Part shown: positions 1 to 64,000 of the stretch, one piece after another
Layout of the letters: each line of letters begins with the position of its first letter
Numbering within the stretch: position 1 is the first letter of the stretch
NCBI RefSeq assembly: GCF_023612255.1
Contig: NZ_CP063231.1
Span: forward strand, 2,834,001-2,898,000
Origin: Luteibacter flocculans
GTDB lineage: Bacteria; Pseudomonadota; Gammaproteobacteria; Xanthomonadales; Rhodanobacteraceae
Direction of reading: 5' to 3'
DNA length: 64,000 nucleotides
The notes under the pieces: model-generated
The model's database searches: none
Seen by the model: only the letters and a program-made list of their open reading frames with translations
What the model was told of the DNA's origin: nothing
Translations under genes and position numbers: made by a program

Positions 1-447
1 GACCAGTTGCCGGTCGTGATCAACTTCGACCTCCCGATGGTCGCGGAAGACTACGTGCATCGCATCGGTCGTACCGGTCGTGCGGGTGCGGAAGGCCAGG
101 CCATCTCGCTCGTGAGTCACGACGAGTCGGGCCTGCTGCGCGACATCGGCCGCCTGCTCAAGACCGACCTGTCGATCCGCAACATCGAAGGCTTCGAACC
201 CAGCACCCCGCTGCGTCTCGATGCCGGCGCGCCCCGTCCGAAGCAGCAGCAGCGCCAGCCGCGCTCGCAGAGCGGCGGTGGCCAGGGCCGTCCGGGTGGC
301 AGCAGCCAAGGCCGCCAGGGTGGCAACGGTGGCGGTCGCTCGCCGTCGCATCGCCCGCACGGTCATGCCGCCGCAGGCACCGGCGAGAGCACCGGCAGCC
401 ACAAGCGTCGTCGCCAGCGTCGCGGCCCGGCCACGAACAAGGCCTGA
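1..447 (+). CDS. DEAD-box RNA helicase C-terminus (RhlE-like), 5' truncated
   Basis: This is the 3' end of an ATP-dependent RNA helicase gene that begins before the window. The reading frame is open from base 1. The visible protein has the end of the helicase C-terminal domain with motif VI ([10 protein letters not shown]), followed by a low-complexity basic tail rich in Gln, Arg, Gly and Ser. That tail is typical of RhlE-type helicases in proteobacteria and probably binds RNA. The Walker A and DEAD motifs lie upstream and cannot be checked. A second, complete DEAD-box gene (deaD) lies 2 kb away on the same strand. RhlE rather than RhlB or SrmB is inferred from the tail and the sequence around motif VI. 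Confidence 0.85.
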
Positions 448-534
448 CGGCCTAGCCGCATGGGCGATAGCTGACCCATGCGGCAATCCGGATCATGCGG
501 GGTGGCAGGCCACTCCATCAGGTATCCATTTCGC

Positions 535-975
535 ATGTCCCGCATTCACCGCTACAGCGTCGTCGTGTTGCGCACGGCTTTTGGTGCGCTCTTCACCTTC
601 TCCGGCCTGAATCACATCTTCGGCTTCTGGCAGCCGCCCGAACCGCTGACGATCGCGGGACGCACCTTTATGGCAGGCCTCGAAGCGAGTGGCTTCGTCA
701 TGCCGTTGCTCGGCGTGCTGTTCGTCTATGCCGGCGTGGCGTTGATCGCCGCACGCCTCGTGCCGCTGGCCCTGCTTCTGCTGGCCGCCCCCGTGGTGAC
801 GATCTTCGGCTATCACTTCGTCACCGAGGGTCACACGCTCGGACCGCACATCCCCTTGCTCGCCGTATACCTGCTGCTGGCATGGGAAGAACGGGCCGCA
901 TGGCGTGCGATGTTCGATGCGGAACGGAAGTCGCGCGAACCGGCGGAGCCTGCGCCGCTCAGGCCTGCGTTCTGA
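535..975 (+). CDS. DoxX-like small integral membrane protein
   Basis: A 146-residue hydrophobic protein with about four predicted membrane segments and a short charged tail. It starts Met-Ser-Arg-Ile-His, followed by a first membrane helix with a phenylalanine-rich GALFTFSGLNHIF stretch as in DoxX/DoxD-like proteins. The start at 535 places the first helix near the N-terminus; an in-frame start at 478 would add 19 residues with no membrane or signal character and is less likely. The gene overlaps the convergent acetyltransferase gene by 17 bases at its 3' end. Members of this family are inner-membrane proteins of poorly defined redox or quinone-related role, so no specific function is assigned. 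Confidence 0.7.
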   Translation: MSRIHRYSVVVLRTAFGALFTFSGLNHIFGFWQPPEPLTIAGRTFMAGLEASGFVMPLLGVLFVYAGVALIAARLVPLALLLLAAPVVTIFGYHFVTEGHTLGPHIPLLAVYLLLAWEERAAWRAMFDAERKSREPAEPAPLRPAF

Positions 976-1513
976 TCTTCGCGGTGAGGACGTGGTCCTC
1001 CCAGACGCCATCGATCTTCAGGTAGCGCTTCGCGTAGCCTTCCTTCTCGAAACCGAGCCGTTCCAGCAGGCGCCCGCTGCGGTCGTTGCGCGGCATGTAG
1101 TTCGCCATCACGCGATGAAAATCCAGCGGGCCGAACGCGTAGCGAATGGCGGCGTCCAGCGCCTCGTACATCAGCCCCTGCCCTTCGTGTCGGCGCCCGA
1201 TACCGTAGCCGAGATGGCACGCCTGGAAGACACCGCGCACCACGTTCGCCAGCGTGAAGCTGGCGATCATCTCGCTGGCATCGGGCGTCAGCACGGCGAA
1301 GGGATAGCCCCGATCCGCACGCGCCGCTTCCAGCCCGGCTTCGATGGCCTGCTGGCATCCCGCCAGCGTGTAGTGCGAGTCGCTGCGCAGCGGCTCCCAC
1401 GGCGCAAGATGCTCGCGGTTTTCCACGCGATAGCGTCGCAGCAGCTCGGCTTCCTCTACGTCGAGCAGGCGGATCACAGCGCGCGCGGTGCGCATGCGGA
1501 TCGGCTCGCTCAT
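959..1513 (-). CDS. GNAT acetyltransferase, RimJ/RimL type
   Basis: A 184-residue GCN5-related N-acetyltransferase. The order of features matches RimJ/RimL enzymes: an N-terminal strand-helix unit (RTARAVIRLL), a central GYGIGRRHEGQGLMYEAL segment forming the acetyl-CoA pyrophosphate loop, and a C-terminal NDRSGRLLERLGFEKEGY motif. The family acetylates N-terminal amines of ribosomal proteins or small amines; the actual substrate here is unknown. Its ATG overlaps the stop codon of fghA by four bases (ATGA), so the two are probably translationally coupled in one minus-strand operon. Confidence 0.85.
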   Translation of the reverse strand: MSEPIRMRTARAVIRLLDVEEAELLRRYRVENREHLAPWEPLRSDSHYTLAGCQQAIEAGLEAARADRGYPFAVLTPDASEMIASFTLANVVRGVFQACHLGYGIGRRHEGQGLMYEALDAAIRYAFGPLDFHRVMANYMPRNDRSGRLLERLGFEKEGYAKRYLKIDGVWEDHVLTAKIRTQA

Positions 1514-2358
1514 GCGCAGAGGATCTCCGCATGGTGGCGCAGGTGCTCCTCCACGAAGGTCTGGATGAAGTAATAGCTGTGGTCGTACCCGGGGCGCATG
1601 CGCAGCGCCAGCGGCTGGCCGGCGTCCTCGCAGGCCGCTTCGAAGCGCTGCGGCTGCAACTGGTTCACGAGAAAGCCATCCGCCTCGCCCTGGTCGATGA
1701 GGATGGTGCCCGCGAAGCGTGCGCCGTCGGCGACCAAGGCCGTGGCGTCGTACCGGGCCCAGGCCTTGCGATCGTCGCCGAGGTAGCGCGGAAAAGCCTT
1801 CTCGCCCCAGGGCACGCTGGCCGGCGCCACGATGGGCGCGAAGGCCGAGAGGGAGCGGTAGCGGCCGGGATTGCGGAGCGCCAGGGTCAGGGCACCGTGC
1901 CCGCCCATGGAATGACCGAAGATGCCTTGCCGGCCCATGTCGAGCGGAAACCGGCCCGCGACGACGCGGGGCAGTTCGTCCACTACGTAGCTGTACATCC
2001 GGAAGCGCTCGCGCCATGGCGCCTCGGTGGCATCAAGGTAGAAACCGGCGCCCTCGCCGAACTCCCAGTCGCCCGTGGCACCTTCGATCCCGGTGTCGCG
2101 CGGGCTGGTGTCCGGCATGACCAGTGCCAGGCCCAGTTCGGCCGCGACGCGTTGCGCGCCGGCCTTGATCGTGAAGGTCTCCGCCGTGCAGGTCAGCCCA
2201 GCGAGGAACCAGAGCACCGGCACGGGGCCCTGCGTGGCCTTCGGCGGCAGGTAGACCGCAAAGCGCATCGGCCCGCCGCAGGCCTCCGACACGTGGGAAT
2301 AAAAGCCCTGCACACCGCCGAAGCACTGTTGTTCCGAGATGGTTTCCACCGCCGCCAT
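1510..2358 (-). CDS. fghA: S-formylglutathione hydrolase
   Basis: A 282-residue cytosolic esterase-D-type hydrolase that cleaves S-formylglutathione to formate and glutathione in formaldehyde detoxification. The alpha/beta-hydrolase triad is visible: Ser150 in GHSMGG, Asp227 in the DQGEADGFL segment and His260 in GYDHSYYF. Length and motifs match FghA/FrmB. The partner S-(hydroxymethyl)glutathione dehydrogenase is not in the window. The gene is divergent from deaD, with about 145 bp between starts that must hold both promoters. The downstream acetyltransferase overlaps by 4 bp. Confidence 0.93.
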   Translation of the reverse strand: MAAVETISEQQCFGGVQGFYSHVSEACGGPMRFAVYLPPKATQGPVPVLWFLAGLTCTAETFTIKAGAQRVAAELGLALVMPDTSPRDTGIEGATGDWEFGEGAGFYLDATEAPWRERFRMYSYVVDELPRVVAGRFPLDMGRQGIFGHSMGGHGALTLALRNPGRYRSLSAFAPIVAPASVPWGEKAFPRYLGDDRKAWARYDATALVADGARFAGTILIDQGEADGFLVNQLQPQRFEAACEDAGQPLALRMRPGYDHSYYFIQTFVEEHLRHHAEILCA

Positions 2359-2504
2359 AGGCCTGTCCTGACAAAAAGCTGACTAAAGAGTGTAACGCCG
2401 ACATGGACCTAGGCCAGGATGCACGGCGAAACGCGCCCATCGCTGCTACAATACGTCTACTGCCCGGCGCCGAATGTCGCCGCCGCGCCCCTCCCGAGGT
2501 CGCC

Positions 2505-4367
2505 ATGTCATCCCCCGATACAAATAACGCTCCGGCCCTGCCCGGTTTCAGCGCGCTTGCCCTCGACGCCAACGTCGTGCGCGCGCTGACCGAGGTCGGC
2601 TATGAGACCCCCTCCCCCATCCAGGCCGCCACCATCCCGGCGCTGCTCGAAGGCCGCGACGTGATCGGCCAGGCGCAGACCGGTACCGGCAAGACCGCGG
2701 CTTTCGCGCTGCCAGTCCTGTCGCGGATCGATCTGCGTGCCGGCAACAAGCCCCAGGCCCTGGTGCTCGCGCCCACGCGCGAACTCGCCATCCAGGTCGC
2801 GGAAGCGTTCCAGAAGTACGCCACCTACCTGCCCGGCTTCCAGGTGCTGCCGATCTACGGCGGGCAGAGCTACGGTCCGCAGTTGCAGGGCCTGAAGCGC
2901 GGTGCGCAGGTCATCGTCGGTACGCCCGGCCGTGTGATCGACCACCTCGACAAGGGCACGCTCGACCTGTCCGGGCTGCGCTTCATGGTGCTCGACGAGG
3001 CCGACGAAATGCTGCGCATGGGCTTCATCGACGACGTCGAGAAGCTGCTGCAGGCGACGCCGGAAGGCCGCCAGGTCGCGCTGTTCTCCGCAACCATGCC
3101 GGCACCGATCCGCCGCATCGCGCAGACCTACCTGAAAGACCCTGCCGAAGTCACGATCAAGAACAAGACCACCACGGCGGCGAACATCCGCCAGCGTTAC
3201 TGGTGGGTCAGCGGCGTGCACAAGCTCGACGCCCTGACGCGCATCCTCGAAGCCGAGAGCTTCGACGCCATGATCGTCTTCGCGCGCACCAAGTCGGCCA
3301 CCGAAGAACTCGCCAGCAAGCTGCAGGCGCGCGGTTTCGCGGCAGCTGCGATCAACGGCGACATCGCTCAGGCGCAGCGCGAGCGCGTCATCGACCAGTT
3401 GAAGACGGGCAAGCTCGACATCCTGATCGCCACGGACGTCGCCGCGCGCGGCCTCGACGTGGAACGCATCAGCCACGTGCTCAACTACGATATCCCGCAC
3501 GACACCGAGTCGTACGTGCATCGCATCGGCCGCACCGGTCGCGCGGGCCGCAGTGGCGAGGCGATCCTCTTCGTCACGCCGCGCGAGCGCAACCTGCTAC
3601 GTCAGATCGAGCGCGCCACGCGTCAGCCGATCGAGCAGATGCAGTTGCCCACGATCGAGGCGGTGAACGATACCCGCGTCAACAAGTTCAACGAGCGCAT
3701 CACCGAAACGCTGGCGACGGGCGATCTCGGCCTGTTCCAGCAATTGGTGGAAAAGTACGAGCAGGAACACAACGTACCGGCGATCGAAATCGCCGCGGCA
3801 CTCGCGCGCATCGCTCAGGGCGACCAGCCGCTGCTGCTGGAGCCGCCGGCCAAGCGCGAGTACACCGAGCGCCCGCCGCGCGAGTTCGACCGTGAACGCC
3901 CTCAGCGCGACTTCGATCGCGAGCGTCCGTCGCGCGACGGCGGCGACTTCAACGATCGCCGTCCCGTGCGCGAAGGCATGCGCCAGCCGCGTCCTCACGT
4001 CACCGAGGCCGGCAAGCGCACCTACCGCATCGAAGTCGGCCACGAGCACGGCGTGAAGCCGGGCAACATCGTGGGCGCGATCGCCAATGAAGGCGGCGTG
4101 GAAGCCAAGTTCATCGGCCGCGTCAGCATCCGTGACGACTATAGCCTGATCGACCTCCCCGACGGCATGCCCGCGGAGACCTTCAACCACCTGAAGAAGG
4201 TGTGGGTCGCCCAGCAGCAGTTGAAGATCCGCGAATGGGACGGCACCGAGTCGCCGCAGAGCGGTGGCGGTGGTAGCGGTGGCGCGCCGCGTCCGCGCGG
4301 CAACTTCCGCCCGTCGGGCGGACGTCCGGGCGGTGCCAAACCGCCTCGCAAGAAGCGCGACGCGTAA
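2505..4367 (+). CDS. deaD: DEAD-box ATP-dependent RNA helicase DeaD/CsdA
   Basis: A 620-residue cytosolic RNA helicase of the cold-shock/ribosome-assembly DeaD group. Visible motifs are Walker A (AQTGTGKT, 57-64), PTREL near residue 90, DEAD at 164-167, SAT at 195-197 and [10 protein letters not shown] (motif VI). After the helicase core comes an acidic/basic linker with repeats resembling REFDRERPQRDFDRERP, then a DbpA-type RNA-binding domain at about 505-585, then a Gly/Arg-rich tail. The start at 2505 was chosen because a GAGGT ribosome-binding site lies just upstream; an in-frame ATG at 2403 would add 34 residues outside the family's N-terminus. A strong hairpin terminator follows the stop codon directly. 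Confidence 0.95.
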   Translation: MSSPDTNNAPALPGFSALALDANVVRALTEVGYETPSPIQAATIPALLEGRDVIGQAQTGTGKTAAFALPVLSRIDLRAGNKPQALVLAPTRELAIQVAEAFQKYATYLPGFQVLPIYGGQSYGPQLQGLKRGAQVIVGTPGRVIDHLDKGTLDLSGLRFMVLDEADEMLRMGFIDDVEKLLQATPEGRQVALFSATMPAPIRRIAQTYLKDPAEVTIKNKTTTAANIRQRYWWVSGVHKLDALTRILEAESFDAMIVFARTKSATEELASKLQARGFAAAAINGDIAQAQRERVIDQLKTGKLDILIATDVAARGLDVERISHVLNYDIPHDTESYVHRIGRTGRAGRSGEAILFVTPRERNLLRQIERATRQPIEQMQLPTIEAVNDTRVNKFNERITETLATGDLGLFQQLVEKYEQEHNVPAIEIAAALARIAQGDQPLLLEPPAKREYTERPPREFDRERPQRDFDRERPSRDGGDFNDRRPVREGMRQPRPHVTEAGKRTYRIEVGHEHGVKPGNIVGAIANEGGVEAKFIGRVSIRDDYSLIDLPDGMPAETFNHLKKVWVAQQQLKIREWDGTESPQSGGGGSGGAPRPRGNFRPSGGRPGGAKPPRKKRDA

Positions 4368-4403
4368 TGACAAAGGCCCCGGAAACGGGGCCTTTGTCAT
4401 TTT
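4367..4403 (+). terminator. Rho-independent terminator of deaD
   Basis: A perfect 14-bp inverted repeat (ATGACAAAGGCCCC / GGGGCCTTTGTCAT) with a 6-base loop starts at the last base of the deaD stop codon and ends in a short T run. The symmetric T/A flanks mean it may also stop transcription arriving from the IS element on the other strand. Confidence 0.9.
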
Positions 4404-4455
4404 GATCCCCGGCACGAGCGGGAAGGCACGGTTGAGAAGGCAAGGGTGGGAGATC

Positions 4456-5409
4456 CTATGTTGAGGCGCAAGCGGCAGCGAAGCGTTCGGGGTCGAAGGG
4501 CTGACCTTTAGTGAGGATGGCGTGGGCGAGTCGGATGATCTTCCGAGCCAGGATCACGAAGACGGCGGTGGCACTGAGTCCGCGCGCGCGGTAGCGCGCG
4601 TAGAGTGCTTGGCCGACCGTATGCCGAGCGAAGGTGGCCGCCGCCATGTAAGTCAGTCGTCGAAATTCCGCCTCGCCCCGCTTGGAGAGCTTACGCGTGC
4701 CGCGGTAGCTGCCGGACTCCCGGGGCCGAGGGTCCAAGCCGATATAGGCAATCAGCGCCTCGGCGCCAATGCCTGGCAGGCGCCAGAAAAGGCTCAGCAA
4801 GGCCGCACTGCTAAGCGCCCCCACGCCGGGAATGGTGCGCAGCAGTTCGCGTTGTTGTTGGCGCGCCCGATCGGCGGCGACCTGCTCATCGATGAGTCGG
4901 TCGATCTGGGCCAGGGCGGCTTTGTACTGCGCCAACAAGGCATCGATAGCGGGCAGCGGCGCGTCCTGGAAACCTAACCGCAGGCTGCCTTGCTGCCTCA
5001 CCAGCAAGGCCCGTCGCCGCAGCAGCCATTCCAGGCTGGCCGCATGCTCTTCCGGCGCGGTATAGCGTCGTAAATGGTCCTGCTCGCGCTCCAGATAACG
5101 GGCAATGACTTGGGCGTCGACCCGATCGGTCTTGGCCCGTCGCCGCAGGCTCTCCGCGTAATGGCGCACGTCCCGCGGATTGAGCAGGTAAATGGCCACC
5201 CCCTTGGCCACCGCACGCTGCAACAACGTCTGATGGCAGGCGCCGCTGGCTTCCACGGCCAGCACGCTGCGCGGCGGCAACTCATCCAGCCACGCATCAA
5301 TGGCCGGCGGGTCGTTGCCGATCCGCCGCGTCTGACCCGGCACTTGGTGGCAAGCCACCGTCAGAGCCGCCTTGTCGATATCGATCCCGAAATGACGTAC
5401 TGGCTTCAT
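4456..5409 (-). CDS. IS110-family transposase (DEDD recombinase)
   Basis: A 317-residue recombinase. The N-terminal DEDD RuvC-like domain has Asp10 (FGIDIDK), Glu53 (AVEASGA) and Asp95/Asp98 (KTDRVDAQ). The C-terminal Transposase_20 region has a helix-hairpin-helix-like TIPGVGALSSAALL and the conserved serine region around ESGSYRGTRKLSKRG. The start MKPVRHFGIDID places the first catalytic Asp where the family has it and follows GGAGTGGGACC; an upstream start would add about 34 unrelated residues. No frameshift or stop interrupts it, so it looks functional. Known IS110 recombinases use a structured RNA from the adjacent non-coding end as guide. Confidence 0.93.
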   Translation of the reverse strand: MKPVRHFGIDIDKAALTVACHQVPGQTRRIGNDPPAIDAWLDELPPRSVLAVEASGACHQTLLQRAVAKGVAIYLLNPRDVRHYAESLRRRAKTDRVDAQVIARYLEREQDHLRRYTAPEEHAASLEWLLRRRALLVRQQGSLRLGFQDAPLPAIDALLAQYKAALAQIDRLIDEQVAADRARQQQRELLRTIPGVGALSSAALLSLFWRLPGIGAEALIAYIGLDPRPRESGSYRGTRKLSKRGEAEFRRLTYMAAATFARHTVGQALYARYRARGLSATAVFVILARKIIRLAHAILTKGQPFDPERFAAACAST

Positions 5410-5632
5410 GGTCCCACTCCTCGTAGTCTCAAGGACGGCTGGGGTGAAGCCCATCGACGCGTTAGCTTGTTCATCGGCGATCGGATCGCCAGATCCTTCA
5501 TCGACGCTCACGATGGGTCGGGATGTCTCTCACTGTCGGTCTCGTTGGTCGAGCCGATACCACTAGCGTCCCTCACCCCAGCCCCTTATCCCTCGCCTTG
5601 CCGGCGAGAGAAAGGGGCGGACACAACATACA
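5410..5632 (-). ncRNA. Candidate IS110 bridge RNA in the non-coding end
   Basis: The 223 bp between the deduced element end and the transposase start contain no supported protein gene. IS110-group elements such as IS621 encode a guide (bridge) RNA of roughly 180 nt in this position. The region holds a strong hairpin at about 5582-5616 (CCCCTT and CTCGCC pairing with GGCGAG and AAGGGG around a short loop), which would be the 5' stem of such an RNA. The exact ends, the target-binding loop and the donor-binding loop were not resolved by eye, so this rests on position plus one visible stem. Confidence 0.45.
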
Positions 5633-5733
5633 AGCCACCCTGGTGGCGATAAGCCAACGAAGCGGTGTAGCGGTGAGTCAGATCCCCATCGCCAGCAGGC
5701 TGGCTCCCACCGGCAAGCTCCCACCCGCAGGGT
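5633..5733. repeat. REP-like palindromes flanking the IS110 element
   Basis: The region holds the interrupted REP copy (core CCACCCTGGTGG, then CGATAAGCC) and, about 50 bp on, an inverted copy of the CCAGCCTGCTGG type (ATCGCCAGCAGGCTGGCTCC at about 5688-5707) followed by a partial third head. The pair with opposite orientation forms a typical REP doublet between the end of the ykgJ-like gene and the deaD terminator region. Confidence 0.75.
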
Positions 5734-5754
5734 CTGATCGCCCTGGACCGGCGC

Positions 5755-6096
5755 CTACAAAAAATCCGCCGGCGTCAGCGGCTGCATGCCGTGCCTGATT
5801 CGCGCCTTGTCGCATTGCGGGCTGGGCTGGCCGTTTTCCCACGCGGGCTGCAGCTCGTGGCAGGGCGACGGGCGTACTGCATAGACGCCGCAATGCGCGG
5901 CGACCCCAACCTCACCTACCAGCGACTTGCAGCGCGGTTCGTACGCGTTCGTGCCATGCATCGCCACACGATGCGGATCGAGATGCTCGGTGAGCGCGGC
6001 CGGCGTGATGCCGCCGGCCGTGTCGGTCTCCAACCAATGGAACGCCACGCGATACGTCGCGCAGCAGGCGCCGCAGCGCAGGCAAGGATGGAGCAT
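5755..6096 (-). CDS. YkgJ-family cysteine-cluster protein
   Basis: A 113-residue protein that begins MLHPCLRCGACC, the CxxCxxCC signature of the YkgJ / zinc-or-iron-chelating family. Further cysteines occur in EPRCKSL, AAHCGVY, SPCHELQ and SPQCDKA, enough for a metal-binding site. The function of the family is not established; it is probably cytosolic. It starts 3 bp after the stop of the ypfJ-like gene and is probably co-transcribed with it. Its 3' end runs into a REP doublet. Confidence 0.82.
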   Translation of the reverse strand: MLHPCLRCGACCATYRVAFHWLETDTAGGITPAALTEHLDPHRVAMHGTNAYEPRCKSLVGEVGVAAHCGVYAVRPSPCHELQPAWENGQPSPQCDKARIRHGMQPLTPADFL

Positions 6097-6099
6097 GGT

Positions 6100-6969
6100 T
6101 CAGATCGGTCCCGAGAACGTGTTGCACTTGCCGACATCACCGCTGTCCAGCCCCGTGCGGAACCAATGCACGCGCTGCGCTGATGTGCCATGCGTAAAGG
6201 AATCCGGCACCACCCTGCCCTGTGACTGCTCCTGCAAGGCATCGTCGCCAATGGCCGTGGCTGCGTTGATTGCCGATTCGATGTCACCCGGCTGCAGCCA
6301 GTGCTGTCGTTGCTGCGAATGATTGGCCCACACGCCTGCGAAGCAATCCGCCTGCAATTCCTGTCGCACGGACAAACCCGTAGCGCCCTCGAGGCGTGCG
6401 CCACGCTGACGAGCGTCACTCACCTTGTCGAAGACGCCCACCAGGTTCTGCACGTGATGCCCCACTTCGTGGGCGATGACGTAAGCACGGGCGAAGTCGC
6501 CGGCCTCGTGGAAACGCGACTGCATCTCCTGGAAGAAGCCGAGGTCCAGATAGACGCGGTGGTCGCCAGGACAATAGAACGGGCCGACCGCGGACGATGC
6601 CGACCCGCATGCGGTGCGGACGCCGTTGCGGAACAGCACCAGCTTCGGTTGTTCGTACTGCTGCCCATTCGCAGCAAAGATCTCGCTCCAGGTGTCCTCG
6701 GTTTCGCCGAGGATCGCGCGGACGAAGTCCACCTGCGGATCGTTGGCCGCTGCCTGATGAGGGGCCTGTTGCGTCGACGGCGGCGCCGCCGCGCCAGGGT
6801 CGCCCTGGCCCAGCAATGCGGTGGGATCCTTGAAGAAGACCAGACCGAGGATGGCGAGGACGATGATGCCACCGATGCCCAACCCACGGCCACCGAACGA
6901 CGGACCTCCGCCACCGCCTTGACCGGCGTCTTCCACGTTGTCGCTTCTACGCCCTTTTTGCCAGAGCAT
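6100..6969 (-). CDS. YpfJ-family putative neutral zinc metallopeptidase
   Basis: A 289-residue protein with a short cytosolic N-terminus (GRRSDNVEDAG), a Gly-rich stretch, one membrane helix at about 33-47, a disordered Ala/Pro/Gln linker and a C-terminal domain exposed outside the membrane. The zincin motif is HEVGHH, with His167, Glu168 and His171 as HExxH. The length and the unusual RSDNVED start match the YpfJ (PF04228) family. Substrates are unknown. The next gene on the strand (YkgJ-like) follows after 3 bp. Confidence 0.9.
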   Translation of the reverse strand: MLWQKGRRSDNVEDAGQGGGGGPSFGGRGLGIGGIIVLAILGLVFFKDPTALLGQGDPGAAAPPSTQQAPHQAAANDPQVDFVRAILGETEDTWSEIFAANGQQYEQPKLVLFRNGVRTACGSASSAVGPFYCPGDHRVYLDLGFFQEMQSRFHEAGDFARAYVIAHEVGHHVQNLVGVFDKVSDARQRGARLEGATGLSVRQELQADCFAGVWANHSQQRQHWLQPGDIESAINAATAIGDDALQEQSQGRVVPDSFTHGTSAQRVHWFRTGLDSGDVGKCNTFSGPI

Positions 6970-7071
6970 GGTTCAACCCCTCACGTTGCGCCCCAAGCGA
7001 GACGCTGTAGGCATGTTCGCACAGACCGTTGCCGGTACACTCCGCGGTCGAAGTCGACCCACGGATCACTC

Positions 7072-7500
7072 ATGACCAGCCAACTCCCCGCCGTCGTCAC
7101 CCTTCTCACCCTGCTCCTCATGTTCGCTACGGTGTGGATGGTAGGCCGTGCCCGTGAACGTTATGGCATCAAGGCGCCTTCGATCTCCGGCGATCCGGCG
7201 TTCGAGCGCGCCTGGCGAGTACAGATGAACACGCTGGAAAACGCCGTAATGTTCATCCCGGCCCTATGGCTGGCCGCGCAGTACGTCGATCCCCTCTGGG
7301 CCGGCATCGCGGGTCTCGTGTGGCTGGCAGGCCGCGTCTGGTACGCCGCAGCCTACCTTCGCGACCCGGCGCGACGCGGCCCGGGTTACATCGTGTCGAT
7401 GATCGCCTGGGCGGCACTGATGCTGATGGCCGCGGGCGGCATGGGCATGGCCATCATGGAAAACAACGCCACGCCCGTCGAGGAAGCGGCCGGAACCTGA
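7072..7500 (+). CDS. MAPEG-family membrane protein
   Basis: A 142-residue protein with four predicted membrane helices. The central ERAWRVQMNTLENAVMFIPALW segment is the family signature, the ExxxN motif that in MAPEG enzymes contacts glutathione. Family members have glutathione S-transferase or peroxidase activity in membranes; the bacterial role is unclear. The ATG at 7072 places the first helix immediately at the N-terminus as in the family; a much longer open frame upstream is antisense to ypfJ and is not coding. A REP cluster follows the stop codon. Confidence 0.83.
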   Translation: MTSQLPAVVTLLTLLLMFATVWMVGRARERYGIKAPSISGDPAFERAWRVQMNTLENAVMFIPALWLAAQYVDPLWAGIAGLVWLAGRVWYAAAYLRDPARRGPGYIVSMIAWAALMLMAAGGMGMAIMENNATPVEEAAGT

Positions 7501-7514
7501 CCGCACGGTTCCCT

Positions 7515-7707
7515 GTGGGAGCCGCCATGGCGGCGAGGGAAGCGTGCAGGTAGGAACTACTACTTGCCGGTGGGGGGCTACTACTTGCTGGTGGGAGCCA
7601 GCCTGCTGGCGATGGGAGCTTGCCGGTGGGAGCCAGCCTGCTGGCGATGTGGCCTTCCTCACCGCTACACCGCTTCGTTGGCTTCTCGCCGCTATAGCGG
7701 CTCCCAC
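7515..7707. repeat. Cluster of REP-like palindromes
   Basis: At least four REP units fill the gap between the convergent MAPEG and terC genes. They are a CCGCCATGGCGG-type copy at 7515, two CCAGCCTGCTGG-type copies at 7591 and 7626, and an inverted CCGCTATAGCGG copy ending at 7707. Between them are degenerate heads (GTAGGAACTACTACTTGCC). All share the GT(G/A)GGAGCC head. Confidence 0.8.
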
Positions 7708-7725
7708 AACCTTCCTATGGCAGCG

Positions 7726-9297
7726 TTATTCCTCGTCGCGTTCCAGCGCCAGCACGCGCAGGCGTTGGATACGGGCACCTTCCATGGCCGTGACCTCGAA
7801 GGCGAGACCATCGGTTTCGAAGCGGTCGCCGACACTCGGCAGACGACCCAGCTGCTGCAGCACGAAGCCCGCGAGCGTGGCGAAGTTGCCTTCGCCGGCA
7901 CCCGGCAGTCGATGACCCAGCAGGTGCTCCACACGCCGCACGTCGAGGCTGGCATCGAGCAGCCATGCACCATCTGGCTCGCTCACCGCAGACGGATCGC
8001 CCTCGCGGGTTTCGTCGGGGAATTCGCCTGCAATGGTTTCGAGCACGTCGGCCGGCGTGACGAGGCCGAGGATGCTGCCGTACTCGTCCACCACCAGTGC
8101 GACCTGTAACGGCGCACGGCGAAATTCGTCGATCAACCGCAACACGCTGAGGGATTCCAGCACCGTGATCGGCTTGCGCACCACGGCGTCGTCGAGCCGG
8201 CCGTGATCGTTGAGACTCGCCAACAGATCGCGCGAGGAAACCACACCCACCAGCGCGTCGAGATCGCCGCGCGCCACCAGCATCCAGTGGTGCGAGGACT
8301 CGCGGGCCTCGGTAAGCAGAATCGGCAGATCCTCGTCGGGGTCGACCCAGACGATCTCCGTGCGCGGCGTCATGATCGAACGCACGGGACGCTGCGAGAG
8401 ATCGAGCACGCCCTGGACCATTTCCAGTTCGTCCTTGCCGAAGACGGCGGCCTCGGCCGCTTCCGGCGCAGCCTCGCCCTTGCCGCCCTCGGCCTCGTCG
8501 TCCGCGGTACCGCCGAGCAGACGCAGCACGGCCTTGGCCGTGCGATCGCGCATGGCCCGGCCCCCGACCAGCAGCGAACGGCGTCGATTGCGCCGCATGG
8601 TCTGGTTGAACACCTCGATCATGATCGAGAAGCCGATCGCGGCGTACAGATACCCCTTGGGAATATGGAACCCGAAACCTTCTGCGATGAGGCTGAAGCC
8701 GATCATCAGCAGGAAGGACAGGCAAAGGATGACCACCGTCGGGCGTGCATTGACGAAGGCGGTGAGCGGCTTGCTTGCGGTGATCATCAAGGCCATGGCG
8801 ATGACCACGCCGACCATCATGATCGAGAGGTGGTCCACCATGCCGACGGCGGTAATGACCGAGTCCAACGAGAACACGGCGTCGAGCACCACGATCTGCG
8901 CCACCACCAGCCAGAAACTGGCCCGGCGCCCGGCCTTGCCGTCGTCGTGCTCGGAGGCTTCGAGGCGTTCGTGAAGTTCCAGCGTGGCCTTGAACAGAAG
9001 GAACGCGCCGCCGATCAACAGAATGAGGTCACGCCAGGACAGGCTAAAGCCGTTCCATTCGACCAAGGGGCGAGTCAGGGTCACCAGCCAGGACATGGCG
9101 GCGAGCAGGCACAGGCGCATGACCAGCGCAAGGCCGAGGCCCAGGAGGCGCGCATGATCGCGCTGCCGGGCATGGAGCTTGTCCGCGAGAATCGCGACGA
9201 AGACGAGGTTGTCGATACCGAGCACGATCTCCAGCACGATCAACGTGAGAAGACCCGCCCAGGCTGAAGGGTCGGCTAGCCAGTCGAATGCGAACAT
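7726..9297 (-). CDS. TerC-family membrane protein with CBS and CorC/HlyC domains (YoaE-like)
   Basis: A 523-residue inner-membrane protein. Residues about 1-235 form a seven-helix TerC domain (acidic motifs [13 protein letters not shown] and [11 protein letters not shown]). Next come a charged linker, a CBS pair at about 300-420 ([15 protein letters not shown]) and a C-terminal CorC_HlyC domain ending at 520. The architecture and length match E. coli YoaE/YegH. TerC proteins are linked to Mn2+ export and metal loading; ion specificity here is unproven. No yybP-ykoY riboswitch pattern was seen upstream. The best Shine-Dalgarno lies unusually far from the ATG. Confidence 0.9.
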
Positions 9298-9330
9298 GAG
9301 TCGGCGCGTCGAGGCGCCCGGTTTCCTCCT
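9298..9330 (-). promoter_or_regulatory. Distant Shine-Dalgarno with intervening hairpin before terC
   Basis: On the minus strand a perfect AGGAGG (9325-9330) lies 27 nt before the terC ATG, much farther than the usual 5-9 nt. The intervening bases contain GGCGC-CTCGAC-GCGCC, a 5-bp stem with a 6-nt loop. If that stem forms, the effective spacing falls to about 11 nt. No GTG or TTG start in frame lies closer to the AGGAGG. Confidence 0.4.
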
Positions 9331-9417
9331 TAGGGGCGATCAACTATACAGGGGCGGCGTGACGTTCTGTGTCGGAAGCGTCGTTGCCCCTATCGCGTGC
9401 GTCGGCTAGGGTGCCGC

Positions 9418-10191
9418 ATGGCTTACGACGACTCCTTCCCTCCCGCCCTGCCCCGCCCGCTTCGCGCACCGCCCGGCGTCATCGAGACGGTGCTCTGCAT
9501 CGCGGCGTATTTCGTGATGCAGTTCGCCTTCGGCGGCCTGTTCGGCGGGATCTCGATGCTGATCGCGCGGCACTATCCGGAGCAGGTGCCGGCTGCGCCC
9601 GATCGCCTGATCCTGGTGGTCGTGGTTACCCTGCTGTGCTCCGCGAGCCTGACCTTCGCCTTGCTGCTGCGGCGCTGGGGCGTTGGACGTGCCACGGACG
9701 CCGGTGCTCAGGGCCTCGGCTTCACGCAGCCCGAGGGCCGTTACGTGGCGATCGGCACCGCGCTGGGCATTGCCGCGCCCGTCCTCGGCGGCCTGCTCAC
9801 CCAGCTACTGGCCGGCGACCACGAGGTCACCCAGGCGGTCAGCGAGATCGCGGACAACGCCCATCTCGCCATGCGCATCGCCCTCTTGCCCGTGGTCGTT
9901 CTGGTGGGGCCCGCGGTCGAGGAACTGCTTTTCCGCGGGGCGCTGCTGTCCATCCTGCGCACACGCCTCGGCGACAACTGGGCCATCGTGCTCTCCGGGG
10001 TCATCTTTGGCACGGTCCACCTGCCCGACCTGGGCTGGCTCTGGTACGCCGTGCCCAATCTCATCCTGGTGGGCCTGTTCTGCGCCTGGCTGCGCGTGCG
10101 CAGCGGCTCGCTCTGGCCGGCGTTCGTGGCCCACGCAGCGAACAATGCGCTGGCGACCATCGCCTGGTTCACCGCTACCGCAAACCCCTAA
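9418..10191 (+). CDS. CPBP-family intramembrane glutamic endopeptidase
   Basis: A 257-residue polytopic membrane protein of the CAAX protease / bacteriocin-processing (ABI) family. The catalytic motifs are all visible: Glu168-Glu169 and Arg173 in EELLFRG, His201 in FGTVHL, and His239 with Asn242/243 in FVAHAANN. The ATG at 9418 gives a short hydrophilic N-terminus before the first helix. The gene is divergent from terC (120 bp between starts) and ends 3 bp from the convergent methyltransferase gene. The substrate is unknown. Confidence 0.88.
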   Translation: MAYDDSFPPALPRPLRAPPGVIETVLCIAAYFVMQFAFGGLFGGISMLIARHYPEQVPAAPDRLILVVVVTLLCSASLTFALLLRRWGVGRATDAGAQGLGFTQPEGRYVAIGTALGIAAPVLGGLLTQLLAGDHEVTQAVSEIADNAHLAMRIALLPVVVLVGPAVEELLFRGALLSILRTRLGDNWAIVLSGVIFGTVHLPDLGWLWYAVPNLILVGLFCAWLRVRSGSLWPAFVAHAANNALATIAWFTATANP

Positions 10192-10194
10192 CGG

Positions 10195-10791
10195 TCAGAG
10201 TCGTTCCAGCGACGCCACGTGGCGGGCCAGCCGCGGGCTTGCATAGCACTGCGAACCCACCGGGATCAGGCCCTGGCTGGCAAACGCCTCGCGGTACCAG
10301 CGTGCCGGCCGGCCGATGAAGCCCTGGCGGTCGCCACCCGGATCGTCCTCGCGTGTATAGACCTCAAGGAACGCGAGGCCTTCCACCATCTCGCCGATGC
10401 CGATGAGGCCGGCGCGGATCTCCGCTGGCGTGAGGTAATGCAGCACGTCGGTGCAGACGATCAGGTCGAACCGCGTATCGAAACGCAGTTCCGCCAGTTG
10501 CCCAAAGCGCGCGTAACCGATATTCCGCGAACGCCCATAGCGGGCCACCGCGTATTCGCTGGCCTCCAGGCCGCGGTAGTCGATGCCGGGGCGCAGGCGC
10601 CGCAGCACGGCGCGCCAGGGTGCTTCGCCGCAGCCGACGTCGAGCACGTTACGCACAGGGCGACCAAGATAGAACTCGGCCTGTCCAAGTACCATCGCCA
10701 CCTTGCGTTGGAGTTCTGCCGGGGAGCGCACCGCGTGCTCGGCACTGCGGTACCACTTGTCGAAGTACGCCTGGTCGTAGGTCTTGGCCAT
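10195..10791 (-). CDS. Class I SAM-dependent methyltransferase
   Basis: A 198-residue methyltransferase. The SAM-binding motif I is VRNVLDVGCGEAPW, with the acidic end of strand 2 at YRGLEASEYAV and motif IV at FDLIVCTDVLHYL. The C-terminal part carries a KWYRSAEHAV-like N-terminal helix partner and a Trp/Tyr-rich end. The start MAKTYDQAYFDKWYR was chosen over an upstream in-frame ATG because it begins the conserved region. The acceptor substrate cannot be told from sequence; the layout is reminiscent of small NodS/Tellurite-type methyltransferases. Confidence 0.8.
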   Translation of the reverse strand: MAKTYDQAYFDKWYRSAEHAVRSPAELQRKVAMVLGQAEFYLGRPVRNVLDVGCGEAPWRAVLRRLRPGIDYRGLEASEYAVARYGRSRNIGYARFGQLAELRFDTRFDLIVCTDVLHYLTPAEIRAGLIGIGEMVEGLAFLEVYTREDDPGGDRQGFIGRPARWYREAFASQGLIPVGSQCYASPRLARHVASLERL

Positions 10792-10887
10792 GGGATCGGC
10801 TCGAAAAGACCCATGGTAGCCGCTGCCTACACCTCCGGCATACATAGCCCGCCGCAGCATCGTTCGTTAATTGCCCAGGAGACACCC

Positions 10888-11187
10888 ATGCCCCGCATCC
10901 ACCTCCGCATCACCGGCGACCGCGACATCTTCGACGACGTACTCACCGCCATCCATGGCGTGGACAGGGTCGAGCGGGTCGAAGAGATCGACGACTTCAT
11001 GAACGATTTCCGCGACGACTCCAGCTCGCAGAACCTGTCCGACGACATGAGTTCGCGTACCTACACCATGGAGATCGAAGTGCCCAACGAGAAGATCGGC
11101 GAGCGCGTGCGTGAGATCGCCGAGGAAACCGCGGGCACGCGCGAGGCCGCGATCGAGTTCGTGGATCCGGACGAGAACGAAATCTGA
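10888..11187 (+). CDS. Small acidic conserved hypothetical protein
   Basis: A 99-residue protein preceded by a good AGGAGA site. It is strongly acidic (EEIDDFMNDFRDDSS, ending FVDPDENEI) with an alternating strand-helix pattern at both ends (RIHLRITGDRDIFDDVLTAIHG and TYTMEIEVPNEKIGERVREIAEE), suggesting a small alpha/beta sandwich. No signal peptide or membrane segment is present. I do not recognise the family. It stands alone between the divergent methyltransferase and the convergent GH15 gene. Confidence 0.75.
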   Translation: MPRIHLRITGDRDIFDDVLTAIHGVDRVERVEEIDDFMNDFRDDSSSQNLSDDMSSRTYTMEIEVPNEKIGERVREIAEETAGTREAAIEFVDPDENEI

Positions 11188-11194
11188 TCCGCCG

Positions 11195-13027
11195 CTAGGG
11201 CTGCCACACCTGCCCGTCCGGATCGGAAAGCTGCCGGTCGAGGTAATACGCGGCGCTGACGAACGCCAGATGCGTCAGCGCCTGCGGGAAGTTTCCCAGC
11301 GGCTCCGCGCGCAGGCTCAGTTCTTCGGAAAACAGCCCGAGATGATTCGCGTAATGCACGCCGCGCGCCATCATCTCGCGCGCTTCGTGCAGGCGGCCGG
11401 CGCGTGCGAGACACTCCACATACCAGAACGTGCATGTGGTGAACGCGCCCTCGCCGCCTTCCAGTCCGTCCGCATTGCGATAGCGGAACACCAGGCCGTC
11501 GTCGGCGAGCTGTTCGCCGATCGCATCCAGCGTCGCCAGCCAGACTGGATCGGTGGCTGAGACGAAACGGACCAGAGGCATCATGAGCAACGCGGCGTCG
11601 AGATCCCGACCGCCGCGCGACTGCACGAAGTAGCCATGTTCCGGATGGCGATAATGCGTCCAGATGTCGTCGGCGATGAGGTCGCGCTCGTGCGCCCACT
11701 CCACCAGCGGCGCGGGTAGCGAGCGCTTGCTCGCCAGACGCACGGCGCGGTCCAGCGCCACCCAGCACATCAGACGCGAATGGAGAAAATGCCGCGGCGC
11801 ATCGCGAATTTCCCAGATGCCTTCGTCCGGATCGCGCCAATGTGCGCGCACATGTTCCACCAGTCGCTTCACGTGCTCCCAGCCCGCATGACTGATCGCC
11901 GTGCCGTACTTGTTGGACAGGTAGATGCTGTCCAACAGTTCGCCGTAGATGTCCAACTGGGTTTGCGAGCGCGCGGCGTTGCCGATGCGAACCGGCTGCG
12001 ATCCGGCATAGCCGGCCAGATGATCGAGCGTGTCCTCGTCACGAGCGTCCCGCCCATCGAGCGCGTACATCACTTTCAAGGTGGCGTCGTCATCCAGATT
12101 CACCATCCGCTCTTCGATCCAGCGCCGAAAGTGCTCCGCCTCGTCGATGTAGCCGAGGCGCATGAAGGCGTAGACGGTGAACGAGGCATCACGAATCCAG
12201 GTCGCCCGATAATCCCAGTTGCGCTCGGCGCCGGTGGCTTCCGGCAGTCCGAAGGTCGCGGCCGCCGCGATCGAGCCGTGCCGATGCGAGGTAAGAAGCT
12301 TAAGCACCAGCGCGGACCGCTCGACGTATTCGCGCCAGCGACCACGGTAGTTGGACTGTCGGGTCCAATGGCGCCAGGCGTCCGCGGTCGCGTCCAGCGC
12401 CGCTTTGCACTCCGCGGCGTCCAGCGGATCGCACTCCTCGTCGCAGAGTACGAACCAGGCTTCCTGGCGCGCGTCCAGCTCGAAGGTCGCTCGCGCCTCG
12501 CCGCCGCCCGTCGTCAGCGGCACCGACGCCCCCAGGCGCAGCGCGCTCGCACCGTCTACGAACACCACCGTGTCGCCGTATTCGTTCGCCTGGGGCGCAC
12601 CGGCAGCGTAGTCGAGGCGCGGGCGGCAGCATGCCTCGATGCGCACTCGGCCGCGCGGCACGCGGACGCGCCGCACCACGCAGCGGGGCACACGCACCTT
12701 CGCCTCCGGATGCGGCATGAAGTCCGTCAACTCCACGCTGCCCTGCTCGCTCATCCAGCGAGTGACGAGGATGTTCGTCTCTGGCACGTACAACTGCATG
12801 CGTCGCGCGTCATCGAGCGCAGGCGTGATGGAAAACGACCCGCCCGTGTCGGGATCGAGCAGCGCCGCGAACGCGGTGGGGCTGTCCAGGTGCGGCCAGC
12901 ACATGAAATCGAGGGTGCCGTCGCTGGCGATCAACGCCACCGTGTCGAGATTGCCGATGACGCCGTGCTCGCCGATAGTCCGCCCCGGCACCGGGTTCTC
13001 TCGCTGTGGCACGTGCCTCTCCGCCAA
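11195..13027 (-). CDS. Glycoside hydrolase family 15 protein (glucoamylase/trehalase-like)
   Basis: A 610-residue cytosolic enzyme. The N-terminal beta-sandwich (IGEHGVIGNLDTVALIASDG, residues about 18-230) is the trehalase-like cap of bacterial and archaeal GH15. The (alpha/alpha)6 barrel follows, with NWDYRATWIRDASFTVYAF and DPDEGIWEIRDAPRHF, the hallmark segments containing the general acid region. No secretion signal is seen. Family members hydrolyse alpha-glucosidic bonds of dextrins or trehalose; which one cannot be decided here. The gene stands alone, convergent with the small acidic protein gene. Confidence 0.9.
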   Translation of the reverse strand: MAERHVPQRENPVPGRTIGEHGVIGNLDTVALIASDGTLDFMCWPHLDSPTAFAALLDPDTGGSFSITPALDDARRMQLYVPETNILVTRWMSEQGSVELTDFMPHPEAKVRVPRCVVRRVRVPRGRVRIEACCRPRLDYAAGAPQANEYGDTVVFVDGASALRLGASVPLTTGGGEARATFELDARQEAWFVLCDEECDPLDAAECKAALDATADAWRHWTRQSNYRGRWREYVERSALVLKLLTSHRHGSIAAAATFGLPEATGAERNWDYRATWIRDASFTVYAFMRLGYIDEAEHFRRWIEERMVNLDDDATLKVMYALDGRDARDEDTLDHLAGYAGSQPVRIGNAARSQTQLDIYGELLDSIYLSNKYGTAISHAGWEHVKRLVEHVRAHWRDPDEGIWEIRDAPRHFLHSRLMCWVALDRAVRLASKRSLPAPLVEWAHERDLIADDIWTHYRHPEHGYFVQSRGGRDLDAALLMMPLVRFVSATDPVWLATLDAIGEQLADDGLVFRYRNADGLEGGEGAFTTCTFWYVECLARAGRLHEAREMMARGVHYANHLGLFSEELSLRAEPLGNFPQALTHLAFVSAAYYLDRQLSDPDGQVWQP

Positions 13028-13091
13028 TCGTCGTGGCGCGGAGAAATGCCACAGGCCGCGTGAAGCCTTCCTCTATTGATGACGGTGAGCT

Positions 13092-15323
13092 CTAGAACTC
13101 CAGGCGATAGGCGATCTTCACGAGGCCCTCGTTCACATCCTTGAGGCTGAAACCCTGGCGGAACTGCGATCCGAGATCGTCGTTGGTGTCGTCCACGTAG
13201 CCACCGCGGTTGTAGACGATGTACAGGTCCGACAGCGGCGCGATCTCGTAGCGGTAGCGGATCTGAAAACCGAGGTTAGCCACGCCCAGCGCGTCCACCG
13301 ACTCGTCGCTCGGTACAGCGCCGCCCGTCGGCGTCACTTCCAGCGCCCGACGCAGCTTCGCCCCCACGGCAAGCGTCTGCAGCTTCACTCGAAGCTCCTG
13401 CTTGTTCCCGATGTTCCAGTTCACGCCACTGTCGATCCCGATGGTGCGTCCGTCGAAGGCGCCGACCAGATTGTCGTGCTGCCAGATCAACCAGTTGGGG
13501 TCCCACTCGTAGCTTGCGCCAGTGAACACGCTGAACGCATCGGTGATGAAGTACGTCGGCGTGAACTTGAAGTAGTAACCGAGCCGGTGATAGCCGCTGA
13601 GCGCATTGCCCTTGACGAACCCTTCGGCTTCCCACGCCCAGCGACCGACGCGCGGACGCTCACGCTCGTAGGTCAACTTGGCCGTCGGTGGCGTATGCAA
13701 GGCGTTGCCACCGCGGGTGAGCAGATCGTCGTACGCGGACGTGAACGCATCCAGGCGCCATGTTTCGTTACCACCGTCGCGACGGCGGCTGTCACGCTGG
13801 ATGCGGAATCGCCGATGCACGGTGACACCGCGCGTGTTGTCGAGCGCCGATATCCGATATCGCCACAGGTGCGAGCTATAGGCCGAATCTTCCGGCAGCC
13901 CCGTCACGCGGCGACGCACTTCCCAGTGCAGGTAGGTCATGTCGTTGCGGGGGAGGTAACCGAAATCGTCGATCTCCAGACGGCGACCGAAGTACATCCC
14001 GAGCCATTGCTGGCTCCATGTGTCGTCCATCTGCCAATAGGCGATGCTGGTGGCGCCGAGCCCGCTGCTGTCGGCCTGTGGCTGGTCGATCCGGCTACCC
14101 ACGACGTTGCTCGTGATGGAGAAGACGTCGTTCGGTTGCCAGCGATGATCGAAGCCGAGCACGTTCGCATCGCGGTCGAGATACGGGTGATTCACCCGTG
14201 TGGCGAGCATGCCGAAGGTCTGCGAGCCCAGGTTCTGGCTCAGGCGAAATGCGCCGAAGGTGCGGCCCGCGTCGCCTTTTTCCTGCGCGGTGAGAATGCC
14301 GTAGTTAGTGGAGCCCACGCTGCCATTCACCTTCACCGCGGCGGCGATATCCGCTGCGCCGTGCCCATCGTCGGATGCGCCTCCCACGCGGCGCGTGTAG
14401 ACGAGCTGCGAGTCGTCATCGAGCAGGCTGAAATCGAAGATGCCCTGGTTCTCGGAGAAAAACGGGCGCTTGTCCGTGAAGAAGGTTTCCTCGGGCGAGA
14501 AGTTCACCACGAGGTCGTCGCTCTCCACCTGGCCGAAATCCGGATTGATCGTGGCGGTGAACTGGGTCTGCCCGTTCGGTTTCCAGAGAATGTCGGCGCC
14601 CTGCTCGAACGACGTACCACCGTGAGCGCGATCCACCCTGCCGACGAGATACGGCGTGACCGCGACCAGCGACTGCGAATACGCCGGCAGCTCCACCCGC
14701 TGGAAACTCGAAAGAAACCTCCCCTGATCGAAGGCGATGGTCGGCCAGCCCATGCGCTCGCCGGTGCTGCCGACGACGCGATCGAGATACAGCCCGATCG
14801 TGCGCACGTCGCCATGCGCCTTCTGCATGGGCGCGATGTACCAGGGGATAAGCAGTTCCACCGAATAGCCATCCGCATCCTCGCTGACGGCGTGGTCCCA
14901 GCGGCCATCCCAGTCGTAGCTGAAGTCGGATTCGTTGGTGATGACCTCGTCGGCCACGCCACCCTGCGACTTCACCTCGAAGTCGTAGCCGACGCGGCCG
15001 TCGCCATTGAAGTCGACCATCACGTTGATGCGATCGACCAGCGCGCTCTCGTCGCGACGTGCCTGCTGCCGGGAGCGCGGAATGTCCGGCGACTGCGTGG
15101 CGCGTATCGCCACCGCAAGACCCTTGGGCGTGGACAACACCCAGGCCTCGGTCGGTTGGCTGCCCGGCTTCCCCGTGAACGGCTGGGTCTGCCGGAAGTC
15201 CACGATGTGCTGGGCGCCACGCCATTCCGCGGGGTCGATATGCCCGTCGATCGTCACCTCCGCCTGCACGGGAAGCGCCACGACGGCGCCGAGGACGACG
15301 AAAAGGAGTGAACGCAAGCGCAT
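13092..15323 (-). CDS. DUF5916 outer-membrane protein with CBM9-like N-terminal domain
   Basis: A 743-residue exported protein. The start MRLRSLLFVVLGAVVALPVQA gives a clean signal peptide, whereas an upstream ATG would bury it. The mature N-terminus (VTIDGHIDPAEWRGAQ) is a CBM9-like domain of about 200 residues. It is followed by the DUF5916 region (INPDFGQVESDDLVVNFS and EETFFTDKRPFFSENQGIF) and a C-terminal beta-strand-rich part ending in AYRLEF, with the terminal Phe typical of outer-membrane barrels. Function is unknown; such proteins often sit near polysaccharide or peptide uptake genes, which are not evident here. Confidence 0.88.
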   Translation of the reverse strand: MRLRSLLFVVLGAVVALPVQAEVTIDGHIDPAEWRGAQHIVDFRQTQPFTGKPGSQPTEAWVLSTPKGLAVAIRATQSPDIPRSRQQARRDESALVDRINVMVDFNGDGRVGYDFEVKSQGGVADEVITNESDFSYDWDGRWDHAVSEDADGYSVELLIPWYIAPMQKAHGDVRTIGLYLDRVVGSTGERMGWPTIAFDQGRFLSSFQRVELPAYSQSLVAVTPYLVGRVDRAHGGTSFEQGADILWKPNGQTQFTATINPDFGQVESDDLVVNFSPEETFFTDKRPFFSENQGIFDFSLLDDDSQLVYTRRVGGASDDGHGAADIAAAVKVNGSVGSTNYGILTAQEKGDAGRTFGAFRLSQNLGSQTFGMLATRVNHPYLDRDANVLGFDHRWQPNDVFSITSNVVGSRIDQPQADSSGLGATSIAYWQMDDTWSQQWLGMYFGRRLEIDDFGYLPRNDMTYLHWEVRRRVTGLPEDSAYSSHLWRYRISALDNTRGVTVHRRFRIQRDSRRRDGGNETWRLDAFTSAYDDLLTRGGNALHTPPTAKLTYERERPRVGRWAWEAEGFVKGNALSGYHRLGYYFKFTPTYFITDAFSVFTGASYEWDPNWLIWQHDNLVGAFDGRTIGIDSGVNWNIGNKQELRVKLQTLAVGAKLRRALEVTPTGGAVPSDESVDALGVANLGFQIRYRYEIAPLSDLYIVYNRGGYVDDTNDDLGSQFRQGFSLKDVNEGLVKIAYRLEF

Positions 15324-15443
15324 GACGATCCGGGGCGTGAAAACCTGCGGGAAGGATGCCTGCGGAAGCGCAAGGGTTTGCCATGACCCATGGGCCATGC
15401 GCAAATTCTCACGATCAGGGCGGGATGCGCCCGGTGCGTTGGC

Positions 15444-16331
15444 TCAGCCGGTTTCCCTGATGAACTCGACCAGTGCGCGGAGCGTAGCCGGTACGTGGCG
15501 TCGGCCGGGGTAGTACAGGCACAGCCGATCGAACGGCGGCGTCCAGTCGTCGAGCACCCGCTTGAGCCGGCCGGCCGCCAATGCCTCGGCGACGTGGAAT
15601 TCCGCGAGGTAGGCGAGCCCCAGGCCGGCCTCCGCGGCGTCGCGCATCAACGTGGGCTCGTCCAACGTCAGCGTCCCACCTACCTCGACCGCGAGCGCTT
15701 CGCCGTGGCGCTCGAATTCCCAGCGATACAGATGCCCGGCCGGCATGCGCGCGCGAATACAGCTATGGCTCGCGAGGTCGTTGGGCGTGCGCGGCGAGCC
15801 GCGCTCCGCGAAGTAGCCCGGCGAGCCCACCACCGCGAAACGCACGGGTGGCCCGAACGGGACGGCGATCATGTCGCCGGGCACGACGTCGGCGGTGCGG
15901 AAGCCGGCATCGAAGCCCTCGCGCACGATGTCGATCAGGCGGTCCTCGGTCACGAGGTCCAGGCGCACGTCAGGGTGGCGGCGCAGAAAGGGGATGAGCA
16001 GTGGCTCCATTACCCAGCGCGCAGCGCCCGCCGACGTATTGATGCGCAGGCTGCCGGAGGGCTCGCCACCATCGTCGCCCGCGCGTTCGATCGCGGCGCG
16101 GATGTCCGCCAGCGCCGGGCCCACCTCGTCCACGAAGCGCTCCCCCGCCTCTGTCAGGCGGACGCTGCGGGTGGTCCGGTGGAACAGCCGCGCACCGATG
16201 CGCGCTTCCAGCGACGCCACCGCCTGGCTCAACGCCGACGTGGAGAGGCCCAGCGCTGCCGCCGCGGCACGGAAACTGCCGTGGCGTGCCACAGCCACCA
16301 CGGCTTCCAGTTCGGTCAGGCCCGAGCGCAT
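15444..16331 (-). CDS. LysR-family transcriptional regulator
   Basis: A 295-residue regulator with an N-terminal winged helix-turn-helix (HGSFRAAAAALGLSTSALSQ, about 15-34) and a C-terminal periplasmic-binding-like effector domain containing SGSLRINTSAGAARW. It is divergent from the aldehyde dehydrogenase gene, with 99 bp between starts. By the usual LysR pattern it probably controls that gene and itself. The effector is unknown. Confidence 0.92.
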   Translation of the reverse strand: MRSGLTELEAVVAVARHGSFRAAAAALGLSTSALSQAVASLEARIGARLFHRTTRSVRLTEAGERFVDEVGPALADIRAAIERAGDDGGEPSGSLRINTSAGAARWVMEPLLIPFLRRHPDVRLDLVTEDRLIDIVREGFDAGFRTADVVPGDMIAVPFGPPVRFAVVGSPGYFAERGSPRTPNDLASHSCIRARMPAGHLYRWEFERHGEALAVEVGGTLTLDEPTLMRDAAEAGLGLAYLAEFHVAEALAAGRLKRVLDDWTPPFDRLCLYYPGRRHVPATLRALVEFIRETG

Positions 16332-16430
16332 TGTCCGCCTCTGCTTAATAGGTCATCCAGGTTTGTCCTTCTTATCAAACTAATGGCCCGACCGCATCCT
16401 TGGTTGGGTCTCCTCCCACGGAACTCCCTC
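16332..16430. promoter_or_regulatory. Divergent promoter/operator region of lysR and aldehyde dehydrogenase genes
   Basis: The 99-bp gap is locally AT-richer, with CTTAATAGG and TTATCAAACTAATGG. These include T-N11-A type spacings that fit a LysR box, but no single operator could be chosen with confidence. Function is inferred from gene arrangement. Confidence 0.4.
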
Positions 16431-17849
16431 ATGTATTCCATCGACCAGATCTACATCGACGGCGCCTTCGTTCCGCCCCATGGCAGCGAGCGCTTCCCGC
16501 TTCACAGCCCTGCGACCGAAGCAGTGATCGGCACCGTACGCCTGGGCGACGAGGAAGATGCCCGTCGGGCCATTGCCGCGGCCAAGCGTGCGTTTCCCGC
16601 GTTTTCCCGCACGTCCGTCGACGAGCGCATCGCCCTGCTCCAACGCATGCACGACGCCGTGGCGGCGCGCGAGGACGAGCTCTTCGCCGCGATCGTCGAA
16701 GAATACGGCGCTCCCTCATCGCGCAGTCGCTGGATGGCTGCGCACGCCGCCAACGTGTTTCGCGATGCCATCGACACCTTGCGCGAGTTCGACTTCGAAC
16801 GGCGTATGGGCAGCGCCACCGTGGTGATGCAGCCGGTGGGCGTCGCTGCGCTCATTACGCCTTGGAACAGCAACGCCGGCTTCATCTGCGGCAAGCTCGC
16901 CGCCGCCATCGCGGCCGGCTGCACGGCGGTGATCAAACCCAGCGAAATGAGCGCACGACAAACCCAGATCGTCACCAAAGCCCTGCACGAGGCAGGCGCA
17001 GCTCCGGGCGTGTTCAACATCGTGACGGGCCGTGGCGATGTGGTCGGCGAGACGTTCGTCACCAGCCCGGACGTCGCGAAGATCTCGTTCACCGGGTCCA
17101 CGGCGGTCGGCAAGGGCATCGTCAGGGCGAGCGCCGAGACGCTGAAGCGCGTGACGCTCGAACTCGGCGGCAAGTCGCCCAGCGTGATCCTCGACGACGC
17201 GGACTTTGCGACCACGGTGCCCCTGGTGATCGCCGCAGGCTTCATGAACAGCGGCCAGGCCTGCATCGCCGGCACGCGCATCCTCGTGCCGCGCTCGCGG
17301 ATGGGCGAGTTCGAGGCACTGGCCAAGGCGGCGGTTGAAGCCACGGTCTCCGGCGACCCGGCCGATCCACGCACCGAGATCGGACCGATGGTCAGTGCCA
17401 AGCAGTGGGAACGCGTGCAGGGCTATATCCGCAAGGGCATCGAGGAAGGCGCCCGACTGCTCGTCGGCGGCGAAGGCCGGCCCGACGGCTACGACCGCGG
17501 CTGGCTCGTGCGCCCCACCGTGTTCACCGACGTGCGTAACGACATGACCATCGCCCGCGACGAGATCTTCGGGCCCGTGCTGTCGATCATTGGCTACGAC
17601 GACGAAGAGGACGCCATCGCGATCGCCAACGACACGGCCTATGGCCTGCAGGCCTATGTGCATTCCACGAACGCAGCACGCGCAGCTCGCGTGGCCGCGC
17701 GCATCGACGCCGGCCGGGTCATGGTCAACACGTTGACCCACGATCCCAAGGCGCCGTTCGGCGGCTTCAAGCAATCCGGCCTCGGCCGCGAATACGGACA
17801 CTTTGGGCTGGAGGCCTATCTGGAGCCGAAGGCGGTGCTGGGGCTCTGA
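16431..17849 (+). CDS. NAD(P)-dependent aldehyde dehydrogenase
   Basis: A 472-residue cytosolic aldehyde dehydrogenase. The nucleotide-binding region (ALITPWNSNAG, AVIKPSEMSA) is followed by the conserved SFTGSTAVGKGI loop. The catalytic residues are Glu244 in LELGGKSP and Cys278 in SGQACIAG, with EIFGPVLSI downstream. The family oxidises aldehydes to acids; the aldehyde used is unknown. Divergence from a LysR regulator suggests inducible expression by a small aromatic or aliphatic compound. The ATG at 16431 gives the usual family N-terminus. Confidence 0.92.
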   Translation: MYSIDQIYIDGAFVPPHGSERFPLHSPATEAVIGTVRLGDEEDARRAIAAAKRAFPAFSRTSVDERIALLQRMHDAVAAREDELFAAIVEEYGAPSSRSRWMAAHAANVFRDAIDTLREFDFERRMGSATVVMQPVGVAALITPWNSNAGFICGKLAAAIAAGCTAVIKPSEMSARQTQIVTKALHEAGAAPGVFNIVTGRGDVVGETFVTSPDVAKISFTGSTAVGKGIVRASAETLKRVTLELGGKSPSVILDDADFATTVPLVIAAGFMNSGQACIAGTRILVPRSRMGEFEALAKAAVEATVSGDPADPRTEIGPMVSAKQWERVQGYIRKGIEEGARLLVGGEGRPDGYDRGWLVRPTVFTDVRNDMTIARDEIFGPVLSIIGYDDEEDAIAIANDTAYGLQAYVHSTNAARAARVAARIDAGRVMVNTLTHDPKAPFGGFKQSGLGREYGHFGLEAYLEPKAVLGL

Positions 17850-17884
17850 TCGAGCTCCTACAACCGGCGTGCGTCTGATAACGT

Positions 17885-17908
17885 CCCCTGGGTCAATCAG
17901 CCCAGGGG
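17885..17908 (+). promoter_or_regulatory. Perfect hairpin overlapping the Shine-Dalgarno of the cyclophilin gene
   Basis: CCCCTGGG (17885-17892) and CCCAGGGG (17901-17908) form a perfect 8-bp stem around an 8-base loop, ending 5 bases before the ATG at 17914. The AGGGG that best serves as ribosome-binding site is inside the 3' arm. It could limit translation or act as a weak attenuator of the upstream transcript; there is no T tract, so it is not a standard terminator. Confidence 0.45.
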
Positions 17909-17913
17909 ATCTC

Positions 17914-18825
17914 ATGCTCGCCCGTACCTGTCTCGCTCTCGCTCTCCTGCTCGCCCTGCCCGCGCTGGCAGACGAAGCGAAGAAATCGCCCACGCCCAAG
18001 GAACTGCTGGCGAAGTCCACGTCGGCCGAATGGCGCACGCCCGATCCGCAGAACCTGGTCTACATGGACCTGCCGCAGGGCCGCGTCGTCATCGAACTGG
18101 CGCAGGACTGGTCGCCGCTGCATGCCGCGAACATCCGCACCCTGATCCGCGAGCATTATTTCGACGGTACGCAGATCATCCGCGTGCAGGACAACTTCGT
18201 CACCCAATGGGGCGACCCCGACGGGGACGACAAGAAAAAGGCGAAGAGCCTCGGCACCGCGAAGGAAACCCTCGCCTCCGAGTTCACCCGCAAGGATGGC
18301 AAGCCCTACCCCTTCACGAAGCTGCAGGACGGCGACGTGTACGCGCCCGAGGTCGGATTCTCGGATGGCTTCCCCGTGGCACGTGACGGCAAGGGCGAGG
18401 CGTGGATCACACACTGCTACGGCACGGTGGGCGTCGCTCGCGACACCGGTGCCGAGAGCGGCAACGGCAGCTCGCTCTACGCAATCATCGGCCAGGCGCC
18501 GCGCAATCTCGACCGCAACCTGGCCGTGGCCGGTAAGGTCATCAAGGGCATGGAGATTCTTTCGGCCTACCCGCGCGGCGGCGAGCCCATGGGGTTCTAC
18601 GACAAGCCCGGGCAACGCGTGATGATCAAGAGCGTGCGCCTCGCGGCGGACGTACCGGAAGCCGAACGCACGCCGATTCAAGTGCTGCGCACGGACAGCA
18701 AGACCTTCGCCGCCGTGGTCGAAGCCAAGCGCAACCGCCGCGACGACTTCTACACCCGCCCCGCCGGCAAGATCGACCTGTGCAACATCAGCGTGCCGGT
18801 GCGCGACCCGTCGAAGAAACCCTGA
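17914..18825 (+). CDS. Cyclophilin-type peptidyl-prolyl isomerase, exported
   Basis: A 303-residue protein with a signal peptide (MLARTCLALALLLALPALA) and therefore probably periplasmic. The cyclophilin core runs from about residue 47: VYMDLPQGRVVIELAQDWSP, then REHYFDGTQIIRVQDNFVTQWGDP, the catalytic-face segment. A YGTVGVARD segment follows, with SGNGSSLYAIIGQAPRNLDRNLAVAGKVIKGMEIL. The loops are longer than in PpiA and the C-terminus has an extra 70 residues. It assists folding by proline cis/trans isomerisation. The ribosome-binding site lies in a hairpin. Confidence 0.9.
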   Translation: MLARTCLALALLLALPALADEAKKSPTPKELLAKSTSAEWRTPDPQNLVYMDLPQGRVVIELAQDWSPLHAANIRTLIREHYFDGTQIIRVQDNFVTQWGDPDGDDKKKAKSLGTAKETLASEFTRKDGKPYPFTKLQDGDVYAPEVGFSDGFPVARDGKGEAWITHCYGTVGVARDTGAESGNGSSLYAIIGQAPRNLDRNLAVAGKVIKGMEILSAYPRGGEPMGFYDKPGQRVMIKSVRLAADVPEAERTPIQVLRTDSKTFAAVVEAKRNRRDDFYTRPAGKIDLCNISVPVRDPSKKP

Positions 18826-18833
18826 TACCTGTT

Positions 18834-19240
18834 GTGGGAGCCGCTATAGCGGCGAGAAGCCAAAGCACCGGTGGGAACCAGCCTGCTGGCGATAACCCAA
18901 AGCACCGATGGGAGCCAGCCTGCTGCGATAACCCAAAGCACCGGTGGGAGCCAGCCTGCTGCGATAACCCAAAGCACCGGTGGGAGCCAGCCTGCTGCGA
19001 TAACCCAAAGCACCGGTGGGAGCCAGCCTGCTGCGATAACCCAAAGCACCGGTGGGAGCCAGCCTGCTGCGATAACCCAAAGCACCGGTGGGAGCCAGCC
19101 TGCTGCGATAACCCAAAGCACCGGTGGGAGCCAGCCTGCTGGCGATAAGCCAACGGAGCGATGAAGCGGCCGAGGCAGATTCCCATCGCCACCAGGGTGG
19201 CCGCCACCGGCAAGCTCCATCACCACCAGGCTGCCCCCCC
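18834..19240. repeat. Tandem REP array, 36-bp period
   Basis: One CCGCTATAGCGG-type REP at 18834 is followed by eight head-to-tail copies of the CCAGCCTGCTGG type starting at 18871, 18908, 18944, 18980, 19016, 19052, 19088 and 19124. Copies are spaced 37 bp once and then 36 bp exactly. The six middle copies have lost one G in the palindrome (CTGCTGCG instead of CTGCTGGCG), while the first and last keep it. Each unit carries the same linker, ATAACCCAAAGCACCG. A degenerate inverted copy lies after the array at about 19180-19215. The region fills the gap between the cyclophilin and DUF3014 genes. Confidence 0.9.
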
Positions 19241-19244
19241 ACAA

Positions 19245-20102
19245 CTACCCCGCCGACGCGCCAGCAGGCGCGTCGGCCACAATCGCCTCGCGCAGCGCCC
19301 GCAGCTTCTCCTTCAACTTCGCCTCATTGGCCTTGCCCACGCGAATCATGAATTTCTGTCCCACCGACAGTTGCTCATAGTTCGGATCCGCGTACACGTA
19401 ACCCACTTTCGCTGGAATCAATTGCAGCTTGCCTTTGGGCTCCGGCGCGGCCAGCAAGTGATCGATCACCTCGATCAGGCGGTCGTTGAAATACCCGCCC
19501 GTGCCGAGGTCGCGGTAGGCCTGCTGAAACAGCGGGTAGTTGCGCTTGTACCAGGCTGCGGCGGCCTGCGGGTTCATCCGGTCCGCCACGTACATGTAGG
19601 TTTCATAGCGATCGAGGTTCTTCTTCGACTCGACGAACATGCCGTCGTCGGACTGCACCTGGAAACGTCCCGTGGGCGTGCGCAACGGCAGCACGTTCAT
19701 GCCGACCGTCTGCTTCGGCAACGCATCGATGGTGGATACCATGCGCGACACGATGGCGTCCTGGCGCAACAGCGATTTCAGTGCGTCGTCGCTGGTGAGC
19801 GCGAGCAAGCCCGCAAGGATGGCGTCGTCGCTCTGGTCCAGCGCCGGGAGCGATGCGGACCCCGCCGACGCGGGATCGACCGGATGCAGCGGAGCCGGCG
19901 CGTCGTGCCCGATGGGTTGTGAAGCCGCAGCGGTTGATGCGGCCTCCGCGGCCGGCGCCGTCACCGCGTCCCTCGCTTGCTTCTCGCGATACACGAAGAT
20001 GCCAACGGCGACGGCAATCGCCACGACCAGCAAACCTGCGACCCATTTCGAACCCGACGACTGACTGCTCAACGTACCGCTCCCGCAACGACCAAGGCCC
20101 AT
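19245..20102 (-). CDS. DUF3014 domain-containing membrane-anchored protein
   Basis: A 285-residue protein with a short N-terminus, one membrane helix (VAGLLVVAIAVAVGIFVY, about 21-38), an Ala/Pro-rich linker and a C-terminal globular domain of about 200 residues (PALDQSDDAILAGLLAL through QLSVGQKFMIRVGKANEAKLKEKL) that matches DUF3014. Function is not known. The last codons form a perfect 11-bp hairpin (GCCGACGCGCC / GGCGCGTCGGC, 19252-19277) without a T run. It is divergent from the ubiquitin-like gene across a 234-bp gap, which is visibly richer in A and T and holds no further gene that I can support. Confidence 0.82.
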   Translation of the reverse strand: MGLGRCGSGTLSSQSSGSKWVAGLLVVAIAVAVGIFVYREKQARDAVTAPAAEAASTAAASQPIGHDAPAPLHPVDPASAGSASLPALDQSDDAILAGLLALTSDDALKSLLRQDAIVSRMVSTIDALPKQTVGMNVLPLRTPTGRFQVQSDDGMFVESKKNLDRYETYMYVADRMNPQAAAAWYKRNYPLFQQAYRDLGTGGYFNDRLIEVIDHLLAAPEPKGKLQLIPAKVGYVYADPNYEQLSVGQKFMIRVGKANEAKLKEKLRALREAIVADAPAGASAG

Positions 20103-20336
20103 GGGACTACGAATGGCGGGTCGAGTTCAAACTAACGCCGATGCAGCGCCCTCATGGGACCACACAATAATGGCCACGACGGGTACGTTGAGAGGGCAAA
20201 TCAGCGTTTGGCGTAGCCGAATCGCAAGTTTGCTTCCAGCTCCCGTAAATATCGGCGGTGCAAGTTGCGCATTACCGTGAATTAACGGGTTCCGGCGTAA
20301 GAAGAACACACGGAGCACTACCACAAGGAAGCGAAA

Positions 20337-20564
20337 ATGAATATCTACATCAAAACGATAACGGGTAAGACCTTTACGCTGGAGGTCGAACCGAGCGACA
20401 CCATCGAAAATGTCAAACAAAAGATAGCCGATCAGGAAGGTATCGCTGTACCAATTCAGCGGCTCATCTTCGCCGGGAAACTACTCGAAGACCTTCGCAC
20501 CCTCGCCGACTACAACATCCAGAAAGAAAGCACCCTACACCTAGTCCAGCGCCTAGAGAGTTGA
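20337..20564 (+). CDS. Ubiquitin homologue lacking the C-terminal Gly-Gly
   Basis: A 75-residue protein aligning without gaps to eukaryotic ubiquitin. Against human ubiquitin (recalled sequence) I count 57 of 75 identical positions, 76%. Identical blocks are [14 protein letters not shown] (14-27), QRLIFAGK (41-48) and [13 protein letters not shown] (58-70). Lys6, 11, 27, 29, 48 and 63 are kept and Lys33 is Gln. The Ile44 patch (Ile44, His68, Val70) is kept with Leu8 as Ile. The tail is VQRLES instead of VLRLRGG, so the diglycine needed for conjugation is absent. There is no signal peptide. AAGGAA lies 6 bases before the ATG. GC is 49% (112/228 by hand), well below its neighbours, which together with the eukaryote-like sequence suggests acquisition by transfer. 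The last 12 bases overlap the convergent M50-like gene. No E1, E2 or JAMM peptidase gene is nearby. Confidence 0.93.
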
Positions 20565-21668
20565 GACATTCCTACCAAAGAGCGTCTCCAGCAAGAGGCG
20601 CTCTCTTTGCGGCGACGCGCGTTCGATGCTCAACGCGGCTCGACGCAGGGTCTCACGCACCATCGCTTCGGTTTTTCGGGCGTCTCCCTCCAGCCAGGCA
20701 CGAAATGCGCCGCAACGCACCGGAAGGCACTCGTGTGCCCAACGCACCTGTCGCAGCATTTTACTATCCGGCAAGAGCGAGGCATCCCGATCCGCGGCAG
20801 CGCGCGAAAAAGCGATTTCCGCACGAACGTACAGGATCAGCTCCGCATAGGCTGAGCGAAGTGCGGCGTCCTTTGGCACGGCGGCGTCCAGAGCATGGCC
20901 CAGCGCGGCTGCCTCGCGCCATTCGCCGCGCTCTTGATGCAGGACGACCGCGCAATACACGGCATGCACCTCGCTCAGCCTGGCAAAGGCCGCCGCCTCA
21001 TCCTGTGGCAAGGCGGACAATAGCGTGCCCGAGATCAGCCGCGACAAGGCTCGCATACCGAGCAGGTCCGACTCGGCGGGCGGATGGCGCCACCAGCGCC
21101 ACGCGATGATGCCGTCGGTGTCCACCACGGCTTTTACGGGAAGCAGATTCACCAACGGCACCGCGCATACGCACAGCGCCACGCATAGCGCGATGGCGGC
21201 CTCGTCGCTGCGCACGAAAGCCAGCGCCGCGCCAAGTATCGACAGCAGCAGCACGTTCGCCGCAACACCGCCCAGGGCAAAGACGATGAAGGCGCGACGC
21301 CATGGCCTGTCCACGGCCGGCAGGGCCATTACGCTGCCCGTCGGGGTCTTGTGCGCGTAGCGTTTGATCCGGCATCGCCAGCCACGTTGCAGCGGCTCGA
21401 TCTCCAGCCACCACAGACGCACGCGCAACACCTGCATGCCGAGCTGTCGCGCCGCGACGTAATGGCCGATTTCATGCACCACGATCGAGACGACGAACGC
21501 GCCGATGAGCAACAGCAAGGGATGAAACCGGTGTAGCAACCCAAACCCGAGCAGCGCGACGATGAAGGCGAAGATCATGCCCAGATAGAGGTACATCACC
21601 ACCGTAAAGAACAGCCGCCACGCCGCTGATGGCTGCCACATCGACACCGCCAAACCGTCCTCCGCCAT
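20553..21668 (-). CDS. M50-type (site-2-protease-like) membrane metallopeptidase
   Basis: A 371-residue protein. Several hydrophobic segments occupy residues about 18-70 and 125-180. The zinc motif is His65-Glu66-x-x-His69 ([13 protein letters not shown]). The third ligand motif is NLLP (174-177) followed by VDTDG (Asp185), as in the M50 family. Residues 200-371 form a soluble, helix-rich, possibly TPR-like region. Family members cut substrates within the membrane. It lies last in a minus-strand run after icmF and the SGNH-like gene (62 bp gap), and its 3' end overlaps the convergent ubiquitin-like gene by 12 bp. The substrate is unknown. Confidence 0.8.
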
Positions 21669-21730
21669 ACATCCGCCCCTGCTTGCCCGGCCGTTAGCCT
21701 AGCAGCACGGATTGAGCGCAAGCGCGTGCG

Positions 21731-22495
21731 TCAGCCGCCCACCAGCACCGGCACGGCATCCTCGGTGACGAGACAGGTCCGCGGCGTCGCCGAGGTATCG
21801 ATGTGCAACACGCCGTCCGGCTTCGGCGCATGATAGTGCAGCTCGCCGGCTACGCACGGCGCGGCCGCAGGCATCACATGAAAGATGGCACGCCATGTGC
21901 GCAACGCCATCATGGCCGTGGTGGCATAACCGGGATGCTGACCGTCCGCATGTGTCCACGCCATCTCAGGACGCGTCAACATGAGCTTCCGGCGCGGCTT
22001 GGCGATCTCGATGTACGTAGCGTCGCTCGCCTTGGCAATGGCCCTCTCCCCAAATTCCAGCGCTTCGTTCGTCTCTTTGCTGGATTGCCAGGTGCCTAGA
22101 TAGAACACGCGTGCACCGCTGGCGCGCGCTCTGCGCGACAGCTCTCTGGCCGACTGCATCGCCGGCAAGCTGGCGGCATTGTTCTGCTGGCAGGCTGATG
22201 GGCAGAAGGCTTCGCCACCCCGTTCCTGAAGGACCACGTCCGTGTAGCCGCCCTCGGCCAGCGCGCGACTGACCGACGGATTGCCCGTTGCATCCGCCAG
22301 CGTGGCGCCGCCACTGGCAATCATGTCGACCTGGATATGTGTCCCCGGTAGCGCAAGAGAGGCAAACGCATTGGGCAGGTCGTTGACATAGGTGAGGCTG
22401 TTGCCGATGAAGAGCACGCGACGTACCTGCTCATCGGCCCACGCCGTAGAAACCGTCAACGCGGCCAGGAGAACGACGAGCAAACGTCGACTCAC
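21731..22495 (-). CDS. SGNH/GDSL-like exported hydrolase-like protein
   Basis: A 254-residue protein. The GTG start at 22495 puts a signal peptide (SRRLLVVLLAALTVSTAWA) at the N-terminus. The mature part opens with RRVLFIGNSLTYVNDLP, resembling SGNH block I (GNSLT for GDSLS), and has DVVLQERGGEAF and HADGQHPGYA, resembling the block V Asp/His. The hydrolase fold is likely but activity is not proven. It follows icmF by 46 bp on the same strand. Confidence 0.7.
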   Translation of the reverse strand: MSRRLLVVLLAALTVSTAWADEQVRRVLFIGNSLTYVNDLPNAFASLALPGTHIQVDMIASGGATLADATGNPSVSRALAEGGYTDVVLQERGGEAFCPSACQQNNAASLPAMQSARELSRRARASGARVFYLGTWQSSKETNEALEFGERAIAKASDATYIEIAKPRRKLMLTRPEMAWTHADGQHPGYATTAMMALRTWRAIFHVMPAAAPCVAGELHYHAPKPDGVLHIDTSATPRTCLVTEDAVPVLVGG

Positions 22496-22541
22496 GCGAA
22501 CGCCTGAACAGGGTTCCCGCTCGAAGCGGTAACCCTGACCA

Positions 22542-25500
22542 TCACATGTTGCGCCGATACTCGCCACCCACGTCGTAGAGCGCGTGGCTGATCTGGCCGA
22601 GCGAGTTGTTCTGCACGGCTTCCATCAGTTGCTCGAAGACGTTGCGGCGGTCGCGTGCGGTTTTCTGCAGGACCTTGAGGCTCTCGGGAGCCAGGCTGTT
22701 GCGGGCCTTGCCGAAGAGCCGCACGTTGTCGATCTGCTGGCCCTTTTCTTCCTCGGTGGAACGGATCAGCTCGATTTCCGTGGCGATCTCGCCGCCATGG
22801 TCCTTCGGCAGGAACGTGTTCACGCCGATGAGCGGCAGCGTACCGTCGTGCTTCAGGTGTTCGTAGTACATCGATTCTTCCTGAATCTTGCCGCGCTGGT
22901 ACATCGTGTCCATCGCGCCGAGCACGCCGCCGCGCTCGCTGATCGCCTCGAACTCCTTGTACACGGCCTCTTCCACGAGGTCGGTCAGTTCGTCGACGAC
23001 GAAGCTGCCCTGCCACGGGTTCTCGTTGAAGTTGAGGCCCAGCTCGCGATTGATGATGAGCTGAATCGCCACCGCGCGACGCACGCTTTCCTCGGTCGGC
23101 GTGGTGATCGCCTCGTCGTATGCGTTGGTATGCAGGCTGTTGCAGTTGTCGAACAGCGCGTAAAGCGCCTGCAAGGTCGTGCGGATGTCATTGAACTGGA
23201 TCTCCTGCGCGTGCAGCGAGCGGCCCGACGTCTGGATGTGGTACTTCAGCATCTGGCTGCGCGCACTGGCGCCGTAGCGCTCGCGCATGGCGCGGGCCCA
23301 GATGCGGCGGGCCACACGGCCGATCACCGTGTATTCCGGGTCCATGCCGTTGGAGAAGAAGAACGACAGGTTGGGCGCGAAGTCGTCGATCTTCATGCCA
23401 CGTGCGAGGTAGTACTCGACGATGGTGAAGCCGTTCGACAAGGTGAAGGCCAACTGGCTGATCGGGTTCGCGCCGGCTTCGGCGATGTGGTAGCCGGAGA
23501 TCGACACCGAGTAGAAATTGCGCACCTTGTGATCGACGAAGTACTGCTGGATGTCGCCCATCATGCGCAAGGCGAATTCAGTGCTGAAGATGCAGGTGTT
23601 CTGCGCCTGATCTTCCTTCAGGATGTCCGCCTGCACCGTGCCGCGCACGGTAGCGAGCGTGTACGCCTTGATCCGTGCATAGGTCTCGGCATCGACCACT
23701 TCCGCGCCCGACACGCCGAGCAGGCCAAGACCGAGGCCATCGTTACCCTTAGGCAGCTCACCGTGATAGCGCGGACGGTTGCCGTCCGGATACAGCTCGG
23801 CGATGCGCTTGTTGGCCGCTTCCCAGCGCGAGGCGTCCTCGTTGAGGTACTTCTCGACGTTCTGGTCGATCGCCGTGTTCATGAACATGGCGAGGATGAT
23901 CGGCGCGGGGCCGTTGATCGTCATCGACACGGAGGTCGTCGGTGCGGACAGATCGAAGCCGGAGTACAGCTTCTTCATGTCGTCAAGCGTCGCGATGGAG
24001 ACGCCCGAATTACCGATCTTGCCGTAGATGTCGGGGCGCGGCGCCGGATCTTCGCCGTAGAGCGTGACCGAGTCGAATGCCGTGGACAGGCGTGCTGCGC
24101 CACCGCCAAGCGACAAGTAATGGAAACGGCGATTGGTCCGTTCAGGTGTGCCCTCGCCCGCGAACATGCGGGTGGGATCCTCGCCTGCGCGACGATACGG
24201 AAACACGCCGCCGGTGTACGGGTAATGCCCCGGAAGGTTCTCACGCATCAGGAACGACAGCAGGTCGCCCCAATCCTTCGTCTTCGGCGGCGACACCTTG
24301 GGAATCTTCTGGTGGCTCAGCGATTCGCGGTAGTTCTCCACGCGGATCACCTTGTCACGCACCTGATACTCGTTGAATTCGGCGGTGACCGATTCGAAGC
24401 GTGCCGGCCACTCGCGCAGCAGGCCGATGGCCTCGCTCGACAGCTCGCGCACCGCTTCGTTGTAGCGCTGGCGCAAGGTCGCCAGCGAGCGGTCGCCGCT
24501 GACGGTAAGCAGGCCGTGATCGTAGAGATCGAGCGCACGCGGCAGCGCCTCGTCGCCGATGTCCTTCAGCGACTCGTAGTAATGCTGCGCTTTGCTGGCC
24601 GCCTCGGCCTGCTTCGCGATGGCGCCGTTGACGCCACGCCCCTGCTCCGCGATCTCGGCCAGGTAGCGCACGCGCTGACCGGGAATCAGCACCGTGGCCC
24701 GCGGCTCGCGCAGGGTCGTATCGACATCGGGCGTCCACGCCGACTCTGGCAAGGCGAGCTTGTCGCGCAGCAGACGGCACAGGTTGGCGAACATCCAGGT
24801 CACACCCGGATCGTTGAACTGACTCGCGATCGTCGGGTACACCGGCACGGCGTCGTCGGCGAGCTGGAACGCCACGCGGTTGCGCTTCCACTGCTTGCGC
24901 ACGTCGCGCAGGGCATCTTCGGCGCCGCGTTTGTCGAACTTGTTGAGGACCACCAGCTCGGCGAAGTCGAGCATATCGATCTTTTCGAGCTGGCTCGCCG
25001 CGCCGTACTCGCTGGTCATCACGTAGACCGGGAAATCGACGAGGTCCACGATCTCCGAATCGCTCTGACCGATACCCGCGGTCTCCACGATCACCAGGTC
25101 ATAGGCCTGTGACTTGAGGAAATCGATGCAGTCGTGCAGCACGACGGACGTGGCGGCATGCTGGCGGCGCGTCGCCATCGAACGCATGTAGACGCGAGGG
25201 CTACGCAGCGAGTTCATGCGGATGCGGTCGCCCAGTAGCGCACCGCCGCTGCGGCGGCGCGTCGGATCGACGGCGAGCACGGCAATGCGCATCTGCGGGA
25301 ACGCCTGCAGGAAGCGCAGCAGCAGTTCGTCCACGACCGACGACTTGCCCGCACCGCCGGTACCGGTGAGACCCAGCACGGGCGTCTTGCCACCGGCGAG
25401 CTTCCACGCCTTGCGCAGACGGGCCAGTTCCTCGTCGCCGAGGCGATCTTCCTCGATAGCGGAGAGCATCGCGCCGATGGATATCTCGTCTTCCACCGAA

Positions 25501-25994
25501 GCGGTCGGTGGCGCGACAGTGACACGACGGCCTGCGGCTTCGCGCGTGCGGGCCATCACGTCTTCGATCATTTCCGTCAGACCGAGCTTCATGCCGTCGT
25601 TCGGGTGGTAGATGCGCTCCACCCCGTACGCCTGCAGTTCCTTGATTTCTTCCGGCGTGATCGTGCCGCCACCGCCGCCGAAAACGCGCACATGGCTCGC
25701 GCCGCGCTCGCGCAGCATGTCCACCATGTACTTGAAGTACTCGACATGGCCGCCCTGGTACGACGACAACGCGATGGCATCGGCGTCCTCTTGGAGGGCT
25801 GCACGCACCACGTCTTCCACCGAGCGGTTGTGGCCGAGGTGAATCACCTCTGCGCCCTGGCTCTGAATGATCCGCCGCATGATGTTGATGGCGGCATCGT
25901 GCCCGTCGAACAGGCTCGCCGCCGTGACAAAGCGCAGCGGCGTTGCCTCCGCGTCCGTGCTGCTGGCGGGAATGTGCTTGGGCTGCGAACTCAT
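22542..25994 (-). CDS. icmF: Fused isobutyryl-CoA mutase / GTPase IcmF
   Basis: A 1150-residue cytosolic adenosylcobalamin enzyme that interconverts isobutyryl-CoA and n-butyryl-CoA, with its own chaperone GTPase. The domain order is diagnostic. A B12-binding domain comes first, with the lower-ligand His32 in [13 protein letters not shown] MeaB-like G domain follows, with P-loop GTGGAGKSS at 211-219 and [14 protein letters not shown]. The large mutase domain comes last ([34 protein letters not shown]). No small mutase subunit is needed. It fits branched-chain amino-acid or fatty-acid carbon use, together with leucine dehydrogenase and isovaleryl-CoA dehydrogenase elsewhere in the window. It is slightly longer than typical because of linkers. 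Confidence 0.93.
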
Positions 25995-26086
25995 GGGAAC
26001 TCCGGGGAAGACGGCAACGGCGTGGGGAACCCCGGAATTCTACTGCGCGGGCGTCACCGCCCCATGCTGCGGCGCAACGCGAGTGC

Positions 26087-26965
26087 TCACACGGCCTCGG
26101 TGCCTGCGAGGAACGCGAGTGCCGTCTCGATCACCGCATCGTCGTCCACGATGGCGCGGTGACCCAGCCCTTGCGTGATCAGCAGGCGTGCGCCCGGCCA
26201 GTGCGCCGCGTACGCGCGTGCTTCTTCCACCGGTACCTCGCGGTCCTGCGCGTCGTGGATGACGAGCAAAGGCTGCCCTCGCCGCGGTGCGTGGTGACGA
26301 ATGTGCAGCTCGTCGATGGCGATGCCGGTACGCGCGGCCAGCGCGTCGTGCAACGCGGGACGCAAGGCCTCACGAAGACGCACGAAGCGCGCGAAGCGTT
26401 GCGTCGCGCCCTGTGGATCGGCCGCGGCCGCAATCAGCACCACCCGCTTCGCTGTCCAGCCGTGATCTAGCGCCAGGGTCACCGCAGCGCCGCCAAGCGA
26501 ATGGCCGACCACGCCTTCCGCATCCCCGTAGTGGCGTCCCATCGCCTGCACCGTGCGCACGAAGTCCGGCAGCGTGCATAACCCGCCCGTACTGTGTCCA
26601 TGCGCCGGCTGGTCGAAGGCCACCGCAGCCCAGCCTCGGGCGAGCAGGTGCGGCACCCAGGATTCCCAACGCAGGCCGAGACTCGACCAACCGTGGGCCA
26701 GCAACACATAGGGCTGGTTCGCGGGGTCGCCCCATACATAGGTAGCGACAGCGTCGCCGTCCACCTCGACCGTTTCTCGGCGGGCCGACGTCGTCCTCAA
26801 GGCATGAGCCGCGCGCTCGCGACTGCTGGGTAGCGGCGTCTGGAAGACGCGCGCCGCATGCGCCACGGTGCGCGCGGGGGCGAACCGGCTACCCATGCGA
26901 TAGGCGAGACGGAGGCCCAGGAGTGTCGCGACGGTGCGCACGCCGAAACGGCGAGGAGGTTTCAT
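26087..26965 (-). CDS. Alpha/beta hydrolase
   Basis: A 292-residue hydrolase with an arginine-rich N-terminus followed by the alpha/beta fold. Visible are the oxyanion region LLAHGWSSLG, the nucleophile elbow GVVGHSLGGAA (catalytic Ser), an Asp in LVIHDAQDREVP and a His in GLGHRAIV. No clear signal peptide is present; the N-terminal TVATLLGLRLAYRMG could act as a weak anchor. The substrate is unknown. MKPPRRFG was chosen as the start; another ATG 11 codons upstream is possible. Confidence 0.82.
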   Translation of the reverse strand: MKPPRRFGVRTVATLLGLRLAYRMGSRFAPARTVAHAARVFQTPLPSSRERAAHALRTTSARRETVEVDGDAVATYVWGDPANQPYVLLAHGWSSLGLRWESWVPHLLARGWAAVAFDQPAHGHSTGGLCTLPDFVRTVQAMGRHYGDAEGVVGHSLGGAAVTLALDHGWTAKRVVLIAAAADPQGATQRFARFVRLREALRPALHDALAARTGIAIDELHIRHHAPRRGQPLLVIHDAQDREVPVEEARAYAAHWPGARLLITQGLGHRAIVDDDAVIETALAFLAGTEAV

Positions 26966-27137
26966 GGAGGCAGACGATGCGCTGATGAGACGGCCCATGG
27001 TAGCCGAGGCGTATCCGATGCCACGCCCTTCACGAAGCTGAATCGTCCAGGCGTAGCGAGGTCAACCCGTCGCAAGGCATCGCGTTTTGGCTCGCGAACC
27101 GCTCGCGATCGCGGGCTCGCCGAAGGAGGCACACGCC

Positions 27138-27479
27138 ATGACCTTTCCCATCCGCACCCTCGCCGCCCTGGCCGCCGCTGGCCTGGCCTTTGGCGCCGCG
27201 ACCTATACGCCGCCCGCCGCTGCGCGGGAGTACGTGTCGGTGACCGTCGGCACGCGCCCGCCTCCGCCGCGCTGGGAGCGCGTACCGCCGCCGCGCGCCG
27301 GCTATGTCTGGGCGCCGGGCTACTGGAACTGGTACGGCGGTCGCTACGTATGGGTCGGCGGCCACTGGTACGCCGGCCGCCCCGGGTACGTTTATCGCCC
27401 GCCCGTGTGGCGCCCTTATGGCCACGGCTGGCGCATCGAGCGTGAGACCTGGTACCGCGACCCGCATTGGCATCGTTGA
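27138..27479 (+). CDS. Exported YXWGXW/WXXGXW-repeat protein
   Basis: A 113-residue protein with a signal peptide ending near TPPAAA. The mature part is rich in Trp, Tyr, Pro and Gly, with repeats of the YVWAPGYWNWYGGRYVWVGGHW type. This is the YXWGXW motif of the BcpO-related family found in the periplasm or envelope. Function is unknown. An AAGGAGG site lies 8 bases before the ATG. A terminator follows about 80 bp after the stop. Confidence 0.8.
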   Translation: MTFPIRTLAALAAAGLAFGAATYTPPAAAREYVSVTVGTRPPPPRWERVPPPRAGYVWAPGYWNWYGGRYVWVGGHWYAGRPGYVYRPPVWRPYGHGWRIERETWYRDPHWHR

Positions 27480-27558
27480 GTGCGGCTCCCCATCGCTCTG
27501 TTGCGCCGCACCCACACGGAGCCCCGCAACGGTTTAAACTAGGCAGCTGACACGACAT

Positions 27559-27593
27559 ATCGCCCCCGCCTCCAAGGCCGGGGCGATTTTTTT
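27559..27593 (+). terminator. Rho-independent terminator upstream of leucine dehydrogenase
   Basis: ATCGCCCC (27559-27566) pairs with GGGGCGAT (27580-27587) and is followed by seven T. It separates the YXWGXW gene from the leucine dehydrogenase gene. Confidence 0.88.
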
Positions 27594-27682
27594 GGACGGT
27601 CACCATCCACCCGGTGGTCCCCACCGCCGGTTTCCACCTAAAGGCGGTGCTGCCGCCGCTTGTCACCGGAGTAACGCGTTCG

Positions 27683-28786
27683 ATGATTTTCGAAACCATC
27701 GCCAACACGGGCCACGAAGAAGTCGTCTTCTGCCATAACAAAGACGCCGGCCTGAAGGCCATCATCGCGATCCACAACACCGTGCTTGGTCCGTCGCTGG
27801 GCGGCCTGCGCATGTGGCCGTACAAGACCGAGCAGGACGCGGTCAACGATGTGCTCCGCCTGTCGCGCGGCATGACCTACAAGAACGCCGTGGCCGGCCT
27901 CAACCTCGGCGGCGGCAAGGCAGTGATCATCGGCGATCCCTCCAAGGACAAGTCCGAAGCGCTGTTCCGCGCCTTCGGCCGCTTCGTGAACTCGCTCAAC
28001 GGCCGCTACATCACGGCCGAAGACGTCGGCATCGACGTCAACGACATGGAATACGTCTACCGCGAAACCGAATACGTCACCGGCGTGCACCAGGTGCATG
28101 GCGGTTCGGGCGATCCGTCGCCGTTCACCGCGTTCGGCACGCTGCAGGGCCTGATGGCCGCGCTGCAGCACAAGCACGGCAATGAAGACGTCGGCAAGTA
28201 CAGCTACGCCGTGCAGGGCTGCGGCCACGTCGGCAGCGAGTTCATCAAGCTGCTGCGCGAACAGGGCGCCAAGGTATTCGTCACCGACATCAACAAGGAC
28301 GCCGTGCAGCGCTGCGTCGATGAGCTGGGTTGCGAGGCCGTGGGTCTGGACGAGATCTACGACGTCGACGCCGACGTCTACAGCCCGTGCGCCCTGGGCG
28401 GCACGGTCAACGAGCAGACCATCGACCGGATCAAGGCGAAGATCATCTGCGGCGCTGCCAACAACCAGCTCGCCACGGACGCGATCGGCGACGAGCTGGC
28501 TCGCCGCGGCATTGTCTACGCCCCGGACTACGCCGTGAACGCCGGTGGCGTGATGAACGTCTCGCTGGAAATCGACGGTTACAACCGCGAGCGCGCCATG
28601 CGCATGATGCGCACGATCTACTACAACGTCGGTCGCATCTTCGAGATCGCCGCGCGCGACAGCATCCCGACCTACAAGGCGGCGGACCGCATGGCCGAAG
28701 AGCGCATCAGCGCGATCGGCAAGATCCGTTTGCCGCACATGGGCAACGGCGCACCGCGCTTCCAGGGCCGCATGCGCGGGCAGTAA
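27683..28786 (+). CDS. Leucine dehydrogenase (Glu/Leu/Phe/Val dehydrogenase family)
   Basis: A 367-residue NAD-dependent amino-acid dehydrogenase, which deaminates leucine, valine and isoleucine to the 2-oxo acids. The catalytic Lys79 lies in NLGGGKAVIIGDP, and the family's GPSLGGLRMW substrate segment lies at 36-45. The Rossmann fold begins at YAVQGCGHVGSEF. Length matches leucine dehydrogenase rather than the longer glutamate dehydrogenases. It starts MIFETIANTGHEE; an in-frame upstream start has no fit to the family. A strong terminator follows. Confidence 0.92.
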   Translation: MIFETIANTGHEEVVFCHNKDAGLKAIIAIHNTVLGPSLGGLRMWPYKTEQDAVNDVLRLSRGMTYKNAVAGLNLGGGKAVIIGDPSKDKSEALFRAFGRFVNSLNGRYITAEDVGIDVNDMEYVYRETEYVTGVHQVHGGSGDPSPFTAFGTLQGLMAALQHKHGNEDVGKYSYAVQGCGHVGSEFIKLLREQGAKVFVTDINKDAVQRCVDELGCEAVGLDEIYDVDADVYSPCALGGTVNEQTIDRIKAKIICGAANNQLATDAIGDELARRGIVYAPDYAVNAGGVMNVSLEIDGYNRERAMRMMRTIYYNVGRIFEIAARDSIPTYKAADRMAEERISAIGKIRLPHMGNGAPRFQGRMRGQ

Positions 28787-28806
28787 TCGCCACGCAGTGG
28801 ACAACG

Positions 28807-28843
28807 AAAAGCCGCCGGGAAACCGGCGGCTTTTTCCTTTTTT
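28807..28843 (+). terminator. Rho-independent terminator of leucine dehydrogenase gene
   Basis: GCCGCCGG (28811-28818) and CCGGCGGC (28823-28830) with a GAAA loop form a tetraloop hairpin, followed by TTTTTCCTTTTTT. Confidence 0.95.
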
Positions 28844-28953
28844 GCGCCTGGCCTTTTGGCTGATTGACGGTGTATGCGAGTCGGCGCAGCGTGATCTCGG
28901 CGTTGCCGTGTTTTGCACCGCCACGGTCATTCATCGAAGGAGCAAAGGCGGTC

Positions 28954-29172
28954 ATGAACAGCGGTGCACGTGAGACGGGTACGGTGAAGTGGTTCAACGA
29001 TGCGAAGGGCTTTGGCTTCATCTCCAGAGAAAGCGGAACGGATGTATTCGTTCACTTCAGGTCTATCCAGGGGAACGGCTTCAAGAGCCTGGCGGAAGGC
29101 GACAAGGTGGAGTTCAAGGTAGTTCAGGGCCAGAAAGGCCTGCAAGCCGAAGATGTCACCAAGGTGAGCTGA
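28954..29172 (+). CDS. Cold-shock-domain protein (CspA family)
   Basis: A 72-residue single-strand nucleic-acid binding protein. RNP1 is KGFGFIS and RNP2 is VFVHF, in the usual order after [10 protein letters not shown]. The fold is a five-strand OB barrel that binds RNA and acts as an RNA chaperone. The start at 28954 gives the normal length with a five-residue extension (MNSGA); GAAGGAG lies about 13 bases upstream. The following small gene probably belongs to the same transcript. Confidence 0.95.
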
Positions 29173-29216
29173 CCGGGCAGACGCCATCATCCCCAACGGC
29201 AAGGGAGGGTGCTGCA

Positions 29217-29420
29217 ATGAGCAAGCGCAAATCGCGAGAGGGAAACGATCTGGGCCAGACGCATGTCCCCCCGGACCAAACGACCTCCTCCGAGCCGACG
29301 TTCCGCATGCCTCCCGGCGCCCCGCGCCTGAGGAAAGGCGACCGCGTCGAGTTCGACATCGGACAGGGCGTCGACGGACCGCCCTATGCCATGAACGTGC
29401 GGCTGATCGACGACGATTGA
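29217..29420 (+). CDS. Small basic/acidic protein with a cold-shock-like C-terminal segment
   Basis: A 67-residue protein 44 bp after the cold-shock gene, with an AAGGGAGGG site. Residues 1-35 are polar and probably disordered. Residues 37-67 (RLRKGDRVEFDIGQGVDGPP then YAMNVRLIDDD) look like the last two strands of a cold-shock domain without RNP1 and RNP2. It may be a degenerate paralogue of its neighbour. Function is unknown. Confidence 0.65.
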   Translation: MSKRKSREGNDLGQTHVPPDQTTSSEPTFRMPPGAPRLRKGDRVEFDIGQGVDGPPYAMNVRLIDDD

Positions 29421-29556
29421 GCGGAACGCATTAACGGTCCCCTGCCGCGCTGGGCCGGGTTTCCTCGGGGCATCCCGGCCCCGGCAGGACGTCCGCGGAC
29501 AACCACTGTCCGGGCGGACGCGCCTCCGTACGCGAGACGCAAATGTGAAGAACCCG

Positions 29557-29583
29557 TTGCTCGCGATCGTGATCTGTTACACT
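29557..29583 (+). promoter_or_regulatory. Candidate promoter of the aryl-polyene operon
   Basis: Within the 348-bp gap before the first ACP gene, TTGCTC (29557-29562) is followed after 15 bp by TACACT (29578-29583), preceded by TG to give an extended -10 (TGTTACACT). A start near 29590 would leave a leader of about 180 nt containing a GC-rich stem region around 29640-29662 (AGTCGCCCGAGGGGGCGGCG). The rest of the gap shows GC-rich partial palindromes (GTCCGCGGAC) and no gene. This is prediction by eye. Confidence 0.4.
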
Positions 29584-29768
29584 TTCCGAGCCCGAATGCT
29601 CATGTAAGGCTTTGCCTACGCGATGCTTTTGGGTCAGGGGAGTCGCCCGAGGGGGCGGCGACAACCAACGCATTCCGATCACTTCGTCGCCTCGGTGGTG
29701 GCGCGTGGCGCCGCTGTCCTTCGGGACGTGGACACGCCCGTCCGGGGATGAAATGGACTTACCGAGCT

Positions 29769-30038
29769 ATGAGCGCGATCCCAGCCGAAACCTTCACCTC
29801 CGATGACGTGCTCGCGCGCCTGCGCTCCGTCCTCCATGAGACCTTCGAGATCGACCCTGCCAAGGTCACTCCTGATGCCAATCTGTTCACGGATCTGGAG
29901 CTGGACAGCATCGACGCGATCGATCTTGCCATCCAGGTGCAGGACATGACCGGCACCCGGATCAAGCCGGAAGACTTCAAGAGCGTGCGTACGGTAGGCG
30001 ACGTGGTCGCCACCGTGCAGGCACTGCTCGTTCGCTGA
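29769..30038 (+). CDS. Acyl carrier protein 1 of aryl-polyene cluster
   Basis: An 89-residue acyl carrier protein. The phosphopantetheine serine is Ser47 in DLELDSIDAIDL, in a four-helix-bundle sequence typical of ACPs in aryl-polyene loci. It would carry the growing chain. Either ATG 29748 or ATG 29769 could be used; 29769 (MSAIPAET) gives the normal ACP N-terminus. It is the first gene of a long run on the plus strand in which most stops overlap the next start. Confidence 0.9.
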   Translation: MSAIPAETFTSDDVLARLRSVLHETFEIDPAKVTPDANLFTDLELDSIDAIDLAIQVQDMTGTRIKPEDFKSVRTVGDVVATVQALLVR

Positions 30039-30046
30039 GCGGACCC

Positions 30047-30835
30047 GTGGGGGGCAGGCCCGGACCGCGCGATGCGGCGCGAACGTTCGCGCCCTGCGCC
30101 GTCATACCGGTCTACAACCATGGCCGCACCGTCGGCGCCACGGCGAATGCGCTCGTCACGCACGGCCTTCCCGTGTTCCTGGTGGACGACGGGTCCGACG
30201 CAGAGACGCGCGATGCGCTCGACCGCCTGGTCGAAGGACGCGATGACCTGCGCCTGATCCGCCTGCCGGTGAACGGCGGCAAGGGCAAGGCGCTCACCGC
30301 GGGCTTCGTCGCGGCGCATGCGGCGGGGTACAGCCACGTGCTGCAGATCGACGCCGACGGACAGCACGACACCAATGACGTGCCTCGCTTTCTCGAGGCC
30401 GGCCGAGCCGCACCGAACGCGATGGTCTGTGGCCGACCGATCTACGACGACTCTGTGCCTCGCGCGCGCCTCTATGGCCGCTACCTCACCCACGCGTTCG
30501 TCTGGCTGGAGACGCTGTCCTTCGACATCGACGATTCGATGTGCGGTTACCGTCTTTATCCCTTGGACGAGACGCGGGCGGAAATCGCGCGCAAGCCCCT
30601 GCCCTCGCGCATGGACTTCGACACCGAGATCGCAGTGCGGCTCTTCTGGCGTGGCGTGCCGGTGCGTAACCTGCCGACCCGGGTCATCTACCCGGAGGAC
30701 GGCCTTTCGCACTTCCGCATGTGGCGCGACAACGCTCGCATCACCGCCATGCATACGCGACTCGTGCTGGGCATGCTGCCGCGCGTGCCACGCCTGATCG
30801 CTCGCAAATTTACGCGGCAAAGAACCAACGCATGA
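30047..30835 (+). CDS. Glycosyltransferase family 2 of aryl-polyene cluster
   Basis: A 262-residue GT-A type glycosyltransferase. CAVIPVYNHGRTVGATANAL begins the nucleotide-binding fold, LQIDADGQHD holds the DxD-like metal site and DDSMCGYRLYPLD lies in the acceptor region. A GTG 8 bp after the ACP stop is the likely start. In aryl-polyene loci this enzyme is thought to help build the lipid anchor. The nearest downstream partner is the acyltransferase at 34017. Confidence 0.85.
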   Translation: MGGRPGPRDAARTFAPCAVIPVYNHGRTVGATANALVTHGLPVFLVDDGSDAETRDALDRLVEGRDDLRLIRLPVNGGKGKALTAGFVAAHAAGYSHVLQIDADGQHDTNDVPRFLEAGRAAPNAMVCGRPIYDDSVPRARLYGRYLTHAFVWLETLSFDIDDSMCGYRLYPLDETRAEIARKPLPSRMDFDTEIAVRLFWRGVPVRNLPTRVIYPEDGLSHFRMWRDNARITAMHTRLVLGMLPRVPRLIARKFTRQRTNA

Positions 30836-30866
30836 ATCGACCCATCGTCTCAAGGGAGCACGCGGC

Positions 30867-32093
30867 ATGAAGCGCGTCGTCGTCACCGGCATCGGCGGCA
30901 TCACGCCGCTCGGCCACGACTGGGTCACCATCGAGACGCGGCTGCGCCGTTTCCGCAACGCCGTGCGCCGCATGGGCGAATGGGATTACTTCGACAAGCT
31001 CAACGGCCGGCTCGGCGTCCCCGTGGACGATTTCTCGCTGCCGCCGCACTGGTCGCGCAAGCACGTGCGCTCCATGGGCCGCGTGGCGCAACTGGCCGTG
31101 GCGGCCAGCGAACGCGCACTGGCCGATGCCGGCCTGCTGGGCGACGAGCGCATCGGCGATGGCCGCATGGGCGTGGCCTACGGCTCCTCCGGCGGCAGCA
31201 TCGAACCGGCGCGTACCGTGGGTCACATGCTGGAAACCGGGTCCATGCAGGGCGTGACCGCCACCAGCTACATCCAGATGATGGCGCACACCACCGCGGT
31301 GAACGTCGGCGTGTTCTTCGGCCTCAAGGGCCGTGTCATCACCACGTCCAGCGCATGCACGTCGGGCAGCCAGGCGATCGGCTACGGCTACGAGGCGATC
31401 CAGCAGGGCAAGCAGTTGCTCATGCTGTGCGGTGGCGCGGAAGAACTTTCCGGTCCCGGCGCAGCCGTGTTCGACACCTTGTTCGCCACCAGCACGCGCA
31501 ACGACACGGCGGACCTCACGCCGCGGCCGTTCGACGCCGGACGCGACGGCCTCGTGGTCGGCGAAGGCGCCACCACGCTCGTGCTGGAAGAGTACGAGCA
31601 CGCCGTGGCGCGTGGCGCGCGCATCCTGGCCGAAGTCGTCGGCTTCGGCACCAATTCCGATGGCGCGCACATCACCCAGCCCACGCGCGAGACGATGGCG
31701 GCCGCGATGCGCATGGCGCTCGCCGACGCACATCTGCCCGCCACGGCGATCGGCTACGTCAGCGCGCACGGCACGGCCACCGACCGCGGCGACGTCGCGG
31801 AGAGCCACGCCACGGCCGATGTGCTCGGCAGCGGCGTACCGATCAGCTCCATGAAAAGCTACGTAGGCCACACGCTGGGTGCGTGCGGCGCGCTGGAAGC
31901 ATGGTGGGCTATCGAAATGATGCGCGGCGGCTGGTTCGCGCCGACGATCAACCTCGACACGCCCGATCCCGAATGCGCCGCGCTGGACTATCTCACCGGC
32001 GAGGGCCGCGAGATCCGCACCGAGTACGTGATGAGCAACAATTTCGCCTTCGGCGGCATCAACACCTCGCTGGTCTTCAAGGCGTACGCCTGA
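30867..32093 (+). CDS. Beta-ketoacyl-ACP synthase 1 of aryl-polyene cluster
   Basis: A 408-residue FabF-like condensing enzyme. The triad is complete: Cys164 in SSACTSGSQA, His301 in SAHGTATDRGD and His335 in YVGHTLGACG. It would condense malonyl-ACP onto the aryl-primed chain. AAGGGAG precedes the ATG. The stop codon overlaps the next ketosynthase start (TGATG). Confidence 0.93.
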   Translation: MKRVVVTGIGGITPLGHDWVTIETRLRRFRNAVRRMGEWDYFDKLNGRLGVPVDDFSLPPHWSRKHVRSMGRVAQLAVAASERALADAGLLGDERIGDGRMGVAYGSSGGSIEPARTVGHMLETGSMQGVTATSYIQMMAHTTAVNVGVFFGLKGRVITTSSACTSGSQAIGYGYEAIQQGKQLLMLCGGAEELSGPGAAVFDTLFATSTRNDTADLTPRPFDAGRDGLVVGEGATTLVLEEYEHAVARGARILAEVVGFGTNSDGAHITQPTRETMAAAMRMALADAHLPATAIGYVSAHGTATDRGDVAESHATADVLGSGVPISSMKSYVGHTLGACGALEAWWAIEMMRGGWFAPTINLDTPDPECAALDYLTGEGREIRTEYVMSNNFAFGGINTSLVFKAYA

Positions 32094-33319
32094 TGCGGCG
32101 CGTGGTCGTCACCGGCATGGGCGCGGTGTCCTGCCTCGGTGCAGGCCGGCGCGCGCTGTTCGACGGATTGCGCGCGGGACGCGCGGGTTTTCGTGCCATG
32201 CCGGAGTTCACCGCGCTCGGCATGGGTTGCCAGGTCGGCGCGCCGGCCGATATCGCCGAGCTCGAACCACCGCCGCGCAAGCTCCGCCGCTACCTGCCGC
32301 AAGCCGGCGAGTTCGCCTGGCACGCCACACGCGAAGCGCTCGCCGAAGCCAGCCTCGATGCGGCACGCGTGCGCGAACGCGACGTGGGCGTGGTGATGGG
32401 CGGTGCCGCGGCGCTCAGCGAATACGAGGCAGGCCTCGACATCTTCCACGCGAAGGGCATCGGTCGGCTCTCGCCGTTCATCGTGCCGCGCAGCATGGGG
32501 AGCGCCATTACCGCCACGTTGACCCAGGCGTTCGGCTTCGGCGGTCGCGGTTTCACCGTCGGCTCCGCGTGCACCAGTGCCGCTCATGCGATCGGCCAGG
32601 CGATGGAATGGATCCAGCTCGGCCGTCAGGAGATCGTCGTCTGCGGCGGCGCGGAGGAACTGCACGACAAGGCCGCCATGTGCTTCGACGTGATGAACGC
32701 GCTGTCCACGACGAGCGTCGCGGGCCAGCGGGTGTCCACGCCGTATGCCGCGGATCGCGACGGCATCCTGCTCGGCGGCGGTGCCGGCGTGCTCGTGCTG
32801 GAATCGCTGGACCACGCGCTGGCGCGCGGCGCCCACATCCTGGCCGAGATGGCCGGCTACGGCGCAGCCTCCGACCCCGACGGCATGATCAGCCCGGCAG
32901 CCGATGGCATGGCCGAGGCGATGCATCAGGCCATCGATCTCGCGGGCGTCCTGCCCGACTACGTGAACACGCATGCGTGTGCCACCGTGGCAGGCGATCT
33001 CGCCGAATGGGAGGCGCTGCGCCGCGTGTTCGGCGAGCGCGGCGCACCCGTGCCGCCGATGTCCTCGATCAAGGGCCTGATCGGTCACGCGCCGGCCGCG
33101 GCGGGCGCACTCGATGCCATCGCCTCCATCGCCATGCTGACCGAGGGCGTGCTGCTGGGCGGTGCGACGCCGGTTCGGCGCGATCCTGCGTTTGCGGACG
33201 CACCACTGATCGAGGGCGAACGCGTCCTTGCCGTCGACACCATCCTGTCCAACACCTTCGGCTTCGGTGGCAGTTGCGCCGCGCTTACCCTCCGCCGTTT
33301 CGACGAGCAAGCCACGTGA
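32093..33319 (+). CDS. Beta-ketoacyl-ACP synthase 2 of aryl-polyene cluster
   Basis: A 408-residue ketosynthase with Cys160 in GSACTSAAHA, His294 in NTHACATVAGD and His332 in LIGHAPAAAGA. The residues after both histidines deviate from the usual HGTxT and GHTLGA, so it forms a divergent clade although the triad is intact. It probably acts with the chain-length factor encoded directly downstream (GTGA overlap). Its start overlaps the preceding stop by one base. Confidence 0.92.
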   Translation: MRRVVVTGMGAVSCLGAGRRALFDGLRAGRAGFRAMPEFTALGMGCQVGAPADIAELEPPPRKLRRYLPQAGEFAWHATREALAEASLDAARVRERDVGVVMGGAAALSEYEAGLDIFHAKGIGRLSPFIVPRSMGSAITATLTQAFGFGGRGFTVGSACTSAAHAIGQAMEWIQLGRQEIVVCGGAEELHDKAAMCFDVMNALSTTSVAGQRVSTPYAADRDGILLGGGAGVLVLESLDHALARGAHILAEMAGYGAASDPDGMISPAADGMAEAMHQAIDLAGVLPDYVNTHACATVAGDLAEWEALRRVFGERGAPVPPMSSIKGLIGHAPAAAGALDAIASIAMLTEGVLLGGATPVRRDPAFADAPLIEGERVLAVDTILSNTFGFGGSCAALTLRRFDEQAT

Positions 33320-34041
33320 TCGAGCTTTGCATCGACGCATGGCGCGCCTGGGCACCCGGTGTGGAAGACGCCGCCGCCTGGGCCGCCTGGGCGGATGCAC
33401 CGCACGCCATCGTCGATCACGGCGAACAACCGGCCTGCGATTTCGTCCCGCCGATGCAGCGCCGCCGGCTGAGCCGCCTGGCGCGCATCGTGATGCACAC
33501 CGCCTGGCCGCTGTGCGACGACGACGAGCAACTGCCCTTCGTGTTCGCCTCCCGCCACGGCGAGACCACCCGCACCTTCGCGATGCTCGACGAGATCGGA
33601 CGAGGCGCGCCGCTCTCTCCGACGCAGTTCGGCCTGTCCGTCCACAATGCCATTGCAGGCCAATGGTCGATCCTGCGGGGCCAGCGCGGGGAATCGATCG
33701 CCCTGGCCGGCGAGGCCGACACGTTCGAACACGCCATCGTCGAGGCCGCCGCCCTGCTGGCGGACGGTGCGCCGTCCGTCCTCGCGGTCATTGCCGAGGA
33801 GCGTCCTGCCACCGCCTATGACGGATGGATCGACGACGTACCGTTCTCGTATACGCTGGCGTTGCGGCTGTCGTTGGCCGGGCCCGGCCCGCGCTGGCGG
33901 CTGTCGCTGCGCGCCCATGACGGCAGCGCGGCGGGCAACGACCTGCCGCACGCCCTGCGCTTCGTCCGCGCCATGCATCACGGCGCGCCCCTCGACCACC
34001 CGTGGAAGACACGACGATGGACCTGGCAGCCGATAGCGTGA
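33316..34041 (+). CDS. Beta-ketoacyl synthase-like chain-length factor
   Basis: A 241-residue protein of the Ketoacyl-synt_2 type that accompanies ketosynthases in aryl-polyene loci. Segments such as LPFVFASRHGETTRTFAML and LSPTQFGLSVHNAIAGQW match this family; there is no catalytic Cys motif. It most likely pairs with an active ketosynthase and sets chain length. The start is GTG, overlapping the preceding stop (GTGA). Confidence 0.86.
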   Translation: MIELCIDAWRAWAPGVEDAAAWAAWADAPHAIVDHGEQPACDFVPPMQRRRLSRLARIVMHTAWPLCDDDEQLPFVFASRHGETTRTFAMLDEIGRGAPLSPTQFGLSVHNAIAGQWSILRGQRGESIALAGEADTFEHAIVEAAALLADGAPSVLAVIAEERPATAYDGWIDDVPFSYTLALRLSLAGPGPRWRLSLRAHDGSAAGNDLPHALRFVRAMHHGAPLDHPWKTRRWTWQPIA

Positions 34042-34805
34042 CCCGCCGCCGCGACGCCTGGGCGTGGCGCTTCGTTTTCACGGCGCTGAGCTTCGCGCTG
34101 TTCGGCATCGGTGGCGTGCTGCTTCGTGTGCTGATTCTGCCGGTCGTGCTGCACTGGCCCGGTCCGCCGGCACGTCGGCGCCGCCGCGCGCGACGCACGG
34201 TGGGTCGCGCCTTCTGGCTGCATTCGCAGTTCATGTATCGCACTGGCGTACTCGACTACCGTTTCGAAGGGCTCGAACGCCTGGGTCGCCCGGGGCAGAT
34301 GATCGTCGCCAACCACCCGTCACTCATCGACGTGGTGTTCCTGCTCGGCCACGTGCCCGACGCCAATTGCATCGTCAAGCACAGCCTGTGGAAGAACCCT
34401 TGCATGCGCGGACCGGTGACGGTGGCGCAGTACATCAGCAACGACGGCAGCGCCGAGATGCTCGACCGCGCTGCCGAAGTCCTGCGGGAAGGCCAGACGC
34501 TGATCGTGTTCCCCGAGGGCACGCGCACCACGCCCGGCGAGCCGCCCGTATTTCACCGTGGTGCCGCGGCCATCGCCGTGCGCGGCGCGCGCGTCATCAC
34601 GCCGGTCTTCATCACCGTGCGGCCCACGACGCTGACCAAGGCCGAGCCGTGGTATCGCGTGCCGCATCGCCGCGTGCGCATGCATCTGCGCGTCGGCGAC
34701 GACATTCCAGTGGAGGCCTTCAGCGAAGGCGCTCCCGCGCCGATAGCCTCGCGCCGCATCAACGAACATCTCCACGCGCTCTACGCCAGGGAACTTCAGG
34801 CATGA
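34017..34805 (+). CDS. Lysophospholipid acyltransferase-like protein (PlsC type)
   Basis: A 262-residue acyltransferase with an N-terminal membrane helix (FTALSFALFGIGGVLLRVLI). The HX4D motif is NHPSLID and the second motif is FPEGTRTTPGEPP, followed by a basic C-terminus. It probably moves an acyl group to a glycerol or lipid acceptor during anchoring of the polyene. The ATG 34017 has GGAAG 8 bases upstream; a GTG at 34002 is an alternative. It overlaps the chain-length factor gene by 25 bp. Confidence 0.87.
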   Translation: MDLAADSVTRRRDAWAWRFVFTALSFALFGIGGVLLRVLILPVVLHWPGPPARRRRRARRTVGRAFWLHSQFMYRTGVLDYRFEGLERLGRPGQMIVANHPSLIDVVFLLGHVPDANCIVKHSLWKNPCMRGPVTVAQYISNDGSAEMLDRAAEVLREGQTLIVFPEGTRTTPGEPPVFHRGAAAIAVRGARVITPVFITVRPTTLTKAEPWYRVPHRRVRMHLRVGDDIPVEAFSEGAPAPIASRRINEHLHALYARELQA

Positions 34806-35071
34806 CCGATCTCGAACGCGACATCGCCCGCCTCATCATCGATACGCTCGCGCTGGAACATCTCGCCGTCGACGACATCGCCCCGGACCAACCACTGTTC
34901 GGCCAGGGCCTGGGGCTGGATTCCGTGGATGCGCTGGAACTGGCGCTGGCGTTGCAGAACCGCTACGGCCTCGCCATCGCGTCGGACTCTCGCGAGGCGC
35001 GCCGCCATTTCGAAACCGTGCGCAGCCTCGCCCTTTACGTGCAGGCGAGCGAGTCGTCATGCGCAAGCTGA
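34802..35071 (+). CDS. Acyl carrier protein 2 of aryl-polyene cluster
   Basis: An 89-residue acyl carrier protein with the phosphopantetheine serine Ser41 in GLGLDSVDALEL. Its start overlaps the acyltransferase stop (ATGA). Two distinct ACPs are usual in this pathway, one for priming and one for elongation. It overlaps the next gene by 13 bp. Confidence 0.9.
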   Translation: MTDLERDIARLIIDTLALEHLAVDDIAPDQPLFGQGLGLDSVDALELALALQNRYGLAIASDSREARRHFETVRSLALYVQASESSCAS

Positions 35072-36231
35072 GCGATCTCATCCTGCTGGTGGTGGGGGTG
35101 CTCTACCCCTTCATCGTGTATTTCGGCATGGACCACGTGTCGACGCCGTTGTTCGGCCTGATCCTCGGCGCACTGTGGCTCGTGCGCGCCCCCGCGCTGA
35201 TGCGCCAGCCGGGCGGACGCTGGATGCTCGGCATCACCCTCGTGTACTGCGCGGTGCTCGCCTTCGGTGGCGAGGAGCATCTGCTGCGCTGGTATCCCAG
35301 CCTCATCTGCGCGCTGCTGCTCGCTGCCTTCGGCCTGAGCCTGAAATTCGGTCCGCCGATGATCGAGCGCATCGCGCGTGTCGCCGAGCCCGACCTGCCA
35401 CCGGTCGCTGTGCGTTACACGCGCCGTGTGACCTGGGTATGGGTGGCGTTCTTCGCCTTGAACGGCACCGTGTCGGGGCTGCTCGCCGCCTGGGGCCCCC
35501 TGTCGTGGTGGACGTTCTACAACGGCATCCTGGCCTACTCCGTCATGGGTGTCCTTTTCGTCGGCGAGTGGATCCTGCGCCAGCGCCTGCGGCGGCGGAT
35601 CAACAAGGCGCCCATGGACGGCGCGGCGACGCGGCTCGCATCGCATCCCTGGGTGGCGGCAGCGGCGGGCGGTTATGCCGGCAAGGTCGGCCCGGGCATG
35701 GTGGTGGCGCTCAGTCCCTCGGGCCGAACCGCGCTGCTGCGCCATGGCCACGCGGGCCTGGTGAACGAACTGGGCCAGCACGCCGCAGGCGACGATCCCC
35801 TGTCCACCCCGCTGGCGTGGCGTTTCGTGGCGCAACTGCCGGAGCCGGGCGAGACCGATGCGCTGCTGCGCGCGCCCCTGCCGACGGTAGCCACGGTCAT
35901 CTCCGAGCGGCGGGAGGACGACAGCTACGTCCTCGAATTGATGCTTCCGCTCGATCTCGCCTGCTTCGCCGAACACTTCCCTGATGCGCCGGTGCTCCCG
36001 GGGGTGATGCAGATCGGCTGGGCACTCGACTTCGCCGCAGCGCGCCTGGGTACGCCGCGCACGTGCCGCGCCATCGACGCACTGAAGTTCCAGCGCCTGC
36101 TGCGACCGGGCGACACGCTGCGCCTGACGCTTCGCCACGATGCCGCGCGCGGTCGACTGCATTTCGCCTATGCCGTGGGGGGTGCACCGGCGTCCTCGGC
36201 CCAGCTCCGCCTGGAGACGGCGCATGCCTGA
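35059..36231 (+). CDS. Fusion: COG4648-type membrane domain, acyl-CoA ligase remnant, hotdog dehydratase
   Basis: A 390-residue protein with three parts. Residues 1-183 hold about six membrane helices like the COG4648 protein of aryl-polyene loci. Residues about 190-275 (TRLASHPWVAAAAGG, then MVVALSPSGRTALLRHG, then PLAWRFVAQLP) resemble the C-terminal subdomain of the cluster's aryl-CoA ligase, but the usual PxxxxGK lysine is replaced by PEPGETD. Residues about 276-390 form a FabA/FabZ-like hotdog domain with His306 in EHFPDAPVLPGVMQ. In canonical clusters these are three neighbouring genes. An internal deletion removing the ligase catalytic core best explains the fusion (inference). The dehydratase part should be active. 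Confidence 0.8.
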   Translation: MRKLSDLILLVVGVLYPFIVYFGMDHVSTPLFGLILGALWLVRAPALMRQPGGRWMLGITLVYCAVLAFGGEEHLLRWYPSLICALLLAAFGLSLKFGPPMIERIARVAEPDLPPVAVRYTRRVTWVWVAFFALNGTVSGLLAAWGPLSWWTFYNGILAYSVMGVLFVGEWILRQRLRRRINKAPMDGAATRLASHPWVAAAAGGYAGKVGPGMVVALSPSGRTALLRHGHAGLVNELGQHAAGDDPLSTPLAWRFVAQLPEPGETDALLRAPLPTVATVISERREDDSYVLELMLPLDLACFAEHFPDAPVLPGVMQIGWALDFAAARLGTPRTCRAIDALKFQRLLRPGDTLRLTLRHDAARGRLHFAYAVGGAPASSAQLRLETAHA

Positions 36232-37177
36232 CGCCGCAGCGACGGGACACTGGGCCGCGCAGAAGGAACGGGGCAGCTTCGTCGGCATGAAGCTCACCGC
36301 CATGGCGATCCGCGTGCTCGGTCGGCGCATCGTGTCGCCGGTCATCGCGCTCGTGGTGCTGTATTTCTTCGCGACCGGACGCGCGGCACGCCGACACGTG
36401 GCGGAATACCAGCAACGCCTCGCCGCGTGGAGCGGCCGCAGCGATCTGTTCCCGCGTGTCCGCCCCGTGCTCGCGCAGTACTTCGCCTTCGGCGACTGCA
36501 TGCTCGACCGCTTCGACGTATGGCGCGGCAAGCTGCGCCTGTCCTCGGTGGACATGGACGATCCGGACGGTGTGCGCGACGCGTTATTGTCGGGCGGGCG
36601 CGGGCAGTTGCTGGTGTGTACCCATCTGGGCAACCTCGACGTCTGCCGCGCCATGGCCGAACTGGGCGAAGGCGTGGTGCTGAACGTGCTGATGCACCTG
36701 CCCAACGCGGCGCATTTCAATCGGCTGCTCGGCGAATCGGGCGATCGTCGCCTGAACCTCATGCACGTGGGCGACCTCGACACCGCAGCGATGCTCGACC
36801 TTGCGCAACGTCTCGATCGCGGCGAATGGATCGCCATCGCGGGCGACCGCGTGCCGGCGCATGGCGGCCGCACCGTCGACGCGCCATTCCTCGGCGCCCC
36901 CGCGCCGTTCCCCCAGGGCCCGTGGCTGGTCGCGGCGATGCTGCGCTGCCCGGTCAACCTGGTCTGCTGTCTGAAGTACGGCAAGCGCTACCGCATCCAT
37001 CTGCGCCGCTTCGACGACGCGGCCACCTGGGAACGTGGCCGTCGCAGCACGATCATCGCGAACGCCGTCAGCCGCTACGCTGCCTGGCTCGGCGACCGCT
37101 GTCTGGCCGCACCGCTGCAATGGTTCAACTTCCACGCCTACTGGCACGCTACCCACGGAGCCGCCGATGCGCGCTAA
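36224..37177 (+). CDS. LpxL/HtrB-like acyltransferase of aryl-polyene cluster
   Basis: A 317-residue membrane-associated acyltransferase of the lipid A biosynthesis acyltransferase superfamily. It has an N-terminal helix at about 20-45 (MAIRVLGRRIVSPVIALVVL). The HX4D motif is CTHLGNLD and AIAGDRVPAHGGRTV lies downstream. Within aryl-polyene loci this protein is proposed to transfer the finished polyene to a lipid. The start overlaps the preceding gene by 8 bp. Confidence 0.86.
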   Translation: MPDAAATGHWAAQKERGSFVGMKLTAMAIRVLGRRIVSPVIALVVLYFFATGRAARRHVAEYQQRLAAWSGRSDLFPRVRPVLAQYFAFGDCMLDRFDVWRGKLRLSSVDMDDPDGVRDALLSGGRGQLLVCTHLGNLDVCRAMAELGEGVVLNVLMHLPNAAHFNRLLGESGDRRLNLMHVGDLDTAAMLDLAQRLDRGEWIAIAGDRVPAHGGRTVDAPFLGAPAPFPQGPWLVAAMLRCPVNLVCCLKYGKRYRIHLRRFDDAATWERGRRSTIIANAVSRYAAWLGDRCLAAPLQWFNFHAYWHATHGAADAR

Positions 37178-37628
37178 AGGTGTGTACGCCACCGAGATCG
37201 ATATCGTGGTGCCGTTCTTCGACGTCGATTCGATGGAGGTGGTCTGGCACGGCCACTACGTCAAGTATTTCGAGGTAGCACGCTGCGTCCTGCTGGACGA
37301 ACTCGGCCATAACTACGTGCGCATGAAGGATGCCGGCTATGTCTGGCCCATCATCGACCTGCAGGTCCGCTACGCACGCGCCGCGCGCTTCGGCCAGGCG
37401 CTTCGCGTGCGCGCCGAACTCGTGGAATGGCAGAACCGCTTGAAGATTCACTACACCGTCAGCGATGCCGCGACGGGCGAACGGCTCACGCGCGGCAGCA
37501 CCGTGCAGGTCGCCGTGAGCCTTGCGAACGGCGAAATGCAACTGGTGTCGCCTGCCGTGTTCGTCGACGACATCGAGCGGCAACTCGCCGCCGTGTCGTC
37601 CCTCCCCGCCCCTGGAACCCACGCATGA
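37167..37628 (+). CDS. Hotdog-fold acyl-CoA/ACP thioesterase (4HBT-like)
   Basis: A 153-residue thioesterase. The N-terminal FFDVDSMEVVWHGHYVKYFE is the 4-hydroxybenzoyl-CoA thioesterase-like signature including the catalytic acidic residue. It would release or edit acyl intermediates. It overlaps both neighbours, 11 bp with the gene before and 4 bp (ATGA) with the gene after. Confidence 0.87.
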   Translation: MRAKGVYATEIDIVVPFFDVDSMEVVWHGHYVKYFEVARCVLLDELGHNYVRMKDAGYVWPIIDLQVRYARAARFGQALRVRAELVEWQNRLKIHYTVSDAATGERLTRGSTVQVAVSLANGEMQLVSPAVFVDDIERQLAAVSSLPAPGTHA

Positions 37629-38347
37629 AGTACGCCAGCGCCACCTACGTCGAGGAAACCCGCATCGGCTTCGTCTTCCTGCGTACGCATACCTGGCAAC
37701 ACCATGTGCTGCGGGTCGCCATCAACGATCTGAAACGCCTCGTCGGCGATCCGTCCGTCAGCGGCGGCACCCTGCTCGACGTGGGTTGCGGTCAGGGTCG
37801 CTCCTTCCGCCTGCTGCGCGATGCGTTCGCGCCGCGACGCCTGATCGGCCTCGACGCCGATCCGCACAGCGTGGCGCTGTCAAAGGCGGAGGCGGAGCGC
37901 GAAGGCATCGACGCCACGCTGCTACTGGGCGATTGCGCACGCATCGATCTTCCCGACGCGAGCGTCGACGTCCTGTTCTGCCACCAGACGTTCCATCACC
38001 TGGTGGAGCAGGAACGTGCGCTGGACGAATTCTGGCGTGTGCTTAAGCCCGGTGGCCTGCTGCTGTTCGCCGAGTCGACCAAGGCGTACATCGACACATG
38101 GGTGATCCGCTGGTTCTTCCGCCACCCGATGCACGTGCAGAAAAGCGCCGACGAATACCTGGCGATGCTGCGCCAGCGCGGTTTCGTGTTCGAGCAGGCC
38201 AACGTCTCGTTACCGTACCTGTGGTGGAGCCGCGCGAAGGACTTCGGCCTGCTGGAGCGCTGGGGCCTCAAGGCGCCACCGCCGCCCGGCCGGCGCGAAG
38301 AAACCCTCGTGAACGTGGCAGCACGCAAGCCGCTCGCCGACGCATGA
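37625..38347 (+). CDS. SAM-dependent methyltransferase of aryl-polyene cluster
   Basis: A 240-residue class I methyltransferase with motif I LLDVGCGQGRSF, an acidic strand 2 end at RLIGLDADPHSV and motif IV in VLFCHQTFHHL. Aryl-polyene products often carry methyl groups on the aromatic head, so head-group methylation is a reasonable role, though not proven. Coupled by 4-bp overlaps on both sides. Confidence 0.87.
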   Translation: MKYASATYVEETRIGFVFLRTHTWQHHVLRVAINDLKRLVGDPSVSGGTLLDVGCGQGRSFRLLRDAFAPRRLIGLDADPHSVALSKAEAEREGIDATLLLGDCARIDLPDASVDVLFCHQTFHHLVEQERALDEFWRVLKPGGLLLFAESTKAYIDTWVIRWFFRHPMHVQKSADEYLAMLRQRGFVFEQANVSLPYLWWSRAKDFGLLERWGLKAPPPPGRREETLVNVAARKPLADA

Positions 38348-39525
38348 GCCACGCGTATCTCAACGCGCTCGGCATCGCCTGCTCGCTGGGTGTCGGCAAG
38401 GCCGCCGTCGCGGAGGCGCTGTTCGGCGCCGCGACGCACGGTCTGCGCCCCACCGAAGGCTGGGTACCCGGACGTTCCTTGCCTCTGGGCGAGGTCGGCG
38501 CCGCTCTGCCGCCGGTGCCGGAAGGCCTCGCGCATCGCGACACACGAAACAACCGCCTGTTGCTGCTCGCCGCGCAAGAAATAGAAGGCGACATTCGCGC
38601 CGCCATCGCGCGCTTCGGCGCGGCACGCGTGGCTGTCGTCGTGGGCACGAGCACCACGGGCATCGAAGAGGCCACGGCGCAGATCGCTGCGCGCGCCGTC
38701 CATGGTTCCTGGGCGGACGATTACCGTTACAGCGATCAGGAACTCGGCGCACCGGCCGCGTTTCTCGCCGAGTGGCTGGGCGTGGCGGGGCCTTGCTACG
38801 GAATCTCTACCGCATGCACGTCGGGCGCACGCGCGCTCATCAGCGCGCGGCGCTTGCTGAAGCTGGACCTGTGCGATGCCGTGATCTGCGGCGGCGCCGA
38901 TACGCTGTGCCGCCTCGCCACGCATGGCTTCCACGCGCTGGAAGCCACCTCGTCCGAACGGTGCCAGCCGTTCTCCCTGGAGCGCAAAGGCATCAACATC
39001 GGCGAGGCGGCGGCCCTGTTCCTGATGACCCGCGACGCCGCGCCGGTCGCCCTCGTCGGCGGCGGCGCCAGCTCGGACGCGTACCATATGTCGTCGCCTG
39101 CACCCGATGGACGTGGCGCCAGCGACGCCATGCACCGCGCCCTGGTCATGGCAGGCATCGACCCCGGAACGATCGACTACGTGAACCTGCACGGCACCGC
39201 TACCGAGCACAACGACGCCATGGAAAGCCATGCCATGGCGGAAACCTTCGGCCGGGCTGTGCCCTGCTCATCCACCAAGGGGCTCACCGGCCATACGTTG
39301 GGAGCGGCAGGCGCGCTCGAAGCGGGATTCTGCTGGCTCGCGCTGCACGACCCGCAGCGACGACTTCCGCCGCATGCGTGGAACGGCGAAGCCGATCCCG
39401 CCTTGCCCCCGCTCGCCTTCACCGAAAAGGGGGCGTCGCTGCCTTCGGGCCAGCGTTATCTCATGAGCAACTCCTTCGCGTTCGGTGGCAACAACGCGAG
39501 CCTGATCCTGGCGGGTGACGCATGA
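38344..39525 (+). CDS. Beta-ketoacyl-ACP synthase 3 of aryl-polyene cluster
   Basis: A 393-residue FabB/FabF-like ketosynthase with Cys158 in ISTACTSGARA, His283 in NLHGTATEHND and His317 in LTGHTLGAAG. It may be the initiating condensing enzyme. Its N-terminus is shorter and less conserved than the other two. It overlaps the next gene by 4 bp (ATGA). Confidence 0.92.
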   Translation: MSHAYLNALGIACSLGVGKAAVAEALFGAATHGLRPTEGWVPGRSLPLGEVGAALPPVPEGLAHRDTRNNRLLLLAAQEIEGDIRAAIARFGAARVAVVVGTSTTGIEEATAQIAARAVHGSWADDYRYSDQELGAPAAFLAEWLGVAGPCYGISTACTSGARALISARRLLKLDLCDAVICGGADTLCRLATHGFHALEATSSERCQPFSLERKGINIGEAAALFLMTRDAAPVALVGGGASSDAYHMSSPAPDGRGASDAMHRALVMAGIDPGTIDYVNLHGTATEHNDAMESHAMAETFGRAVPCSSTKGLTGHTLGAAGALEAGFCWLALHDPQRRLPPHAWNGEADPALPPLAFTEKGASLPSGQRYLMSNSFAFGGNNASLILAGDA

Positions 39526-39995
39526 CGCTTTGGCCGATCGAAACGCTGCTGCCGCACGCTGGCACGATGATCCTGCTCGACCGCGTCGTGACCTGGGAGG
39601 CGGAACGCATCGTCTGCGAGCGGACCGTGCGGCGTGGCGATGCCTTCGTGGAAGCCGCAGGCTTTCCCGCGTGGGCGGGCGTCGAATTGATGGCCCAGAC
39701 CATCGCCGCCTGGAATGGCTGCCAGGTGCTTGCCGCCGGCGGTGACATCCGTCCCGGTTTCCTGCTTGGCACGCGCACCTACCGCGCGAACGTGGACGCC
39801 TTCCCGCTGGGCGCACGCCTGGTCATAGAAGCTGTGCGCAGCTTCCACGACGACGACGGCATGGGTGGTTTCGCCTGCCGCATCGATGCTCCGGGCATGC
39901 ATGCCGAGGCGCGCCTCAGCGTCTTCAGCCCGCCTGACCCCTCGCCGTTCCTCGATCCCCGCAACAACCTCGACTCCAACGGAAGCCTTTCATGA
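39522..39995 (+). CDS. 3-hydroxyacyl-ACP dehydratase-like hotdog protein
   Basis: A 157-residue hotdog-fold protein of the type found in aryl-polyene loci (LLPHAGTMILLDRVVTWEAE, then AGVELMAQTIAAWNGCQ). It would dehydrate the beta-hydroxyacyl intermediate to form the conjugated double bond, alone or with the dehydratase domain at 35059. Overlaps of 4 bp link it to both neighbours. Confidence 0.87.
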   Translation: MTLWPIETLLPHAGTMILLDRVVTWEAERIVCERTVRRGDAFVEAAGFPAWAGVELMAQTIAAWNGCQVLAAGGDIRPGFLLGTRTYRANVDAFPLGARLVIEAVRSFHDDDGMGGFACRIDAPGMHAEARLSVFSPPDPSPFLDPRNNLDSNGSLS

Positions 39996-40720
39996 CCGAT
40001 ACCGTCCTCGTCACCGGTTCCAGCCGCGGCATCGGCCGCGCCATTGCGCTGAACCTCGCCGATGCCGGCTACGACCTCGTCGTGCACTGCCGTTCGCGTC
40101 GCGACGAAGCCGAAGCCGTCGTCGCCGAGATCGTGGCGAAGGGCCGCGCCGCGCGCATCGTTCAGTTCGACGTGGCCGATCGCGCCGCGACGGCGGCCGC
40201 CCTGGAGGCGGACGTCGCGACGCACGGCGCCTACTACGGCGTGGTCTGCAACGCCGGTCTGACCCGCGACGGCGCGTTCCCCGCGCTCAGCGGGGACGAC
40301 TGGGATCAGGTATTGCGCACGAATCTCGACGGCTTCTACAACGTGCTGCATCCGCTGGTGATGCCGATGATCCGACGCCGAGCCGTCGGACGCATCGTCT
40401 GCATCACCTCCGTGTCCGGACTTGTCGGCAACCGCGGGCAGGTGAACTACAGCGCGTCCAAGGCCGGCGTGATCGGCGCCGCGAAGGCGCTGGCGGTCGA
40501 ACTTGCGAAGCGCAAGATCACCGTGAACTGCGTGGCCCCCGGCCTCATCGATACCGACATGCTCGAACCCGAAGTGCCGGTGGAGCACATCCTCAAGGCC
40601 ATTCCCATGGAACGCACGGGAACGCCGGAGGAAGTGGCCGCGGCCGTCCGCTTCCTGCTGAGCGCCGAAGCGGGTTACATCACCCGCCAGGTGCTCGCCG
40701 TCAACGGCGGCCTGTGCTGA
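39992..40720 (+). CDS. 3-oxoacyl-ACP reductase (FabG-like) of aryl-polyene cluster
   Basis: A 242-residue short-chain dehydrogenase/reductase. The cofactor motif is TGSSRGIGRA, the Ser sits in CITSVSG and the catalytic Tyr/Lys in YSASKAG. It reduces the beta-keto group with NADPH. It is the last gene of the overlapping run; about 70 bp separate it from the FUSC gene. Confidence 0.93.
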   Translation: MTDTVLVTGSSRGIGRAIALNLADAGYDLVVHCRSRRDEAEAVVAEIVAKGRAARIVQFDVADRAATAAALEADVATHGAYYGVVCNAGLTRDGAFPALSGDDWDQVLRTNLDGFYNVLHPLVMPMIRRRAVGRIVCITSVSGLVGNRGQVNYSASKAGVIGAAKALAVELAKRKITVNCVAPGLIDTDMLEPEVPVEHILKAIPMERTGTPEEVAAAVRFLLSAEAGYITRQVLAVNGGLC

Positions 40721-40791
40721 AAAACGCGGCGAGATAGCCTTCCACGGTGGCGCGCCGCGAAGCGGCGCCGTCATCGCGATAAGCTACATCC

Positions 40792-42909
40792 ATGCGTTTC
40801 CTTCATCGCATTGCCCAATCGGATCGTTTCGCCGACGTCGTCCGCGTCTTCCTGGCGCATGCCGGCATCGTCGCCCTGTGCACGTGGCAAGGCGACACCG
40901 GGGCCATCGTCCCGGCCCTGCTCGGTGCCATCGCATGCGCGCTGGCCGAAACCGACGACGCCTGGCGCGGCCGGTTGCGTGGCTTGCTCGTCACGCTAGC
41001 CTGCTTTGGCGCCGCGGCGACGATCGTCGAGGCCACCATCGGCTCCCCTCTCCTTTTTGCGCTGCTGTTGCCGGTCGGCACGTTCGGCCTCGTGATGCTC
41101 GGCGCCGCGAGCGGACGCTACGCGACCATCGCCACGGCGACCCTGATCCTCTCGGTCTATACGATGATCGCCTCGGACGCGGTGCACGCCGGGCAGCATG
41201 AAGGACTCGGCACACTCGCGATCCTCGGTGGCGCCGCGTGGTACGGGCTGCTCTCGCTGCTCTGGAGCGCCTTCGCGCCGCAACGGGCGCTGCGCCACGC
41301 GCTGGCCCGCCTGTTCGAGTCGCTTGCCGCGCTGATCGACGCCAAGGCCGCGCTGTTCGAACCGGTCCACGACCTCGACCGCGACGCGCTTGCCGTCGAA
41401 TACTCGCGACGCAACCGGCTCACCGTCGATGCACTGGGCGCCACCCGTGCCGCGCTGCTGGATCGCATCGGTCACCGCCAGCCTCGCGGACGCTCCGCCG
41501 CGCGGTTGGCCATGTTCTTCGTGGCGCAGGACATCCACGAACGCATCACCTCGTCGCACTATCCGTACGACGAGATGGCGGAAGCGCTTTATCACAGCGA
41601 CGTCATGTTCCGTTTCGGCCGCCTGCTTCGCCTGCAGGCCATCGCCTGCCGCGGGCGCGCCGATGCGGTACGCCACGGTGCGCCCACGGGCACGATCGCC
41701 TTGCCGCGCGCCGCCCTGGACGACCTGCGCAACGCCGTCGCGCACTGCCGCCGTACCCAGACGTTGGCGCGGACGCTCGATGACGCGCTCACCGCGCTCC
41801 TCGACAACATGGAACGGCTGCAGGAAGCCATCGGTGACGAAGGCGCCCTGCGCGAAGGCACCGACGTATCCCTGCAGGACAGCGAGCCGGAGTCCATGCG
41901 TGAGGCGTTCGCACGCATTCGCGTCCGCCTCGATCGCCGCTCCATGCATTTCCGCCATGCCATGCGCCTGGCGAGCGGCATGCTCGCCGGCTACCTCGCG
42001 ATGCGTCTGCTGCATCCCACGCATGGCTACTGGATATTGATGACGACGCTGTTCGTCTGCCAGCCCAGCTACGGCGCAACACGTCGACGCACCTTGCAAC
42101 GCATCGCCGGCACCACCGCCGGCCTCGTCGTCGGCTGGGCCATGCTGCAATTGTTGCCCGGCGGCGAGTGGCGACTCCCCGTGCTGGTGGCGACCGGCGC
42201 GGCGTTCTTCGCTTTCCGCCTGCGGCGCTACACGCTGGCGACCGCCGTCATCACCTTGTTCGTGCTGCTGTGCTTCGATCTTGTCGGCGCAGGCTACGAC
42301 GCCATCGGGCCGCGGCTGCTCGACACGCTACTGGGCGCTTTCATCGCCATCGCAGCCATTCGTTTCGTGCTGCCGGACTGGCGCGTGCGTCGTCTCGAAG
42401 ACATCGCCGCAGATGCCCTGCTAGCGTATGCGCACTACCTACGCGCCATCGCGGCGCAGTACGCCAACGGCAGGCAGGATGATCTGCCCTATCGCATCGT
42501 GCGCCGCGACGCGCATGCGGCGCAGGCGGCCGTAGCCGGCAACGTGGCGGAACTGCTTGCCGAGCCGGGCCACTCCCGCGAGCGCGGCGAGCAGGCCCTG
42601 CGCCTGCTCGCCGCGCTGCAGGCGGGCCTGTCGCATCTGTCGACGCTAGGCGTCCACCGGCGAGCGCTCCCCGCGAACGAATCGGCCGTGGTCGTTGCCC
42701 TGTGTTCGGCCGTTGCCGACCGCTTCGACGAGCTCGCGACGCGTGTTCGGCAGGGCGACATGCCCTCGATACCCACAACGCCACTCGCGCTGCCAGAGAC
42801 CGCCGCGACCGATCCCTCCCCGGCCATGCGGCTCGTCGCCGACCAATGCCTGTTGCTGATCCGCGTGCACGAGAAAGTCGCAGCCCTGTTCGCGCATCCG
42901 GTCCGGTGA
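40792..42909 (+). CDS. FUSC-family inner-membrane protein (YccS/YhfK-like)
   Basis: A 705-residue protein with two membrane blocks (about residues 20-155 and 390-530), each followed by a long soluble helical region, the YccS/YhfK arrangement. The second block contains LHPTHGYWILMTTLFVCQPSYGATRRRTLQRIAGT, the FUSC signature. FUSC proteins are proposed exporters of aromatic carboxylates or similar compounds. Position directly after the polyene operon suggests, but does not prove, a link to aromatic precursors. Confidence 0.87.
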   Translation: MRFLHRIAQSDRFADVVRVFLAHAGIVALCTWQGDTGAIVPALLGAIACALAETDDAWRGRLRGLLVTLACFGAAATIVEATIGSPLLFALLLPVGTFGLVMLGAASGRYATIATATLILSVYTMIASDAVHAGQHEGLGTLAILGGAAWYGLLSLLWSAFAPQRALRHALARLFESLAALIDAKAALFEPVHDLDRDALAVEYSRRNRLTVDALGATRAALLDRIGHRQPRGRSAARLAMFFVAQDIHERITSSHYPYDEMAEALYHSDVMFRFGRLLRLQAIACRGRADAVRHGAPTGTIALPRAALDDLRNAVAHCRRTQTLARTLDDALTALLDNMERLQEAIGDEGALREGTDVSLQDSEPESMREAFARIRVRLDRRSMHFRHAMRLASGMLAGYLAMRLLHPTHGYWILMTTLFVCQPSYGATRRRTLQRIAGTTAGLVVGWAMLQLLPGGEWRLPVLVATGAAFFAFRLRRYTLATAVITLFVLLCFDLVGAGYDAIGPRLLDTLLGAFIAIAAIRFVLPDWRVRRLEDIAADALLAYAHYLRAIAAQYANGRQDDLPYRIVRRDAHAAQAAVAGNVAELLAEPGHSRERGEQALRLLAALQAGLSHLSTLGVHRRALPANESAVVVALCSAVADRFDELATRVRQGDMPSIPTTPLALPETAATDPSPAMRLVADQCLLLIRVHEKVAALFAHPVR

Positions 42910-42963
42910 CCCATGTCGATAACTAAGGTATTGAATAGATCGCGCAAACGTCCGGAGACTTTC

Positions 42964-43407
42964 ATGATCAGGCAAACCATCGGCATGACGTTGCTCTGGC
43001 TACTGCCGACGATCGTCCTGGCGCAGGGCGTACCCGCCACGCCGAAAGGACCGGAAGCCGGCACCCGAACCCATGTGCAGAACTACAAGGACATGGTTCT
43101 CGCGACGTGTATCGCCACGGCGTACAAGAACGATCACGGGGCATCGATGGATGCCGGCAGCAGTGTCAGCGCGCTGCGTGATTGGACCGCTTACGACCTC
43201 GAGAAAGCGCCCTCGGCCACCTCGACGCTGGTGCGCGGCTATCTGGCCCGCGATTACCGTAACCCGCTTGCCGAAGACGAAGCACCGGGGGTGCGGTTCG
43301 ATCTCCTCAAGTGCCTCGACCTCTATCACAGCAAGGCGCTGGATGATCAGGCCAAGGCGCTCGTCATCGACCCTGGCCAGACGTCTCGGGACGACCGCGG
43401 GAAGTAA
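42964..43407 (+). CDS. Tai4-like T6SS amidase immunity protein
   Basis: A 147-residue exported protein with signal peptide MIRQTIGMTLLWLLPTIVLA. The mature part (NYKDMVLATCIATAYKNDHG, ALRDWTAYDLE, VRGYLARDYRNPLAE, LLKCLDLYHSKALDDQ) matches my recollection of the Tai4 immunity family, including two cysteines likely to form a disulfide. Tai4 proteins act in the periplasm and block Tae4 cell-wall amidases. No Tae4 or other T6SS gene is near, so it looks like an orphan. Confidence 0.72.
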   Translation: MIRQTIGMTLLWLLPTIVLAQGVPATPKGPEAGTRTHVQNYKDMVLATCIATAYKNDHGASMDAGSSVSALRDWTAYDLEKAPSATSTLVRGYLARDYRNPLAEDEAPGVRFDLLKCLDLYHSKALDDQAKALVIDPGQTSRDDRGK

Positions 43408-43542
43408 CGCCGCCAGCTTTCGCTGCCGCGCGCTGCCTGCTCGGGGCAGCGCGATCGAACGACCTTTGCTGCGTCGCGCCGTGGCTTGGCTGCCGCCGCA
43501 CGCTACGATGGGCAGCTTTTCTCGCCTTCCGGAGTTCCACGC

Positions 43543-44700
43543 ATGCGCCCGTTTTCCCTTGGTGAAGACCTCGACCTCCTGCGCGAAAGCGTGCACGCCT
43601 TCGCCGAGAAGGAAATCGCGCCGCGGGCGGATCGCATCGACCGCGAGAACGTCTTTCCGGAAGACCTCTGGCTGAAGCTCGGCGAGATGGGCCTGCTCGG
43701 CGTCACCGTGCCGGAGGAATACGGCGGTTCGGGACTGGGTTTCCTGGCTCACATGGTGGCGATGGAGGAGATCTCCCGCGCCTCTGCCTCGGTGGGTCTG
43801 TCCTACGGTGCGCATTCCAACCTCTGCGTGCAGAACATCTATCACAACGGTAACGAGGCGCAGCGGCGCAAGTACCTGCCGAAGCTCACCAGCGGCGAGT
43901 GGGTGGGCGCGCTGGCGATGAGCGAACCGGGCGCCGGTTCCGACGTCGTGGGTTCCATGAGCTGCCACGCCGAGCTGGTGGGCGACGTGTGGGTCGCCAA
44001 CGGCACGAAGATGTGGATCACCAACGGACCCGATGCCGACGTGCTGCTGGTTTACATGCGCACCGCGCCGCGCCCTGCCGGCAGCCGTTGCATGACCGCC
44101 TTCATCATCGAAAAGGGCATGAAGGGTTTCTCCACCGCGCAGAAGCTCGACAAGCTCGGCATGCGTGGTTCCAACACCTGTGAACTGGTGTTCGAGAACT
44201 GCGAGATTCCCGCCGAGAACATCGTCGGCGAAGTGAACGAGGGCGTGCGCGTGCTGATGGGTGGTCTCGACACCGAACGTCTTGTGCTCTCGGGCGGCCC
44301 CATCGGCATCATGCAGGCCGCGGTCGATCTGGTGCTGCCTTATGTGCGCGAGCGCAAGCAGTTCAACGCGCCGATCGGTACCTTCGGCATGATGCAGGCG
44401 AAGGTCGCCGACATGTACACCGCGCTGCAGTCGTCGCGTGGTTTTGCCTACATGGTGGCGCAGCAGTTCGACAACGGCGTGAAGTCGCGCATCGATCCGG
44501 CAGCGTGCCTGCTCAATGCATCCACCAATGCGGTGAAGGTGGCGCTGGAGGCGATCCAGGCGCTCGGCGGCAACGGCTACATCAACGAGTACCCGGCCGG
44601 CCGCCTGCTGCGCGACGCCAAGCTCTACGAGATCGGCGCGGGCACCAACGAGATCCGCCGCATGCTGATCGGCCGCGAACTGTTCCACGGCAAATCCTGA
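43543..44700 (+). CDS. ivd: Isovaleryl-CoA dehydrogenase
   Basis: A 385-residue FAD-dependent acyl-CoA dehydrogenase of leucine breakdown, converting isovaleryl-CoA to 3-methylcrotonyl-CoA. The catalytic Glu is placed as in isovaleryl enzymes: Glu245 in [14 protein letters not shown]. At the C-terminus [11 protein letters not shown] replaces the YEGT of straight-chain enzymes. [12 protein letters not shown] and MWITNG are the FAD contact segments. The start [13 protein letters not shown] fits the family length. It is not in an operon with the carboxylase gene 5 kb away. Confidence 0.9.
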
Positions 44701-44715
44701 TCCGCCGCCGGGTAA

Positions 44716-45046
44716 TGAGGGAGCCGCTATATCGCGGCGCGAAACCTCCGAAGCGAAGGTAGGAGCCACCCTGGTGGCGAAAAGCCAACGAAGCGGTGTA
44801 GCGGTGAGGCAAGCTCCCATCGCCAGCAGGCTGGCTCCCACCCGCAAGTCCCAATCGCCAGCAGGCTGGCTCCCACCCGCAGGTTCCCATCGCCCAGATC
44901 ACCCAATATCAAGGAAACCGAACAGATGTGGGAGCCGCTATAGCGGCGAGAAGCGAACGAAGCGATGAAGCCGAGACCCACACCTCCCGGCTCCCCATCG
45001 CCCAACCTCAAGGCAAGTTTTTCCTCGCCGCCGTGGCGGCTCCTAC
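44716..45046. repeat. Cluster of REP-like palindromes
   Basis: The 361-bp gap between the dehydrogenase and autotransporter genes is almost filled by REP copies in both orientations: CCGCTATATCGCGG type at 44716, CCACCCTGGTGG at 44759, two inverted CCAGCAGGCTGG copies near 44820 and 44855, CCGCTATAGCGG at 44928 and an inverted CCGCCGTGGCGG copy ending at 45046. Heads are GTGGGAG or GTAGGAG. No gene is present. The copy at 44759 shows the intact form of the site interrupted by the IS110 element. Confidence 0.8.
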
Positions 45047-45061
45047 GAGAGCGCCACTCGT

Positions 45062-47932
45062 TTACCAGGCCATGCGGAACGTGGCGCTTGCGGAACGCGA
45101 GTGATCGCGATCGGCGAAGCGCTGATCGACGTCCAGGCCCACCTGCGTGCGCTCGCTCACATCCCAGCCCAACGTCATGCCTGCGGTGCCTGCACGACGC
45201 GAAAGCCCGATACCGTCCACCGGCGCCCATTGCGCGATGCCCGTGTAGCGCGCGGAGAACACCTCACCCTTGGTGGCGAAAGCGTTCTGCCAGCCCAGCT
45301 TGGCATCGAGATGCAGCTTGCCTGCCGAGGTGAGCCACGACGCGCCGGCGCGCAGGCCGAAACCCGCCTGCCAGCGCGAGGTGGTCTGGCCGTTGGCGCT
45401 GAGGCCGAAGCCTTCGCCGCCGGATTCCTGGAACCCGTCACGCCGGATGCTCGCGTACTCCACGTTTGCGAAGGGCGACAGCGAGAACGCACCGACGTCG
45501 GTGCGGTAGCCGATCTCACCATAGGCCACGTTGTAGCGGCCGGTGTTGTCGCCACCGGCAAACGACGCCTGGTCACCGAAGCGCAGCAGTCGCTGCGTAT
45601 TGCCGCGGAAGCTGCCGAAGCCCAGGCGACCGACGCCATACCAGTTCGCACCGCGCGAGCCCGCGTAGAACATGCCTTCGGTGGAACGGCTGCGCTGGCG
45701 ATCGAACGTGCCGGAAAGCTGGCCGCTGCTCTGCATCTGCGCGACCGCGACGCCCGCAAAGCCGTTGCTGCCGAGACGCACATCGGTACCGGCGAGTCCA
45801 CCGTCCAGGCTGAAGCCGACGTTGCCAAAACCGCCACGGCTCAAGCCGCCCTGGCCGTTGAACGCCTGCGTCCAGGCGCCACCGGCACCCTGCTGGTCGA
45901 GATGCGTCATCAAGGCATCGTTGCCGGCTTCGATGCCTGCCAGCGTCACGGCCGTGCTTGCCGCGTAGAGCTGGCCGGACAGCGATTCGAGCGACGCCTG
46001 CGCCACCTGGACGTTCGCCGCCTGCTGGATGCCACCCGCGGCCACGAGCGTACCGGTCGCAAACGACGTGCCGCTGGCCGAAGAAGACGAAAGGCTCTGG
46101 TCGATCTGCTGGAACGCGCCGTCGAGACGTTGGGCCGACGATTGCGCCGCTGCCGACTGGCTCATGCTGGTACTCGCGACCTGGCTGACGCTCAGCGTCG
46201 TCGTATTGATCCACACCTCGCTGGGCAGGTATTGCAGGGTGGCGTTGAGGAACACGCCGTTCGCCTTGGTCGTCGTAGCGAACGTGCCGGTGATCGACTG
46301 CGCACCGACGACCTGCTGGTGCGACGTCGGCACATACCCCGATACGGCACCGGCCACGTAGAAATCGCCTGCGAGCGAAGCGCTGCCGCTGACGATCAGC
46401 GGGGCGCCCAGCAACTGCGATAACCGCCCGGTTGACGTTTGCGTGTAATTGCCGTTGACGTGCGTGGTGACGTCGGCGGTCTGCAGAATGGACGAGACGA
46501 GGGTGTCGCCGCCGATGTCGCCGTGGACGATCGCCGTGGCGTTGCCCTGCACGGTGAGCGCTGCGGGAATGCCGTGCATCGCCTCCAGCGTCAGGGTCGA
46601 ACCGACGGTCGTAGCGCCCGTATACGAATTCGTACCGCTTAGCGTGAGGCGGGAATTACCCGTGGCCTGCAGACCGCCAGCGCCGGAGATGTCGTTGGCG
46701 AAGGTCAGATTTCCGCCCGTTACGTTGACCTGGAAATCGCCCCAGTCGAACTTTGCCGGGCCGCGGATGGCGCGACCGAGATTGAGACGACCGTAGCCAT
46801 AGATCGCGTCCGGGCCCGGATCGCCGAGGTCGTCCGCCGTGCCGAGCAGCACCTGGCGTACGTCGTCCAGCGAAAGCGACGGCATCGCCTGCATCACGAC
46901 CGCCGCCGCACCCGAGACCTGCGGGGCGGCGAACGAGGTGCCCGCGCCGTAGACGAAGGACACCTTGCTGGTGGTCGAATCGGACGACGTGACGATGACG
47001 GTGCCCGGCGCTGCCAGGCAGTAGCTCTTGGCGATCCCGCAGCGATTGGAATACGAAGCGATCGTGTCGGTGTGGTCGCTGTCCAGCGCCACGACCGTCA
47101 GCCAGCCCTTCGCCAGCGAGGCGTCCAGGCTCGGCAGTGCGGCAACCGTGGACGGATTGGCGTCGGCACTGTTGCCCGCTGCGAAGACGAACAGCGCGGC
47201 GCCGGTCTTCGCCGCGCCATAGGCGTTGCTGAAGCTGGCGGTGGTCGCGGTATCGGCGGCATCCCAGTAGAGGCCGCCCCAGGAATTGTTGATGATGCGG
47301 GCGCCTGCGCCCACCATCTTCGCGTTGACGTCGCCCAGCGGATCGGCGGAGGTGACCTTGTTGCCTTGGCCCGAGCCGTCGTCGGTGGGCTCCTTGTCAG
47401 CGATGATGCGCGCCGAGACGAGCGAGGCATCCGGTGCCACGCCGCCAGTGAACATGCCGACCGGACGACCCGCCGCCACCTGCGCCACGAAGGTGCCATG
47501 ACCCAGCACGTCGCCTACGCTGAGATTGTTGGTGGAGGGATCGACGTAGTTGTACTGCGGGCCCACGCGGCCAATGAGCGCCGGGTTGGCGGCGTTGATG
47601 CCCGAGTCCACGATACCGATAACGACGCCTGCGCCGGTAAAGCCGGCGTCGTGCGCGGCCTGCACATTGGTGGCCGTCAACTGCACGTCCGCGGGCGGCT
47701 GCTTGATCGTCGCACCCGACGATGGCGGCGTTTTGGGAATGTTGTACGAGGGGACGTCGTCCTTGGGAATGTTGCTGGACGGCACCGAGGGAATATTGCT
47801 CGACGGTACGGAAGGCACGTTCGAACTGCGGACGCCGCCGTTCCCTCCACCGCCGCCACAGGCGGTCAGACCGATACCCACACAGATGGCCAGCGCGAGG
47901 TCGCGCCGACGCGGCAGTTGCATCGTATTCAT
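45062..47932 (-). CDS. S8-family serine protease autotransporter with lipobox
   Basis: A 956-residue secreted protein. The start MNTMQLPRRRDLAL gives a signal sequence ending in a lipobox, GLTAC with Cys25, as in NalP-type autotransporters. A Ser/Pro/Asn-rich linker with repeats (SSNVPSVPSSNIPSVPSSNI) follows to about residue 70. The subtilisin domain has Asp109 (GIVDSGIN), His145 (LGHGTFVA) and Ser333 (GTSFAAPQ). A passenger-associated repeat (LTLSGTNSYTGATTVGSTLT) precedes a C-terminal barrel of about 280 residues ending in FRMAW. It should be exported by the type V pathway and may cut its own or other surface proteins. A longer upstream frame has no signal and is unlikely. Confidence 0.88.
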   Translation of the reverse strand: MNTMQLPRRRDLALAICVGIGLTACGGGGGNGGVRSSNVPSVPSSNIPSVPSSNIPKDDVPSYNIPKTPPSSGATIKQPPADVQLTATNVQAAHDAGFTGAGVVIGIVDSGINAANPALIGRVGPQYNYVDPSTNNLSVGDVLGHGTFVAQVAAGRPVGMFTGGVAPDASLVSARIIADKEPTDDGSGQGNKVTSADPLGDVNAKMVGAGARIINNSWGGLYWDAADTATTASFSNAYGAAKTGAALFVFAAGNSADANPSTVAALPSLDASLAKGWLTVVALDSDHTDTIASYSNRCGIAKSYCLAAPGTVIVTSSDSTTSKVSFVYGAGTSFAAPQVSGAAAVVMQAMPSLSLDDVRQVLLGTADDLGDPGPDAIYGYGRLNLGRAIRGPAKFDWGDFQVNVTGGNLTFANDISGAGGLQATGNSRLTLSGTNSYTGATTVGSTLTLEAMHGIPAALTVQGNATAIVHGDIGGDTLVSSILQTADVTTHVNGNYTQTSTGRLSQLLGAPLIVSGSASLAGDFYVAGAVSGYVPTSHQQVVGAQSITGTFATTTKANGVFLNATLQYLPSEVWINTTTLSVSQVASTSMSQSAAAQSSAQRLDGAFQQIDQSLSSSSASGTSFATGTLVAAGGIQQAANVQVAQASLESLSGQLYAASTAVTLAGIEAGNDALMTHLDQQGAGGAWTQAFNGQGGLSRGGFGNVGFSLDGGLAGTDVRLGSNGFAGVAVAQMQSSGQLSGTFDRQRSRSTEGMFYAGSRGANWYGVGRLGFGSFRGNTQRLLRFGDQASFAGGDNTGRYNVAYGEIGYRTDVGAFSLSPFANVEYASIRRDGFQESGGEGFGLSANGQTTSRWQAGFGLRAGASWLTSAGKLHLDAKLGWQNAFATKGEVFSARYTGIAQWAPVDGIGLSRRAGTAGMTLGWDVSERTQVGLDVDQRFADRDHSRSASATFRMAW

Positions 47933-48239
47933 GTTGTCCCCTGACTCGACATCAATGTCATGCCCGCGATCCGTGGGCACCCTGGACCGGATGGTGCCAT
48001 AAGACCCTACGGGAAAGATCAAGGCGATCGCCAAACCGTGCTCGAGCGCACGCCGGGCCCTGGCGGGACGGGCGGCGCCAGGCCGATCCCGCCACCCCGG
48101 GGCTTGGCAGAGCGGCCCATTGCCCCCATTCGGGAGGGCGGCGTGACGCGGCGCAGATTGCCCCGCCCCCAACGCCACTGCGATACTCGACGAGTTTTCC
48201 GCCCTCGAAAGGCGGCCATCCGAGTCCTACGGAGTCCCC
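47933..48239. other. Intergenic region between divergent autotransporter and thiolase genes
   Basis: The 307-bp gap separates two outward-facing genes and must contain both promoters. A GGGGACAAC ribosome-binding site for the autotransporter and a CTACGGAGTCCCC stretch before the thiolase are visible. I see no repeat, RNA gene or clear promoter hexamers in the GC-rich middle. Confidence 0.5.
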
Positions 48240-49415
48240 ATGTCCGACATCGTCATCGCGGGCGCGAAGCGCACCGCCATCGGTTCCTTCCTCGGCCAGT
48301 TCACCGGCGTCCCCACGCCGAAGCTCGGCTCCGTCGCCATCAAGGCCGCGCTTGAGCACGCCGGGGTCGCTCCCGCCGACGTCAGCGAAGTGATCATGGG
48401 CTGCGTGCTGCCGGCCAATCTCGGCCAGGCACCTGCGCGGCAGGCATCGCTCGGCGCGGGTCTGCCGGTGTCCACCGGCTGCACCACCATCAACAAGGTA
48501 TGCGGATCCGGCATGAAGGCGCTGATGCTGGGCCACGATCTCATCAAGGCCGGCTCGGCCTCGATCGTCGTCGCGGGCGGCATGGAGTCGATGACGAATG
48601 CGCCGCACATGGTCAACGCGCGCACCGGCATTCGCTACGGTGACGGCCAACTGGTCGATCACATGGCGTGGGACGGCCTGACCAACCCCTACGACGGCCA
48701 GGCCATGGGCGTGTTCGGTGAGCAGTGCGCCGATAAGTATCACTTCACGCGCGAGGAGCAGGACGCCTATGCCATCGCTTCCGTCGAGCGCGCACAGGCC
48801 GCGCAGAAGTCGGGCGCGTTCGCCAACGAGATCGTTCCGGTGACCGTCCAGGGTCGCAAGGGCGAGCAGGCGTTCGCCGAAGACGAGCAGCCGGGCCGTT
48901 CCGACGTGGCGAAGATTCCCACGCTGCGCGCTGCCTTCCGCAAGGAAAACGGCACGATCACGGCGGCCAGTTCGTCCAGCATTTCCGACGGTGCCGCGGC
49001 GCTCGTGCTGCTTTCAGCCGACGAGGCGAAGGCCCGCGGCGTCACTGCCCTCGCGCGCATTGCCGCCCATGCGACGCATTCGCAGGAACCGGAATGGTTC
49101 ACCACCGCCCCGGTCGGTGCCATCGCCAAGGTCGTCGAAAAGGCCGGATGGAAGATCGAGGACGTGGATCTGTTCGAGGTCAACGAAGCGTTTGCCGTGG
49201 TGCCGATGGCGGTCATGCGCGAACTGGGCGTCTCCCACGACAAGCTCAATGTCAACGGCGGCGCCTGCGCCCTGGGCCATCCGATCGGTGCCAGCGGCGC
49301 GCGCATTGTCGTCACCCTTCTCAATGCGTTGACGGCGCGTGGGGCAAAAAGGGGTGTCGCCGCGCTGTGCATCGGTGGCGGCGAGGCAACGGCGATCGCC
49401 ATCGAATTGGTGTGA
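48240..49415 (+). CDS. Acetyl-CoA C-acetyltransferase (thiolase)
   Basis: A 391-residue thiolase that makes or cleaves acetoacetyl-CoA. The acyl-accepting cysteine is Cys88 in INKVCGSGMK. The His in GHPIGASG and the second Cys in ALCIGGG complete the site; NEAFAVVP is also present. The length matches biosynthetic or ketone-body thiolases. It is followed by 156 bp and a lipoprotein gene. It may serve the end of leucine breakdown. Confidence 0.93.
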   Translation: MSDIVIAGAKRTAIGSFLGQFTGVPTPKLGSVAIKAALEHAGVAPADVSEVIMGCVLPANLGQAPARQASLGAGLPVSTGCTTINKVCGSGMKALMLGHDLIKAGSASIVVAGGMESMTNAPHMVNARTGIRYGDGQLVDHMAWDGLTNPYDGQAMGVFGEQCADKYHFTREEQDAYAIASVERAQAAQKSGAFANEIVPVTVQGRKGEQAFAEDEQPGRSDVAKIPTLRAAFRKENGTITAASSSSISDGAAALVLLSADEAKARGVTALARIAAHATHSQEPEWFTTAPVGAIAKVVEKAGWKIEDVDLFEVNEAFAVVPMAVMRELGVSHDKLNVNGGACALGHPIGASGARIVVTLLNALTARGAKRGVAALCIGGGEATAIAIELV

Positions 49416-49571
49416 ACCCGACGTCGACAGATATTGATGGATTAATCGTCACGCCATATCCATCGGCTTTAATGCGCCCTGAAGCGAAATGGCACAATGT
49501 GTAGCTAAGTATCAACAACTGAGCTATTAATACGCCCGCCTCACGGCATTCCACGGCTAAGGAGAAACACA

Positions 49572-49955
49572 ATGAATTTGACGCGTACCCTTCTCGCCTC
49601 TGCGCTCGTCGCGCTTCTGGCAGCTTGCAGCAACGGCGCGCAGGATTCCGCGCAAGACGCCCAGAAGTCGGCCGCCGACGCTCAGCAGCAGGCGGACAAG
49701 GCCCAGCAGGCCGCCGACCAGTCGCAGAACGCCGCGACCTCCCAGGCCGCCGACCAGGCTCAGCAGTCCGCTGACCAGGCCAAGGACGCTGCTTCGCAGG
49801 CCCAGGCTGCTGCTTCGGCCTCGACCGCTGGCGGCGCTTCGGACGCCACCAAGGACGCTGCTTCCAACGCTGCCGACCAGGCTGACAAGTCTGCCGACCA
49901 GGCCAAGGACGCTGCCGACAACGCGAAGAGCGCTGCGGACGACAGCAAGAAGTAA
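49572..49955 (+). CDS. Alanine-rich coiled-coil lipoprotein
   Basis: A 127-residue protein with signal peptide and lipobox (LVALLAAC, Cys about 19). The mature part is almost wholly Ala, Gln, Asp, Ser and Lys with heptad-like repeats (ADQAKDAA and ADQAQQSA types), expected to form a long helix or coiled coil. It resembles Lpp-like envelope spacer proteins in design, but I cannot assign a family. AAGGAGAAACAC precedes the ATG. A strong terminator follows. Confidence 0.8.
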   Translation: MNLTRTLLASALVALLAACSNGAQDSAQDAQKSAADAQQQADKAQQAADQSQNAATSQAADQAQQSADQAKDAASQAQAAASASTAGGASDATKDAASNAADQADKSADQAKDAADNAKSAADDSKK

Positions 49956-49981
49956 GCCTTCAGGCTCGCTTCCGATGAATG

Positions 49982-50012
49982 AAAACGGCCACCTTCGGGT
50001 GGCCGTTTTTTT
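49982..50012 (+). terminator. Rho-independent terminator of the lipoprotein gene
   Basis: AAAACGGCCACC (49982-49993) pairs with GGTGGCCGTTTT (49998-50009) around a TTCG tetraloop, continuing into a run of T. The strong stem and T run suggest high expression of the lipoprotein. Confidence 0.95.
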
Positions 50013-50090
50013 ATGCGCGCTGCCGCAGCGCAGCGTTTTCGCCGAGGCCCTGCCCGCTATCATGGCCGTTTCGTCATTGCGCGAACGCCC

Positions 50091-51698
50091 ATGCCCATTC
50101 TTCCATCGCAGATCGACACCCGTTCCGCCGAGTTCCAGTCGGCCAGCCAGCGCCTGCGCGCGCTGACTGAGGATCTTCGCGAAACGCTGCGCGTGACCGC
50201 CGAGGGCGGCGGCGCCAAAGCGCGCGAGAAACACGTCGCGCGCGGCAAGCTCCTTCCACGCGAGCGCATTCGGGCCTTGCTCGATCCGGGCTCTCCGTTT
50301 CTCGAACTGGCGCCGTTGGCGGCACATGGGATGTACGACGGTGCAGCACCTGCCGCGGGCATCATCGCCGGTATCGGCCGCGTCATGGGCCAGGAAGTGG
50401 TCGTGCTGGCGAACGACGCCACGGTCAAGGGCGGTACGTATTTTCCGATGACCGTGAAAAAGCACCTGCGCGCGCAGGAAGTGGCGATGGAAAACCGCCT
50501 TCCCTGCGTGTATCTGGTGGATTCCGGCGGCGCGTTCCTGCCGTTGCAGGACGAAGTCTTCCCCGATCGCGAGCACTTCGGACGAATCTTCTACAACCAG
50601 GCGCGCATGAGTGCCCAGGGCATTCCGCAGATCGCCGTGGTGATGGGCTCGTGCACCGCGGGCGGCGCGTACGTGCCGGCCATGAGCGACGAGACGATCA
50701 TCGTGCGCGAGCAAGGCACCATCTTCCTCGGTGGCCCGCCTCTGGTGAAGGCCGCCACGGGCGAGGTGGTCGATGCCGAAGCCCTGGGTGGTGCGGATGT
50801 CCATACATCCGTGTCCGGCGTAGCGGATCATTTCGCTGAGAACGACGTGCATGCGCTGGCCATCGCGCGTGACATCGTCGGCTCGCTCAACCGGGTTAAG
50901 CCGCAGCCGCTGGCGTTGCGTCCACCGCGTGAGCCGCGCTTTGCTGCGGAAGAACTCTACGGCGTGATCCCCGAGGACACGCGACGCCCGTTCGACATCC
51001 GCGAGGTCATCGCGCGCCTCGTCGACGATTCCGAGTTCCACGAGTTCAAGGCGCGCTACGGCAAGACGCTGGTCACCGGCTTCGCGCACATCCACGGCTA
51101 TCCGGTGGGTATCGTGGCGAACAACGGCATTCTGTTCGGCGAGTCGGCGCAGAAGGGCGCGCACTTCATCGAACTGTGCAACCAGCGCAATGTTCCGCTG
51201 GTGTTCCTGCAGAACATTACGGGCTTCATGGTCGGCCGCAAATACGAGAACGGCGGCATTGCCAAAGACGGCGCAAAGATGGTCACGGCCGTGGCGTGCT
51301 CCCACGTGCCCAAGTTCACCGTCGTCATCGGCGGCAGCTTCGGCGCCGGCAATTACGCCATGTGCGGCCGTGCCTATGGTGCCCGGTTCCTCTGGATGTG
51401 GCCCAACGCGCGCATCAGCGTGATGGGTGGCGAGCAAGCCGCGTCGGTGCTGGCGACGGTTCGCCGCGATGGCATCGAAGCGGGCGGCGGTACCTGGAGC
51501 GCCGAGGGCGAAGAAGCCTTCAAGGCACCGGTACGCGAGCAATACGAGCGGCAGGGCCATCCGTACTACGCCAGCGCGCGGCTCTGGGACGACGGCATCA
51601 TCGACCCGGCCGATACGCGCCGCGTGCTTGGCCTGGCAATTTCCGCGTCGTTGAATGCACCGATCGAACAGGGCAGGTTCGGCGTCTTCCGTATGTGA
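50091..51698 (+). CDS. liuB: Methylcrotonoyl-CoA carboxylase beta subunit
   Basis: A 535-residue carboxyltransferase subunit for biotin-dependent carboxylation of 3-methylcrotonyl-CoA in leucine breakdown. Characteristic segments are [74 protein letters not shown] and [13 protein letters not shown]. Length and the [12 protein letters not shown] loop favour methylcrotonyl- over propionyl-CoA carboxylase. The biotin-carrying alpha subunit is not in the window, unlike the usual liu operon. The start at 50091 matches family N-termini. Confidence 0.88.
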
Positions 51699-51772
51699 TC
51701 CGGCCATCAGGAATGTGCCCTAAGTCCCTACCCCATCGACATATGCGGCCGCCGTGCTAACCTCGGCGGTCC

Positions 51773-53119
51773 ATGTCCGACCTAGACGACCGCGCCCCTC
51801 CCGAGATTTTCACGCCCTCCGGATTGAACCGGTTGGTGCGCGATCTGCTGGAAGACGCCCTGCCCATGGGTGTCTGGATCGAGGGCGAGTTGTCCAACGT
51901 GGCCCGGCCCGCCTCGGGCCACGTTTACTTCACCTTGAAGGACGCCAACGCGCAGGTGCGCTGCGCCATGTTCCGCATGGCAGCGTCGCGCCTGCGCTTC
52001 CGCCCTACGGATGGCATGCACGTACTGATGCGGGCGAAGGTCGGGCTCTACGAAGCACGCGGCGAATTCCAGCTCGTGGCCGACCATATGGAGCCGGCCG
52101 GCGAAGGTGCGTTACAGCGCGAATTCGAGCAGCTGAAGGCCCGGCTCGGTGCGGAAGGCCTTTTCGCTCCCGAGCGCAAGCGCACCCTGCCCCGGTTTCC
52201 GCGGCGCATCGGTGTCGTCACCTCCGCCTCGGGCGCGGCCATCCGCGACGTACTTAGCGTGCTTGGTCGCCGTCTCGGCCTCGCAGAGGTCGACGTGCTG
52301 CCCGTACCGGTGCAGGGACGGGACGCACCTCCCGCTATCGCGTCGATGCTGCGCCGGGCATCCGCCAGCGGTCGCTACGACGTCTTGCTCGTTACGCGTG
52401 GCGGCGGTTCGCTGGAAGACCTCTGGGCCTTCAATGACGAGAGTGTGGCGCGTGCGATCCACGCCAGCGCCGTCCCGGTCGTTTCGGCGGTGGGCCATGA
52501 GGTGGATTTCACCATCGCCGATTTCGTGGCCGATCTCCGCGCGGCAACGCCGTCCGCAGCCGCCGAACTCCTGGTTCCCGATGGTGCCGATCTTGTCCGG
52601 CAACTGGATCGCCTGCGCCAGCGCATGGCGACACTGACCACGCGGCGACTGCAGGCTGCCGCGCAGCGCGCCGACCATTGGCAGGCCCGGCTCAACGCGC
52701 AACGCCCACAAGCCCGCCTCGCGCGCGACGCACAGCGCCTGGAAGGCCTGCGCCGCCGCATCTATGCAAGTGTCGCTCAAGCGAATCACCTGCGACGCGC
52801 CCGCCTCGAACGACTGCAGGCCCGCCTCGCCGCGCAGCACCCGAAGCTGAGGCTCACGCCGTCGCGGATTCGCATCGCCGACCTGCGCCAGCGCATGGTC
52901 GTGGCGATGTCGCGCCGCGTAGAGCGCGACCGGCTGCGCCTTTCGGAACAAGCGCGCACACTGCACGCGGTGAGCCCTCTCGCCACCCTCGAACGTGGTT
53001 ACGCCATCGTCTTCGACGAGCGCAACGCCGTGGTGCGTCGCTCGACGGACGTTGCCATCGGCGATCGTCTACGGATCATGCTGGGCAACGGCGAGATCGC
53101 GGTTCGCCGGGAAGACTAG
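51773..53119 (+). CDS. xseA: Exodeoxyribonuclease VII large subunit
   Basis: A 448-residue nuclease subunit. The N-terminal OB fold ([20 protein letters not shown]) is followed by the catalytic core ([20 protein letters not shown], then [19 protein letters not shown] and [18 protein letters not shown]). Next is a long coiled-coil arm rich in Arg, Leu and Gln, and a C-terminal segment ([11 protein letters not shown]). With XseB it degrades single-stranded DNA. XseB is not nearby. Confidence 0.95.
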
Positions 53120-53197
53120 CTCGGCTGGCGTACGTATACGGCGAGTGAACGTCTGGACCCTCATGCTTCGTCTCTTGCTTGCCGTACCGAGAACGCC

Positions 53198-54631
53198 ATG
53201 CTCGCCAAAAGCTACCCGTACTACCTCGCCAACCGGCCCGTAAAGGCCGGCAAGAAGAAGCTCGACGTCGTCGACAAGTACACCGGCCAGGTTGCATCAC
53301 GCGTCGCCCTGCCGGACAGTGCCGCACTGGAGCAGGCCATCGCGGCAGCTCACGCGGCTGCCGGTCCGATGAAGCGATTCCGACCGTACGAACGGCAGGC
53401 CGTACTCGAACATTGCATCAAGCGCTTCGCACAACGCCGCGACGAGCTGGCCTACGCGCTCTGCGTGGAAGCGGGCAAACCGATCAACGATTCGGTCGGC
53501 GAAGTGACGCGCCTGATCGAGACGTTCAAGATCGCCGCCGAGGAAGCCGTGCGCATCAACGGCGAAACGATCAACCTCGAGATCTCGCAGCGATCTGCCG
53601 GATACCACGGCTATACGCGCCGCGTTCCGCTGGGACCGGTGGCCTTCATCACACCGTTCAATTTCCCGCTCAACCTCGTGGCGCACAAGGTCGCACCCGC
53701 CATCGCAGCGGGATGTCCCTTTGTGTTGAAACCCTCGGAACGCACGCCGCTGGGCGCGCTGATCATTGGCGAGATCCTCGCCGAGACGAATCTACCTGTG
53801 GGAGCGTTCTCGATCCTGCCGCTGGACGGTAAGCACGCGGAACCGCTGGTGACCGATCCACGACTGAAATTGCTGTCGTTCACGGGTGGCCTCATCGGTT
53901 GGGATCTGAAAGCGCGCGCAGGCCAAAAGAAAGTCACGCTGGAACTCGGCGGCAATGCCGCCTGCATTGTCGACGAGGACCAGGAAGACCGCCTCGACGC
54001 AGTCGTGGATCGTCTCGTCTTCGGCGCGTTCTACCAGTCCGGACAGAGCTGCATCAGCGTGCAGCGCATCCTCGTTCACGACGATCTCTACGATGCCCTG
54101 CGGCGCAAGCTCGTGGCGAAGGTGAAGACCTTGAAGGCGGGCGATCCAAAGAAGAAATCCACCTTTCTCGGCCCGATGATCGACGAGGCCGCGGCGGAGC
54201 GGCTCGAAGGCTGGATCGCCGAGGCGAAGAAGGCCGGCGCACGCGTTCTTTGCGGCGGCGGGCGCAAGGGCTCAATGCTCGAAGCTACCCTGCTCGACAA
54301 CGTACCGCGCAACGCGACGCTGCAGCGTAAGGAAGCCTTCGGTCCGGTGGCACTGCTCGAACGCTTCATGACGTTCGACGAAGCGATCGCCATCGTCAAC
54401 GACTCCGATTTCGGCCTGCAGGCCGGCGTGTTCACCAACAACCTCAGCCACGCGATGCGTGCATGGGACGAACTCGAACAGGGCGGCGTCATCGTCAACG
54501 ACGTTCCGAGCTTCCGCGTGGACAACATGCCCTACGGCGGCGCGAAGTCCTCCGGCATCGGCCGCGAAGGCGTGCGCTATGCCATCGAGGACATGACCGA
54601 GACGCGGCTGATGGTGATGCGCGACGTCTAG
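53198..54631 (+). CDS. Aldehyde dehydrogenase family protein
   Basis: A 477-residue aldehyde dehydrogenase with ITPFNFPLNLVAHKVAPAIA, VLKPSERTP, Glu249 in TLELGGNAA and Cys285 in SGQSCISVQR. The SFTGGLIGWDL loop and GAKSSGIGREG end match enzymes close to lactaldehyde/glyceraldehyde-3-phosphate (non-phosphorylating) groups; the exact substrate cannot be stated. It lies 9 bp from the convergent FAD oxidoreductase gene. Confidence 0.9.
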   Translation: MLAKSYPYYLANRPVKAGKKKLDVVDKYTGQVASRVALPDSAALEQAIAAAHAAAGPMKRFRPYERQAVLEHCIKRFAQRRDELAYALCVEAGKPINDSVGEVTRLIETFKIAAEEAVRINGETINLEISQRSAGYHGYTRRVPLGPVAFITPFNFPLNLVAHKVAPAIAAGCPFVLKPSERTPLGALIIGEILAETNLPVGAFSILPLDGKHAEPLVTDPRLKLLSFTGGLIGWDLKARAGQKKVTLELGGNAACIVDEDQEDRLDAVVDRLVFGAFYQSGQSCISVQRILVHDDLYDALRRKLVAKVKTLKAGDPKKKSTFLGPMIDEAAAERLEGWIAEAKKAGARVLCGGGRKGSMLEATLLDNVPRNATLQRKEAFGPVALLERFMTFDEAIAIVNDSDFGLQAGVFTNNLSHAMRAWDELEQGGVIVNDVPSFRVDNMPYGGAKSSGIGREGVRYAIEDMTETRLMVMRDV

Positions 54632-54640
54632 GGATGCTCC

Positions 54641-56014
54641 CTAGGCCGGCTTGAGGTCGCCGACCACGGTGGGGATGAGCTCCGACACCGTGGGATGGAT
54701 GGGCACCGCCCACTGCAAGGTGTCGAGAGAGGCATCGGCGTTCATCATGTCGAGGATGCCGTGGATGGCCTCGTCGCCACCGGTGCCGAGGATGGCTGCA
54801 CCGAGAATCTTCCTGGTTTCCGCATCCGCCACGATCTTCATGAAGCCGTGGGTTTCGCCTTTTTCCACGGCACGGCCCACGCGCGTCATGGGGCGCTTGG
54901 ACACAAGCAACGGGCGGCCACTCTTGCGTGCCTGCGTTTCGCTCATGCCGACGCGTCCCAGCGGCGGATCGACGTAAAGCGCGTAGCCAAGGATGCGCTC
55001 GCTGACCTTGCGCTTGCCGCCGTCGAGCAGGTTCGCCGCCACGATCTCGTAATCGTTCCAGGCGGTATGCGTGAAGGCACCTTTGCCATTGCAGTCGCCC
55101 ATCGCCCAGACCCCGTCGGCCGTGGTCGCCAGCGTATCGTCCACCACGATGTAACCATGCTCATCTACCGCGATGCCTGCCTTGTCCAGACCAAGGTCAT
55201 CCGTGTTCGGCTGCCTGCCTACGGCAAGCAGCACGTGCGTGCCGACGACTTCGGGCTCACCCTCGTTGCAATCGACGCCAACGGCGACGCCACCCGGGTG
55301 CTGTGCGAGACGGATGCAGCAGGCGTCGGTACGCACGACGATGCCCTCGGCTTCAAGGAAGGTACGCACCTCGACCGAGACATCCTCGTCTTCGCGCTGG
55401 ATCAGCCGTGGTCCCTGCTCCACGACGGTCACCTTCGCGCCGAAGCGCCGGTACATCTGCGCAAACTCCAGACCGATGTAGCTGCCGCCGACTACCACGA
55501 GGTGCTCGGGAACGGATTCCAGCGGAATGATCGTACTGTTGGTGAGGTAGTCCACCTCGTCGACCCCGGGAAAATCCGGAATGCGCGCACGGCCGCCCAC
55601 GTTGAGGAACACCTGAGCCGCTTCGAGCGTCTCGCCGTTCACTTCAAGCCGTCGCGGGGCGGTAAAGCGTGCGTGGCCACGAACGAGCGTGAGGCCCGGC
55701 ATGCTGGCCAGCCAGTCTTCGTTGCCCTTGCGCGAGTCGAGGATCACCTTGCGCGCCCGCGCCGCGATCGTCGGCATGTCGATGGCGATCGGGCCAGTGA
55801 GCACCCCATATTCGGCGCCACGCTGGGCCAGCCGGGCCGCGTAGGCGCTTGCGACCAAGGTCTTGGTGGGCTTGCAGCCGGTGTTGACGCAGGTGCCGCC
55901 GACCAGGTGCCGCTCGATGATCGCGACCGTCTTGCCCGCGCCCGTGAGGCGGTTCGCCAGGGCCGGCCCGGCCTGCCCAGCCCCCACGATGATGGCGTCG
56001 AAGGTACGGGTCAT
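54641..56014 (-). CDS. FAD-dependent pyridine nucleotide-disulfide oxidoreductase (mercuric-reductase-like)
   Basis: A 457-residue flavoprotein. The FAD fold begins IIVGAGQAGPALA and the redox-active disulfide is Cys42/Cys47 in GGTCVNTGCKPT. The NAD(P) fold is LVVVGGSYIGLEFAQ, and the dimerisation domain ends with VPIHPTVSELIPTV. MerA-specific heavy-metal domains and the C-terminal vicinal cysteines are absent, so it is not a mercuric reductase proper. It probably reduces a small disulfide or quinone with NAD(P)H. A tRNA gene lies 166 bp upstream on the same strand; that gap shows no other feature. Confidence 0.88.
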   Translation of the reverse strand: MTRTFDAIIVGAGQAGPALANRLTGAGKTVAIIERHLVGGTCVNTGCKPTKTLVASAYAARLAQRGAEYGVLTGPIAIDMPTIAARARKVILDSRKGNEDWLASMPGLTLVRGHARFTAPRRLEVNGETLEAAQVFLNVGGRARIPDFPGVDEVDYLTNSTIIPLESVPEHLVVVGGSYIGLEFAQMYRRFGAKVTVVEQGPRLIQREDEDVSVEVRTFLEAEGIVVRTDACCIRLAQHPGGVAVGVDCNEGEPEVVGTHVLLAVGRQPNTDDLGLDKAGIAVDEHGYIVVDDTLATTADGVWAMGDCNGKGAFTHTAWNDYEIVAANLLDGGKRKVSERILGYALYVDPPLGRVGMSETQARKSGRPLLVSKRPMTRVGRAVEKGETHGFMKIVADAETRKILGAAILGTGGDEAIHGILDMMNADASLDTLQWAVPIHPTVSELIPTVVGDLKPA

Positions 56015-56180
56015 GGCGGGGCTCCGGGCGAGAAAAGTCCGTCCATGCTAGCGAAGCCGGGCGCTGGCGGCTTGCATGAGGTGTTGGAGGAACCGAGCAG
56101 CCAGAACTGTGCTTACTGTGCTAACGGAGGGCAATCCGACAGGGGCGGAGGTCCACACACTCCAGAAAAACGGCGGCAGA

Positions 56181-56257
56181 TGGTGACCCCGGCCCGATTC
56201 GAACGGGCGACCTTCCCCTTAGGAGGGGGACGCTCTATCCAGCTGAGCTACGGGGCC
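56181..56257 (-). tRNA. tRNA-Arg (CCT anticodon)
   Basis: Read on the minus strand, the 77 bases fold into a full cloverleaf. The acceptor stem is GGCCCCG with CGGGGTC, the D arm is GCTC-AGCTGGATA-GAGC and the anticodon arm is TCCCC-CTCCTAA-GGGGA with anticodon CCT. The T arm is GCCCG-TTCGAAT-CGGGC. Discriminator A and an encoded CCA end follow. It reads AGG codons. To the right (56258-56496) a 239-bp gap precedes the toxin-type locus; I see only an AAGGAAG ribosome-binding site there. Confidence 0.97.
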
Positions 56258-56496
56258 ATGCGATGTCGCTGCACAGGGACGATATTTTGCCCTGCCGAGC
56301 GCCCTGGGAATAGTACCGCATCTCCGGATGCACCTTTCGCGCAGATCGGATGATGCGCCGATAGCGGAAGGCGTGGATCTTCGAAAGCTCGTCGCTGCCG
56401 AAACAGCGTCACCTACGTCATGCAGCCTATGGGCAAGACCGAGCGATCGGCGCCCAATCGCAGGCAACCATCTCGCCGAAACGACAAGGAAGTCAC

Positions 56497-58710
56497 ATGA
56501 GCAGCAAGGATTCGAAAGATCAGACGGAAGCGGCGTGGAAGTCGCTCATCTACTTCAGGATCTATAAGGACTTCGCAGGCGAGTCACATTCGACCGCAAG
56601 GCTGTTCAACAATACGCGGCAGCAATGCGCGATCAGGATATCGATCATCGCAGCGAACGAATTCGACAGCCCCGTTCAATTGAGCGAGGCCGATCTGCGG
56701 ACGATCGAACTGATCGAATACATTAGCAATCAGCCTTTGCCGCGCAGCGACGATCTCGCCAACCATCAGGCGTATCAGTACACCTCAAACCAAAGAGACT
56801 ACGTCTGGGACGAGACGATCATCGCCGAGGCGCAGGACGACGTGCCCGATGCCACTGCACAAATGGCGGTTGAACCTCGCCAGGGCGCGCAGACCATCCA
56901 GTTGTTCGTCTCCACGAAAGCGACGTCTCGACTGCAGATTGCCGCTCGCATTCCCCTTCCCGGCGGAGCGGCCTATATATCCACCAATCACCTTGGCTTC
57001 GACGACACCGACGGCACCGGCGGCCCCAATAAGCTTTTCAACTCATCGGTCCTCTTGCAGCCCGCCACGTTTCCCACCCTTCCCGCCAGCGAATACGGAG
57101 AATTTGCCAGCGACGGCACCCTTCTCCCTTTCGACGTCGGCAACCGGGAAAATTTCTACTGGGCGAAGGAGCACCACATACACGTTCGGTTCAATGGCCG
57201 CCTGCTCCCGTTGAAGTCGGTCAGTGCCACGCCAACTGGCTCGGCGGGCTTCGCCGTCTATAAACAAGGCGGTTATTTCGACGACGCGAGATGGGGTATC
57301 AGCTACTACGGCCAACCCGGGGCCACTCAGCCGGAACACTTGCCCTTGCCACCGCTCAACAAGGTCGAACAGTACTTCGCGGGCAACCCTTCACGCAAAG
57401 CTTCAAAACCTTTGGGTCGGCAAAACAACATCTACTTTCCGCTGGATATGTTCAAGCGATGCGCGGGCCGAATCGAGGGTGCCGCCAGCACACGCGTCGT
57501 GGTCGGCCTTATCATGGGCAACCTCAGCGTCAGGTTTCTCAATGCGACTGGCCAGCAAGTGCCGGACAAAACCAATGCAGCGCTGCACATCGTCGACGAG
57601 TACGGCAACGCTCATGCTTTGTCGTTGACGTTCGGCACGAAAGCCAATCAGCTCCGGCTCACGGCCGCACGTGCCCACCCAAGCGATGAGATAGACGCGC
57701 CGATATCGCCTGAACCTCGCGCCGGCGACTGGTTCCTCCAGCGCATGAATGCCTCCATCGAGCAGACGCGGCTATACCGGAACGGCCGCCAGCAAGCCAC
57801 GGTGCGGTTGTACGTAGAAGCTGAGCTCGATGGCGTCCTCGTCAAGCTCACCGAGCAAGAGCGACAGAATATCCGCCTGTTCAACTACTACGAAGAGGAC
57901 ACGATGCTGCCGTTCACCGACGATGGCCCGTCCAGCTCGTACAAGGGATGGTCGGCGCAACGCCGACACCGCGGCTACGAGCCACATCCTCTCGCCACGG
58001 GAACCGATGCGCGACAGGGCCCGGGTGAAACGCTGACGTTCCACGTTTCCGCAGATGATCTTGCTGCAGAACTCAATACTCTGACGCTCGCATTCGCCGT
58101 CAAAGGCGACGATGGCTCCACGTGGCGTTCCAATGGATGGATCACCAGGCCGACCGGCGATCGCTACTTCGCGGCGGCTTTCAACAATGGGTCGCTTACG
58201 GTGACCTCCGAACCCCCTCGCCAATACACCGCCGAGAGCTTTCGTCTCGACCGGCGGCCGCTCGCAGGCACGAGCGCAACTCGCAGTAAGGCGAAAAAGT
58301 CCGCCGCTCCGATCTTCGACGACATGGTCACGTTGTCGATCGCCGAACCAGGTGGCCAGTTAGTAAACATACGCCAGATGACATGCGCTCCAGCGGGAAT
58401 GATTCACTGGATCAACAACCTGCCAGTCACATCCAATCCGTGTTTTACGGGCTACGCGTCGCCAGGCGAGTCGCAGGTCCACTGGAATCCCGAGGTGCCG
58501 AAGGGATCCCGCCCGCTACCGACACTGTCGTCACCGGAGGCGACCAAGGGAATGATTCTGCTTTGCGGTCGTATCGACATTCCACGCGCCGACCACGCCA
58601 ACCCGCCGCGCGGACCGATGACCGTCAACCTCATCGACGCGTACGGCAGTTCGCAGACCTGCCGCATCGTATTCCTCGAAGGCACACGGGACGAGCTCGA
58701 CGTCAGATAG
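56497..58710 (+). CDS. Unrecognised 737-residue protein with internal duplication, next to RHS genes
   Basis: A large soluble protein without signal peptide or membrane helices. Two blocks are clearly related: about 34-82 (ARLFNNTRQQCAIRISIIAA, LSEADLRTIELIEYISNQPLP) and about 423-472 (TRLYRNGRQQATVRLYVEAE, LTEQERQNIRLFNYYEEDTMLP). Each is followed by a beta-rich stretch, so the protein seems built from two copies of a two-domain unit. AAGGAAG lies 6 bases before the ATG. A 28-bp gap with AGGAAGG separates it from the YD-repeat gene, so the two are probably co-expressed. A role as partner or adaptor of the RHS protein is inferred from position only. Confidence 0.8.
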   Translation: MSSKDSKDQTEAAWKSLIYFRIYKDFAGESHSTARLFNNTRQQCAIRISIIAANEFDSPVQLSEADLRTIELIEYISNQPLPRSDDLANHQAYQYTSNQRDYVWDETIIAEAQDDVPDATAQMAVEPRQGAQTIQLFVSTKATSRLQIAARIPLPGGAAYISTNHLGFDDTDGTGGPNKLFNSSVLLQPATFPTLPASEYGEFASDGTLLPFDVGNRENFYWAKEHHIHVRFNGRLLPLKSVSATPTGSAGFAVYKQGGYFDDARWGISYYGQPGATQPEHLPLPPLNKVEQYFAGNPSRKASKPLGRQNNIYFPLDMFKRCAGRIEGAASTRVVVGLIMGNLSVRFLNATGQQVPDKTNAALHIVDEYGNAHALSLTFGTKANQLRLTAARAHPSDEIDAPISPEPRAGDWFLQRMNASIEQTRLYRNGRQQATVRLYVEAELDGVLVKLTEQERQNIRLFNYYEEDTMLPFTDDGPSSSYKGWSAQRRHRGYEPHPLATGTDARQGPGETLTFHVSADDLAAELNTLTLAFAVKGDDGSTWRSNGWITRPTGDRYFAAAFNNGSLTVTSEPPRQYTAESFRLDRRPLAGTSATRSKAKKSAAPIFDDMVTLSIAEPGGQLVNIRQMTCAPAGMIHWINNLPVTSNPCFTGYASPGESQVHWNPEVPKGSRPLPTLSSPEATKGMILLCGRIDIPRADHANPPRGPMTVNLIDAYGSSQTCRIVFLEGTRDELDVR

Positions 58711-58738
58711 CACCACTTATCAACAGGAAGGCCAAGCC

Positions 58739-61700
58739 ATGATGGACAGGGACGTCCCGCACCCTCTGCAAGAGGGGGACATGTACTCGACCGCGTTTCA
58801 GTTCTACAGCCACATCAGTGCAAACGTCGATCCGCGCACGGGCGTGTTCAGCGCCAATGTCGAGCTCACCTCTGGCGAAGGGAACCGTCTGCGAGGACCC
58901 AGTTTCCCGTTCCGGCTCTCTTACAGTGCGCTCAGCGACGTCGACGAGGGCTTCGGGTCCGGCTGGCGCATGAGCCTCACCGAGCTCGACACGGCGTTGT
59001 CGATGCTTACCCTTTCGAGCGGCGACACTCACAAGGTGAGCGGCCTTCGCCCCGGTGCGCGGGCAAGCTTCCCGGACCGAAAGCTCGAAAGCTGCTCACT
59101 GACGATGATCGGCAGCCTTCTTCGGGAAGCCGTGGTGGAACACATCACGGGTGTGACCGAACACCTGGAGGCAAAACGCGGCAGCCCCGACTTTCTGATT
59201 CCCAGGCGCATCGTCAACGCCAGCGGCGACAGCTTGCAATTGCATTGGGATTACGTACCCAGCGGCCTTTATGCACTGACTCACATTACCGACGATGAGG
59301 GTGAGCTTGTCCTCGCCATCGACCACGCACTACCGGGCGACATCGGCGTAACCATTCCGCTGGGGCATGCCGAACTGACCGTGCGCTTCATCCGTCAGCA
59401 GGGCATGCTCAAACGCATCGTCGTCCCGGCGATCGCCGCCTTGAACAGCTTCCCCACCATCGAGGCTGACGAGGTGGTCTGGGAATTCGACTACGAAATC
59501 CTCGATGGCATGCCTCTGCTCGCCTCGGTCGTCTATCCCGATGGGATACGCGACACCGTCGATTACGATCGGATGGCGCTGCGACTGCCGACCGGTGCGC
59601 CGCGCGAATACATGCCAGCGGTCAGCAGGCGCAGGCGACGCCGTGCCAGCAACCAGGAAGTCATCCAGGAAAGCTCGTACACCTATAACCGCCACAACCA
59701 GCACAATTTCTACGGTTACCCGGCGGTGCGCAACTGGGAGAGTGCCCAGGACCAACTGCTGCACTTGATCGGCGCAGACGCATATCAGTACGGCTCTACG
59801 GAGACACAGTTCGACAACGGATCGGTGGTGTGTACCATCGCGCGCGACTACGATCAGTACCACCTCATCACGCGTGAACGCACCGTTCGCGGCTCGGTAG
59901 TGCAAGATATCGTGACCACCTACGGCGCTAAGCCGGGCACGCCCTTCGAGCAGCAGCCGACAACCTTCCAGCTTCCCCACAAGGTTACGACCAGTCTGTA
60001 CGAAGCCGGGTCGCCGGAGGTAGAGCAGGCTACCTACGTGCAGAGCACATACGACGACATGGGTAACGTTTTGGTGCTCTACGACAGCGCCAACGACACC
60101 ACCGAGCGTTCCACGTATTACCCTGCCGAGGGCGAGAACGACGACGACGGCATGGAGCATTGTCCGCCCGATCCGCTGGGCCTCGTACGGCGCCTGAAGA
60201 GCCAGTCGACGGAGCCCGGCGAGAAGGGCGGCCCGATCCGCCGCACACACTACCGATATGTACGCGTCCCGGTGAGGCAGAACGCCTTGGCGTGGACGGT
60301 CGACCGCACGTACTACATTCAGGCGTGCGACGAAATGAGCGAGGAGGTCGTGGACGGCAATATCGCGACGCTCGTACACAACGAACAGTTTTTCATCGTC
60401 GACCATGGTGCCCAGCACGGCAGCCTTCAACGCGAGACGCGCGAACAGGATGGTCTCACAGAGACCCGCGAGTTCACCTACACGTCAGACGATGCAGAGC
60501 GCACCGTCACCACGCACACGATCCACACCACGCACGACGGCATCGTCAGCCGGACGAGCGAGACGCTCCATCGCCCGAGTGGCTTGGTGCGAGCCACGCA
60601 GGACGCATTGGGCAACCGAGCCGTCTACACCTACGACGCGCTGGGCCGGCGCGTCAGCGAAGTGCTCGACCCCGACAATGACGAATACCGGGTCGAGACC
60701 CGTTGGCGGTACCAGTTGACGTTGAGCGAACGCTGGGTCGAGCGCATCGGCATCACCGGACTTCCGCACCGCGTGTGGATGGACGAACAAGGGCGGGTCA
60801 TGCGCCGTGACGAGCCGCTCCCGAACGGCTCACTGATGACCGTGAACGAACTGGCGTACGACGTGTTCGGTCAGCTCGTTCGCCAAGTGGACAGCGATCG
60901 CCTTGCCGACCAGTCGCTGGTGCGCCGCGAGACCCTCTATGCCTATGACGACTGGGGACGTTGCAAGGCCGAGACGGCACCCGATGGCAGCCAGACCATC
61001 AGCTCGGTAACGCTCGTCGCCGATGCCGAGGCCGGGCAGGTATTGAAGCGGACAGAACAATGGCAGATCACGCCAGACGGCGCGCGGACAGGCTGGCGTT
61101 CCAGCTATCTCGATGCCGCCGGCAGGCAGGTACGCGCCGAAGCGGGCACGTGGTCCGAAACCGGGCTGCGTATACCGCACATCGCAACGCGCTGGGTCTA
61201 CGACGGTATGGGTCGTTGCATAGCCACGATGGAATCGTTTCCACTGGCGCACACTGGCACGCGCATCGAGCGAATAACGCGACAGGCCTGGGATGCACAC
61301 GACCGGTTGACGAGTACGGTGCTTCCTGACGGAACGATCGTGACGCGCTACTACGCCCCGGGGCACGAAGACGAGCTGATCGCACGATTGACCGTCACCG
61401 CACCGGGCAGCTCAGACGAACAGGTATTGGGAACCCGACTGTGGGATGGCCTCGGTCGGCTGGCCATCGAGCAGGCGGGGAGCTTGCAAACCCGGCATGA
61501 CTACGTTCCGGGCCAGCTCAGCGCCGCCAGGAAAACGATGCCTGACGGCAGCCAGATTGCAATGAAGTACGACTTGCGCCTGCGAGAGGCGCTGCTTGGT
61601 TCCACGCTCACCGACGCGCGACACGCCACGACCTATGCCGTCACCGAGGCGTCGTACAACAAGCGGGCTGGGCTACCCGAGCGCATCCAGACGCCAGGTG

Positions 61701-62764
61701 GCAGCATGGATATCGGCCTCGACTACCTGGGACGCATGACCGATCAGGTCGTCTCTCTGACGGGCACCACGCCCCGCGAGTGTCACGTCGTCGTGACGCC
61801 AGGCGGGCTGGAAACGGAGCGAACCGGTGCAGACGGCATCCGCCGAATGTTCGCTTATGACAGCCTAGGTCGACTGATCGGCGTCGAAGACGAGGACGTA
61901 TCGATCACACTGGCATACGACGCATTCTCGCGTCTTGAACGCCGTGCCGCGACGTCGGCCGATGGGCGTGCGGTGATCCAGAGTACGGAGTACGACGCGC
62001 TGGGCCGCGTGCTCGTCCAGTCCTGGGAACACGTCGCGCCGTCCTCCACCGAGCGATATCGGCTTGCGCTGAGCTGGCGGGCCGACGACAAACTGATCGG
62101 TCGCCGCTGGTACCGCAACGACGGTGCCCTGCTGCGCGAGGAAACGATGGACTACGACGATCGCGGTCGTCTCATCGACCATGTCATCGACGCTGCAGAG
62201 GCGGGAGAATATCCGCAGGATGAAATGCAGCACCCCTACGTGCGCCAACAGTTCGTGCACGACTGCATCGACAACTTGCTGACGGTAACGACCACACTGC
62301 TCGATGGGCGAGTGAACGTCACTACCTATGGCTACGATGCAATCGACATCGATCGGCTGGCCAGCGTAAGCAACAGCCTCGAAGGTTACCCTGGCCATGA
62401 CATACCGCTTGCGCTCGTGTACGACGCGAACGGTAACCTCGTCGACGACGGCCAGGGCAGGCTCATCGAATGGGATGGCTCCGGCCGACTGATGTCGGTG
62501 ACCTTGGCAGATCGCACCGTCATTCGCTACACACACGGCCCCGACGGGCGGATCAGCCAGGTACAGACGCCGGGACGAGCGACGTATCGCTATCGCGAAG
62601 ACGGCGAGATTGCATTCGAAACCGATGCAATGGAAGCGCGTCGCTACATACGCGCAGAGGGCAGCGTCGTCGCCGAAACGCGACTTGCCGCATCCATTCG
62701 CGAAGTGCTTCTACTCGGCACCGACCCACAGGGATCGGTGGTGACCGAATCCGGCATGGACTGA
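58739..62764 (+). CDS. YD-repeat (RHS/SpvB-like) shell protein
   Basis: A 1341-residue protein. The N-terminal domain (FQFYSHISANVDPRTGVFSA, then RGPSFPFRLSYSALSDVDEG) matches the start of RHS/SpvB-like proteins. The rest is filled with YD repeats such as YDALGRRVSEVLD, YDSLGRLIGVEDE and YDALGRVLVQSWE, which in family members form a hollow beta-shell that encloses a toxin. It stops right after LLGTDPQGSVVTESGMD, before the conserved RHS core, which is encoded by the next gene. No signal peptide or VgrG/PAAR domain is present, so the export route is unknown. Confidence 0.88.
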   Translation: MMDRDVPHPLQEGDMYSTAFQFYSHISANVDPRTGVFSANVELTSGEGNRLRGPSFPFRLSYSALSDVDEGFGSGWRMSLTELDTALSMLTLSSGDTHKVSGLRPGARASFPDRKLESCSLTMIGSLLREAVVEHITGVTEHLEAKRGSPDFLIPRRIVNASGDSLQLHWDYVPSGLYALTHITDDEGELVLAIDHALPGDIGVTIPLGHAELTVRFIRQQGMLKRIVVPAIAALNSFPTIEADEVVWEFDYEILDGMPLLASVVYPDGIRDTVDYDRMALRLPTGAPREYMPAVSRRRRRRASNQEVIQESSYTYNRHNQHNFYGYPAVRNWESAQDQLLHLIGADAYQYGSTETQFDNGSVVCTIARDYDQYHLITRERTVRGSVVQDIVTTYGAKPGTPFEQQPTTFQLPHKVTTSLYEAGSPEVEQATYVQSTYDDMGNVLVLYDSANDTTERSTYYPAEGENDDDGMEHCPPDPLGLVRRLKSQSTEPGEKGGPIRRTHYRYVRVPVRQNALAWTVDRTYYIQACDEMSEEVVDGNIATLVHNEQFFIVDHGAQHGSLQRETREQDGLTETREFTYTSDDAERTVTTHTIHTTHDGIVSRTSETLHRPSGLVRATQDALGNRAVYTYDALGRRVSEVLDPDNDEYRVETRWRYQLTLSERWVERIGITGLPHRVWMDEQGRVMRRDEPLPNGSLMTVNELAYDVFGQLVRQVDSDRLADQSLVRRETLYAYDDWGRCKAETAPDGSQTISSVTLVADAEAGQVLKRTEQWQITPDGARTGWRSSYLDAAGRQVRAEAGTWSETGLRIPHIATRWVYDGMGRCIATMESFPLAHTGTRIERITRQAWDAHDRLTSTVLPDGTIVTRYYAPGHEDELIARLTVTAPGSSDEQVLGTRLWDGLGRLAIEQAGSLQTRHDYVPGQLSAARKTMPDGSQIAMKYDLRLREALLGSTLTDARHATTYAVTEASYNKRAGLPERIQTPGGSMDIGLDYLGRMTDQVVSLTGTTPRECHVVVTPGGLETERTGADGIRRMFAYDSLGRLIGVEDEDVSITLAYDAFSRLERRAATSADGRAVIQSTEYDALGRVLVQSWEHVAPSSTERYRLALSWRADDKLIGRRWYRNDGALLREETMDYDDRGRLIDHVIDAAEAGEYPQDEMQHPYVRQQFVHDCIDNLLTVTTTLLDGRVNVTTYGYDAIDIDRLASVSNSLEGYPGHDIPLALVYDANGNLVDDGQGRLIEWDGSGRLMSVTLADRTVIRYTHGPDGRISQVQTPGRATYRYREDGEIAFETDAMEARRYIRAEGSVVAETRLAASIREVLLLGTDPQGSVVTESGMD

Positions 62765-62787
62765 TCGACGACAAGGACGAAGACACG

Positions 62788-63963
62788 ATGCACACGATCA
62801 CTGCCATCCCTGTACCGCCACGCGCCTACGCTGCCTACGGGGCTGGCGTTCCCCTGCCCCACGCCCGATCCGCCTTTGCCGGCCAGGTGGCGGAGCCGGA
62901 TACGGGCTGGTATCTGCTCGGCAACCGACCGTACAGTCCGACGCTCCGCTGTTTCCTGGCACCGGATACGTCGAGTCCTTTCGACAAGGGTGGCGTGCAT
63001 CGCTATGCCTATTGCAGCGGCGATCCCATCAACCGCATTGATCCCACCGGCGAGGCGTGGACCGACTGGCTCATGGTGGGCATTGCATTGACCTTCGCCG
63101 TGGTGGGCACGGTGGTTTCGGCAGGCGCTCTTGCGGGTACGATCGCCGCCGCCGGATCCCTCGCCGCCGCCGCGGCCACCTCGGGCATCGTCGCCACCAC
63201 GGTGGCCGCTGTCGCCGATGTCGTCGTGCTGTCGGCCACGATCGGCTCGACAGTTACCATGGCCACCCAGGACGCGAAGCTCAATGGCATCTTCGGCTGG
63301 GTGTCTCTCGGAGCCGGACTGGTCTCGGGCGCGGCCATGACTGCGGCCGTCAAACAAGGGGCCGAGTTCGGAAGAGGCGTCGGAAAAGCCGCGCAAGCGA
63401 CCTCCTCCCGAGCCGCGTCATCCGCCGGCGCAGCATCGATGTTTTCGGCACGTGCGATCACCGCCGCTCGCTCGCCCACACGGATCGTGGACGACCTTAC
63501 GATGCTTGCAACAGCCGCCGCGACGAGGGCCGTGCGAAACGTTACGACGCCAAAGAGCACAAGCGGTCGCGCCATCGTTTCCCTTGGCCGCCAGCTTCAG
63601 GCACCCGAACTCCGGAGCGCCGTACAGGGAGTGAGCGATAGCGGCGCACGCAGCGCCACCGTCTACACCGGCACGCCCGGCGCCCGGCGACAACCCGAGC
63701 GTGCCGGCGCCGTTATCGGTGCGCGAACGCCCGTGCGCAGCGATCCACACAATCTCGCGCGCCAGAGCAGAACGGCCAGCACAGACGTCAGCGTCGTGGA
63801 GACAGACCGCCTGACGCAGGAGCAGACACGACAGCGGTTGAACGAAAGCGGCGTCGCCGTGACCTCTAAAACATTCGGATTGCTCGACACGTCGGTGCTG
63901 GCCTCGTTGAACTTCCCCGAAGGCACGTCGAGCGACGCTCGCCGGATACGCGCGAGCATGTGA
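62788..63963 (+). CDS. RHS-core protein with variable C-terminal (putative toxin) region
   Basis: A 391-residue protein 23 bp after the YD-repeat gene and in a different frame. Residues about 28-88 form the RHS core (SAFAGQVAEPDTGWYLLGNR, LRCFLAPDTSSPFDKGG, YAYCSGDPINRIDPTGE), where polymorphic toxins switch from conserved to variable sequence. Residues about 95-155 and 168-188 are hydrophobic and Ala/Gly-rich. The tail (190-391) is polar, Ala/Arg/Thr-rich and unlike any toxin domain I recognise. It is likely an effector cassette used with the upstream shell protein. Confidence 0.82.
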   Translation: MHTITAIPVPPRAYAAYGAGVPLPHARSAFAGQVAEPDTGWYLLGNRPYSPTLRCFLAPDTSSPFDKGGVHRYAYCSGDPINRIDPTGEAWTDWLMVGIALTFAVVGTVVSAGALAGTIAAAGSLAAAAATSGIVATTVAAVADVVVLSATIGSTVTMATQDAKLNGIFGWVSLGAGLVSGAAMTAAVKQGAEFGRGVGKAAQATSSRAASSAGAASMFSARAITAARSPTRIVDDLTMLATAAATRAVRNVTTPKSTSGRAIVSLGRQLQAPELRSAVQGVSDSGARSATVYTGTPGARRQPERAGAVIGARTPVRSDPHNLARQSRTASTDVSVVETDRLTQEQTRQRLNESGVAVTSKTFGLLDTSVLASLNFPEGTSSDARRIRASM

Positions 63964-63982
63964 CGAGCGGCGCGGAGTCTGC

Positions 63983-64000
63983 ATGAACATCCCGTCCTCG
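63983..64000 (+). CDS. Start of a further gene (cut by the window end)
   Basis: An ATG at 63983 with GGAG 6 bases upstream follows the RHS-core stop by 20 bp. Only six codons (MNIPSS) are visible. By analogy with polymorphic-toxin loci this could be an immunity gene, but nothing in six codons shows that. Confidence 0.3.

Follow-up and report, generated by a model that had tools for sequence, protein, structure and literature searches.

Ubiquitin is taught as a eukaryotic protein, and bacterial E1-E2-JAB systems exist. The bacterium Bacteroides fragilis has a ubiquitin, BfUbb, whose target, according to Jiang et al. (Nat Microbiol), is reportedly a prolyl isomerase. In the published reports BfUbb is a secreted protein (PMC3352274, PMC5705921; structure 8hm2) with a signal sequence at one end and a cysteine at its C-terminus (PMC3352274, PMC5705921), and its processing site aligns with residue 1 of ubiquitin (PMC5705921), as in the exported relatives described below. 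The recombinant protein is stated there to inhibit ubiquitination in vitro (PMC3352274). The initial annotation of the DNA analysed here had cited this secreted ubiquitin as a precedent. In the portions of the literature found, no bacterial protein other than BfUbb is described as resembling ubiquitin so closely. It is mentioned in an article that treats extracellular ubiquitin (PMC10892293), and two further articles have, from their accessible parts, ubiquitin hydrolases (PMC4378268) and JAB toxins (PMC3482391) as their subjects. In titles and abstract starts of the open-access literature we recognised no exported bacterial ubiquitin beyond BfUbb, and nothing relevant to ubiquitin in Luteibacter or Dyella was found as judged by title.

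We analysed a window of 64,000 nucleotides (64 kb) from the complete 4.3-Mb chromosome of Luteibacter flocculans, in which the gene referred to here as ubl is present as a single copy. The features of the locus are listed in Table 1. The product aligns without gaps to human ubiquitin with 57 of 75 residues identical (76%), the same count as had been made by hand in the initial annotation. Phmmer aligned residues 1-74 to human ubiquitin chains, and the Pfam ubiquitin model PF00240 matched at E=5.1e-28 with 97.1 bits, so far over the cut-off of 25.4 that the similarity is not due to chance. Structure prediction gave a confident beta-grasp model, the fold in common with eukaryotic ubiquitin. It is confirmed that ubl is a real bacterial gene of the ubiquitin family.

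Table 1. Features at and around ubl (positions in the window)
Feature	Position	Strand	Basis or remark
Cyclophilin-type prolyl isomerase gene, product probably exported	17803..18825	+	in 22/22 genus neighbourhoods compared
DUF3014 gene, core neighbour	19245..20102	-	in 23/23 genomes of the genus
Low-GC (51.7%) insert of ~420 bases: ubl and its upstream region	20131..20552		boundaries approximate
AAGGAAG, likely ribosome-binding site, 5 bases before the ubl ATG	20325..20331	+	sequence
ubl, 75-aa ubiquitin ending QRLES, no diglycine, no signal peptide	20337..20564	+	ORF translation, Pfam, phmmer, fold model
M50-like membrane protein gene, accessory in the genus	20553..21668	-	convergent with ubl, overlaps its 3' end by 12 bases

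Six of the seven ubiquitin lysines are kept, as annotated (K6, K11, K27, K29, K48 and K63); K33 is replaced by Q. The surface formed by L8, I44, H68 and V70, which we take to be the Ile44 patch of ubiquitin, had been reported as kept; this holds for I44, H68 and V70, but L8 is I. Other departures from human ubiquitin are F4Y and, presumably near its deubiquitinase and E1 contacts, changes at residues 37-40, G53 and L71. The stop codon follows directly after the last serine, so the absence of the diglycine tail was read correctly, and the protein contains no cysteine. Pro19 and Glu24, taken by the initial annotation as animal-like, do match animal ubiquitin but are uninformative, since both are also the consensus among the bacterial ubiquitins compared. 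The ubl protein also has Q28 and A57, which occur in 33 and 39, respectively, of 82 bacterial or archaeal ubiquitin domains and are missing from animal ubiquitin, as judged on the human sequence only. Its identity to the BfUbb chain is 58%, lower than that to human ubiquitin, and unlike BfUbb it has neither a signal sequence nor a C-terminal cysteine.

An in-frame stop 12 codons 5' of the ubl ATG excludes an N-terminal signal peptide. There is no hydrophobic stretch before Met1, and no signal-peptide-like sequence was seen by eye in any of the six frames of 20100-20336. This agrees with the annotated lack of a signal peptide; the good ribosome-binding site and the low GC in a GC-rich region were likewise recovered. 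The GC content of ubl is 49.3% compared to 64-68% for six neighbouring ORFs, its GC3 is 0.63 compared to 0.74-0.85 for the same ORFs, and GC as low was found in 7 of 2551 225-base segments of the 64 kb, including those overlapping ubl. No sigma-70 promoter-like or terminator-like sites were found within 20050-20700; this speaks weakly against expression. For the insert, no counterpart was found at this site in the other members of the genus compared.

The neighbourhood was compared in 22 of 23 Luteibacter genomes, G007 (510 contigs) being left out. The cyclophilin and DUF3014 genes were present in all 22, adjacent or within about 1.5 kb of each other, with an M50-like or another gene separating them in two, and the region 5' of the DUF3014 gene is conserved up to about 20131. 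Past these genes there is a variable stretch, followed by methylmalonyl-CoA mutase in 15 of 22 genomes within the stretch fetched. The interval from DUF3014 to the mutase gene (20553-22567) is a variable slot with changing gene combinations: in 12 genomes it held mixes of RDD, ExbD/TolR-like, M50-like, SGNH-like or esterase genes (labels other than M50 assigned from the sequences by inspection), and in G009 an ExbD-like gene takes the position of ubl next to the M50-like gene.

Only two of the 23 Luteibacter genomes carry a ubiquitin gene, the ubl genome (G000) and G005. In G005 it lies between the cyclophilin and DUF3014 genes, lacks signal peptide, diglycine and the partner gene described below, and encodes a protein 43-46% identical to ubl. 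The two copies have A31 and the ES end in common, which could be coincidence. Given genome sizes of 4.3 and 4.5 Mb it is, judged informally, unlikely to be chance that both ubiquitin genes lie next to the same core genes. In a DUF3014 tree G005 pairs with G018 (90/95), so G000 and G005 are not sisters, and their inserts have no significant DNA similarity beyond the coding region. A gene pool exchanged at this site via recombination in the flanking core genes would be the likelier explanation. In G005 the ubiquitin gene is followed by the decayed remnant of a second cyclophilin 3' end (L086:6657-6955), 79% identical to the intact copy of G005 and 85% to that of G018. Since it is nearer to the G018 gene than to the genome's own, we considered that ubiquitin and cyclophilin had travelled together; the differences are modest.

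A search of related genomes, proposed in the initial annotation, found ubiquitin in 9 of 233 genomes of the family Rhodanobacteraceae, but only the G000 and G005 copies are signal-less. In the other seven, a signal-peptide-like stretch (by eye) ends just before Met1, and a same-strand upstream gene encodes a partner of ~370 residues with an export-like N-terminus, its last matched base lying 120-207 bases from the ubiquitin Met1. The partner is labelled 'propeller-like' solely on weak, sub-cut-off NHL/DUF4394 similarity. At E<=1e-15 it was detected in 7 of the 233 genomes, exactly those with exported ubiquitin, and G599 has a second copy, 38% identical. These two-gene units are L087:5377-6850, L157, L158, L159, L160, L088 and L089. 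At the same threshold the partner was not found in G000 or G005, and a search for a remnant beside ubl gave a best match of E=0.95. The exported ubiquitins (of Dyella sp. OK004, D. acidiphila, Dyella sp. ASV24 and four others) resemble ubl in being single-domain and patchily distributed, and six of the seven were measured as 65-77% identical to it; they differ in having their own signal-like stretch and the adjacent, apparently exported partner, both missing from ubl.

Outside this family, bacteria and archaea were scanned with each species represented by one genome; this gave at least 594 pattern matches, 357 of them confirmed, and the best 80 were kept. A hydrophobic signal-like stretch within 40 residues before Met1 was present in 71 of these 80 loci, 62 with alanine at -1, as called by a simple hydropathy rule and not by SignalP. 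Apparently exported proteins from various bacterial phyla and from an archaeal bin, L008, carry a ubiquitin domain as their mature N-terminus (L006-L085). Many of the best 80 come from metagenome bins and are possibly misbinned. Counted from Met1 they are 73-1662 residues long, and many extend into surface proteins. Nine of these proteins, picked out of the best 80, were scanned for domains: four have an autotransporter beta-domain, and one each has SdrD_B repeats, IPTL-CTERM, beta-helix repeats, FGE-sulfatase and a weak sub-cut-off Ig-like match. The ubiquitin heads in the best 80 are 71-79% identical to ubl and belong to exported, mostly longer proteins, whereas ubl is free-standing and presumably cytosolic. 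Two loci that have no signal-like stretch and end LRGG or LRGGI (L015, L019) may, on sequence grounds, be eukaryotic DNA. Three near-identical contigs listed as viral (L145, L146, L147) encode a ubiquitin that combines an export-like stretch with an IPT-type sorting tail at the C-terminus; they are probably bacterial DNA. In a sample of the class, the family occurred in 2 of 369 genomes at E<=1e-5, one being the ubl genome, and is therefore rare there. In our judgement this wider exported family is more surprising than ubl itself.

The initial annotation implied an isolated capture from an animal-type host. Close relatives in many phyla, export-like in most of the best loci, argue against this, and a tree of 93 ubiquitin domains, in which 58 of 90 inner branches are open, cannot place the ubl protein. 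In this tree ubl has a long branch (0.41 changes per column) and is grouped with the exported Coriobacteriales ubiquitin L034, a pairing whose support (91/79) is under the mark set by the tool. The G005 copy is on a still longer branch elsewhere and is not joined with ubl. The closest DNA among those compared was L006 (73.8%). Between ubl and five exported family members pN was 0.19-0.21 and pS 0.72-0.92; constraint on ubl's own branch cannot be isolated because pS is saturated. Changes in ubl fall at 5 of 43 columns conserved at >=95% compared to 10 of 27 others (p=0.017). By its five substitutions at highly conserved columns, ubl ranks jointly with L075 as the most altered row behind G005.

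Other sources of the gene were rejected. Eukaryotic contamination is unlikely since ubl is flanked by conserved genus genes; it lies on a single complete contig with completeness 100 and contamination 0.01. The ubl protein had no match in 50,697 phage records. Among 72,556 plasmid records three matched, the best being a ubiquitin-family protein of Ruminococcus albus (78%), and this gene was the only match of the DNA around ubl to plasmid records. Viral contigs contained nine ubiquitin loci, none nearer to ubl than 74%.

We tentatively place first, among the readings weighed here, that ubl encodes a transferred, diverging, non-conjugatable cytosolic ubiquitin that binds a protein of the bacterium non-covalently. 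On this reading ubl would be a bacterial ubiquitin gene that was gained by horizontal transfer and has diverged. It would count among the accessory genes of a single chromosomal neighbourhood and diverge fast, and the genus would have a form of ubiquitin free of export signal, partner gene and diglycine. Model and sequence predict that the protein folds as ubiquitin. It probably stays in the cytosol, since it has no signal and there is no fitting secretion route, and would not be conjugated by E1 chemistry, as its tail lacks diglycine. The conserved sheet face I8/I44/H68/V70 may then contact its target, more likely a bacterial than a host protein. Were this so, ubiquitin would be at work in a bacterium without a ubiquitin system, and identifying the partner of ubl would show a use of ubiquitin outside that system. 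We hold as doubtful the more general version, in which fast-evolving free cytosolic ubiquitins of the genus, seated in a single chromosomal neighbourhood, arose from exported ones and now regulate or inhibit a bacterial protein by non-covalent binding.

Ranking second, and in our view somewhat unlikely, is that ubl is a passenger without a selected function: an orphan gene, taken up from elsewhere and now drifting, whose signal and partner were lost or had never been there. The occurrence of only ubl and the very diverged G005 copy among 23 genus genomes, a GC content unlike that of the genome, the long branch with changes at conserved columns and the lack of promoter-like sites within 20050-20700 fit such drift; the open frame, ribosome-binding site and conserved core do not, nor does the bias of changes away from conserved columns, or the occurrence of a signal-less copy at this neighbourhood in each of two species that the DUF3014 tree does not place as sisters. 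Divergence and patchy presence would also suit an antibacterial weapon like BfUbb (PMC5705921) that escapes through lysis or some route not recognised here and inhibits a protein of competing bacteria. Both genus ubiquitins lie near a cyclophilin gene, with the decayed cyclophilin 3' end after that of G005. We consider a weapon quite unlikely, as ubl has neither the signal peptide nor the C-terminal cysteine of BfUbb and the T6SS sheath family (VipB/TssC) is without a match in the genome. The proximity to cyclophilin may be incidental since that gene is in all 22 neighbourhoods compared, with or without ubiquitin; of the 13 solved sequences that matched the cyclophilin neighbour at E<=1e-5, none carries the label of a complex with BfUbb.

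The initial annotation favoured a host-directed decoy that occupies eukaryotic ubiquitin-binding proteins, E1 or deubiquitinases. The in vitro inhibition of ubiquitination by recombinant BfUbb (PMC3352274) is compatible with this, as are the identity of ubl to human ubiquitin, the retained I44, H68 and V70 and the absent diglycine. Two VirB4 genes over the cut-off indicate that type IV machinery is present, which leaves some chance of delivery. The absence of a signal peptide and of the T6SS sheath family nevertheless leaves the decoy unsupported, and the only T3SS match, to the hrcV family, is below the cut-off (611 vs 692 bits) and probably the flagellar homologue FlhA. With residues 37-40, G53 and L71 altered, no second ubiquitin-family gene in the genome and a Prok-JAB match below the cut-off only, we regard a decoy as improbable. 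Most improbable is a conjugatable modifier of a bacterial E1-E2-JAB system. Such systems are known in bacteria, but ubl has no diglycine, the genome has no JAB over the cut-off, and none of the eight ORFs neighbouring ubl has an E1-, E2- or JAB-like Pfam match.

The window has other features near this locus. About nine direct repeats of 36-37 bases, which resemble REP-type elements, lie between the cyclophilin and DUF3014 genes (18834-19177), and GTAGGAGC stretches occur in the same gap of L118, L120 and L123. At 22542-25994 a single 1150-aa gene, presumably an IcmF-type fusion, joins B12-binding, MeaB GTPase and methylmalonyl-CoA mutase domains.
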